Positions 1 through 38,497 of a stretch of 38,497 nucleotides of DNA are shown one piece after another. Where the stretch lies: NCBI GenBank assembly GCA_024401515.1, contig JAKSKY010000012.1, positions 1-38,497 of the forward strand. The letters run 5' to 3'. The position numbers and the translations under genes are program-made. The DNA comes from Paludibacteraceae bacterium (lineage in GTDB: Bacteria > Bacteroidota > Bacteroidia > Bacteroidales > Paludibacteraceae). Numbering within the stretch: position 1 is the stretch's first letter; every line of letters begins with the position of its first letter. The notes below the pieces were generated by a model. The model did not search any database. It saw nothing but the letters and a program-made list of their open reading frames with translations, and was not told where the DNA came from.

Positions 1-321
1 CAGAAATTAAGTAAACTAAAATATTAACATATACGCATTGACTATTATTTGCGTTCTCCTGAAAAGCCTGGAAACTTTAGATTGGAATAAGAACACAAAA
101 AATAGTGGTTAGGCAATTCTCTGTGATAGCAGGGAGTGTGCCTTATCGCTCTTTATAAGAGTTCAATGTTTGTGCCTTTGGGCATGAGCATGTCTTATAG
201 AGCGATGAGGTTTCATTCCAGGCTGCCTCGGAGAACGCATAAGAAGGCTCATGCCCTTCTTGTGTTCTGACGTAAGTGGTAGATCGATGCACCAGTTGAT
301 TGGTAATGATTTATCACGAAG
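1..321. other. Non-coding region upstream of the R-M module
   Basis: I find no credible gene here. The possible open frames on either strand overlap the methyltransferase gene and resemble no family. No clear TAnnTTTG promoter box is visible. The main content is a long imperfect inverted repeat (141-160 with 193-210) and a second 10-base inverted repeat (180-189 with 247-256), listed separately. The region probably holds the promoter and control elements of the module. Confidence 0.5.
141..256. repeat. Interlocking inverted repeats upstream of the R-M genes
   Basis: Bases 141-160 are complementary to 193-210 over 18 pairs, with one G-U (or T/C) mismatch and a 2-base bulge at 153-154. Within the loop, 180-189 (GGGCATGAGC) is exactly complementary to 247-256 (GCTCATGCCC). 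The two pairings cross, so as RNA they would form a pseudoknot or two alternative folds. No T-tract follows, so this is not a plain terminator. An operator or a structured leader are both possible; function is inferred only from position, 66 bases before the methyltransferase start. Confidence 0.5.
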
Positions 322-2895
322 ATGGAAAAAAAGAGTGTCAAATACGATATATCCGATGATGAGGTTCAGTACGTGTCGGAATCTCGAAGACGTTATGGAC
401 GGCTGCATACCTATATTAGTTTGTTTAGTAGTGCTGGCGTGGGATGCTTTGGCTTCAAACAAGAGGGGTTTCATTGTGTGGCGACGGTGGAGTTGCTTGA
501 TCGAAGACTTAAGATTCAAAAGTTCAATCGCAAATGCAGCGTGGAAAGTGGTTATGTCTGCGGAGATATGACCAAACAAGAAACGAAGGATAAGGTATTT
601 AATCAGATAAAACTATGGCATGATTTTTTCCTTGTTGACGATATAGATGTGGTAATAGCTACACCTCCTTGTCAAGGAATGTCTGTTGCTAATCACAAGA
701 AAAAAGACGAGAAGAAGCGTAACTCTCTTGTTGTGGAATCCATTCGTATGGTCAATCAAATTAAGCCTCGTTACTTTGTGTTTGAGAATGTAAGGGCGTT
801 CCTCACAACTTTGTGTACTGATGTGGATGGACAGGACAAACCAATACGCGAGGCGATAAACAACAATCTTTCCGGAAACTACAACATTCTCTTTAATGTG
901 CTGAACTTCAAGGATTATGGGAATCCTTCAAGCCGCACACGTACCCTTGTAATTGGCGTGCGCAAGGACTTGAAGGAGATAACGCCATACGATCTATTCC
1001 CAACGAAGCAACCAGAAAGAACACTTCGAGAGGTCATTGGGCATCTGCCTCCATTGCATACTATGGGCGAGATTTGGAACGAGGATATTTACCATAACTT
1101 CCGCAATTATGACCCGAAGATGGTGGCATGGATAGAGAATATCAAGGAAGGGCAATCTGCTTTTGACAATACGGAGCCAGAGCGACTGCCTCATACCATC
1201 AAGAATGGAATGCGAATCTTCAATGCGCAGAAGAATGGCGACAAATACACACGTCAGTATTGGGATAAGGTCCCCCCTTGTATCCATACGAGAAACGATA
1301 TTATGGCGAGTCAGAATACGGTTCACCCTGTAGATAATCGCGTGTTCAGCATTCGAGAAGTAATGCTTATGATGTCCGTCCCAAATGATTTCCAATGGTC
1401 GGAGGCTTCATTTGAGCAACTTAATGCCTTGCCATTAGCCGACAAGAAGGCATTCTTGAAGAAAGAAGAGATGAACATCCGACAGAATCTTGGAGAGGCT
1501 GTCCCTACAGTTATCTTCAAGCAGGTAGCCCATAATGTTCGAAAGATTGATGCCAGAAGAAGTTTAACCGAATCCGACATCGAGAACCTAATTAGTGAGA
1601 ATCATCTTGTTGTTCAAGATAATCTGCTCCGTTTTATCCAACATGCAACATCGTACAGTTTTGCCGAGTTAAGTAAGATTGCAGAACTCGCTAATGCTCA
1701 ACGCGAGAATAATGCTGCTTTTTACACACGTCAGGATATATGTTACACAATCATCAAGAGCCTGCCCGAGCTGAAAGAGCTTGGACAAGAGGTTCGTATA
1801 CTTGAACCATCTGTAGGTGTCGGCAACTTCCTTCCTACGCTCATTAGAAAGTACGAGAATGCAAAGAGTGTAACGATCGATGTTGTGGACATTAACGCCA
1901 ACAGCATTGAAATACTCAGAGCTCTTCTATACAAGATTACTATCCCCGAAAATATCCATATAAACTTTATCAACGATGATTTCTTATTGCATGACTTCGC
2001 TGATTGTAAGTATGATGTGGTGATCGGCAATCCTCCTTATATGAAGATAACCGGCGATAAGGATTTATTGGCAAAGTATAAGAAGGGGGTGGCAAACAAA
2101 GAGACGAATAATATCTTCTCTTTCTTTATTGAGAAATGCGTTCTTCTCGGGCGATTCGTTTCTCTGATTGTGCCGAAGAGTCTTGTCAATGCTCCGGAGT
2201 TTAACCGTACTCGTGCTCTGATGGAGCATTACAGAATGGAGCGTATCATTGACTTTGGAGAGAAAGGTTTTAAGGGAGTTAAAATAGAAACAATCAACTT
2301 CTTGTTGCGTACCGACAAAAAGCCAGCAGATACCATAGTTGAGTCATACATATCCGAGACGATTATGACAAGTGCCCAGTCGTACATCACAGATAGAACC
2401 TATCCCTATTGGTTAATTTACAGAAACGAAGCTTTCGATCTCGTGGCTGAAAAGATGCAGTTTGGTATCTTCAAGGCTTATCGAGACAGAGCTATTACTA
2501 AGAACGTAACAAAGGATTCAGGAAGTGTTCGCGTGCTAAAGTCAAGAAACATCGGAAGCAACTGCATTGAGAATATCGAGGGATACGATTGTTTCATGGA
2601 TGATGTCTCTGCTTTTGATGTAAGCAAATATTTGAACCAACCTAATTGCGTACTTCTGCCTAATTTGACGTACAATCCACGTGCTTGTTTCCTTCCAAAA
2701 AATTGTGTTGCAGACGGCTCTGTAGCTATTCTTACACTCATTGATGAAAATGAAAGCATTACAGAGAATGACCTTGCCTATTATGCCACAGATGAGTATC
2801 GACAATTTTACGCCATTGCCCGCAACAGGGCAACACGCTCTATGAACATCGACAATAATTCGGTCTTCTTCTTTGGTAAACTTAAGCAGAAATAA
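322..2895 (+). CDS. Fused C5-cytosine / N6-adenine DNA methyltransferase
   Basis: An 857-aa bifunctional modification enzyme. The N-terminal half is a C5-cytosine methyltransferase: SAM motif LFSSAG at 34-39, catalytic TPPCQG with Cys117, ENV at 155-157, an SSRTR motif near 203-207 and GEAVP at 391-395. The last is usually GNxV, so Glu replaces Asn. Residues about 210-380 would be its target-recognition domain. The C-terminal half is an N6-adenine methyltransferase of the Eco57I/TaqI type: AFYTR near 466-470, SAM motif EPSVGVGNF at 495-503, catalytic NPPY at 570-573, and a C-terminal recognition domain ending at the stop. Both catalytic sets look intact. It probably protects the two strands of an asymmetric site with different marks, as the separate HphI and MnlI methyltransferases do. 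It is followed three bases later by the nuclease gene. Mixed leucine and arginine codons differ from the host genes downstream. Confidence 0.93.
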   Translation: MEKKSVKYDISDDEVQYVSESRRRYGRLHTYISLFSSAGVGCFGFKQEGFHCVATVELLDRRLKIQKFNRKCSVESGYVCGDMTKQETKDKVFNQIKLWHDFFLVDDIDVVIATPPCQGMSVANHKKKDEKKRNSLVVESIRMVNQIKPRYFVFENVRAFLTTLCTDVDGQDKPIREAINNNLSGNYNILFNVLNFKDYGNPSSRTRTLVIGVRKDLKEITPYDLFPTKQPERTLREVIGHLPPLHTMGEIWNEDIYHNFRNYDPKMVAWIENIKEGQSAFDNTEPERLPHTIKNGMRIFNAQKNGDKYTRQYWDKVPPCIHTRNDIMASQNTVHPVDNRVFSIREVMLMMSVPNDFQWSEASFEQLNALPLADKKAFLKKEEMNIRQNLGEAVPTVIFKQVAHNVRKIDARRSLTESDIENLISENHLVVQDNLLRFIQHATSYSFAELSKIAELANAQRENNAAFYTRQDICYTIIKSLPELKELGQEVRILEPSVGVGNFLPTLIRKYENAKSVTIDVVDINANSIEILRALLYKITIPENIHINFINDDFLLHDFADCKYDVVIGNPPYMKITGDKDLLAKYKKGVANKETNNIFSFFIEKCVLLGRFVSLIVPKSLVNAPEFNRTRALMEHYRMERIIDFGEKGFKGVKIETINFLLRTDKKPADTIVESYISETIMTSAQSYITDRTYPYWLIYRNEAFDLVAEKMQFGIFKAYRDRAITKNVTKDSGSVRVLKSRNIGSNCIENIEGYDCFMDDVSAFDVSKYLNQPNCVLLPNLTYNPRACFLPKNCVADGSVAILTLIDENESITENDLAYYATDEYRQFYAIARNRATRSMNIDNNSVFFFGKLKQK

Positions 2896-2898
2896 GAT

Positions 2899-4599
2899 AT
2901 GGTAGTAGATATTGATAGTTTCCTGGATAAGTATGACGACTTCGATATTCGTCAGAACCATGATGCCCGTTATGTTGACCAAAAGTGTACGCCTGACATT
3001 GTGTGTTTTATTGCTGATTGCATCATCAGCACTTCATGTGCAACAAAACATTTCACTGTGAATGACCTTTGGGAAGAGCGTTACTTCATAGACAACTGTC
3101 GAGTGATTTTTGGTAAGCCTTCACCTTCTGATCCAAGCGCACGTAACGAGTACAATAAGGTGTTGTGCCAACCTCTGAAGTTGCTCGCATATGCCCATGT
3201 GTTACAAGTGATGTATATTGGTAAGCAACTGGATTTTTGTGTGAATGATGAAACCATGTTGGAATACATTGCCACAAAAGAGCGTAATGCTTACAGTTTT
3301 ATGCTCAAGTTCTTTATGAGAGTGGCTGAAGCAAGTGGTATCATGCGATTCTTTGAAGAATATAAATCAACTTGTGAAGCAAATCCACGGGCAGCTAAAG
3401 CTACAATTTATGAGAAGTATCATCGATTCATTTCTGCCAATACACCTTCTCATTCAAAGACGGATGTTGACCGTATTTTTCACAAGGTATTCAATCTTTA
3501 TGCTTACAGCAATATGCTTCCCGGCAGTCAATGCAAATTACTCGATTGGTACGATTTAATGTACAATAGGGTGAATTGGCGCGACAAGGATAAAAAGAAA
3601 AAGTCGTTGACTCGTGAGCAAGCTGTGAAAACTGAGATTGAGGAGATGAACCAAAATTTCTACATTGATTATCAAGTAAACAAGGCCATTCGAAAGGTAC
3701 GTCAAAGACAAGGAGAGGTGAGCGAGGTTAATGATGAATTGGCATCTGGTATTGCAACTGAGGTTCATCATATTTTCCCCAAATCGCAATTTCCTGAACT
3801 TGCTTCGTACTTCGAGAATCTCATTTTACTGACGAGTAGCCAGCATAGGCAGAAAGCCCATCCACGCAGCAACTTCCAAATTGTTGACAAAGAGTATCAG
3901 TTAGTATGTTTGATGGCGAAATCACGTACAGTAGAGAACTGCATAAAGGAAAATGGAGAGTCGTTCTATTCCAAGAAATCTTTTGTCTATGTAGTTAATA
4001 CGGGCACTGATACCGACGAACTTAACGAGTCTGCATCGTTTGATAAGATTCGTCGCTTTATCCACGAATACTACAACCTTGGAATGCATGCTACAGTTCG
4101 TGTGTATGCTGAAGTCGAACCGGCAGAAGAATACTCTCGCTTTTTGCCTTTGTATTCTTTGCGTGCAGCATGTGGAAAGTTCCTACATAACGAAACTCCA
4201 GAGATTATTGGTTGGATTGATGTGAAAAAGATTGATCCAAGTATTCCTGTTGGCGAGGATTGTTTCATTGTGAAAGCTGTTGGTGATTCGATGTTACCTG
4301 CTATTCATGATGGTGAGTATTGTGTATTCCGTCATAAGAATAGTGGTTTCCATAATGCAGATACGATGTTGTTTGAGATTCCAAATGACGATCCTGAAAC
4401 AGGTGGAGGCTACACTATCAAAGAATACATTCGTGAGAAAGTTTATGATAAAGAATGTGGATGCGAATATGTAGAATCAATTGTGCTTAAGCCTAAAAAT
4501 AACAGATATAAATCATTTGTGTTTGAAAAAGATGATTGTGGCAATGTCCAGCCTGTGGGAACACTAGTGGGGAAATTTAATGTGAAAAGTAGGGGTTAG
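2899..4599 (+). CDS. HNH restriction endonuclease fused to S24 (LexA/UmuD-like) peptidase
   Basis: A 566-aa protein, almost certainly the restriction partner of the fused methyltransferase, whose stop lies three bases upstream. Residues 1-270 resemble nothing I recognise and may bind DNA. An HNH nuclease site follows: E288, H290-H291, N307 and H316, in the spacing ExHHx15Nx8H. This is close to the published motif of the type IIS enzyme MnlI (Rx3ExHHx14Nx8H), though the leading Arg is not obvious. The C-terminus (about 415-566) is an S24 peptidase domain: LPLYSLRAACG with a Cys425-Gly426 pair, GDSM with Ser464, and Lys508 in YTIKEY. UmuD is cut at Cys24-Gly25 using Ser60 and Lys97, so the order and spacing match. 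No helix-turn-helix is seen, so it is not a phage repressor. Self-cleavage or damage-linked control of the nuclease is an inference. Confidence 0.88.
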   Translation: MVVDIDSFLDKYDDFDIRQNHDARYVDQKCTPDIVCFIADCIISTSCATKHFTVNDLWEERYFIDNCRVIFGKPSPSDPSARNEYNKVLCQPLKLLAYAHVLQVMYIGKQLDFCVNDETMLEYIATKERNAYSFMLKFFMRVAEASGIMRFFEEYKSTCEANPRAAKATIYEKYHRFISANTPSHSKTDVDRIFHKVFNLYAYSNMLPGSQCKLLDWYDLMYNRVNWRDKDKKKKSLTREQAVKTEIEEMNQNFYIDYQVNKAIRKVRQRQGEVSEVNDELASGIATEVHHIFPKSQFPELASYFENLILLTSSQHRQKAHPRSNFQIVDKEYQLVCLMAKSRTVENCIKENGESFYSKKSFVYVVNTGTDTDELNESASFDKIRRFIHEYYNLGMHATVRVYAEVEPAEEYSRFLPLYSLRAACGKFLHNETPEIIGWIDVKKIDPSIPVGEDCFIVKAVGDSMLPAIHDGEYCVFRHKNSGFHNADTMLFEIPNDDPETGGGYTIKEYIREKVYDKECGCEYVESIVLKPKNNRYKSFVFEKDDCGNVQPVGTLVGKFNVKSRG

Positions 4600-4649
4600 T
4601 ATGTGAGGGAAACTGTTTTCTTCGTGTTACCCTCATCTGTATGCTCTCC

Positions 4650-5201
4650 CTACTCTATCCCAATATACTTGTGCGTCTGAAGCGATAGCCGCCAATGTGG
4701 ATGCTCCAAGATGTATTGGACAGTCTCTTTCGTGTTTTGGCAGGAGCAAGGCTGTAGAAAATAGTGCTTCGCTTCTATTTGTGTGTGCCAACGCTCCACA
4801 TCGGCACGCTCGGTGAAAACCACCTTCACCTCGTCCGTTTGGGTTAAAATAGGCTCTTTGCCCTCTTTGGGCGATACGGTTACCCAATCTAGATTGCTGG
4901 GAACCTCGTGTGTGCCATTGGTTTCCATGGCCACCTTCTTGCCCAGGGCGTGAATCTTGTCCACCAGGCTCTCCGTCGCTTGCAAACTAGGTTCTCCACC
5001 GGTGAGAATCACCCATGGTGAGGCGTAGCCACTTACAATTTTGACGATCTCCTCCTCGCTCATCTCCGTATATGTTTCGTGCTTTGTGTCGCAGAAGGGA
5101 CACTTTAGGTTACAGCCTGAAAAACGTACGAAGACAGCGGAAGTTCCCGTATGGAACCCCTCGCCCTGAAGACTCATGAATATCTCGTTAATCCTCTTCA
5201 T
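4650..5201 (-). CDS. queE: 7-carboxy-7-deazaguanine synthase QueE
   Basis: Radical SAM enzyme that converts 6-carboxytetrahydropterin to 7-carboxy-7-deazaguanine, the ring-contraction step of queuosine precursor synthesis. The 4Fe-4S motif CNLKCPFC (Cys30, 34 and 37; CX3CX2C) follows FMSLQGEGFHTG, and the SAM-binding TGGEPSLQ segment lies mid-protein. At 183 aa it has the short length usual in this phylum. I start it at the ATG at 5201. Reading further to 5210 would need a TTG. The ATG overlaps the end of queD by 14 bases, which suggests translational coupling. It is the last gene of the que operon and converges on the restriction gene. Confidence 0.95.
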   Translation of the reverse strand: MKRINEIFMSLQGEGFHTGTSAVFVRFSGCNLKCPFCDTKHETYTEMSEEEIVKIVSGYASPWVILTGGEPSLQATESLVDKIHALGKKVAMETNGTHEVPSNLDWVTVSPKEGKEPILTQTDEVKVVFTERADVERWHTQIEAKHYFLQPCSCQNTKETVQYILEHPHWRLSLQTHKYIGIE

Positions 5202-5523
5202 AGGTGGCAATGTTACCTTCAGATTCTTGTACAGTCACCTTGTAACAGGTGTCAATTTGCTGGCAGATCCAGTAGGCGAGATTCTCCGCGGTCGGATTGA
5301 GGTCGCCCAACACGTCGTTGAGCACTTGGTGGTCCAACTTGCCCTTGATCGCCTTCTTGATGTGGGAGAAGTCCACGATCATGCCGTCCGCATTGAGCTC
5401 CTTCGCCTTGCAGTGAACCGTCACAATCCAATTGTGCCCATGAAGGTTCTCGCATTTGCTGGCGTAGGATAGTTTCAACTTGTGTGCCGCAGAAATCTCG
5501 AATCTCTTTGATATATAGTACAT
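5188..5523 (-). CDS. queD: 6-carboxy-5,6,7,8-tetrahydropterin synthase QueD
   Basis: A 111-aa member of the 6-pyruvoyl-tetrahydropterin synthase family; converts dihydroneopterin triphosphate to 6-carboxytetrahydropterin. Zinc ligands His14, His28 and His30 (HGH), nucleophile Cys24, and the Asp64-His65 pair are all visible, with a Glu near 101 in the pterin-binding position. The context (queC upstream, queE overlapping downstream) separates it from the eukaryotic-type tetrahydrobiopterin enzyme. No GTP cyclohydrolase gene is in the window, so the substrate must be supplied from elsewhere. Confidence 0.95.
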   Translation of the reverse strand: MYYISKRFEISAAHKLKLSYASKCENLHGHNWIVTVHCKAKELNADGMIVDFSHIKKAIKGKLDHQVLNDVLGDLNPTAENLAYWICQQIDTCYKVTVQESEGNIATYEED

Positions 5524-5535
5524 ATCTGTTCTGTT

Positions 5536-6189
5536 TTAATCTTCGTAAATAGTTTTGTCCTCCATTCCTGCGTCACGTAGCGCCTCCTTGCGCTCCATGC
5601 AGGTGCCGCATTTGCCGCAATGTTTTTCGCCTCCTTTGTAGCAACTCCAGGTCTGGGTGTAGTCCAACCCTAAATCCTTGCCCCTCTTCACTATGTCTGT
5701 CTTGGAGATATGGGTATAGGGTGTTACCAATGTGATGCCGTCGTAAGTGCCTGCCGCGATGGCTTGGCTCATGGCATCCGCGAATTCGGGACGACAATCC
5801 GGGTAGATGGTGTGGTCGCCGCTGTGGTTAGCCATCATGACGTGCTTCAGACCGTTGGACTCCGCCAGTCCAGCAGCAATGGCGAGCATGATCCCGTTTC
5901 GGAAAGGAACGACGGTCGATTTCATGTTCTCGTCGTCGTAGTTGCCCTCTGGAATTGCGTCCGCACCCTCCAAAAGCGAACTTTTGAAATAGGACTTCAT
6001 GAAGGAGAGGGGAATCGTCACATGTTTGATGCCTAACTTCTCGCAGTGGTATTGCGCGAAGGGAATCTCCTTGTCGTTATGGTTACTGCCGTAGTGGAAT
6101 GAGACCGCCAAGGCGATGCGCTCCTGGTACTCATAGAGCAGGGTGGTGCTATCCATACCCCCGGAAAGGATAAGAACACTATCTTTCAT
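5536..6189 (-). CDS. queC: 7-cyano-7-deazaguanine synthase QueC
   Basis: ATP-dependent enzyme that turns 7-carboxy-7-deazaguanine and ammonia into preQ0. The 217-aa protein begins with a PP-loop, LSGGMDSTT (about 8-16), and ends with four zinc cysteines: Cys183, Cys191, Cys194 and Cys197 (CGKCGTC). Both are family hallmarks. It lies 12 bases upstream of queD and 18 bases downstream of queF, consistent with a single transcript. Confidence 0.96.
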   Translation of the reverse strand: MKDSVLILSGGMDSTTLLYEYQERIALAVSFHYGSNHNDKEIPFAQYHCEKLGIKHVTIPLSFMKSYFKSSLLEGADAIPEGNYDDENMKSTVVPFRNGIMLAIAAGLAESNGLKHVMMANHSGDHTIYPDCRPEFADAMSQAIAAGTYDGITLVTPYTHISKTDIVKRGKDLGLDYTQTWSCYKGGEKHCGKCGTCMERKEALRDAGMEDKTIYED

Positions 6190-6207
6190 CGCAAATAAGG
6201 ATATGGA

Positions 6208-6681
6208 TTAAATATTATGGTTCATCATGGCCACCAAACGGGCCTGTTTCATCTCCTTGTGCGCCTCGTCCGCATAGTTGGCGAATGGATAGATGGAGAT
6301 GCCTCCTCTCGGTGTGAAGATACCTACTACCTCCAAATACCTAGGCTCCATCAGCTTCACCAAATCCTTCATGATGATATTGATGCAATCCTCGTGGAAA
6401 TCTCCGTGGTTACGGAAACTGAAAAGGTAGAGTTTCAAGGATTTGCTCTCCACCATTCTCTCTCCTGGAATGTAGTTGATGATGATTTTCGCAAAATCAG
6501 GTTGTCCGGTCTTGGGACATAGACTGGTGAACTCGGGACAATTCAATGTGACAAGGTAGTCTTGTTCCGGATGTTTGTTCACGAAAGTCTCCAATACTTG
6601 TGGCGCGTAATCGGTTGGATAAACCGTCTTCTTGTCGCCTAATAGGGTTACCCCCTCCAATTCATTCTCTGTTCTAGACAT
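6208..6681 (-). CDS. queF: NADPH-dependent preQ0 reductase QueF
   Basis: Reduces the nitrile of preQ0 to the aminomethyl group of preQ1, the last step before insertion into tRNA. The 157-aa protein has the short, single-domain form. Catalytic Cys55 lies in [14 protein letters not shown] with Asp62 close by, followed by the family motif [20 protein letters not shown] (Glu78 binds substrate). It is the first gene of queF-queC-queD-queE. Its presence means the cluster makes preQ1 for tRNA rather than stopping at preQ0. tgt and queA are not in the window. Confidence 0.95.
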
Positions 6682-6727
6682 AGTATTTAGTTATAAGAGG
6701 AAATACGTTAAAGCTCTCAATTTTCTG

Positions 6728-6735
6728 CAAAGATA
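6728..6735 (-). promoter_or_regulatory. Candidate -7 promoter box of the que operon
   Basis: Read on the minus strand, these bases are TATCTTTG, matching the Bacteroidetes -7 consensus TAnnTTTG, about 46 bases before the queF start. No TTTG stands at the -33 distance; that space is filled by an AT-rich TTAAG repeat, as it is before topA. Confidence 0.55.
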
Positions 6736-6740
6736 GTAAA

Positions 6741-6771
6741 TAATTAAGAATTAAGAGTTAAGAATTAAGAA
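6741..6771. repeat. AT-rich TTAAGA/GTTAAG intergenic repeat
   Basis: A run of near-repeats built from AATTAAG and GTTAAGA units just upstream of the que promoter box. A closely similar run sits at 31424-31471 in the same position relative to the topA promoter box. The pattern also continues into the 3' end of the MATE gene (about 6793-6807). Confidence 0.5.
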
Positions 6772-6788
6772 ACATAAGTTCAGCGAAG

Positions 6789-8150
6789 TCATTTAAGAGC
6801 TAAGAATTTTCTGACATCTTTTCTGAATCTGATAATCAGTAGTAGAGAGGCCAAATATAATTCCAGTATGTAGGCGAACCAGATGCCTGCTGCTCCCCAT
6901 CCGAGGTATATGCCACAGAAATAACTTACGGAGATGGTGACCACAATGTAGCAGATGAAGGCTACCACCATAGGGGTGATCACGTTCTTCATGCCTCGTA
7001 ACGCACCGATAATGACAGTCTGTAATCCATCCGCCATTTGATAGACACCTGTCATGATTAGTAGGATGGCTGCTAGCTCAATCACATCCTCCTCCTGGGT
7101 GAATATGGCGGCAATCTCCGTTCTGAATAATATGATCACGATGGAACATATTGCCATAAAGAATAACACCAAGTGCATGGAGGCGATACCCGCCTTGCGC
7201 ATGGCGACAAAATCTTTCGCACCGATTTGGTGGCTGACACGAATGGTCGTGGCTGAGGCGATGCCGCAGCTGACCATCCAAGTGATGGCCGAGATGGTGA
7301 TGGCGATTTGGTGGCTGGCAAGGGCCACCGTTCCGCACATGCCGACAAACATCACTGCCACGTTCATGCCGAAAGTCTCCAAGAACATTTGCAGACCGAT
7401 TGGAGTGCTGATTTTGGTGAGATCCGCTATCTCACTTCTTGAAAACTTGTTCCAACCAAAATCCTTGAAGTAGTGCGAGAATGGTTGTTTGTTCATCACC
7501 AAAATGATGAAGGCCACGCACATGAGGATTCTGGAAATCAGGGTGGCGTAGGCGGCTCCCTCCAAGCCCATGTGTGGCGCTCCGCATTTACCGAAAATGA
7601 GTATCCAGTTGAGTAGTATATTCAATGCGTTGCCAATGACCGTGACAATCATGGCGTATTTCGTGTTGCCCACGCCATCCATGAATTGGCGGTAGGCTTG
7701 GAATAGCATGACAAAAGGCAGGGAGGATAAAAGAATTAAAAAGTAGGATTTCGCTAGTGGTACCACCTCTTCAGGTTGCCCTAGATTGCCCATGTTCAGG
7801 TATAGGATAGTCATCAATAGTCCCATGACGATTGTGACCATTGCGTTGAAAAGGATAGAGTTCTGGAATATGGCTGATACCTTCCTGTGATTGCCAGATG
7901 CATATTCAGTTCCAATCAAAGGGGTGGAGCCAAAGGTCAAGCCCAGTGAGGCGGCGAATCCTATGAAGAATGCCGCGCCACCGAAGGATACGGCGGCCAA
8001 ATCCACTTTGCCGAGTTGCCCCACCATGATGGTGTCCGCTAACTGCACGGTGCCTTGTCCCAATTGGGCCAACATGACTGGAATGGCCAACTTGAGGTTA
8101 CGACGGTAGAATGGGATGTAGCCTCTGAAATATGCTTTGATTTTGTCCAA
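6789..8150 (-). CDS. MATE family multidrug/Na+ antiporter
   Basis: A 453-aa inner-membrane transporter with about 12 membrane helices in two homologous halves, of the MATE (NorM-like) family that exports cationic compounds in exchange for Na+ or H+. The N-terminal LAIPVMLAQLGQGTVQLADT and following MVGQLG are typical of helix 1-2. It follows kdsA by 12 bases and is probably its operon partner. The start is unusual. An in-frame stop (the kdsA TAA) lies five codons upstream and no ATG occurs until residue 26, inside helix 1. The likely initiator is therefore the TTG at 8150, preceded by AGGAAGAG, which resembles a ribosome-binding site. The substrate is unknown. Confidence 0.9.
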   Translation of the reverse strand: MDKIKAYFRGYIPFYRRNLKLAIPVMLAQLGQGTVQLADTIMVGQLGKVDLAAVSFGGAAFFIGFAASLGLTFGSTPLIGTEYASGNHRKVSAIFQNSILFNAMVTIVMGLLMTILYLNMGNLGQPEEVVPLAKSYFLILLSSLPFVMLFQAYRQFMDGVGNTKYAMIVTVIGNALNILLNWILIFGKCGAPHMGLEGAAYATLISRILMCVAFIILVMNKQPFSHYFKDFGWNKFSRSEIADLTKISTPIGLQMFLETFGMNVAVMFVGMCGTVALASHQIAITISAITWMVSCGIASATTIRVSHQIGAKDFVAMRKAGIASMHLVLFFMAICSIVIILFRTEIAAIFTQEEDVIELAAILLIMTGVYQMADGLQTVIIGALRGMKNVITPMVVAFICYIVVTISVSYFCGIYLGWGAAGIWFAYILELYLASLLLIIRFRKDVRKFLALK

Positions 8151-8162
8151 AACTCTTCCTGA

Positions 8163-8984
8163 TTATAAGATGGCTTCGCGAATACGTACTAATTTCTCCA
8201 AAAGACCATCCATCAACTTTAGGTCAAGCATATTGGCGCCATCTGATTTCGCATGGGCAGGGTCGAAGTGGGTCTCCATGAAGAGTCCGTCCGCTCCTAC
8301 GGCGATACCAGCTTTGGCGATGGTCTCGATCATCTCTGGATTACCGCCGGAAACACCACATGTTTGGTTGGGTTGTTGAAGCGAGTGGGTGGCGTCCAAT
8401 ACGACTGGACAGCCTATTTTCTTCATCTCCGGAATGCCTCTGAAATCCACGATGAGATCTTGGTATCCGAATGTGGTGCCACGATCTGTGAGGATGACGT
8501 TGTTGTTGCCGGCTGAACGAACCTTCTCCGCCGCGAAAGACATGGCGGCAGGGGAGAGGAATTGTCCCTTCTTGATGTTGACGGTCTTGCCTGTTTTGGC
8601 CGCTGCGATCAACAAGTCCGTTTGTCGGCAAAGGAAAGCTGGAATCTGAAGAATGTCTACGAATTCAGCCGCGATGGCAGCCTCTTCTTCCGTGTGGATG
8701 TCTGTGACCACTGGAATGTCGAACTTCTCACCTACTTTTTGGAGAATGCGCAATGCCTTCTCGTCGCCGATGCCGGTGAAGGAATCTGCCTTGGAACGGT
8801 TCGCCTTGCGGTAGGAACCTTTGAAGATATATGGTATCTTATGCTTCTCTGAAAGAGTGACAAGATGTTCTGCGATGAGGAGGGCCATCTCTTCTCCCTC
8901 GATGACGCAAGGACCAGACATCAAAAAGAAATTGCCGGAAGTGGCATGTTTTATTTTAGGACCAAAAATAGAATTGTTCGCCAT
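8163..8984 (-). CDS. kdsA: 3-deoxy-8-phosphooctulonate synthase KdsA
   Basis: Condenses phosphoenolpyruvate with arabinose 5-phosphate to form Kdo-8-phosphate, needed for the inner core of lipopolysaccharide; cytoplasmic. The 273-aa length is normal. Family motifs include SGPCVIEG near the N-terminus, FKGSYRKANRSK, DIHTEEEA, the NIKKGQFLSP segment, and late HFDPAHAKSDG. I see no sign of damage. It has its own good promoter inside and just after the alaS terminator, and the MATE gene follows closely. Confidence 0.96.
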   Translation of the reverse strand: MANNSIFGPKIKHATSGNFFLMSGPCVIEGEEMALLIAEHLVTLSEKHKIPYIFKGSYRKANRSKADSFTGIGDEKALRILQKVGEKFDIPVVTDIHTEEEAAIAAEFVDILQIPAFLCRQTDLLIAAAKTGKTVNIKKGQFLSPAAMSFAAEKVRSAGNNNVILTDRGTTFGYQDLIVDFRGIPEMKKIGCPVVLDATHSLQQPNQTCGVSGGNPEMIETIAKAGIAVGADGLFMETHFDPAHAKSDGANMLDLKLMDGLLEKLVRIREAIL

Positions 8985-9011
8985 GTTTCGTAGATATTTA
9001 ATTCAATGGTG

Positions 9012-9042
9012 CAAAGTTACTCTTTTAAAGGGATAATACAAA
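9012..9042 (-). promoter_or_regulatory. kdsA promoter (Bacteroidetes -33/-7)
   Basis: On the minus strand TTTG (9039-9042), a 19-base gap, then TAACTTTG (9012-9019): an exact match in sequence and spacing to the Bacteroidetes housekeeping promoter. The -33 element lies within the T-tract of the alaS terminator. The untranslated leader would be only about 20 bases. Confidence 0.75.
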
Positions 9043-9073
9043 AAAAGGAGGAACAACAGAACGTTGTCCCTCC
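9040..9073 (-). terminator. Rho-independent terminator of alaS
   Basis: Minus-strand stem GGAGGGACAAC paired with GTTGTTCCTCC (11 positions, one mismatch) around a 5-base loop, followed by a run of Ts. It starts about 20 bases after the alaS stop codon. Confidence 0.85.
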
Positions 9074-9094
9074 CCAGGTATGTTTATCGTGATA

Positions 9095-11707
9095 TTAGAA
9101 TTTATTCACTAAACAATCAAGCGCACGTGAAAGGCCTTCTGCATCCTTACCACCCGCTTGGGCGAAGAATGGTTGTCCACCGCCGCCGCCCTTGATCTCC
9201 TTAGCGGCGTCACGAACCAATTGTGTCGCGTTTTGTCCTGCGGCTACAAGGTCGTCTGACAATGCCAATGTGATGGCAGGTTTGCCTTGGTTAGCTGTTG
9301 CGCCGATGAAAACGAGCTTCTCGCTTACCACGTTGCGGATTTGGAAGGCGACTGATCTGACAAGGTCAGCCTCGAACTCGCCATTGAGAACGATAAACTT
9401 GTTGCCGTTCTTTTCGGTAGCTTCCTTGATGAGTTTGTCGCGTAGGATAATCACCTTCTCTTGCATGAATTGCTCCACTTGCTTCTTCATGGCTGCGTTC
9501 TCCTCCAAAGATTTCTTGATGGATTGTGCCAAGTTTGGTGTGTTGTTGAAGAGACTCTTCACGTCACGCAAAGTGTCTTGCAAGCTATCCAAATATTCCT
9601 CAGCCTTCACGCCTGATACAGCCTCGATACGACGAACTCCCGCTGAAACGGATGCCTCTGAAAGGATACGGATGAATCCGATCTCACCAGTTGACTTCAC
9701 GTGTGTTCCACCACAAAGCTCGATGGAAGGGCCGTACTTGATGACGCGGACCGCATCGCCGTACTTCTCGCCGAACAAAGCGATGGCGCCCATGTTGCGC
9801 GCATCCTCGATTGGCATATCTCTGTGCTCTTCCAAAGCGATGTTTTGACGAACCATCGCATTGGCGATCTTCTCTGCCTTTCTCAACTCCTCGTCAGTCA
9901 CCTTTTGGAAGTGGGAGAAGTCGAAACGCAAAGCGTCTGGAGATACATAAGAACCCTTTTGCTCTACGTGTGTGCCCAATACTTGGCGCAAAGCGTAATC
10001 AAGCAAGTGGGTAGCGGTGTGGTTGCAAGCGATTTGTTCGCGACGCTCCGTGTTCACCTCTGCGGTGAAGGTGGCGTTGACGTTCGCAGGCATCTTCTTG
10101 GCGATGTGTACGCTCAAGTTGTTCTCCTTCTTGGTGTCGATGATTTCGATGCTTTCCTCGTCGGATTTCAAGATACCTGAATCACCGACTTGTCCACCCA
10201 TCTCTGCGTAGAATGGGGTTCTGCTGAGAACGATTTGGTAGAACTCGGCGTTCTTTTGCTTGATCTTTCTATAGCGAAGGATTTCCGTGTCGCAAGAGAG
10301 TAGGTCGTATCCGACGAACTCTGACTCGCCTTCGCGCAATTGAACCCAGTCTCCTGTCTCAACCGCTGCGGCGTTACGAGCGCGCTCCTTTTGCTTTTGC
10401 ATCTCTTGGTTGAACTCCTCTTCGTTGACACTCATGCCGTTCTCGCGGAGGATCAACTCTGTCAAATCCAATGGGAATCCGAAAGTGTCGTACAAGGTGA
10501 ATCCATCCTTGCCGGAGATCTCTGTCTTTCCTGCCGCTTTGGTGTCTGCCATAACCTTGTCCAAAAGACGGATACCGGTCTCCAAGGTGCGAAGGAATGA
10601 CTCCTCTTCCTCCTTGATCACTTTCTCAACCAAAGATTGTTGAGCGATCAACTCCGGATAAGCCTCGCCCATGCTGTCGATAAGGGCAGGCAATAATTTA
10701 TACATGAACGCTGAACGTTGTCCAAGGAAGGTGTAACCGTAACGGACAGCGCGGCGCAAAATTCTGCGGATGACGTAACCGGCCTTTGCGTTGGAAGGAA
10801 GTTGTCCGTCGGTGATAGAGAAGGAGATGGTTCTGATATGGTCGGCGATCACGCGCATCGCGATGTCAGTCTCACGCTTCTTGCCATACTCGCAAGAGCA
10901 GATTTTGCCGATCTCCTTGATGATTGGTTGGAACACGTCTGTGTCGTAGTTGGATTTCTTTCCTTGCAATGCCATGCAAAGACGCTCGAATCCCATACCT
11001 GTGTCCACATGCTTGGCAGGAAGCGATTCCAAAGAGCCGTCAGCCTTACGGTTGAATTGCATGAAGACATTGTTCCAAATCTCAATGACTTGTGGGTTAT
11101 CCTTGTTGACTAATTCGACGCCAGGAATTTTAGCGCGCTCCTCGTCGTCGCGAAGGTCGATGTGGATCTCTGAACATGGGCCACAAGGTCCTGTGTCACC
11201 CATCTCCCAGAAGTTGTCGTGCTTGTTGCCGTTGATGATGCGATCCTTTGGCAAGAATTGGGCCCAGATCTCTGCAGCCTCATCATCTCTGCCGAGATTA
11301 TCCTCTTTGCTTCCCTCGAAAATGGTAGCGTAAAGACGGTTAGGATCCAATTTCAAAACATCAACCAAATATTCCCAAGCCCAAGAAATCGCCTCTTTTT
11401 TGAAGTAATCACCGAATGACCAGTTACCCAACATCTCGAACATGGTGTGGTGGTAAGTGTCAAGTCCTACCTCTTCCAAGTCGTTGTGCTTTCCACTTAC
11501 GCGAAGACACTTTTGCGAGTCCGCGACACGAGGATACTTACGGGGTGCATTACCTAAGAAAATGTCTTTGAATTGGTTCATTCCCGCATTGGTAAACATC
11601 AATGTAGGGTCATTTTTCACTACCATTGGCGCAGAAGGAACGATGGTGTGTCCCTTGGATGCGAAGAAGTCGGTGAAAGATTTGCGAATTTCTTTAGCTG
11701 TTAACAT
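9095..11707 (-). CDS. alaS: Alanine-tRNA ligase
   Basis: Charges tRNA-Ala with alanine and edits mischarged Ser/Gly; cytoplasmic and essential. The 870-aa length matches the family (E. coli about 876). The catalytic domain begins [16 protein letters not shown], with [16 protein letters not shown] and the [13 protein letters not shown] motif. The editing domain has HTATH (about 562-566) and CGGTH (about 664-668), which bind zinc. A C-terminal C-Ala domain ends in the glycine-rich [14 protein letters not shown]. It has its own terminator and a leader of about 120 bases with possible secondary structure. Confidence 0.98.
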
Positions 11708-11730
11708 CTTATAATCAATGGAAAATCCTT

Positions 11731-11791
11731 CGGAGAACTCCGTGAAAACGTGATCTCCTCAAATTCTCGGTTTAACAATAATTTTCACGTT
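11731..11791 (-). promoter_or_regulatory. Structured alaS leader (inverted repeats)
   Basis: The predicted alaS leader contains a short perfect hairpin, CGGAG-TT-CTCCG (11731-11742), and a 7-base complementary pair, 11747-11753 with 11785-11791 (AACGTGA/TCACGTT). These could form a regulatory fold. I do not recognise a known leader class, and chance is possible. Confidence 0.3.
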
Positions 11792-11828
11792 GGGGGATTT
11801 GACGTCACCCAATTTGTTATTTAACATG

Positions 11829-11836
11829 CAAAAGTA
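11829..11836 (-). promoter_or_regulatory. Candidate -7 box for alaS
   Basis: TACTTTTG on the minus strand matches TAnnTTTG, about 120 bases before the alaS start. No TTTG stands at the ideal -33 spacing. It lies back to back with the -7 box of the divergent M23 peptidase gene. Confidence 0.5.
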
Positions 11837-11857
11837 ACACATTTCCAACAAAAAAAC

Positions 11858-11865
11858 TATCTTTG
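11858..11865 (+). promoter_or_regulatory. Candidate -7 box for the M23 peptidase operon
   Basis: TATCTTTG matches TAnnTTTG and lies 29 bases before the ATG at 11895, a usual leader length in this phylum. No clear -33 element is present. Confidence 0.55.
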
Positions 11866-11894
11866 CCAACGCATTTTATTTAGGAAACTATAAC

Positions 11895-12866
11895 ATGGCA
11901 AAAGCAAAATATCAGTTTAACCCCAAAACATTGTCGTTTGAGCGTGTGGATAATACCATCCGCCACTGGGCGAGGTGGTTCCTTTCCCACCTTTTGACGA
12001 GTGTTTTGGCCGGTTTGGCTTGTTTCATAATTTTCGCATTATTTATCAACTCCCCACGAGAAAAGAGATTGAAGGGGCAGTTGGAGGATATGGAGACTCA
12101 GTATAAGTTGCTGAACGCTCAGTTGGATGAGGTACAGAACGTTTTGGATGATATTCGCCAAAGGGATGATAATCTCTATCGCTTGATTGTACAGGCGGAT
12201 CCCGTTGAGAAGAGTATCCGCATGGGCTCCGATTCACAGGAGAAGTACAAGGATTTGAGAGATCGCACCAATTCCCAGATTGTGGCTAACACGGCACTTG
12301 CGATGGCTCGTATCCGCAGACAATTGTACACCCAATCCGCCTCTTTCGATGAGGTGGTGAACTTAGCCCGTAACAAGGAGGATATGCTCCTTTGCATTCC
12401 TGCCATTCAACCTGTCATGAATAAGAATTTGAAACGTATGGCCTCCGGATATGGTTATCGTATCGACCCTATTTATAAGACACCGAAATTCCATGCGGGT
12501 ATGGACTTCTCTGGAGAAATCGGTACCGATATCTTCTCCACGGGTAAGGGTGTGATTGAGTTCAGGGGCTGGATGCAGGGCTATGGAAATACGGTGATTG
12601 TGGATCATGGTTATGGCTACAAAACATTGTATGGCCACTTGCATAATTTCGCTAAAAACATAAAGGTGGGCACGAAAGTCTCCCGCGGTGATGTGATCGC
12701 CTATATGGGTAATACGGGAAAATCCACGGGTCCTCATGTCCATTATGAGGTCCGTTACAAGGATAAAGTGGTGGATCCGCGTAACTATTATTACATGGAT
12801 CTCTCTCCAAAACAATATGATGAGATGATTCAAATCGTCTCCAACAATGGTAATGTCTTCGACTGA
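11895..12866 (+). CDS. Membrane-anchored M23 family peptidoglycan endopeptidase
   Basis: A 323-aa cell-wall hydrolase of the M23 (lysostaphin/LytM) family. A short cytoplasmic N-terminus is followed by one membrane segment (about 29-52), a coiled coil (about 58-90), a linker, and a C-terminal M23 domain from about 185. Zinc-binding residues are present: His200 and Asp204 in HAGMD, and His283 in HVH (281-283). The active site therefore looks functional and would face the periplasm. The late GHLHNF and GNTGKSTGPHVHYE segments are typical. It leads an operon with a MerR regulator 14 bases downstream. It likely cuts peptide cross-links during growth or division. Confidence 0.92.
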   Translation: MAKAKYQFNPKTLSFERVDNTIRHWARWFLSHLLTSVLAGLACFIIFALFINSPREKRLKGQLEDMETQYKLLNAQLDEVQNVLDDIRQRDDNLYRLIVQADPVEKSIRMGSDSQEKYKDLRDRTNSQIVANTALAMARIRRQLYTQSASFDEVVNLARNKEDMLLCIPAIQPVMNKNLKRMASGYGYRIDPIYKTPKFHAGMDFSGEIGTDIFSTGKGVIEFRGWMQGYGNTVIVDHGYGYKTLYGHLHNFAKNIKVGTKVSRGDVIAYMGNTGKSTGPHVHYEVRYKDKVVDPRNYYYMDLSPKQYDEMIQIVSNNGNVFD

Positions 12867-12880
12867 TTCAGTGAACCGAT

Positions 12881-13237
12881 ATGGCGGAGGGGAAAAGATA
12901 TTATAAAATCAATGAGGTGGCTCAACTCTTGGGGGTTGAGGCTTCTACGCTTCGCTATTGGGAAACGGAGTTCCCTTCGTTGTCTCCTCGTCGGAATGAT
13001 ACGGGTAAACGTCTCTATACCGAAAGCGACATAGAGGATGCCCGTCGTATCTATTTTTTGCTGAAAAAGAAAAATTTGACCATCAAAGGGGCGCAAGCTG
13101 CCTTGGCGGACCCCAAAAAGGTGAATCGTCAATATGAGGTGGTGAAGCGTTTGCAGGAGATCAAAGGCGAGGTGACTAAATTGAAGGAGGAGGTGGGCAC
13201 ATTGTTGAAGCACACGATCTCAATTGAGGAACTATGA
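12881..13237 (+). CDS. MerR family transcriptional regulator
   Basis: A 118-aa protein with an N-terminal MerR winged helix-turn-helix (YYKINEVAQLLGVEASTLRYWE, about 7-28; wing through RRNDTGKRLYTESDI) and a C-terminal helix likely to form the dimer coiled coil. No metal-binding cysteines or drug-binding domain are visible. It is therefore the short MerR type common beside M23 genes in Bacteroidetes, and its signal is unknown. Its stop overlaps the next start (ATGA at 13234). Confidence 0.9.
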   Translation: MAEGKRYYKINEVAQLLGVEASTLRYWETEFPSLSPRRNDTGKRLYTESDIEDARRIYFLLKKKNLTIKGAQAALADPKKVNRQYEVVKRLQEIKGEVTKLKEEVGTLLKHTISIEEL

Positions 13238-13851
13238 TCGACTTGGTTGAAATCATCGAATATGTGGGAACCTTCGCGTTCGCCATCAGTGGTATCCGCT
13301 TGGCGGCGAAGAAGGACTTCGATCTGTTTGGCGCATATGTGGTGGGTTTGGTGACGGCCATTGGCGGAGGAACCATTCGTGACCTCTGTCTTGGGGTGCC
13401 TCCTTTTTGGATGGAGGATGCCCGCTATCTGATATGTTCGGGCTTTGCGCTCGTGTTTGTGGTTCTCTTCCGTAAATATCTTATTCATCTGAATATCACC
13501 TTCTTTCTTTTCGACACCATCGGTTTGGCTTTGTTCACCGTGGTGGGAATTGAGAAGACTATGGCGGCTGGCGGCTACGACTATTGGGTGGCCATCGTGA
13601 TGGGTGGCATCACGGGTGCGGCGGGAGGTGTCTTCCGCGATATTTTCATCAACGAGATTCCGTTGATTTTCAGGAAAGAGATCTATGCGATCGCATGCTT
13701 GATAGGTGGTTTGGTTTACATTGCTTGCTTGGATCTGGGTATGGGTAGAATGGCGGTGCAGTTGCTGTCTGCTTTGAGTGTCGCTCTGACGCGTTTGGTG
13801 GCGGTACGTTACAAAATTGGGTTGCCTCATATCAAGGGTGAACAGGATTGA
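13234..13851 (+). CDS. TRIC cation channel family (UPF0126) membrane protein
   Basis: A 205-aa inner-membrane protein with about seven hydrophobic helices. It contains the two family repeats, with glycine-rich motifs GGGTIRD (44-50) and GGVFRD in the second half. These are hallmarks of the prokaryotic TRIC/YicG family, which forms trimeric monovalent-cation channels. Its physiological role in bacteria is not settled. It overlaps the merR stop by four bases, so the two are translationally coupled. Confidence 0.9.
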   Translation: MIDLVEIIEYVGTFAFAISGIRLAAKKDFDLFGAYVVGLVTAIGGGTIRDLCLGVPPFWMEDARYLICSGFALVFVVLFRKYLIHLNITFFLFDTIGLALFTVVGIEKTMAAGGYDYWVAIVMGGITGAAGGVFRDIFINEIPLIFRKEIYAIACLIGGLVYIACLDLGMGRMAVQLLSALSVALTRLVAVRYKIGLPHIKGEQD

Positions 13852-13976
13852 TGTTGGAAACATCGAAACGCACTCTCTTTTTGCTTTTTTTCACAATAAT
13901 TATAGGTTGAATTTTTCTATTATATAGAATTAATCACTAATTTTACCCCGTTATTAACACATAAAATATTACGGAA

Positions 13977-15020
13977 ATGAAGAAACTATTTACATTGACT
14001 GCAGCGATGCTTCTTGCGGCTGGTTGTTTCGCACAATACAGCTTGTCGTACAAGGCTAATCAGCTACGTATCGGTGATTACCGCAATATGAAGCAAATCG
14101 AATATCAAGCGCAAAGCGAGGCTGGCGCTAACCAATATTGGGACTTCTCTAAGGCAAAGGTGCTTAAGAACATGTACATCGACCAACAAGAGGATTTGAA
14201 CGCCCCTTCCGCTGAGGGTTATCGTTTGAGTTGCGATGAGGGTGGCACCAAGCATACTCTTTTTGAAATCACCAAGTCGGAGAAGAGATACTTCGGTATG
14301 GTCACTCCGGGCGCTAAGATCGATTTTGAGGAGCCAATCGTGGACTTGATGTTCCCATTCTCTTACCAAGACACCAAGGTGGGCGTGATGAATGGTACCT
14401 ACACCCCTAACAATGGTGAGGTTTCCTACATCGATGGAAAGTACATCACTACCGCTGATGCATGGGGAACGCTCGTATTGCCAGACGGAAATACTTACCG
14501 CAATGTTTTGCGTGTGAAGGTTTCTAAGGATTATGTCCAAACATTTGGCAAGACTAAGTACACTATCAACACTACCCGTTATCAATACTTTGCGGAGGGT
14601 GCCCGTTATCCAGTGCTTATCGTAGTGGAGAGCGAGACCAAGTCTGATTCCGGCTGCAAGTGTGGTGGTAAGTATGCTGAGATGTTCATGGAGACTCCTG
14701 CTGTTTACGAGAACGACGCTATCAAGGCTGCTCCAAAGGCAGGCGAGATCGAGTATACTGCGGAGTTTAACTACTTGGCTTCTCCAAACCCATTCTCTGA
14801 AAGCGTCAATTTGGCCTTTACAATGGGACAAGAAGCTAAGGTTACGGTAGATATGTTGGATATGAACGGACGTGTTTTGAAATCATTCATGAGCGAGCAA
14901 TTGGCCGCTGGACAATACTCTTATGATTTCAACGCCTCTTTCTTGACACCAGGTCAATACGCATTGCGTATCCAAGTTGGTGACAAGACTTATACCAACG
15001 TTATGTTGAAGAGTAAGTAA
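13977..15020 (+). CDS. Secreted protein with T9SS type A sorting domain
   Basis: A 347-aa exported protein. A signal peptide (about 1-19, ending GCFAQ) precedes a beta-rich body of about 240 residues that I do not recognise. A cysteine pair CKC lies near residue 225. The last 80 residues begin SPNPFSESVNLAF and include VDMLDMNGRVLKS and TPGQYALRI. This is a type A C-terminal sorting domain, recognised by the type IX secretion system and removed on export. The mature protein is released or attached to the cell surface through anionic lipopolysaccharide. No enzymatic motif is seen. A strong terminator follows. Confidence 0.88.
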   Translation: MKKLFTLTAAMLLAAGCFAQYSLSYKANQLRIGDYRNMKQIEYQAQSEAGANQYWDFSKAKVLKNMYIDQQEDLNAPSAEGYRLSCDEGGTKHTLFEITKSEKRYFGMVTPGAKIDFEEPIVDLMFPFSYQDTKVGVMNGTYTPNNGEVSYIDGKYITTADAWGTLVLPDGNTYRNVLRVKVSKDYVQTFGKTKYTINTTRYQYFAEGARYPVLIVVESETKSDSGCKCGGKYAEMFMETPAVYENDAIKAAPKAGEIEYTAEFNYLASPNPFSESVNLAFTMGQEAKVTVDMLDMNGRVLKSFMSEQLAAGQYSYDFNASFLTPGQYALRIQVGDKTYTNVMLKSK

Positions 15021-15045
15021 TTTAGTTTCTATTAAATTAGGTATG

Positions 15046-15074
15046 GGGAGATCACGTTGTGGTCTCCCTTTTTT
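15046..15074 (+). terminator. Rho-independent terminator
   Basis: GGGAGATCAC pairs with GTGGTCTCCC (10 pairs with one G-U) around a 3-base loop, followed by six Ts, 26 bases after the stop of the T9SS-sorted protein. Confidence 0.88.
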
Positions 15075-15093
15075 ATTTGCTGAATTTTAGGGT

Positions 15094-15124
15094 TTTGTTT
15101 TTGAAATTATAATTGCTAGTTTTG
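15094..15124 (+). promoter_or_regulatory. Promoter of the FISUMP-like lipoprotein gene
   Basis: TTTG (15094-15097), 19 bases, then TAGTTTTG (15117-15124). It matches the Bacteroidetes consensus exactly, with the ATG 24 bases further on. Confidence 0.75.
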
Positions 15125-15147
15125 TAAAAATCAAAAAATCCAATATT

Positions 15148-16710
15148 ATGAAGAAAAATATTTTGTGGAGAGTTTTGTGTTTATTGGCTTGGTTGCCGTT
15201 CGTCTCTTGTGAAGATGAGAAGGAGAGTGGTTTCGATAAAGAGTTTTATGAAAAACAACAAGGCGTAAGTGTAGATGGTTTGGTGGATAATTACACCTAT
15301 GTTGATTTGGGTCTAAGCGTGGATTGGGCTACCTATAATGTGGGCGCATCCAAACCGACAGATTCTGGTTATCTTTTGTCATGGGGCGAGACTTCTGAAA
15401 AGGACAAATATACTTATGAGTCATATAAATTTCTCGACGCTTCGGGAGACTTCACCAAGTATTGTCCCCTTACGCATTCTAATACTCAACATTTTTTTGA
15501 TGGAAAGATAGAGCTGGAAGCGGAGGATGATGCTGCTAAAGTGAATTGGGGAGGTGGTTGGCGTATGCCATCCCAATCTGATTGGCATGAGTTGATGGAA
15601 GGTTGCGATTGGACATGGGTGGAGGATTTTAACAAAAGTGGTGTCTCCGGATGGTTGGGCGTCTCTAAAAAGAATGGCAAGACGATTTTTCTGCCTGCCT
15701 TTTTGGCCCGTTCTGATGAGGACGAAATTTATGAGGGCCAGTTTGATTTTATTGGCTATTGGTCTTCGTCATTACTTTATGGCAATGGAACTGCGTTTGC
15801 GTTTCATTCCGATGGTGAAACGTTTGAAGTGAGCCAGTGGCCTTCGCGATATATTGGGTTGTGCGTGCGTCCTGTTGTTGATAATGTCTGCGTGGTGAAT
15901 TTTTATGCCGCCACACCTTCAGACACTACCTTTTTAGGTACACAAAAGGTAGAGAAGGGTGAATCCCTCAGAGATATGTATCTCTCAGAGATTCAAGGTT
16001 ATCATTTTGTGAAATGGAGCGCTTCATTTTCCAATGTGCAGTCGGATATGAATATATATGCCATATATGAACCAAACCCTAAGGTAAAGATTGATATCTC
16101 AGTGAATGGTAATCTTGGTGGCCATGATTATGTCGATCTTGGTTTGCCTAGTGGACTGAAGTGGGCTACCTATAATGTGGGTGCGGCTAACGTTGAGGAG
16201 CCTGGAGAATATTTCGCATGGGGAGAAATTACTCCTAAGAATGATTACGCTTGGGGAAATTACAAGTGGTCGGAGAATGGAAGCGAATATCGATTTATTA
16301 AATATTCTGGTCCCGAAGAAAGTCTTGATTCAATATTTTTGGAACCGGAGGATGATGCTGCCATGGTAAAGTGGGGCTCTGGTTGGCGTATGCCTACATG
16401 GCATGAGTATAGAGAGTTGATAGCTGGTTGTGATTGGACAAGAGTGGATGATTTAAATGGATGTGGTTTGGAAGGTGTGAAGGGCGTTTCCAAAACAAAC
16501 GGGAATTCGATTTTTATTCCTTGTGCGGGACAAAAGGGAGGCGATGGCTCATACTACTCGAATGATAATGGCTATTATTGGTCCTCGTCCATATTTAGGT
16601 TAGGGGAGTATCTAGGCTTTAGTCTTCGAGTCCAAGATGCTAGTTTGTCCATCCAAGACACTCCCCGATGCTTTGGTTTGTGCATCCGTGCGGTTTGTGT
16701 TGTGGAATAA
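15148..16710 (+). CDS. Surface lipoprotein with two FISUMP-like domains and an InlB-type repeat
   Basis: A 520-aa lipoprotein: signal peptide with a lipobox at FVSC (Cys near 21) and acidic residues after it. Two similar domains follow, about 48-250 and 325-518. Each starts with YVDLGL..WATYNVGA and continues with WGE, WRMP (trimmed from GGGWRMPSQSDW or GSGWRMPTWHEY), GCDWT, YYWSSS-like and GLCVRPV/GLCIRAV segments. This is the Fibrobacter succinogenes major paralogous domain pattern. Between them lies an InlB B-repeat-like stretch (about 250-310: GYHFVKWSAS followed by IYAIYEPNP). Such proteins are surface-exposed in gut Bacteroidales and their ligands are unknown. The doubled domain suggests internal duplication. 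Confidence 0.82.
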   Translation: MKKNILWRVLCLLAWLPFVSCEDEKESGFDKEFYEKQQGVSVDGLVDNYTYVDLGLSVDWATYNVGASKPTDSGYLLSWGETSEKDKYTYESYKFLDASGDFTKYCPLTHSNTQHFFDGKIELEAEDDAAKVNWGGGWRMPSQSDWHELMEGCDWTWVEDFNKSGVSGWLGVSKKNGKTIFLPAFLARSDEDEIYEGQFDFIGYWSSSLLYGNGTAFAFHSDGETFEVSQWPSRYIGLCVRPVVDNVCVVNFYAATPSDTTFLGTQKVEKGESLRDMYLSEIQGYHFVKWSASFSNVQSDMNIYAIYEPNPKVKIDISVNGNLGGHDYVDLGLPSGLKWATYNVGAANVEEPGEYFAWGEITPKNDYAWGNYKWSENGSEYRFIKYSGPEESLDSIFLEPEDDAAMVKWGSGWRMPTWHEYRELIAGCDWTRVDDLNGCGLEGVKGVSKTNGNSIFIPCAGQKGGDGSYYSNDNGYYWSSSIFRLGEYLGFSLRVQDASLSIQDTPRCFGLCIRAVCVVE

Positions 16711-16758
16711 AATGGATTGTTTCATGTTGGAACGACTGAAATAGATGACCATCATTTT

Positions 16759-16792
16759 TTTGAATATAATTGTAAAAAAATGTTTATATTTG
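16759..16792 (+). promoter_or_regulatory. Promoter of serine palmitoyltransferase
   Basis: TATATTTG (16785-16792) matches the -7 consensus. TTTG at 16759-16762 lies 22 bases upstream, slightly longer than the usual 19-21. The ATG follows 26 bases after the box. Confidence 0.6.
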
Positions 16793-16818
16793 CGCCCAAA
16801 TTTGTATAAAATAAAGAG

Positions 16819-18006
16819 ATGGGTTTATTACAAGAGAAATTATCTAAGTACACTGAGCCACAAAAAGTAAAGGCGCTTGGTGTTTACCCTTACTTCAGAG
16901 AGATTCAAAGTGAACAAGATACCGAAGTAATTATCGATGGTAGAAAGGTGTTGATGTTTGGTTCAAACAGTTACTTGGGTTTGACTAACCATCCAAAAAT
17001 CAAGGAGGCTGCCATTGAAGCGACAAAGAAATATGGATCAGGTTGTGCTGGTTCCCGTTTCTTGAATGGAACTTTGGATATCCATGTGGAGCTTGAGAAA
17101 AAATTGGCTGAATTCGTCGGCAAGGACGACGCTTTGATCTTCTCTGCTGGATTCAATGTTAATATGGGTGTGGTTTCCATGTTGACAGGTCGTGAGGACT
17201 ATTTGATTTTCGATGAGTTGGATCACGCTTCTATCATGGCTGGTAAACAAATGTCTTTCTCCAAGACATTGAAGTTCAAACACAACGATATGGATTCTTT
17301 GGAGAAGAAGCTCCAACAATGCGAGCCTGACAAGGTGAAGTTGATCGTTGTGGACGGTGTCTTCAGTATGGAGGGTGACGTTACCAAGTTGCCGGAAATT
17401 GTAGCCCTATGTAAGAAATATGACGCGAATGTCTATGTGGACGAGGCGCACAGTTTGGGTGTCTTCGGAAAGCAAGGACGTGGTATCTGTGACCACTTCG
17501 GATTGTCTAAGGAGGTGGATGTCATCATGGGTACATTCAGTAAGTCATTGGCCTCTATCGGAGGTTTCTGCGCCGCAGACGCTTCTGTCATCAATTTCCT
17601 TCGTCACAATGCTAGACCATATATCTTCAGCGCTAGTATCACACCAGCCGCTACGGCATCCGCTTTGGCAGCTTTGGAGATCATGAAGAGCGAGCCTGAG
17701 AGAATGGAGCACTTGTGGAAGATCACTAAGATGGCTTTGGAGGGATTCAGAAACTTAGGTTTCGAAATCGGTCATACCGAGACTCCTATCATTCCTCTCT
17801 TCATACGTGATAACGAGAAGACCTTCTTGTTTACCAAGCTTCTTTTCGAAGAGGGTATCTTCGTGAACCCAGTTGTGAGCCCTGCGGTTCCTTCTGATGA
17901 CACGTTGGTTCGTTTCTCTTTGATGGCTACCCACACTGAGGAGCAAGTCGCTATCGCATTGGAGAAGATCGGTGCGGTTGGTAAGAAGTTGGGCGTTATC
18001 GCTTAA
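16819..18006 (+). CDS. spt: Serine palmitoyltransferase (alpha-oxoamine synthase)
   Basis: PLP enzyme that condenses L-serine with a fatty acyl-CoA to 3-ketosphinganine, the first step of the sphingolipids found in Bacteroidales membranes. The 395-aa sequence has the alpha-oxoamine synthase pattern: GSNSYLGLT, GSGCAGSRFLNGT, VDEAHSLGVFG (Asp208, His211), and PLP lysine Lys242 in GTFSKSLASIGG. The N-terminus (GLLQEKLSKY followed by GVYPYFREI) closely resembles what I recall of the Bacteroides thetaiotaomicron enzyme. That favours this over 2-amino-3-ketobutyrate ligase, which has the same fold and similar length. No threonine dehydrogenase lies nearby. Two acyl-CoA ligases lie downstream and could help supply or recycle acyl chains. 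Confidence 0.88.
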   Translation: MGLLQEKLSKYTEPQKVKALGVYPYFREIQSEQDTEVIIDGRKVLMFGSNSYLGLTNHPKIKEAAIEATKKYGSGCAGSRFLNGTLDIHVELEKKLAEFVGKDDALIFSAGFNVNMGVVSMLTGREDYLIFDELDHASIMAGKQMSFSKTLKFKHNDMDSLEKKLQQCEPDKVKLIVVDGVFSMEGDVTKLPEIVALCKKYDANVYVDEAHSLGVFGKQGRGICDHFGLSKEVDVIMGTFSKSLASIGGFCAADASVINFLRHNARPYIFSASITPAATASALAALEIMKSEPERMEHLWKITKMALEGFRNLGFEIGHTETPIIPLFIRDNEKTFLFTKLLFEEGIFVNPVVSPAVPSDDTLVRFSLMATHTEEQVAIALEKIGAVGKKLGVIA

Positions 18007-18035
18007 TTGAATAGATTACATTTTTAAAATAATTG

Positions 18036-18071
18036 GCGTCCCATACATGTTTTTACACGTATGGGCGCTTT
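18036..18071 (+). terminator. Probable terminator of spt
   Basis: GCG-T-CCCATAC (18036-18046) pairs with GTATGGG-CGC (18059-18068), ten pairs with one bulged base, followed by only TTT. The stem is strong but the T-tract short. Confidence 0.55.
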
Positions 18072-18094
18072 GTCAAATATAAAAAGCTAATCCT

Positions 18095-18544
18095 ATGAAT
18101 TATTGGTTTGAATGTAAAGTCTCCTATAATAAGCAAGACGATTCGGGTAAGATAAAGAAGATGTCCGATATCTATTTGGTCGACGCTCTCTCTTTCACCG
18201 AGGCAGAGAAACGTGTTACGGAGGAGATTACCCCTTTCGCTACCACTTATGAAAATGGTATCTTTACCATAGATGGTATCAAGCATGTGAAAATTGGTGA
18301 TATCTTCGCCGAGGAACTTGAGTGCGAAAAGTGGTTCAAGTGCAAGGTGACTTACACGACGGTGGATGAGGTCTCCGCAAAGGAGAGAAAGATTACTACC
18401 GTTAATTTGGTGCATGCCGATGATATGGAGGAGGCTTTCAAGAATTTGAAGGAGGGATTGAAGGATTCCATCTCCGATAGCGACATCGTAAGTATGACTG
18501 AGACCGCCATTGCGGACATCATACACTATAGTGCTCCCGCGTGA
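18095..18544 (+). CDS. DUF4494 domain-containing protein
   Basis: A 149-aa cytoplasmic protein with no signal peptide. It matches the Bacteroidetes family DUF4494 by its opening NYWFECKVSYNKQ, the phrase YLVDALSFTEAEKRV, and a second internal copy of the motif (WFKCKVTYTTVDE, about 81-93). This suggests two related halves. No function is known. Its stop codon overlaps the start of the YggS gene, so the two are translationally coupled, and the pairing may be a clue to its role. Confidence 0.85.
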   Translation: MNYWFECKVSYNKQDDSGKIKKMSDIYLVDALSFTEAEKRVTEEITPFATTYENGIFTIDGIKHVKIGDIFAEELECEKWFKCKVTYTTVDEVSAKERKITTVNLVHADDMEEAFKNLKEGLKDSISDSDIVSMTETAIADIIHYSAPA

Positions 18545-19197
18545 TGATTAAGGATCGAATCATAGAATTGCGCTCTTCTTTGCCAGTGGGCGCTCGCTTG
18601 TTGGCGGTTTCCAAGTTCCATCCGGCTGAAGCGATTCAGGAAGCCTACGATGCGGGCCAACGTCTTTTTGGAGAAAGCCGGGTGCAGGAGGTGCTCTCTA
18701 AGAAGGATGTCTTGCCGTCGGATATTGAGTGGCACTTTATCGGCCATCTTCAGACCAACAAGGTGAAGCAGCTTGTCCCTTTCGTCACATTGATACATGG
18801 TGTGGATACGGAACATCTGTTGAAGGAGATCGATAAACAGGCGGCTCTCTGCGGTCGTGTGGTCGACTGTCTCTTGGAGGTCCATGTGGCGCGTGAGGAG
18901 ACTAAGTTCGGTTTCACGCCCGACGATGTCATGCGATTCTTTTCGGAGGAGGTCTACAAGCAATACGAACATGTCCGTATCGTGGGTATCATGGGAATGG
19001 CTTCCCATGTGGATGATGAGGCGGCCATCCGTTCGGAATTTAAAATCCTACATGCCCTCTATGAAGAGGTGAAAGCGCAATATGCCTCTTGGTTCAGGGA
19101 GTTGTCCATGGGTATGTCCGGCGATTATCGGATAGCCTTGGAGGAGGGTAGTACCATGGTTCGTATCGGAACCTATATCTTTGGCGAAAGATATTAG
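18544..19197 (+). CDS. YggS family pyridoxal phosphate homeostasis protein
   Basis: A 217-aa PLP-binding protein with the fold of the alanine racemase N-terminal domain; it buffers free pyridoxal phosphate rather than catalysing a known reaction. The PLP lysine lies in LLAVSKFHP (about Lys24). FGESRVQE, WHFIGHLQTNKVK and MGMSGDY with the late GSTMVRIGTYIFGER are family signatures. I start it at the ATG at 18544, which shares its A with the upstream TGA. A GTG three bases earlier is also possible. A terminator follows 45 bases after the stop. Confidence 0.94.
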   Translation: MIKDRIIELRSSLPVGARLLAVSKFHPAEAIQEAYDAGQRLFGESRVQEVLSKKDVLPSDIEWHFIGHLQTNKVKQLVPFVTLIHGVDTEHLLKEIDKQAALCGRVVDCLLEVHVAREETKFGFTPDDVMRFFSEEVYKQYEHVRIVGIMGMASHVDDEAAIRSEFKILHALYEEVKAQYASWFRELSMGMSGDYRIALEEGSTMVRIGTYIFGERY

Positions 19198-19242
19198 CGG
19201 ATGTCCTCTGTTTGAGCATCTTGCTTGTTTCAGATAATGGTT

Positions 19243-19274
19243 AGCGGAACTGAGATTTTCAGTTCCGCTTTTTT
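19243..19274 (+). terminator. Rho-independent terminator after YggS
   Basis: AGCGGAACTGA (19243-19253) pairs perfectly with TCAGTTCCGCT (19259-19269) around a 5-base loop, then a T-run. Confidence 0.9.
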
Positions 19275-19404
19275 GTTTTGTGTTGAAACGTTTGGTATCT
19301 ATTACGGGGTGGTTTTTAATGTTATTTTATTGAGATGATTGTTAAAAGTCAATGATAGGGGATGACAATAGTTGCATTGCTTCCTATTTTCACATTTTCG
19401 CCAT

Positions 19405-19467
19405 TTTTGTGCAAAATAATCGGCACAAAATTTTGTTGTGTGTGCATTTTAAATATATATTTGCACA
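19405..19467 (+). promoter_or_regulatory. Promoter with flanking palindromes, first acyl-CoA ligase
   Basis: TTTG (19432-19435), 20 bases, TATATTTG (19456-19463) form a consensus promoter 25 bases before the ATG. Directly upstream is a perfect inverted repeat TTTTGTGC-N10-GCACAAAA (19405-19430). A second, TGTGCA-N15-TGCACA (19441-19467), straddles the -7 box. Both share a GTGC/GCAC core, as expected of an operator bound by a dimeric regulator. The regulator is unknown. Confidence 0.6.
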
Positions 19468-19488
19468 GTTTTAGTAAAAGTGAGTAGT

Positions 19489-21147
19489 ATGGCGAATGGC
19501 TTTATCCGTTACTTTGAGAAGGCGATCCCTGAATTTTGGGAATTGCCTGCTATGACAGATTATATCTCAAAGAGTTCGTTTACCTATCAGCAGGTGGGAG
19601 AGGAGATTGCTAAACTCCACATCTTGTTTGATGAGTTGCACATTCAGCAAAACGACAAGGTTGCGCTTGTGGGAAGAAACACGCCACAGTGGGCCATTGC
19701 CTTCCTCGCTACCATCACTTATGGTGCGGTGATTGTGCCGATTCTTCAGGATTTCCATCCAAACGATGTGATGCACATCGTCAACCATTCAGAGTCTAAA
19801 TTGCTCTTCTTGAGTGATAACCAATGGGAGAATTTGGATGAGGAGAAGATGCAGAATGTTCGTGGCGTATTCTCTATCACTGATTTCAGATGTATCTATC
19901 AGGCTCCGGGTGAAAGTATTCAGGCAACCATGAAGCAGTTGTCCGATAAGTATGCGCGGAAATATCCGAATGGTATTCGCAAAGAGGATGTGAAGTATGC
20001 CCAGAAGGATGATGACGAGTTGGCGGTGCTCAATTATACCTCTGGTACAACAGGTTACAGCAAGGGCGTTATGTTGACGGGTGAGAATTTCTGCGGAAAT
20101 CTCGATTTTGCTGGACAAACCAATTTGGTGGGACGCGGTCATCGTATCCTCACCTTCTTGCCATTGGCGCACGCTTATGGGTGTGCCTTCGATTTCTTGT
20201 CACAGATCGCCTATGGTGGACACGTTACTTTCTTGACCAAGATTCCTAGCCCGAAGGTGTTGTTGAAGGCGATGGCGGAGGTGAAACCATCCGCAATCTT
20301 CACCGTTCCTTTGATCATTGAGAAGATATATAAGAACAATATATTGCCGAAGTTGAACAAGACTTCCATGAAGTTGATTACAAGTATTCCGTTGGTTTCC
20401 AATAAGGTGTATGCGGAGATTCGTAAGACGCTTGTGAATACTTTCGGCGGCGAGTTCAACCAAATGGTGATCGGAGGTGCTCCGATTAACCGTGAGGTGG
20501 AGGATTTCCTCTTGAAGATTAAGTTTCCTTTCTCTGTGGGATATGGTATGACAGAGTGTGCGCCGCTCATCAGTTTTGAGCGTTGCGATACCTATTCGCC
20601 TCACTCTACCGGCCGTGTGATTCCCGGTATGGAGGTCCGCATCAATTCATCGGATCCTAAAAATGTTCCTGGAGAGATTCAGGTAAGGGGTAGAAATGTG
20701 ATGAAGGGATACTATAAGAATGAGGAGGCTACCGCTGATTCCTTCACAGAGGATGGCTGGATGAAAACAGGTGATATGGGCGTCTTGGATGAGGCTGGCT
20801 TCATCTACATCAAGGGTCGTTCCAAAACTATGATTTTGGGTCCATCCGGTCAAAATATCTATCCGGAAGAGATTGAGGCGAAATTGAACAATTTGCCATT
20901 CATTTCAGAGAGCATCGTTATGATGCGTAATGACAAGTTGGTGGCATTGGTTTATCCGGATTCTACCGCCATGGATGAAATGGGAGTCCAACCGAAGGAT
21001 TTGGATGCTGTGATGGAGGCTCATCGTAAGAACTTGAATGAGCAATTGGCCGCTTATGAGCGTTTGACGGCTATCATCATCCATCCGACGGAGTTCGAAA
21101 AGACCCCTAAGAAGTCCATTAAAAGGTATCTCTACGAGAATGTGTGA
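19489..21147 (+). CDS. Long-chain fatty acid-CoA ligase-like protein (first of tandem pair)
   Basis: A 552-aa member of the ANL (AMP-binding) superfamily; activates a carboxylic acid with ATP and transfers it to CoA. The phosphate loop YTSGTTGYSKG begins at Tyr183. VGYGMTECAP (A5), the GDMG segment (A7, Asp binds ribose) and the hinge GRSKTMI with GPSGQNIYPEEIE are intact. KKSIKRYLY near the end includes the catalytic lysine (A10). The form resembles FadD-type long-chain ligases. The start is the ATG at 19489; a GTG at 19480 would add three residues. A paralogue follows 87 bases later with the same motifs, and co-transcription is likely. Confidence 0.9.
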   Translation: MANGFIRYFEKAIPEFWELPAMTDYISKSSFTYQQVGEEIAKLHILFDELHIQQNDKVALVGRNTPQWAIAFLATITYGAVIVPILQDFHPNDVMHIVNHSESKLLFLSDNQWENLDEEKMQNVRGVFSITDFRCIYQAPGESIQATMKQLSDKYARKYPNGIRKEDVKYAQKDDDELAVLNYTSGTTGYSKGVMLTGENFCGNLDFAGQTNLVGRGHRILTFLPLAHAYGCAFDFLSQIAYGGHVTFLTKIPSPKVLLKAMAEVKPSAIFTVPLIIEKIYKNNILPKLNKTSMKLITSIPLVSNKVYAEIRKTLVNTFGGEFNQMVIGGAPINREVEDFLLKIKFPFSVGYGMTECAPLISFERCDTYSPHSTGRVIPGMEVRINSSDPKNVPGEIQVRGRNVMKGYYKNEEATADSFTEDGWMKTGDMGVLDEAGFIYIKGRSKTMILGPSGQNIYPEEIEAKLNNLPFISESIVMMRNDKLVALVYPDSTAMDEMGVQPKDLDAVMEAHRKNLNEQLAAYERLTAIIIHPTEFEKTPKKSIKRYLYENV

Positions 21148-21234
21148 TACAATCTGTTCGTTGTTAATGTGGTATTTTTTTTAATATAAAAACTTGGGGA
21201 GAAAAAGATCCCCGCTAATTATTGCTATTTCAAA

Positions 21235-22905
21235 ATGAAAAATTACGAAGGAAGATTCAACCAAATGTTGGAGAAGTCAATTCGCGAGAACTGGAATGCG
21301 CCAGCCTTGACGGATTATGTATCAGGCGAGACTTACAGTTACAGTCAACTTGCGAATGCGATCGAGGAGATGCACATCCTTTACAAGGAGATGGGCATCA
21401 AGCCAAATGACAAAATCGCTTTGGTTGGAAAGAATACGCCAGAGTGGGGTATTGTATTCCTATCAGCAGTCACATATGGAGCCATTATCGTTCCTATTCT
21501 ACAAAATTTCCCTGTGGATGATATTCACCACATCGTTAATCACTCTGAGTCTTCTTTGCTCTTTGTGAGCGATAACTTCAAGGATCAAATCCTAGAAGAT
21601 AATATCAAGAATGTAAAGGCTCTTTTCTGCTATTCGGACAAATCATGTTTGTTCCAAAGAGAGCAATATTCTTTCCCATTGGAGATCCAATCTTTGCGTG
21701 ACGCATTGAAGAAGAAGTATCCTAATGGCATGCAACCTGCGGATGTGGTTTATGCGGACAAGACTCCTCGTGAGGTCTTCTCCATCAACTATACTTCCGG
21801 TACGACAGGGTTCAGCAAGGGTGTATTGCAATTGATCGATAATATCACCGGTAACATCGGATTCATCGACGAGAAGGGATTGTCCAAGAAGGGCAACAAG
21901 ATTTTGACCTTCTTGCCGTTGGCCCACACCTATGGATGTACGTTGGACTTCCTTTCTCAAGTATCTAACGGTGCGCATATCACTTTCTTGAACAAGGTCC
22001 CTGCTCCAAATGTCTTGGTCAAGGCATTTAGCGAAATTCGTCCAAGTGTGATCTTCACCGTGCCTTTGGTAGTGGAGAAGATTTACCGTGCGGTGGCTGA
22101 ACCAGTCCTTAAGAAGGCTGAGGCGGAGATGTCTCAAGAGCAAATGGAACAAACTGTTTATCCTGAGGTCCGCAATAAGTTGATCGCTTTGTTCGGCGGA
22201 AACTTCTCTCAAGTAGTGGTGGGTGGCGCGCCATTGAACGCTGATATCGAGTTGGCTCTTACCAAGATTAAGTTCCCATTCTGCGTGGGTTATGGTATGA
22301 CCGAGTGTTCTCCATTGATCAGTTTCGTAGGTCTTGAGGCATTCGTGAGAAAGTCAGTAGGTGTTACCCTTCCTAACTTGGATGTTCGTATCGATTCAGA
22401 GGATCAAGAGAATGTCGTAGGAGAGATCCTTGTAAAGGGACAAAATGTGATGGGTGGTTACTACAAAGATCCTGAGACTACCGCTAACGTAATCGACAAG
22501 GATGGTTGGTTGCACACAGGTGACCTTGGTACTTTGGATAAGAATAACAATTTGTTCATCAAGGGCCGTTGCAAGACCATGATTTTGGGACCTTCCGGAC
22601 AAAACATCTATCCAGAGTCTTTGGAGGCTAAGATCAACAACATGCCTTACGTTTCCGAGTGTTTGGTGATTCAAGGAGAGAAGGGATTGGTCGCTTTGGT
22701 TTACCCTGATTTCAAGGCAATGGACGAGAACCACTTGGATGAGAACGCTGTGATGAAGATCATGGAGGATAACCGTAAGAAGTACAACCAAATGGTTGCC
22801 AACTACGAACAAGTCACAGAGGTTCGTCTTTACCCTAATGAGTTTGAGAAGACCCCTAAGAAGTCTATCAAGCGTTACTTGTACGAGAGCAACGGCAAGA
22901 AATAA
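21235..22905 (+). CDS. Long-chain fatty acid-CoA ligase-like protein (second of tandem pair)
   Basis: A 556-aa paralogue of the preceding ligase, alike from the N-terminus (NWNAPALTDYVSG versus LPAMTDYISKS) to the last residues (KTPKKSIKRYLYE in both). The phosphate loop YTSGTTGFSKG starts at Tyr186; VGYGMTECSP, GDLGTLD and GPSGQNIYPESLE are conserved. It has a short insertion near 290-305 (KKAEAEMSQEQMEQ) absent from the first copy. A GGGGA/TCCCC hairpin lies in its leader (21196-21213) but no promoter box is evident, so it probably shares the upstream promoter. The two copies are well diverged, so the duplication is old and substrate ranges may differ. Confidence 0.9.
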   Translation: MKNYEGRFNQMLEKSIRENWNAPALTDYVSGETYSYSQLANAIEEMHILYKEMGIKPNDKIALVGKNTPEWGIVFLSAVTYGAIIVPILQNFPVDDIHHIVNHSESSLLFVSDNFKDQILEDNIKNVKALFCYSDKSCLFQREQYSFPLEIQSLRDALKKKYPNGMQPADVVYADKTPREVFSINYTSGTTGFSKGVLQLIDNITGNIGFIDEKGLSKKGNKILTFLPLAHTYGCTLDFLSQVSNGAHITFLNKVPAPNVLVKAFSEIRPSVIFTVPLVVEKIYRAVAEPVLKKAEAEMSQEQMEQTVYPEVRNKLIALFGGNFSQVVVGGAPLNADIELALTKIKFPFCVGYGMTECSPLISFVGLEAFVRKSVGVTLPNLDVRIDSEDQENVVGEILVKGQNVMGGYYKDPETTANVIDKDGWLHTGDLGTLDKNNNLFIKGRCKTMILGPSGQNIYPESLEAKINNMPYVSECLVIQGEKGLVALVYPDFKAMDENHLDENAVMKIMEDNRKKYNQMVANYEQVTEVRLYPNEFEKTPKKSIKRYLYESNGKK

Positions 22906-22927
22906 TTCTGCCGAATTTAGATAAAGG

Positions 22928-22957
22928 AAGGACGGGGCATCGCTTCGTCCTTTTTTT
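22928..22957 (+). terminator. Rho-independent terminator after the ligase pair
   Basis: AAGGACG (22928-22934) pairs with CGTCCTT (22946-22952), followed by a T-run to 22957. It lies 22 bases after the ligase stop codon. Confidence 0.85.
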
Positions 22958-22977
22958 GTTTCGTTATTTTATAACTA

Positions 22978-23007
22978 TTGTCAGATTCGTCTAATTCCAT
23001 ATCTTTG
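22978..23007 (+). promoter_or_regulatory. Promoter of the coiled-coil/DUF4112 pair; decides the start codon
   Basis: TTG (22978-22980), 19 bases, TATCTTTG (23000-23007). Transcription would begin near 23013. A protein start at 23018 would then have almost no leader, while the in-frame ATG at 23045 gives about 30 bases, as at other genes here. Confidence 0.65.
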
Positions 23008-23044
23008 TTAGTAACTTATGTATGACCAACTAATTGGGTTGAGT

Positions 23045-25177
23045 ATGGAAAACGAAGAGAAGGTATATGGTTACGTGAAGGCGATCGCCGATGAACAATT
23101 CGCCAAGAACGAGAAGATTTCCCGTGCGGATGTCGCTTTTATACTGAAAGATAAATATGGCGTGGCTTGTGTGGATGGCGCAGCGTTAAGTGGTTGCATC
23201 TATCGTGCCTATGTGCAATTGGACCGCCCTGCATCCATCGCCCAATCTATCATGACGAATAGCGGAGATAAGAGTGTGGTGGAGCAATATGAGCTGAACG
23301 CCCGTTTGGATGGTGGCGACTTGGATAAGGCGTTTGTGGTGGTCGATAAAGATCTTTCTGATGCCCAAAAAATGATTGTTGAGACCAAACGACAAATCGC
23401 GGATGTCCTACAATTGGATTTGGCTCAGAGTACCGCTTCCCTTCAAAAATGGCTGCAGGGTACCAAGGGAATCGATGAGGTAAAGAGCAAGAGTGCCGCC
23501 CTCATGCAGAATTACGGCAATATGGTTGATTGCTATAAAACGGCGGAGGAGGGTGTTCGAAATGACATTCATGATTTTGTGGAGTTGCGCGGTGAGGTCA
23601 ATAACCGTTTCATGAAATATGCCAATGCCTTGGTTGATGTTTTCGGAGATGCTATAAAAGTTGTGGCCCCGAATCTTTTTGATTTCGATGACGTGAAGTA
23701 TCTGGATGCCGCGTCTATGCAGAAGAGCGCTCAGTTGGAATATGATAAACTCAATGAGAACTGCACATTGCTTTTGGGCGAAATCGCGACGCATTATGAG
23801 TCTACGGTCAGCCAATTGCCCGTTTGGTTGAAGGCATCCAAATCGATGGGTTCCAAGGGTGGTTTGTATGGATCTTTGGTGGCGGGTGCGGTCTCTTATT
23901 TGAACCATTGGTTGAATGCGCAGGAGAAGACGGTCCAGATGAAAAAGGACTATGTCCAATTCGAGGAGAGCGTGAAGCGTGATCGACGACAGTTGGAGGG
24001 GGATCTGCTTCGTCTGACGACTATCCATAAGGTGATGAATGATTTATACATTCCACGTGCCGTCACATTCTCAAGGAGAAGCGATGAGGTGATGTCTGAC
24101 GATCTTTCGCAATTGCTGAATTCGCTCTATACAGGAGAGGTGGCCCCTTTGGTGGCGGAGCGCGATCGTTTGTTGGCCCGTTTCAGGGAATTGGAACGAA
24201 GCATTAACGACCATAACGAGAACCTAGTTATGTTTGATTCCCAAATCGTCAACTTGAAGGGGCTGATTGAATCCCAGAAGGCGAATTACGAGGAGGCGGA
24301 GAGTCGTAAGCCTGCGGAACCTGGCTTGCTGAAACGATTCTTTACGTTAGGTGTGGCGCAACGAAATTACGGCAGACGTTTGCTGGAGTGGGATGAACAG
24401 AATGGTGAATTGGTCTCCGCCTATGAGGATGCCGTGATGGATTTGGATGAGGGAATGGAGGATAGAGAGAATCATTCCGTTCAGTTGGAGGCTGATAAGC
24501 GGGAATATGAGGCTTGCAAGGCGAAGTTGGCGGAATTGAATCGTGAAATAGCCGCTAAGATCAGTTGTTCTCCTCAGCAGAAGGCTGAAGCTTTGAAACA
24601 TTTAAGAAATATTTTGACCTTGTTGCAAGCGGGAAAAACGATTGTGGAGTCGAAACTGGACGATTCGCTTTTGGATGTAGTCGTTCCTACTCGATTGGAA
24701 GAGGTAGTTCCTCTATCTACGGATGTGGAACAGCGGTTGCATGGTTTCGTGAGTGATGTGTGTTCGGATATCAAGGGCAGTGGTGGAACTGTTTCTGCTA
24801 TGGTTCTCCGTGCTTTCGGTTTGTCGGATGGAGACGTCTCTCCTGATTTGTCCCTTTCCTCCGCATTGGCTGTCGATAAGGCTTCTGAGTTGTTGAAGAA
24901 TTGGAGCTATCTGCAGAGCGATAAGATGAAGGCGCAGTTGAATGATGTGGTTTATAACCGGGAAATGGATAAGATGAAGCGGGAGTTCCAAACTGTCATG
25001 GCTGAATTGAATGAACAGGGTGCCTCTCTGATGGAGGTGATGAAAAGGGTGAATACAGCTGTGGAAAAAGATGATTTACGTCGTGCTTTGTCTGATTTGG
25101 CGGGTGGCTCCGCTTGTGAGTTGACAGAGCAGGATTTTGATGATATTTTAGCGGGAAAGAAAAAATTAGAGATATAA
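23045..25177 (+). CDS. Large coiled-coil protein of unknown function
   Basis: About 710 aa, with no signal peptide, and not a family I recognise. Residues about 1-50 (MENEEKVYGYVKAIADEQFAK, numbered from 23045) could be a small helical domain. Long charged helices follow. In the middle is a glycine-rich hydrophobic segment (GLYGSLVAGAVSYL, about 271-284), then extended coiled coils (about 295-350 and 375-530) and a mixed C-terminal domain. No ATPase, nuclease or GTPase motif is seen. The layout of two helical arms around a short hydrophobic hairpin recalls membrane-inserting helical proteins, but that is only a resemblance. The gene is followed after 5 bases by a DUF4112-like membrane protein, so the two probably work together. 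An upstream ATG at 23018 would add nine residues. Confidence 0.75.
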   Translation: MENEEKVYGYVKAIADEQFAKNEKISRADVAFILKDKYGVACVDGAALSGCIYRAYVQLDRPASIAQSIMTNSGDKSVVEQYELNARLDGGDLDKAFVVVDKDLSDAQKMIVETKRQIADVLQLDLAQSTASLQKWLQGTKGIDEVKSKSAALMQNYGNMVDCYKTAEEGVRNDIHDFVELRGEVNNRFMKYANALVDVFGDAIKVVAPNLFDFDDVKYLDAASMQKSAQLEYDKLNENCTLLLGEIATHYESTVSQLPVWLKASKSMGSKGGLYGSLVAGAVSYLNHWLNAQEKTVQMKKDYVQFEESVKRDRRQLEGDLLRLTTIHKVMNDLYIPRAVTFSRRSDEVMSDDLSQLLNSLYTGEVAPLVAERDRLLARFRELERSINDHNENLVMFDSQIVNLKGLIESQKANYEEAESRKPAEPGLLKRFFTLGVAQRNYGRRLLEWDEQNGELVSAYEDAVMDLDEGMEDRENHSVQLEADKREYEACKAKLAELNREIAAKISCSPQQKAEALKHLRNILTLLQAGKTIVESKLDDSLLDVVVPTRLEEVVPLSTDVEQRLHGFVSDVCSDIKGSGGTVSAMVLRAFGLSDGDVSPDLSLSSALAVDKASELLKNWSYLQSDKMKAQLNDVVYNREMDKMKREFQTVMAELNEQGASLMEVMKRVNTAVEKDDLRRALSDLAGGSACELTEQDFDDILAGKKKLEI

Positions 25178-25182
25178 ATAAT

Positions 25183-25719
25183 ATGTCCAATTTACGAAGA
25201 GAACGTACAAAAGAGAAACTCGGATTTGATACCGAAAAGGATATCAAGAGAAAAGAGAAGGCTAAGAAGCGTGCCATTGATGAGCGCGGGAAGCAGGCGT
25301 TGCGTCGGTCACGAATCGAGTCCCATGCGCTCTATCGTACGCTTGTCAAGGGTGCGTTGGGTTTTGATGTGGTGGATGCGTTGTTAGGTTTCCTGGAGGT
25401 GGGTGGGGATTTCTTGTCTGCTTTGTCAGGTTTGGCTTATCTCTATTTGAGTGCCTTTGTGGTGCGCTCCTTTCGGTTGTCGGTAGCGGTCTTTAGCGTA
25501 GTGGTTGTCGATTTGCTCTTGGGATTGGTTCCTGTGGCGGGTACGGTGGTGGATGTGCTCTTCTGTGGTAATTATATCAATCGGTCGATGATCAAGGGCG
25601 TTGTGGAAGGGGATGGGAAGACGATCTCCCGGGTGAACAAGGTTGCCGTTTGGGGACTTTTGGTAGCTGCGGCTTTGGGGTATATTGTCTACCTGATTGT
25701 GGAGAATATCAGGCGGTGA
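25183..25719 (+). CDS. DUF4112-like membrane protein
   Basis: A 178-aa protein with a very basic N-terminal 50 residues (RRERTKEKLGF..KRKEKAKKR), then about three to four hydrophobic helices. The segment LLLGLVPVAGTVVDVLFCGNYINRSM (trimmed core LGLVPVAGTVVDV) is the recognisable feature of DUF4112, whose function is unknown. A last helix (about 153-173) ends in a short charged tail. The basic N-terminus would face the cytoplasm and could bind the acidic coiled-coil partner encoded just upstream. I assign the family from pattern only. Confidence 0.75.
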   Translation: MSNLRRERTKEKLGFDTEKDIKRKEKAKKRAIDERGKQALRRSRIESHALYRTLVKGALGFDVVDALLGFLEVGGDFLSALSGLAYLYLSAFVVRSFRLSVAVFSVVVVDLLLGLVPVAGTVVDVLFCGNYINRSMIKGVVEGDGKTISRVNKVAVWGLLVAAALGYIVYLIVENIRR

Positions 25720-25806
25720 ATGTGTTGTTGTTGAAATTATCACCAAGGAGCTTCCTTTGGTTATTAAATTCCTTCTTTTGGATGAACAATTAGACGCTAA
25801 AATTAC

Positions 25807-25814
25807 TATCTTTG
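25807..25814 (+). promoter_or_regulatory. Candidate -7 box for ilvE
   Basis: TATCTTTG, 39 bases before the ATG. The nearest TTTG upstream (25777-25780) is 26 bases away, longer than usual, so the -33 element is uncertain. An imperfect hairpin (25742-25761) just after the DUF4112 gene may end the previous transcript. Confidence 0.5.
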
Positions 25815-25853
25815 AAAGATTTTTGAAGAAGAATAATAATAAGAGTATAAATT

Positions 25854-26879
25854 ATGTCAGATTTGAATTTGGATTGGGCGAATCTTAAGTTCGGTTATAT
25901 GAAGACCGATTACAATGTTCGCTGCTATTACAGAAACGGTGCATGGGGTGAGATTGAAATGTGCTCAGAGGAGACTATCAACCTTCACATGGCCGCTACT
26001 TGTCTTCACTATGGTCAAGAGGCTTTCGAGGGTTTGAAGGCTTATCGTTGCAAGGATGGTAAGATTCGTATCTTCCGTATGGAGGCTAATGCGGAGCGTA
26101 TGCAATCAACTTGCCGCGGTATCTTGATGCCGGAGCTTCCAACCGAGAAGTTCTGCGAGATGGTCAAGAGAGTAGTGAAGGCTAACGAGAGATTCTTGCC
26201 TCCTTACGAGAGTGGTGCTTCCCTTTATATCCGTCCGCTTTTGATCGGTACAGGTGCTCAAGTGGGTGTACACCCTGCTAACGAGTATCTTTTCATCATT
26301 TTCGTGACACCAGTAGGCCCTTACTTCAAGGGTGGTTTCGCCGCTAACCCATACGTGGTTATCCGTGAGTATGACCGTTCGGCTCCTCTCGGAACAGGTA
26401 TCTACAAGGTGGGTGGTAACTATGCCGCAAGCCTTTTGGCTAACAAGAAGGCCCACGATTTGGGTTACTCTTGCGAGTTCTATTTGGATGCAAAAGAGAA
26501 GAAGTATATCGATGAGGCTGGTGCCGCAAATTTCTTCGGTATCAAGAACAATACCTACATCACTCCAAAATCATCATCCATCCTTCCTTCCATCACCAAC
26601 CGTAGCTTGATGCAGTTGGCTGAGGATCTAGGTTTGAAGGTGGAGCGCCGTCAAATTCCTATCGAGGAGTTGGAGACAATGGAGGAGGCTGGTGCATGTG
26701 GTACGGCAGCCGTAATCAGCCCGATCGAGCGCATCGACGACTTGGAGATGAACAAGTCTTATGTGATCGCTAAGGATGGTAAGCCAGGCCCAATCAGCAA
26801 GAAGTTGTATGAGAAGCTCCGTGGCATCCAATATGGCGAGGAACCAGATGTTCATAACTGGGTGACTGTAATGGACTAA
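25854..26879 (+). CDS. ilvE: Branched-chain amino acid aminotransferase
   Basis: A 341-aa fold-type IV PLP enzyme; interconverts leucine, isoleucine and valine with their 2-oxo acids using glutamate/2-oxoglutarate. Catalytic Lys185 lies in GTGIYKVGGNYA. The signature FYLDAKEKKYIDEAGAANFFGIK and the later EEAGACGTAAVISPI match the IlvE class II form of about 340 residues. It stands alone, not in an ilv/leu operon. Branched-chain keto acids also feed iso-branched fatty acids used in Bacteroidales sphingolipids. A link to the spt region is possible but not shown. Confidence 0.95.
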   Translation: MSDLNLDWANLKFGYMKTDYNVRCYYRNGAWGEIEMCSEETINLHMAATCLHYGQEAFEGLKAYRCKDGKIRIFRMEANAERMQSTCRGILMPELPTEKFCEMVKRVVKANERFLPPYESGASLYIRPLLIGTGAQVGVHPANEYLFIIFVTPVGPYFKGGFAANPYVVIREYDRSAPLGTGIYKVGGNYAASLLANKKAHDLGYSCEFYLDAKEKKYIDEAGAANFFGIKNNTYITPKSSSILPSITNRSLMQLAEDLGLKVERRQIPIEELETMEEAGACGTAAVISPIERIDDLEMNKSYVIAKDGKPGPISKKLYEKLRGIQYGEEPDVHNWVTVMD

Positions 26880-26935
26880 CCTCGACGTGTAGTATGTCAT
26901 AAAAACTTATACGTCCTCTGTGGACGATAGACCAG

Positions 26936-26968
26936 CCCCGTATGTCATAGGATGTACGGGGTTGTTTG
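26936..26968 (+). terminator. Possible terminator of ilvE
   Basis: CCCCGTA (26936-26942) pairs with TACGGGG (26955-26961) around a 12-base loop, followed by the mixed T/G run TTGTTTG. The end overlaps the next promoter. Confidence 0.5.
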
Positions 26969-26991
26969 TATGAGGAGATTTCCTATCTTTG
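26962..26991 (+). promoter_or_regulatory. Promoter of the SGNH hydrolase gene
   Basis: TTG (26962-26964), 19 bases, TATCTTTG (26984-26991), with the ATG 48 bases further on. Confidence 0.65.
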
Positions 26992-27038
26992 TTACATTGT
27001 ATTAGATGAAAACATAAAACACTATTAAGCGTAAAACT

Positions 27039-28379
27039 ATGATGAAAAAAGAATTGATTACAATGTGCTTTGCCGCACTGTCGAGCGTCTCGGCATTGGG
27101 TGCCATTACCCCCAATCCATTATTGAGCCGAGGTCTCCCCGCCTATACCAGTGAAGGGGTAAATTCCTATATCACGGATGGTGATCTGACCAATTGGAAA
27201 CAGTGTACCGCCAAGGAGATTGCTTTTGAAGTGGGAGAGGGGCCTTCCCGTCTCTTCCTGACGTGGGAATCCTATGGTGATTGCGCTTGGGCGACTGACT
27301 TCACCGCCAATTGCAGCCATAGCGGAACGCCTTATCGCAATTTCAAAGTGTATGCCTCTGCCAATTCTACGGATGGTACGGATGGTGATTGGATCTTGTC
27401 TGCGGAGGTGAAGGACAATGTAGTGATGTCCAGAGGAATATTTGTCCCTTTCGAGGGAATGTCATGGCTGCGTTTGGTGAGTGAAGAGGAGGTGGGTCAA
27501 CTGCTTGAGGTGGAGATTTTTGATGCCTCGGTTGCCGCCGACGATACTTGGTTCTTTATGGGCACCAGTATCAGTCAAATGGGTCTTAAACAACAGGATA
27601 CCGACTCCACCACCGCGGATATCATCCATGCACGTTTCCCTGCTTATACCCCTGCCATGTTGCGAGGTGGCATAGGTTGTATCAATAGTACGGAGGTGGT
27701 TAACCATTTGGATGATTATCTTCGCTATGCGGGCAATGTGAAATATTGGGCCATCGAGATGGGCACCAATGATGCGTGGGGTGGCGGTGATTGGAATGTG
27801 GAGAATTTTCGGAAGAATATGCAGACCATCATCGATGCCGCAAAGGAACATGGCATAGAGCCTATTCTAGCACGCATTATCGCCACCAACGAACAAGTGG
27901 CTGGTTGGCAAGTCAATCCGAAGTTTTTGGATGTGATCGATGAGTTGACCGAACAGAACCATTTGCATCCGGGCCCGGATTTCTTCACCTACTTTTTGAA
28001 CCATCCTGAACAATTGGCTTCGGACGGAGTCCATCCCAATGGACAAACATTAGGAGGCCAGGCCATGCATCATCTTTGGGCGGAGGCGTTGGCACCGATC
28101 TATGCGGAGAGCATTGCGCAGGAGAGTGGTTGGGTTGGTTCAGAGGAGATGCGGCCCGTGTCACCCATCCTTTCTGTGGAAGGATCAGAGATTAAACTTT
28201 CCCAATTGCCTGCGGATGTTAAGGTGGAGCTTTTTGATCCGTCGGGTGTCGTCGTGGAACGGTTCTCGGTCTCCCGTGCGGAACAAGTTGTGCTTCCCTC
28301 CCGGCTGCCGGCTGGTCTTTATGTGCTTTTGGCGAAGTGGGAAGAGGGTATGATTTCCCGACAGGTGATTATTCGGTAA
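27039..28379 (+). CDS. Secreted SGNH/GDSL hydrolase with T9SS-type C-terminus
   Basis: A 446-aa exported esterase-like protein. A signal peptide (about 1-22, ending ALGA) is followed by a beta-rich domain (about 25-165) that may bind carbohydrate. Then comes an SGNH hydrolase domain: block I GTSIS with nucleophile Ser177 (Thr replaces the usual Asp before it), GTND at 242-245, and DGVHP with Asp329 and His332. The catalytic triad therefore appears complete. The last 75 residues (PADVKVELFDPSGVVVERF, then LPAGLYVLLAKW) form a short type A-like T9SS sorting domain. The domain order resembles carbohydrate esterases that deacetylate plant or host glycans, but the substrate cannot be read from the sequence. 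Confidence 0.85.
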   Translation: MMKKELITMCFAALSSVSALGAITPNPLLSRGLPAYTSEGVNSYITDGDLTNWKQCTAKEIAFEVGEGPSRLFLTWESYGDCAWATDFTANCSHSGTPYRNFKVYASANSTDGTDGDWILSAEVKDNVVMSRGIFVPFEGMSWLRLVSEEEVGQLLEVEIFDASVAADDTWFFMGTSISQMGLKQQDTDSTTADIIHARFPAYTPAMLRGGIGCINSTEVVNHLDDYLRYAGNVKYWAIEMGTNDAWGGGDWNVENFRKNMQTIIDAAKEHGIEPILARIIATNEQVAGWQVNPKFLDVIDELTEQNHLHPGPDFFTYFLNHPEQLASDGVHPNGQTLGGQAMHHLWAEALAPIYAESIAQESGWVGSEEMRPVSPILSVEGSEIKLSQLPADVKVELFDPSGVVVERFSVSRAEQVVLPSRLPAGLYVLLAKWEEGMISRQVIIR

Positions 28380-28405
28380 TTGGGGAAGAACACTCTTGTT
28401 TAAAC

Positions 28406-28443
28406 AAAAAGCGTCAGAATCGGTCGATTCTGACGCTTTTTTT
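28406..28443. terminator. Bidirectional terminator between converging genes
   Basis: A perfect 16-base inverted repeat (28406-28421 with 28426-28441) around the loop GGTC, with A-tract before and T-tract after. It serves the SGNH hydrolase gene on the plus strand and the topA operon on the minus strand. Confidence 0.93.
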
Positions 28444-28459
28444 GTTGATATGCGGTGCT

Positions 28460-28912
28460 TTATAGATCTCCAGACCATCCATGACCGAGGTCCCAGTGGA
28501 TGTCGTAAACGAATTCGAAATAGGGAAGTGCGAATTCTTTTTCTATCATCTCCGAAAGTTCTGATTCGATAGGCTTAGCCCATTGTCCGACGAAAACGAT
28601 GAATTTGTTGATGTTCCAAGCCACTCGACCTCGTGGAATTTGGGTGTAATCCCCTACAAATTTAGAAACCTCGCCCGTGGCTTGTGTCCGAAAATACTCT
28701 TTTGCCCAAACTTGGCGGTGAAGTTGAGGATAGTTGATGAATGGCAATCCTTTTTCCGCCGCATCTTCCACTTGTTTAGGCGTGAGCTCTTGTTTCCGTA
28801 CGCCGAAAAATGCCTTGTCAGACGGGTCGTACCAAAAGATACCAACCTGCGGCATTGGCTCGTCGAAGGAACGCATGTCATCCATTTGTTGCTGAAGCTC
28901 GTCTTCTGACAT
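28460..28912 (-). CDS. Conserved hypothetical protein downstream of topA
   Basis: A 150-aa soluble acidic protein, no signal peptide or membrane segment, not recognised. It has an early PQVGIFWYDPSDKAFFGVRK segment and a late ending rich in aromatic and acidic residues (FVYDIHWDLGHGWSGDL). It also has an RGRVAWN motif mid-protein. It lies 33 bases after the topA stop on the same strand and shares its terminator, so it is probably co-transcribed. The strong, low-complexity-free sequence and clean terminator argue that it is a real gene. Confidence 0.75.
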   Translation of the reverse strand: MSEDELQQQMDDMRSFDEPMPQVGIFWYDPSDKAFFGVRKQELTPKQVEDAAEKGLPFINYPQLHRQVWAKEYFRTQATGEVSKFVGDYTQIPRGRVAWNINKFIVFVGQWAKPIESELSEMIEKEFALPYFEFVYDIHWDLGHGWSGDL

Positions 28913-28945
28913 AAACTATAGAATCGTTTGCTGTGATTGACTTAA

Positions 28946-31384
28946 TTAAGCTTTCTTCGCCTTCTTCGCCGTACTTGCCTTTGCGGTAGAACTCTTGGCC
29001 TTGGTGGTCGAGCTCTTCGCTTTGGTGGTACTCTTCTTGGTGGTTGAACCCTCGCTTTCGGTTGAGGCTGTCTTGGCTCTTCTTGCAGGCTTTTTCTCTC
29101 CCTGCTCTTCGATGAGTTTCTTGCACTCCTCTACGGTGAGCTCAGCGGGTACCGCTGTCTTTGGTATCTTGTAGTTGACACCGTTGTAGGCGATGTATGG
29201 ACCGAATCGGCCATTGCAGATTTCGATGCCTTCCGCTTCGAATACCTTGATGAATTTATTACGTTCTTGCTCGCGCTTCTCCTCGATCAGTTCGATGGCC
29301 CGCTCTGGAGAGATCTCCATAGGGTCGTCCGTCTTCTTCAAAGAGAAATATTTGCCGTCATGTTTTACGTATGCGCCAAATCGGCCTACGCCTACACTCA
29401 TCATCTTAGATTCGTATTCGCCCAAATCGCGAGGCAACTTGAAGAGCTCCATCGCCTCTTCCAAAGTGATGGTCTCTATGGATTGGTTCTTCCTAAGGGA
29501 AGCGAAACGAGGCTTCTCCTCGTCCTCCGCGGTGCCGACTTGGACCACTGGACCAAAACGGCCAATCTTAGCGGAAACAGGTTTGCCAGAGACTGGGTCT
29601 GTTCCAAGAATGCGTTCTCCGACCTTGCGCTCGGACATTTTGCTGGAATCCTCTACCATCGGATGGAAGTGCTTGTAGAAGGTATCTATCGTGGATGTCC
29701 ATTCCGCATTTCCCTCCGCCACATCATCGAATTCCTTTTCCACATTTGCGGTGAAGTTGTACTCCATGATGTCGGGGAAGTATTCGATCAAGAAATCGTT
29801 CACCACGATACCTGTATCGGTAGGAAAGAGTTTAGAACGTTCAGTTCCGTAAACCTCAGTCTCGGTTTTTTCTATGATCTTGTTGTTTTGGAGTGCGATG
29901 GTCTCGTAGTTTCTGGTGGTTCCTTCCTTGTCGCCACGCTCCACGTAACCTCTGTTTTGAATGGTTGAGATGGTTGGCGCATAGGTGGATGGACGACCGA
30001 TGCCTAGCTCCTCAAGCTTGTGGACAAGGCTTGCCTCGGTGTATCTAGGAGGACGTTGTGTGAAACGCTCCACCGCTTTGGCTGATTGACATTCCAACTT
30101 TGTGCCCACGTTCAAATTAGGAAGCAACCCTGCCTCCTCTTGATCGTTGTCCTCGTCGGAAGATTCCATGTAAACCTTCAAGAAACCGTCGAATTTCAAT
30201 ACTTCGCCTTCAGACATGAAGTGCATTTTTTCGCCTGAAATATCTACGGTTACGATTGTTCTCTCCAATTCAGCGTCCGCCATTTGAGAGGCGATGGTGC
30301 GCTTCCAGATGAGTTCGTACAAGCGTTTCTCTTGTGCCGTGCCCTCAATGGTGTGGTTGCTGATATAGGTTGGACGAATGGCCTCGTGCGCCTCTTGGGC
30401 GCCCTTGGACTTCGTTTGGTATTGTCTGATCTTTACGTACTCTTCGCCCGCCATGTTTTGGATCTCCTCCTTGGCTGTGTTCAACGCAAGGCTGGAGAGG
30501 TTGACGGAGTCGGTACGCATATAGGTGATCTTTCCTGACTCGTAAAGACGTTGTGCCACCATCATGGTTTGCGATACGGAAAATCCTAGTTTTCTGGATG
30601 CCTCTTGTTGCAAGGTAGAGGTGGTGAATGGAGGCGCTGGGCTCTTCTTGGCTGGCTTCTTTTCGATGTTCTTGATGGTGAAGTTGGCGTTTTGACAACG
30701 CTTCAAGAAGGCTAAAGTCTCCTCTTTGGTCTTCAATCTCTCGGAAAGTTCGGCTTGCAATTGAGTCTCTTTGCCCTCTGCGTCCAATACGGTGAATACC
30801 GCTTGCACACGGAAGGAGGCTTCCGCCTCGAACTTTTGTATCTCACGCTCCCTGTCCACAATCAAACGTACGGTAACGGATTGCACACGTCCCGCTGAAA
30901 GGGATGGCTTCACTTTTCTCCATAGGATAGGGGATAGCTCGAAACCTACGATGCGGTCCAATACACGGCGCGCCTGCTGTGCGCAGACAAGGTTCTCGTC
31001 AATGTCTCTTGGATTCTCGATGGCCTTCAAAATCGCATCCTTGGTAATCTCGTGGAAAACGATTCTTCGGGTACTCTCTTTTTGCAAACCTAACACTTGG
31101 TAAAGGTGCCAAGCGATTGCCTCTCCCTCGCGGTCCTCATCGGATGCGAGCCAAACAATCTCAGATTCTTTCGCTTTTTTCTTCAACTCGGTTACCAAGG
31201 CCTTCTTGTCGGAAGGAATTTCGTAGTCGGGTTCGAAGTTATGTTCGATGTCTATGCCGATACCCTTCTTCTTCAAATCGCGTATGTGTCCGAAACTGGA
31301 TAGTACGGTGAAGTCCTTGCCTAAAAATTTCTCGATGGTTTTGGCTTTTGCGGGGGACTCGACAATAACTAAATTTTTCTGCAT
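28946..31384 (-). CDS. topA: DNA topoisomerase I (type IA) with basic C-terminal tail
   Basis: Relaxes negative supercoils through a transient 5'-phosphotyrosine. The 812-aa protein has a TOPRIM domain (IVESPAKAKTIEKFLG at the N-terminus, then ASDEDREGEAIAWH) and catalytic Tyr288 in ITYMRTDSVNLS. The central PPFTTSTLQQEASRKLGFS and the late repeated FGPY/FGAY segments (RFGPVV, RFGAYVK, RFGPYIAY) of the topoisomerase C-terminal repeats are also present. Four-cysteine zinc fingers, as in E. coli, are absent. The last 45 residues are a Lys/Ser/Thr/Ala tail (KKSTTKAKSSTTKAKSS) resembling histone H1-like tails and likely binding DNA non-specifically. The start ATG at 31384 follows a good -7 box. 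Confidence 0.97.
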   Translation of the reverse strand: MQKNLVIVESPAKAKTIEKFLGKDFTVLSSFGHIRDLKKKGIGIDIEHNFEPDYEIPSDKKALVTELKKKAKESEIVWLASDEDREGEAIAWHLYQVLGLQKESTRRIVFHEITKDAILKAIENPRDIDENLVCAQQARRVLDRIVGFELSPILWRKVKPSLSAGRVQSVTVRLIVDREREIQKFEAEASFRVQAVFTVLDAEGKETQLQAELSERLKTKEETLAFLKRCQNANFTIKNIEKKPAKKSPAPPFTTSTLQQEASRKLGFSVSQTMMVAQRLYESGKITYMRTDSVNLSSLALNTAKEEIQNMAGEEYVKIRQYQTKSKGAQEAHEAIRPTYISNHTIEGTAQEKRLYELIWKRTIASQMADAELERTIVTVDISGEKMHFMSEGEVLKFDGFLKVYMESSDEDNDQEEAGLLPNLNVGTKLECQSAKAVERFTQRPPRYTEASLVHKLEELGIGRPSTYAPTISTIQNRGYVERGDKEGTTRNYETIALQNNKIIEKTETEVYGTERSKLFPTDTGIVVNDFLIEYFPDIMEYNFTANVEKEFDDVAEGNAEWTSTIDTFYKHFHPMVEDSSKMSERKVGERILGTDPVSGKPVSAKIGRFGPVVQVGTAEDEEKPRFASLRKNQSIETITLEEAMELFKLPRDLGEYESKMMSVGVGRFGAYVKHDGKYFSLKKTDDPMEISPERAIELIEEKREQERNKFIKVFEAEGIEICNGRFGPYIAYNGVNYKIPKTAVPAELTVEECKKLIEEQGEKKPARRAKTASTESEGSTTKKSTTKAKSSTTKAKSSTAKASTAKKAKKA

Positions 31385-31413
31385 AATTATCTTTTGAATT
31401 TCGAAATCGGGGG

Positions 31414-31421
31414 CAAAGATA
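31414..31421 (-). promoter_or_regulatory. Candidate -7 promoter box of topA
   Basis: TATCTTTG on the minus strand, 29 bases before the topA start. As at the que operon, no TTTG stands at -33; the AT-rich TTAAG repeat occupies that space. Confidence 0.6.
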
Positions 31422-31423
31422 CA

Positions 31424-31471
31424 AATTAATTAAGAGTAAAGAGTTAAGATTTGAGAATTAAAATTTAAGAG
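31424..31471. repeat. AT-rich TTAAGA/GTTAAG intergenic repeat (second copy)
   Basis: Contains AATTAAGAG, GAGTTAAGA, GAGAATTAAAA and TTTAAGAG units like those at 6741-6771, again just upstream of a minus-strand TATCTTTG box. Confidence 0.5.
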
Positions 31472-31497
31472 ATGTGAACTGGTGTGGTGTGAAAATG

Positions 31498-31538
31498 GGG
31501 AGAGGGGAAGAAATGCAATTGATTTCTTCCCCTCTCCC
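31498..31538 (-). terminator. Terminator of the giant T9SS protein gene
   Basis: A perfect 17-base inverted repeat (31498-31514 with 31522-31538) around a 7-base loop, 18 bases after the stop. Only a short T-run (CATTTTC) follows on the minus strand, but the stem is very stable. Confidence 0.75.
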
Positions 31539-31556
31539 TATCCGTGTTATTGTACT

Positions 31557-34500
31557 TTATCTTCTTATCAACGTGAAATGTCCAGCGAATTGACGACTGA
31601 TTTCCTCTATTTCGATCAGATACCAGTAGTCTGTGGATGGCATCTCATGGCCGTTATAGGTTCCATCCCATCCATCCGCCTTGGCGCCTAGGTACTCTGC
31701 CAATAGTTTTCCGTAACGGTCGAAGATCTTTACGGTGGCGTTTGGATATACTTGGGCTAAGTTGCCGACGATCCAAGTGTCTTTCACGCCATCTCCATTA
31801 GGGGAGAACCATGGATCGATCATAATGGACGGTGCCATTACTTCGAACGACATGGAACTTTTGCATCCCTTTTCATCTTGGACGTAGGCGATGTGTTTGC
31901 TGAACTTTAGATTGTCGAAGAGGCTGGATTCTGAACGTGTGTCATCCATGTCCACCCAATATGTGAAGGCGCCCGTGCCTTTGCCTGGAACGGTAATGAT
32001 GTTGCGTTCCCGGATGCCAGTGGAGTCTATGGCTGAAATCTCTGGTAATGAGGTGATGGCCAATGTGTAACTCTCTTCCGCTTTACATGTGCCTCGCGTC
32101 ATCTCCAAATCATATGTTGTGGTTTGGATAGGCTGGTCATGGAGTGTCTCTTCGGAAGATTTCGTTTCACCCAAAGCGCTCCATGTGTATTGGCTGGCTT
32201 GGTAGGAGGATGCGTCTAATTTTACTTTGGAACCTTCGCAGATCGATTCCGGTCCGGTGATTTGACCACTCAAAGGCTCATCCACCTTCACAGTTACCGT
32301 GTATTCCTTCTGGTCTTTACAGAACTCGTTGTATGCCACCACCTTGTAAGCATATACGGATTGGTGGTCTGTGCCATTGTTGTAAATTGGCTTGGCCGTA
32401 ATGGATTCGCTCTCTCTTCCGCTTGTGATGGTAGGGTCCTCTTTCCATGAAATGGTGGTTCCCTCTGGCGCGACATCCGAAACGCTTAATACGGTCTCCT
32501 CTCCCTCGCAGATGGTTGGCGTCTCCGGTAATTTGACGCTGATGGCAGGAATTACGTTGACATGGATGGTCGTGTCTTCCTGTTGTTCCCTGTATTTGAA
32601 TATGATTTTATAGGTGGCGGATGATTCTCCCATGATCAGAAGCTGCAATTTGCCGTTCTTTAGCGTAAGCTTATCTTCCGTGTATTTTGTTGTGGAACCA
32701 TCCATTTCCCGTTCCACATACAATTCATGCTTCACGCCCTTCGCCTCTTGACGGAATGCGCCAGTGCCCGTTGTGTCTATCTCCATGACGGAAGTGCTGT
32801 TCTCACACATGGTTGCGGTTAGCTCCACCTTTAAATGAAGCAATGCGTCCACCCATACTGTAGCTGAGGTTTGGGCGGAACAATAGGCTGGGTCGGACAA
32901 CTCGATGGTGTAGGTGTGGTCCGTATCGATCGCTGGGATGGTGTAGCTTGTGGCGGAGGATTCTTGGAGGATTTCTCCCTTCTCTACCCATGCGATCTTT
33001 TCTACCGACGATGGTATTACCCCTTGGAGGGTGATGGTGTAATCTTGACTGCGAGGAGCGATCATCTCCGCCTCGAAATCATTGACTTGAATGTATGGTA
33101 GAACATCCAATTTCTTGGAATCGCCCTTTCTCGTACAACCTCCATTGGTGACAACATAGGCATACTGGCCTTCGTCATTTTTCTCGGTAACTTTTGCTTG
33201 TGTATAGGTCGCTTCATTGCCTCCTGTTAGGATGCTTCCGTTCAAGTACCACTGGATTCGAGGTGTGTATCCGCTACCGGCGGTCACTGTAATCTTATCG
33301 GTGAAGCTTTCATATTCGCATAGAGAAATTTCCTCTGGAGAAGGTGTTACAGAGAATGGTTGGTTGTGTACCAAAATTTGCGCCGATGTGTTACATTGAT
33401 TGATGTAACGAACCTCGTATACCAAGTCCGACGCTTTGTCTGAAGCCTCAATCTTTAGGGAGGCTCCCTCTCCGATCTTTTTGTTGTCCAAATACCATGC
33501 GTAGTCGCCCTCGCTCTTTTCGTAGTCGACGCTTAATGTGACATCTCCACCACAAGTGTAGACTTCCCTCTCCACATCATCCTTGAATCCGTTGGTTGGT
33601 AGGGAAGTGTTGCCGTTTTCTATCTCCTCTGAAATAGTCATGGTTCCTACAACAGGACCGTCACCTACTGTGACATAGAATGAGTCCGAGGTCATTTCGC
33701 AGGTATTGGCGATTGCCTTCACAACGAAACCGTATCGGGTACCGACTTTGTTCGATGTCTCGAAACTGTAACTCTCTCCTTTGTGCGCTGAAGCGATGCC
33801 TGTGCCTGAAATTTCATAAGAGACGCTTGGCGCATATTCATCGGACTTGGCCTTTAAATCCACCTGTGTCAAAGGACATGCGGTGGTTGGACTGTCATAG
33901 AAGTAAGGTTGAGTCAAATGGTCGATTTGCACCTTGATTTCGGATGGCTCGCTATAGCAGGTGGCATTCTCCACTATGATGTTGTCGTCCTTAGTCGCGA
34001 TGGAGTAGGATAACTCTACGGTATAATCGCCGGATGCATCCACGCTGCTCTCCACCTCTTTGGATGCGTCGTTTTTGTAGACTGGAGTTAGTTTGCCCAC
34101 TTGGTCTGGATTCGACACGCTCCATCCTGCGGACAAATCCACCTCGCCGTCGCACTGTGCGGGGATCTCCTCCGGCGTGATTTGTGGTTTAGGATATACC
34201 GTTACCGTTACCTTCGTAGGGGCGCTCTCCGCTTTGGTGTCCGGATCGTATTGCGTTACGTAGTAGTCATATGTTGTTTGCTTATGTGCGGTTACCTTGG
34301 CCTCAGACACGGATGGATCGTAAGGATTGTCAGTGACAAACTTCGCGTCTGTGCTGGTGGTAGGATCTGTGGTTCCGTACCAACGTATTTCATACGTTTT
34401 AGGGTTGGATGGATCCATTTGATCGGCCGTAGCTTCCAATTTAGGGAAGGCGTCACCCTCACAAACGAACGCGTCTTTCGCAAGCGGTGGAAGCGCATCG

Positions 34501-37500
34501 CTGATTCGGATGGTCAAAAGCACAGGTGTGCTAGGACATGCCAATGGATTGCTCTTGTCGATGCGGGTGACATAACAGTAGAGTGTGGCTGTTCCTCCCG
34601 CCAATGTGTTGACGTCGTAGTTGGGTTGAGGGGCTTTCACCTCCCAATCCTCTGGGTTGGTGCTAGGCAATGAACTGCTCTCTGAAATGGTTGAATATTT
34701 GTATGTATAACCCTCCTCTTCCGTCCAATAGGATGTCTTTTCGGTCAATGCGGGGAAGTTGTTGCTTGCGTCCGCATCAGACTTGATGTATTGGATAGTG
34801 GCCGAACTAGGAGCGGATGATTCGTAGACATTCACGAAGATGTTTGCCTTCTCAGAACTTTCACAGGTGGTAATACCATCTGGTAAAGTGTAGGTGGCGG
34901 TCACACCGTAAGTGTGCTTGCCAGCCTCCTCTGTGGATGGTGTCGGTGCGGTGGTGACGCCTGTTGTAGCATCCTCCTCGTACCACAAGTAACCATTAGC
35001 CTTGATGTAATCGGAGGTGCTTGCCGCCGCGCTTGCCGTTAATTGGCTTGGTGTGTCGCCCACACAATAATTGATTTCGTCCTCGTCCAATTCAGGTACA
35101 CCATATACTTCCACAACAATGGTGGCCGGATCACTCTCATTGTTTCCTAAATGAGGGTTGAAGGCGGTGTGCGGTTGGTTAGGAGTCTTGAACTTTGTGT
35201 CCTTTTGGGTGACATAGTAGGTCTGTTTTCCTGCTGCCGTCGTGTTGACTGCGGTTGGGGTAGAGGAACCTTTGTTTTCGTTGTCTTCGTACCAAACCAA
35301 TTCATAATCGGAAGCGTCTCTGCCATCCGCGGGATTGATCTCCGCCAATGTCGCTAAATCAACAGTTGAATTGACACAAACCACGGTGTCTCGTGTCTTA
35401 GGGGATGGCATGGAGGTGATGACGACGGTTACCTTGGCGGTGTCGCTCTCACATCCCTCTTCTGAAACTTGGGTGACCCAATATTCGAAAGTGCCTGCCG
35501 CTGACAAGGGCAATTCGGGCGCTTTGTCGCTTGCGCTTCCTGGATATTTATTGTACCAGTTGAGGCTGTTTTTGCCTGTTGCTGTCGCTGCCCCCGTGAA
35601 ATCGGCGTTGCCGGAACCGATGGCCAAGTTTAAATCCTTGGTCTTGGGTTTGTCTGGAATCGCGTTGTATGCGATGGTGACGCTCGCTTCTGGGCTTTCG
35701 CAATATCCCTTCGCAATGGCTGTCACCTTTAATTCTCCTACTTCGGTCTCTCCTTTAAAGGTGGTCTCTCCGCTTGCGAGGGTGAATTCCGCACCGTCCA
35801 ATGTGGCGGTTATCGTCGCGGTGGATGGCGTGACATTAGTCGTCAGCATAGATTCCCCGCAGAGGGTGTCGAGCAATAACTCTACCTCGGCGGTAGGGTT
35901 CACGTCCATGGTGTATTTGCGCTTGCCTTTGCAACCATCAGCGGAATAGCCGATGAAGTAGATGCTGGTTTTCTCCGATAATTCGAACGTGTAATCTTTG
36001 TCCGCCTCCTCTTTGGAGAGTTCGGTGAGGTCATTCTCTTTGTCGTCTTGCCATTTCCAAGAGACTATTTCGTCATTCTCGACACCCTTTAGGGTTACTT
36101 CCGCTCCCTTACAATCTGAGCCTGTGAAATCGTTACCCATGTCGATGTCTCCCGCACGGGTGATGATGAATGGATCTGAAATGGAGTAGTCGCTACAATC
36201 GTCGCCTGTGATCACGGCGTTCGGATTCTCCCAGAATGCGTCCAAGGCTGAGGAGGAACCTACTATCACACGGATTTGGATTTCCTCCGCTTTCGCGAAC
36301 TCTTTGGTCTCCACACTATAGGAAGCCTTGTCGATATTGGCTAGGTTGCTCCATGTCTTTCCTCCATCCACACTAGCTTGGTAGAGGAATCTGGCGATGC
36401 CTCCGAAGTAGTCCTCCAACAATTTGCTGGTAGGCGCCTGTACGGTGATGGTGGCATCTGAACAGATGGTGGTGTCCTGCGTGAAGTTCTCCAAGTCTGA
36501 ATAGATGTTGATGGATGGAGGTGCGCAGGTCATGAACTTGATGTCGTCGATGATCAAGTCGTTTCCTTTCTCCCAGTATTGCCCATCGTTGCATCTGCTG
36601 CCGCAATCCGCTACCACTTGCATAACGACGGAGGTGGCATCTTTTACAATGATATCCTCAATCTTCATTTGAATCCATCCACCATTGGCGCTGGCCAATA
36701 CATTCTCTTGTTTGCCGTATACAGTGGATAAGTCTGTACTCATGATGTAGATGGAGACGTATGGATCCTGTCCGCCACTCATGTTGGCGATGTAGGTCTC
36801 GAATGTCAACTCCTTGTTGGCGCACAAACCGTCGATTTGTGATTGGAAAATTGGACCTGAATAGCCCGAAGTGCCTGTTGCCGCTTGGTAATTCTTGTTC
36901 ACGTTGATGAAAAGTGCCGCACCGTTGGCGTTGCCGTCAAGGGCGGAGGTGTGGTCGGCTACTACACCATTCATCCATTCGGCCATGGTGTATGGGTCAT
37001 TGTCGTTGGTGTAATAACCCTTAGGTGTAGGTACGATTACGGCGTAGGTTCCATCGTTGATTTGGCCTCCTTTGATAGCACCTGACTTGGATCCTGTTGT
37101 TCCGCTCGCATCGTCATAGTCGTGCATTGGAATGTTGAAGGAGGTGTTGGTGCGGTAACTGAAATCAACTTTTGACTCATCTCCATCTTTGTTTACGTAG
37201 GTGTAGGCATCCTTGAAGTGTCCGAAATCTTCGAAGAATACTGTTTTTCTGGAAGCGGGTTTATTGTTTACTTCGCAGCAAACGACAGGTTCCACGTCGA
37301 ATGGCTCGGTCATGATGCCATCCATGGTACAGCGTACAGATCCCTTCTTCATGATCTCCTGCATCACACTCTTTCCTGTTCCGATGACGCTCCAACCGCT
37401 ACCGTCGTTCCATTCCCACTTGTAGGAGGATGCGTTATACTCTTTGTTAAGGGAGAAGAGCGCTTGCTCTCCTTGACATACTTTGGATCCTTGGGAGGAT

Positions 37501-38225
37501 TTGATGACTGGGTTAAGACATCCTTGGATTTTCAAACCGGAGAAGATGATATAGTCATATTCATTGAAATTATATCCTGTTTGGATGATGAATGTGACGC
37601 TGCTCTCTGACGCTCCGAGCTTGTATTCGTAGTCGATGGCGACCTCCCCTTTGTCGTAGGGTACTGCGAGATTTTTCATGTCGCCGGCGGTACCTACCTG
37701 GAGGTTGGGACTGTTTTCGTTCTTCCAATTATAAGTTTTTCCGCCATCGTAGGATACTCTATGGAACCCGTCGTCCTCATCCGCATAGACCACACTTACG
37801 CTTCCAGTCACCTTTACGGTGGTGCCCGGCTTGATGTTGGTGACGGTGAAGGTGAGCAGTTGTGCTAGTTTGTCACATTTTAGTGAGGTCACCATCACGG
37901 GCTGGTCCATCATCGGGAATGTCTTGACTAAGCGGGGAAGGGAATCTGTCACCGCATAGACAAAGCGGGTGGAATCGGGGTGGAACGCATGGGCGGAATC
38001 CGCCAATGTGGCTGATGTGCCTAAAAAGTTACCCATCGGGCCATCCAATTCGACGTTGCTTATGGAATAGTAATAATCTCCGTCATGTCCCATAGAGGGT
38101 TTGAAAGAGGTTGAACCCGCTAAATTGGGACAGTCTTGGGCGAAAGTGTTCACACAAGCGCAACATGCCAAAAGAGTCGTGATCACATGACTGATTAGCC
38201 TTCTATTTATGCTTTTATAGTTCAT
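31557..38225 (-). CDS. Giant secreted Ig-like protein with gliding-motility (T9SS type B) C-terminal domain
   Basis: A 2222-aa exported protein. The signal peptide (about 1-30, ending VNTFAQ) supports the ATG at 38225; 14 further residues would need a TTG start at 38267. An N-terminal beta-rich region (about 30-320) is followed by a jelly-roll-like module (about 330-590, FFEDFGHFKDAY to DDIKFMTCAPP). Next come many Ig-like domains, each with a Cys near its start (VCVNSTVDL, YCVGDTPSQL, VCEGDAFPKL, ICEGEETVLSV, ICEGSKVKLDA) and a late Trp. The last 85 residues (about 2138-2222) start WFSPNGDGVKDTW and end FAGHFTLIRR. This is the gliding motility-associated type B sorting domain handled by the type IX system. 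The likely role is a surface adhesin or fibre; no enzyme motif is seen. In many Bacteroidetes such proteins lie beside a PorP/SprF gene, but none is in view. Confidence 0.9.
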   Translation of the reverse strand: MNYKSINRRLISHVITTLLACCACVNTFAQDCPNLAGSTSFKPSMGHDGDYYYSISNVELDGPMGNFLGTSATLADSAHAFHPDSTRFVYAVTDSLPRLVKTFPMMDQPVMVTSLKCDKLAQLLTFTVTNIKPGTTVKVTGSVSVVYADEDDGFHRVSYDGGKTYNWKNENSPNLQVGTAGDMKNLAVPYDKGEVAIDYEYKLGASESSVTFIIQTGYNFNEYDYIIFSGLKIQGCLNPVIKSSQGSKVCQGEQALFSLNKEYNASSYKWEWNDGSGWSVIGTGKSVMQEIMKKGSVRCTMDGIMTEPFDVEPVVCCEVNNKPASRKTVFFEDFGHFKDAYTYVNKDGDESKVDFSYRTNTSFNIPMHDYDDASGTTGSKSGAIKGGQINDGTYAVIVPTPKGYYTNDNDPYTMAEWMNGVVADHTSALDGNANGAALFINVNKNYQAATGTSGYSGPIFQSQIDGLCANKELTFETYIANMSGGQDPYVSIYIMSTDLSTVYGKQENVLASANGGWIQMKIEDIIVKDATSVVMQVVADCGSRCNDGQYWEKGNDLIIDDIKFMTCAPPSINIYSDLENFTQDTTICSDATITVQAPTSKLLEDYFGGIARFLYQASVDGGKTWSNLANIDKASYSVETKEFAKAEEIQIRVIVGSSSALDAFWENPNAVITGDDCSDYSISDPFIITRAGDIDMGNDFTGSDCKGAEVTLKGVENDEIVSWKWQDDKENDLTELSKEEADKDYTFELSEKTSIYFIGYSADGCKGKRKYTMDVNPTAEVELLLDTLCGESMLTTNVTPSTATITATLDGAEFTLASGETTFKGETEVGELKVTAIAKGYCESPEASVTIAYNAIPDKPKTKDLNLAIGSGNADFTGAATATGKNSLNWYNKYPGSASDKAPELPLSAAGTFEYWVTQVSEEGCESDTAKVTVVITSMPSPKTRDTVVCVNSTVDLATLAEINPADGRDASDYELVWYEDNENKGSSTPTAVNTTAAGKQTYYVTQKDTKFKTPNQPHTAFNPHLGNNESDPATIVVEVYGVPELDEDEINYCVGDTPSQLTASAAASTSDYIKANGYLWYEEDATTGVTTAPTPSTEEAGKHTYGVTATYTLPDGITTCESSEKANIFVNVYESSAPSSATIQYIKSDADASNNFPALTEKTSYWTEEEGYTYKYSTISESSSLPSTNPEDWEVKAPQPNYDVNTLAGGTATLYCYVTRIDKSNPLACPSTPVLLTIRISDALPPLAKDAFVCEGDAFPKLEATADQMDPSNPKTYEIRWYGTTDPTTSTDAKFVTDNPYDPSVSEAKVTAHKQTTYDYYVTQYDPDTKAESAPTKVTVTVYPKPQITPEEIPAQCDGEVDLSAGWSVSNPDQVGKLTPVYKNDASKEVESSVDASGDYTVELSYSIATKDDNIIVENATCYSEPSEIKVQIDHLTQPYFYDSPTTACPLTQVDLKAKSDEYAPSVSYEISGTGIASAHKGESYSFETSNKVGTRYGFVVKAIANTCEMTSDSFYVTVGDGPVVGTMTISEEIENGNTSLPTNGFKDDVEREVYTCGGDVTLSVDYEKSEGDYAWYLDNKKIGEGASLKIEASDKASDLVYEVRYINQCNTSAQILVHNQPFSVTPSPEEISLCEYESFTDKITVTAGSGYTPRIQWYLNGSILTGGNEATYTQAKVTEKNDEGQYAYVVTNGGCTRKGDSKKLDVLPYIQVNDFEAEMIAPRSQDYTITLQGVIPSSVEKIAWVEKGEILQESSATSYTIPAIDTDHTYTIELSDPAYCSAQTSATVWVDALLHLKVELTATMCENSTSVMEIDTTGTGAFRQEAKGVKHELYVEREMDGSTTKYTEDKLTLKNGKLQLLIMGESSATYKIIFKYREQQEDTTIHVNVIPAISVKLPETPTICEGEETVLSVSDVAPEGTTISWKEDPTITSGRESESITAKPIYNNGTDHQSVYAYKVVAYNEFCKDQKEYTVTVKVDEPLSGQITGPESICEGSKVKLDASSYQASQYTWSALGETKSSEETLHDQPIQTTTYDLEMTRGTCKAEESYTLAITSLPEISAIDSTGIRERNIITVPGKGTGAFTYWVDMDDTRSESSLFDNLKFSKHIAYVQDEKGCKSSMSFEVMAPSIMIDPWFSPNGDGVKDTWIVGNLAQVYPNATVKIFDRYGKLLAEYLGAKADGWDGTYNGHEMPSTDYWYLIEIEEISRQFAGHFTLIRR

Positions 38226-38304
38226 AAACTTTGTATTAATCAATATACAACAAGATATATTTAACAATCGTAATATGTGCGTGTCTGTTTTCTAAAATTC
38301 TCGC

Positions 38305-38336
38305 TAAAGGTATATTTAAAATATGATAGAAACAAA
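38305..38336 (-). promoter_or_regulatory. Candidate promoter of the giant T9SS protein
   Basis: Minus strand: TTTG (38333-38336), 20 bases, TACCTTTA (38305-38312). The -7 box differs from TAnnTTTG only in its last base. The leader would be about 75 bases. Confidence 0.5.
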
Positions 38337-38497
38337 TTTTGTCTCCTATTCTATTGGGTTTGAAAGACATTTATGACTTTGAAAACAAATATTTTAAGAA
38401 TCTCCAAACATGTGCATTAAATAGGCATAGGTAGATGCTAATTTTGTCCTCGTAAGCAAACGATAAAAATGCTTAAAATTGATATGTAAAATCATAT
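38337..38497. other. Intergenic end of the window
   Basis: AT-rich, no gene seen. On the plus strand TAATTTTG (38439-38446) matches the -7 consensus and could serve a gene beginning beyond the window; no -33 element stands at the proper spacing. Confidence 0.4.

Follow-up and report, generated by a model that had tools for sequence, protein, structure and literature searches.

A response to DNA damage through RecA is established for the S24 proteins LexA, UmuD and lambda CI. In LexA and IrvR, a fragment produced by self-cleavage carries a ClpXP-dependent C-terminal degron directly beside the autocleavage site (PMC5742171; this paper and the two that follow are cited from excerpts). LexA, lambda CI and the non-canonical LexA of Bacteroidetes, in which the SOS response is run by S24 repressors with reported experimental support, have the self-cleaving S24 domain placed C-terminal to an effector domain, a helix-turn-helix repressor (PMC8565304). 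UmuD and UmuD', a subunit of DNA polymerase V of E. coli, have a Cys-Gly bond, a Ser-Lys dyad, the S24 fold and a short arm before the cleavage site; UmuD is free and encoded together with UmuC. How a restriction system avoids killing a host that is damaged or unmodified has been worked out for some Type I enzymes and involves ClpXP and HsdR; following DNA damage, restriction by Type IA and IB systems is alleviated through destruction of HsdR, which the protease degrades directly (PMC12707154).

Here, we describe a restriction gene of a Paludibacteraceae bacterium whose product ends in an S24 domain. The window, that is, the whole stretch of DNA analysed, is one complete contig of 38,497 bases, and belongs to a genome of 2.70 Mb that is 88% complete. 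As in LexA and CI, the S24 domain is C-terminal to an effector domain, but the effector is a restriction enzyme: Pfam found no helix-turn-helix family in the 566-aa protein, the N-terminal part of which is the restriction endonuclease. The tail has the four features listed above for UmuD; unlike UmuD, it is fused to the end of the enzyme and its key residues are more widely spaced.

The restriction gene and its S24 tail

The restriction gene has an ATG start, is uninterrupted, and begins at position 2899, directly after the end, at position 2895, of a methyltransferase gene; the product of the latter is presumed to be the cognate modification enzyme, an assignment made from sequence. Pfam (PF00145, 9.9e-40; PF07669, 6.7e-20; PF02384, 8.1e-8) and PADLOC (MTase_II PDLC03277, 9.7e-235, residues 29-855) both identify this methyltransferase. 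The ORFs directly downstream of and convergent to the restriction gene (4650-6681, minus strand) are, by eye, what we take to be the queuosine precursor genes queE, queD, queC and queF. Elsewhere in the window, a 2236-aa protein (31557-38267, minus strand) has an Ig-like domain and, at its C-terminus, a CHU_C Type IX secretion signal.

Table 1. Features of the restriction locus, in positions of the window
Feature	Positions	Strand	Basis
857-aa DNA methyltransferase, C5-cytosine methyltransferase fused to N6-adenine (Eco57I-like) methyltransferase	322..2895	+	Pfam, PADLOC
566-aa restriction endonuclease with C-terminal S24 tail	2899..4599	+	ORF, Pfam, PADLOC
Type II restriction endonuclease body, residues 1-393	2899..4077	+	PDLC03488; whole by itself in relatives
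HNH active-site region, residues 286-321	3754..3861	+	invariant H290, H291, N307, H316; weak Pfam HNH
S24 / UmuD-like tail, residues 396-566	4084..4596	+	Pfam S24, tail profile, AlphaFold2 model, Foldseek
Predicted self-cleavage bond Cys425-Gly426	4171..4176	+	aligned with the UmuD CG bond
Predicted catalytic Ser464	4288..4290	+	Ser in 46/46 tails
Predicted catalytic Lys508	4420..4422	+	Lys in 46/46 tails

Judging from its sequence, the body of the protein (residues 1-393) is an HNH Type II restriction enzyme. The PADLOC Type II restriction endonuclease family PDLC03488 covers residues 5-377 (E 4.4e-75), while the Pfam HNH family PF01844, at residues 286-319, falls under its cut-off (17.2 against 21.4 bits); an NCBIfam scan of the whole protein gave no match, and a profile of the enzyme body had no match among solved structures up to an E-value of 0.1. 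The preliminary description of this DNA had proposed an HNH site formed by E288, H290, H291, N307 and H316. In an alignment of eight sequences, the window included, the last four are invariant; the E288 column, however, holds E, H or A, and this residue is not conserved.

For the tail, the same description had named an S24 domain with Cys425-Gly426, Ser464 and Lys508, all of which are at the positions claimed. Peptidase_S24 (PF00717) matches residues 451-545 barely above its cut-off (E 9.8e-6; 25.7 bits, cut-off 23.3), whereas the tail profile A1, of whose 13 rows the window is itself one, scores the window tail at about 200 bits. The window protein on its own found no S24 structure at E<=0.001 (the best, LexA, at 0.54), and S24 structures were reached only with a profile: one of 26 tails had as its top matches in the PDB UmuD (8gmt, in complex with RecA, 2.9e-5) and then LexA (8gms, 3.8e-5). 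In that alignment an A-x-G motif of the tail lies over the UmuD CG bond, Ser over Ser and Lys over Lys, at what we take to be UmuD positions C24-G25, S60 and K97. The claimed likeness to UmuD thus holds for the order of the residues and only approximately for their spacing, the distances from cleavage bond to Ser and from Ser to Lys being 39 and 44 in the window as against 36 and 37 in UmuD.

The structure prediction and profile search that had been suggested as a check on the S24 fold gave concordant results. An AlphaFold2 model of the tail alone, built from seven sequences, has a pLDDT of 83.0 and a pTM of 0.80, and Foldseek matched it at E<=0.001 to 30 structures, every one of them of LexA, UmuD or lambda repressor (LexA at 1.7e-7, CI at 6.4e-5), RecA complexes of LexA, UmuD and CI among them. 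A LexA/UmuD-type fold for the tail is therefore supported by the predicted model and, at the level of the fold, the refuting outcome named in the preliminary description has not arisen. A full-length AlphaFold2 model, made with relatives of the restriction enzyme only, was set aside, as its S24 part had a pLDDT of about 30 and the model was uninformative on the packing of the two parts; a mixed alignment of enzyme and tail (A5) was discarded because the tails were misaligned. Together, the sequence, the profile and the predicted fold support the presence of an HNH restriction enzyme and a UmuD/LexA-type S24 peptidase in one chain.

The window enzyme shares residues 1-393, the HNH residues and a methyltransferase partner with the PDLC03488 family, in which HNH enzymes occur with fused or paired C5 and N6A methyltransferases, but the S24 tail is absent from all 16 relatives examined (L002; L017; L113-L117, of which L115 and L116 are near-copies; L126-L129; and five from the order survey, four of them with ORFs of only 394-426 aa, a length that leaves no room for a tail, and the fifth, L139, read through its end). 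The closest, L002 of Candidatus Colimorpha pelethequi, is a stand-alone protein of 410 aa, 89% identical over residues 1-393. Because every examined relative, including one as close as this, is tailless, the tail is, by comparison with these sequences, an add-on to the restriction enzyme; and since the enzyme body is complete alone in L002 and tailless in the 15 others, it seems not to need the tail. Among the tailless relatives are complete genes that adjoin methyltransferases, and one that is fused to a methyltransferase. The enzyme family is present in 7 of the 393 order genomes, and only the window's own genome is also among those with a tail match (in an equal-sized sample); a second genome with an HNH-S24 fusion was not found in the order survey (393 genomes).

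Two of the relatives have other partners in the chain. At L017:12155-14911 (plus strand), an HNH enzyme 36% identical to that of the window is part of a 919-aa chain with a MAC/perforin domain (PF01823, 3.7e-12) and a weak TPR match. At L139:1492-4179 (minus strand), in another genome of the order, an N6A methyltransferase-like part and the HNH enzyme share one chain (open frame reported as 1286 aa).

Occurrence of the tail on other restriction enzymes

With the tail profile, matches at E<=1e-10 were found in 8 of 16 genomes of the genus sample, 17 of 200 of the family sample and 13 of 393 of the order sample, and matches at E<=1e-15 in 18 of 395 genomes of the phylum sample; the samples overlap and each contains the window's own genome. 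In the order sample, the matches are strong in 9 of the 13 genomes (10 places, 173-230 bits, in ORFs of 567-1161 aa), the others being three UmuD-sized ORFs (153-165 aa, 43-46 bits) and one partial match (80 bits). In all, 46 distinct places not of the UmuD kind were found, 43 of them readable; with one viral contig these make 44 tails, a set from which the three UmuD-like ORFs (153-165 aa, 43-46 bits) and the partial tails G350:C18, G503:C67 and G007:C7 (L030, in which no ORF passed) were left out. Addition of a second Type III Res (L120) and of a locus on a Halomonas plasmid (L118) gives the 46 tails used for conservation. All 44 tails end at most 15 residues from the end of the ORF.

The N-terminal parts of the tail hosts fall into unrelated BLAST clusters, and host classes were taken from these clusters, with Pfam run on 18 of the 44 hosts (the window; L018, L020, L022, L025, L026, L027, L029; L065, L066, L068, L071, L075, L076, L098, L102, L107, L108) and on L120. 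On this basis, the 44 hosts comprise 18 SLFN-g3 helicase proteins, seven Type ISP enzymes, six SauUSI-like (Type IV) PLD-helicase-DUF3427 proteins, four specificity subunits, three LlaJI-type and two HsdR-like proteins, one Type III Res (L065; the second, L120, lies outside the 44), one HNH Type II enzyme, that of the window, and two unassigned fragments. The 18 SLFN-g3 hosts were divided by GIY-YIG using Pfam for seven (without: L018, L022, L066, L068; with: L029, L071, L107) and length for the others. None of the 42 tails with an assigned host is on a stand-alone methyltransferase, the hosts being nuclease/helicase chains or specificity subunits. The fusion given in the preliminary description is real, but that account had missed the portability of the tail, which is found on many other kinds of restriction enzyme. 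Within one kind the tail may be present or not: in the phylum sample, five of eight strong DUF3427 proteins (>=250 bits) have it (ORFs of 1127-1160 aa) and three have none (975-988 aa), while none of 22 more DUF3427 matches, weaker or cut, coincides with a tail match.

The surroundings of the hosts were also inspected. Proteins matching N6_Mtase in Pfam adjoin three of the four specificity hosts (L025, L026, L075) and a 668-aa protein with an LNPPY motif adjoins the fourth (L028); these hosts may be 'BcgI-like'. One LlaJI-type host adjoins an AAA_5 protein and a C5 methyltransferase, and the Type III Res of L065 lies directly after a 566-aa gene with an IDPPY motif, while the HsdR-like host L108 has AAA/SMC-like neighbours and, in a motif search, no methyltransferase motif nearby. 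A crude motif search found methyltransferase-like neighbours at 7 of the 43 non-window hosts, but missed the L025 neighbour found by Pfam. Few such neighbours are expected for Type IV, SLFN-g3 and single-chain Type ISP hosts.

Among viral contigs, P0001 had no relative, A1 one match (L065) and A3 seven, of which L120 is the tailed Type III Res, L119 and L121-L124 are S24 proteins of repressor size (211-251 aa), and L125 is without a match to the tail profile. One tail searched against phages had no match, and two searched against plasmids found Halomonas and one LexA-family regulator of Geobacillus. On the Halomonas plasmid (L118:4013-6483), an ORF that is by eye SLFN-g3-like helicase and an ORF of the S24 tail lie in different frames, owing to a frame break or a sequencing error. 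This locus shows that the tail module occurs outside Bacteroidota.

Conservation and relationships of the tails

Over the 147 columns scored, the only fully invariant positions in the 46 tails are Gly462, Ser464, Lys508 and Leu530. The residue before the predicted cleavage bond (P1, residue 425) is Cys in 23 tails and Ala in 23, and the agreement at these sites goes beyond a chance resemblance. Cys is found in the Type ISP, specificity, LlaJI-type and HNH hosts and in eight SLFN-g3 hosts labelled as without GIY-YIG, and Ala in the SauUSI-like, HsdR-like and Type III hosts, ten GIY-YIG-labelled SLFN-g3 hosts, the fragments and the Halomonas SLFN-g3 piece. P1' (residue 426) is Gly in 44 of 46. 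The exceptions are both Type III Res tails (L065:5298-8456 and L120:2908-6444), in which Thr follows the cleavage Ala and the Ser and Lys are kept; perhaps, therefore, not every tail cuts, and judging from this residue the Type III Res tails may be weak at cutting or unable to cut. At P2 (residue 424), 44 of 46 tails have Ala; four UmuD-like proteins have V, Q, Q and A there, and phage-type S24 proteins from the scan of viral contigs also vary.

A tree of the 44 tails groups them by host type, with 10 label changes as against a least possible 9 and a mean of 29.6 when labels are shuffled. As the tree groups in this way, each host type may have gained the tail about once, a reading that is uncertain given near-copies and open forks inside the SLFN-g3 groups. 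The tree has two main halves of modest support (82/96). The window tail stands apart on a branch of 2.33 changes per site, long and without a sure neighbour, and has His485 where 44 of 46 tails have Arg; both observations suggest that it could be drifting.

A possible damage switch and its alternatives

We infer that the tail works as a damage switch: it would cleave itself and the nuclease would thereby be removed, a form of restriction alleviation built into and borne by the enzyme. We put the probability of this reading, which comprises cleavage, dependence on RecA and an 'off' direction, at about one half. While the DNA is intact, the enzyme would keep its tail and restrict normally. When the DNA of the cell is broken, RecA filaments formed on single-stranded DNA would bind the tail and stimulate Ser464 and Lys508 to sever it between Cys425 and Gly426. 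The nuclease would then end in LRAAC, which could act as a C-terminal degradation signal for ClpXP-type proteases, like that of the LexA and IrvR fragments, and loss of the nuclease would turn restriction off while the host repairs its DNA or has unmodified sites. The proposed outcome, loss of the nuclease upon damage, is that of Type IA and IB alleviation, but there the protease attacks HsdR itself, whereas here a self-cutting tail would expose the signal (PMC12707154).

Several lines of evidence bear on this reading. Cleavage would leave 44 of 46 hosts with an Ala-Ala or Ala-Cys end, which fits a LexA-type degron giving HsdR-type alleviation. With Ala at P2 in nearly all tails and varied residues in the UmuD-like proteins, a comparison that rests on four such proteins, the exposed end varies less than cleavage would appear to require; this argument is not independent, since the P2-P1 residues are partly fixed by the chemistry of cleavage. 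As to direction, a tail that kept the enzyme off until cleaved could leave the genome unmodified in Type ISP and specificity hosts, and an enzyme that is on until cleaved is thus favoured. Loss of activity on cutting is further favoured by the placement of the tail, by the complete tailless relatives and by the hosts with modification in the same chain or complex. By analogy, UmuD provides a counterpoint, since its cleavage activates its partner instead of destroying it. The window's own genome has RecA and, elsewhere from the restriction locus, a UmuD-like gene followed by a UmuC-like gene (UmuC by eye). The published Bacteroidetes SOS box CTAA-N5-TTAG, with one mismatch allowed, was rejected as a link to the operon: the window has 6 matches where chance predicts 10.9, and none lies upstream of the operon. 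The UmuD locus gave a similar result (1 match against 1.4 expected). A search for the ssrA tag of the host through tmRNA returned two weak matches, both tRNAs.

More broadly, and with somewhat less than even confidence, we suggest that a common clip-on, UmuD-like self-cleaving tail, present in Bacteroidota and in at least one Halomonas plasmid lineage, is carried by nearly every restriction type (HsdR-like, Type II HNH, specificity subunits, LlaJI-type, Type III, Type ISP, SauUSI-like Type IV and SLFN-g3), that its RecA-triggered cut would expose a degradation signal, and that the SOS signal of the host would in this way switch all of them off.

The opposite direction, in which the nuclease is held back by its tail until phage infection or damage exposes single-stranded DNA and cleavage stimulated by RecA releases an enzyme of higher activity, appears unlikely to us. 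In the PDB, the sequence that the tail profile matches best is UmuD, which is activated by cleavage, in polymerase V (PMC8565304), and many hosts (SLFN-g3, SauUSI-like, HsdR-like) resemble strong nuclease/helicase effectors. However, there are tailless relatives that are complete genes beside, or fused to, methyltransferases; where the tail shares a chain or complex with a methyltransferase or specificity function, as in Type ISP enzymes and specificity subunits, restraint could hit modification as well, and a restriction enzyme activated in a damaged cell would presumably endanger the host. It is distinctly improbable, in our view, that the S24 fold is kept mainly for docking, with cleavage secondary, so that by binding RecA filaments, UmuC or, through dimerisation, another S24 protein it brings the enzyme to damaged or invading DNA. 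The RecA complexes among the fold matches and the lack of the P1' Gly in both Type III Res tails would suit such a role, but docking alone leaves unexplained why none of the 46 tails has lost the Ser or the Lys and why P1 is restricted to Cys or Ala.

Cleavage might also be a constitutive maturation step, made soon after synthesis and unconnected with damage, for instance to shape the activity of a new system until methylation is complete; we think this very unlikely. At high pH, S24 proteins are able to cleave themselves in the absence of RecA, but under normal conditions cleavage at sites of the LexA/UmuD type is slow unless RecA is present. It is known that restriction needs to be delayed in a newly entered host (PMC12707154), yet the tailless relatives manage without such a device. 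Most improbable of all is that the fusion is an accident, a functionless in-frame joining or an assembly chimaera of a restriction gene and an S24 gene. It is true that the fusion was found in one genome only among those searched, and that the window tail is on a long branch without close relatives; against this, tens of genomes have the same tail, identically placed, on enzymes that are unrelated to one another, and the catalytic and cleavage residues of the window are intact despite its divergence.

We found no description of S24-tailed restriction enzymes in the literature searched, which covered mostly titles and the beginnings of abstracts, with most subscription papers and bioRxiv preprints outside it; the terms S24 and LexA are absent from PMC3874153, PMC12839542, PMC10853773, PMC3710099, PMC12707154 (in excerpt) and PMC11090510, and UmuD too from four of these. 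The component families are known, and it is their arrangement, and its recurrence across restriction types, that appear to be new. To our knowledge, the protection of a damaged or unmodified host has been much less worked out for restriction types other than Type I. The presence of the tail on many kinds of restriction enzyme suggests a common means by which restriction is switched upon damage to the host's own DNA; the point mutants for a test of this are already specified by the alignment. If the proposed switch is correct, a self-cleaving SOS-type tail would be a general answer across restriction types and would link restriction directly to RecA; nucleases would join repressors and a polymerase subunit as carriers of S24 switches, and a damage-triggered switch would have been moved by nature between enzymes.
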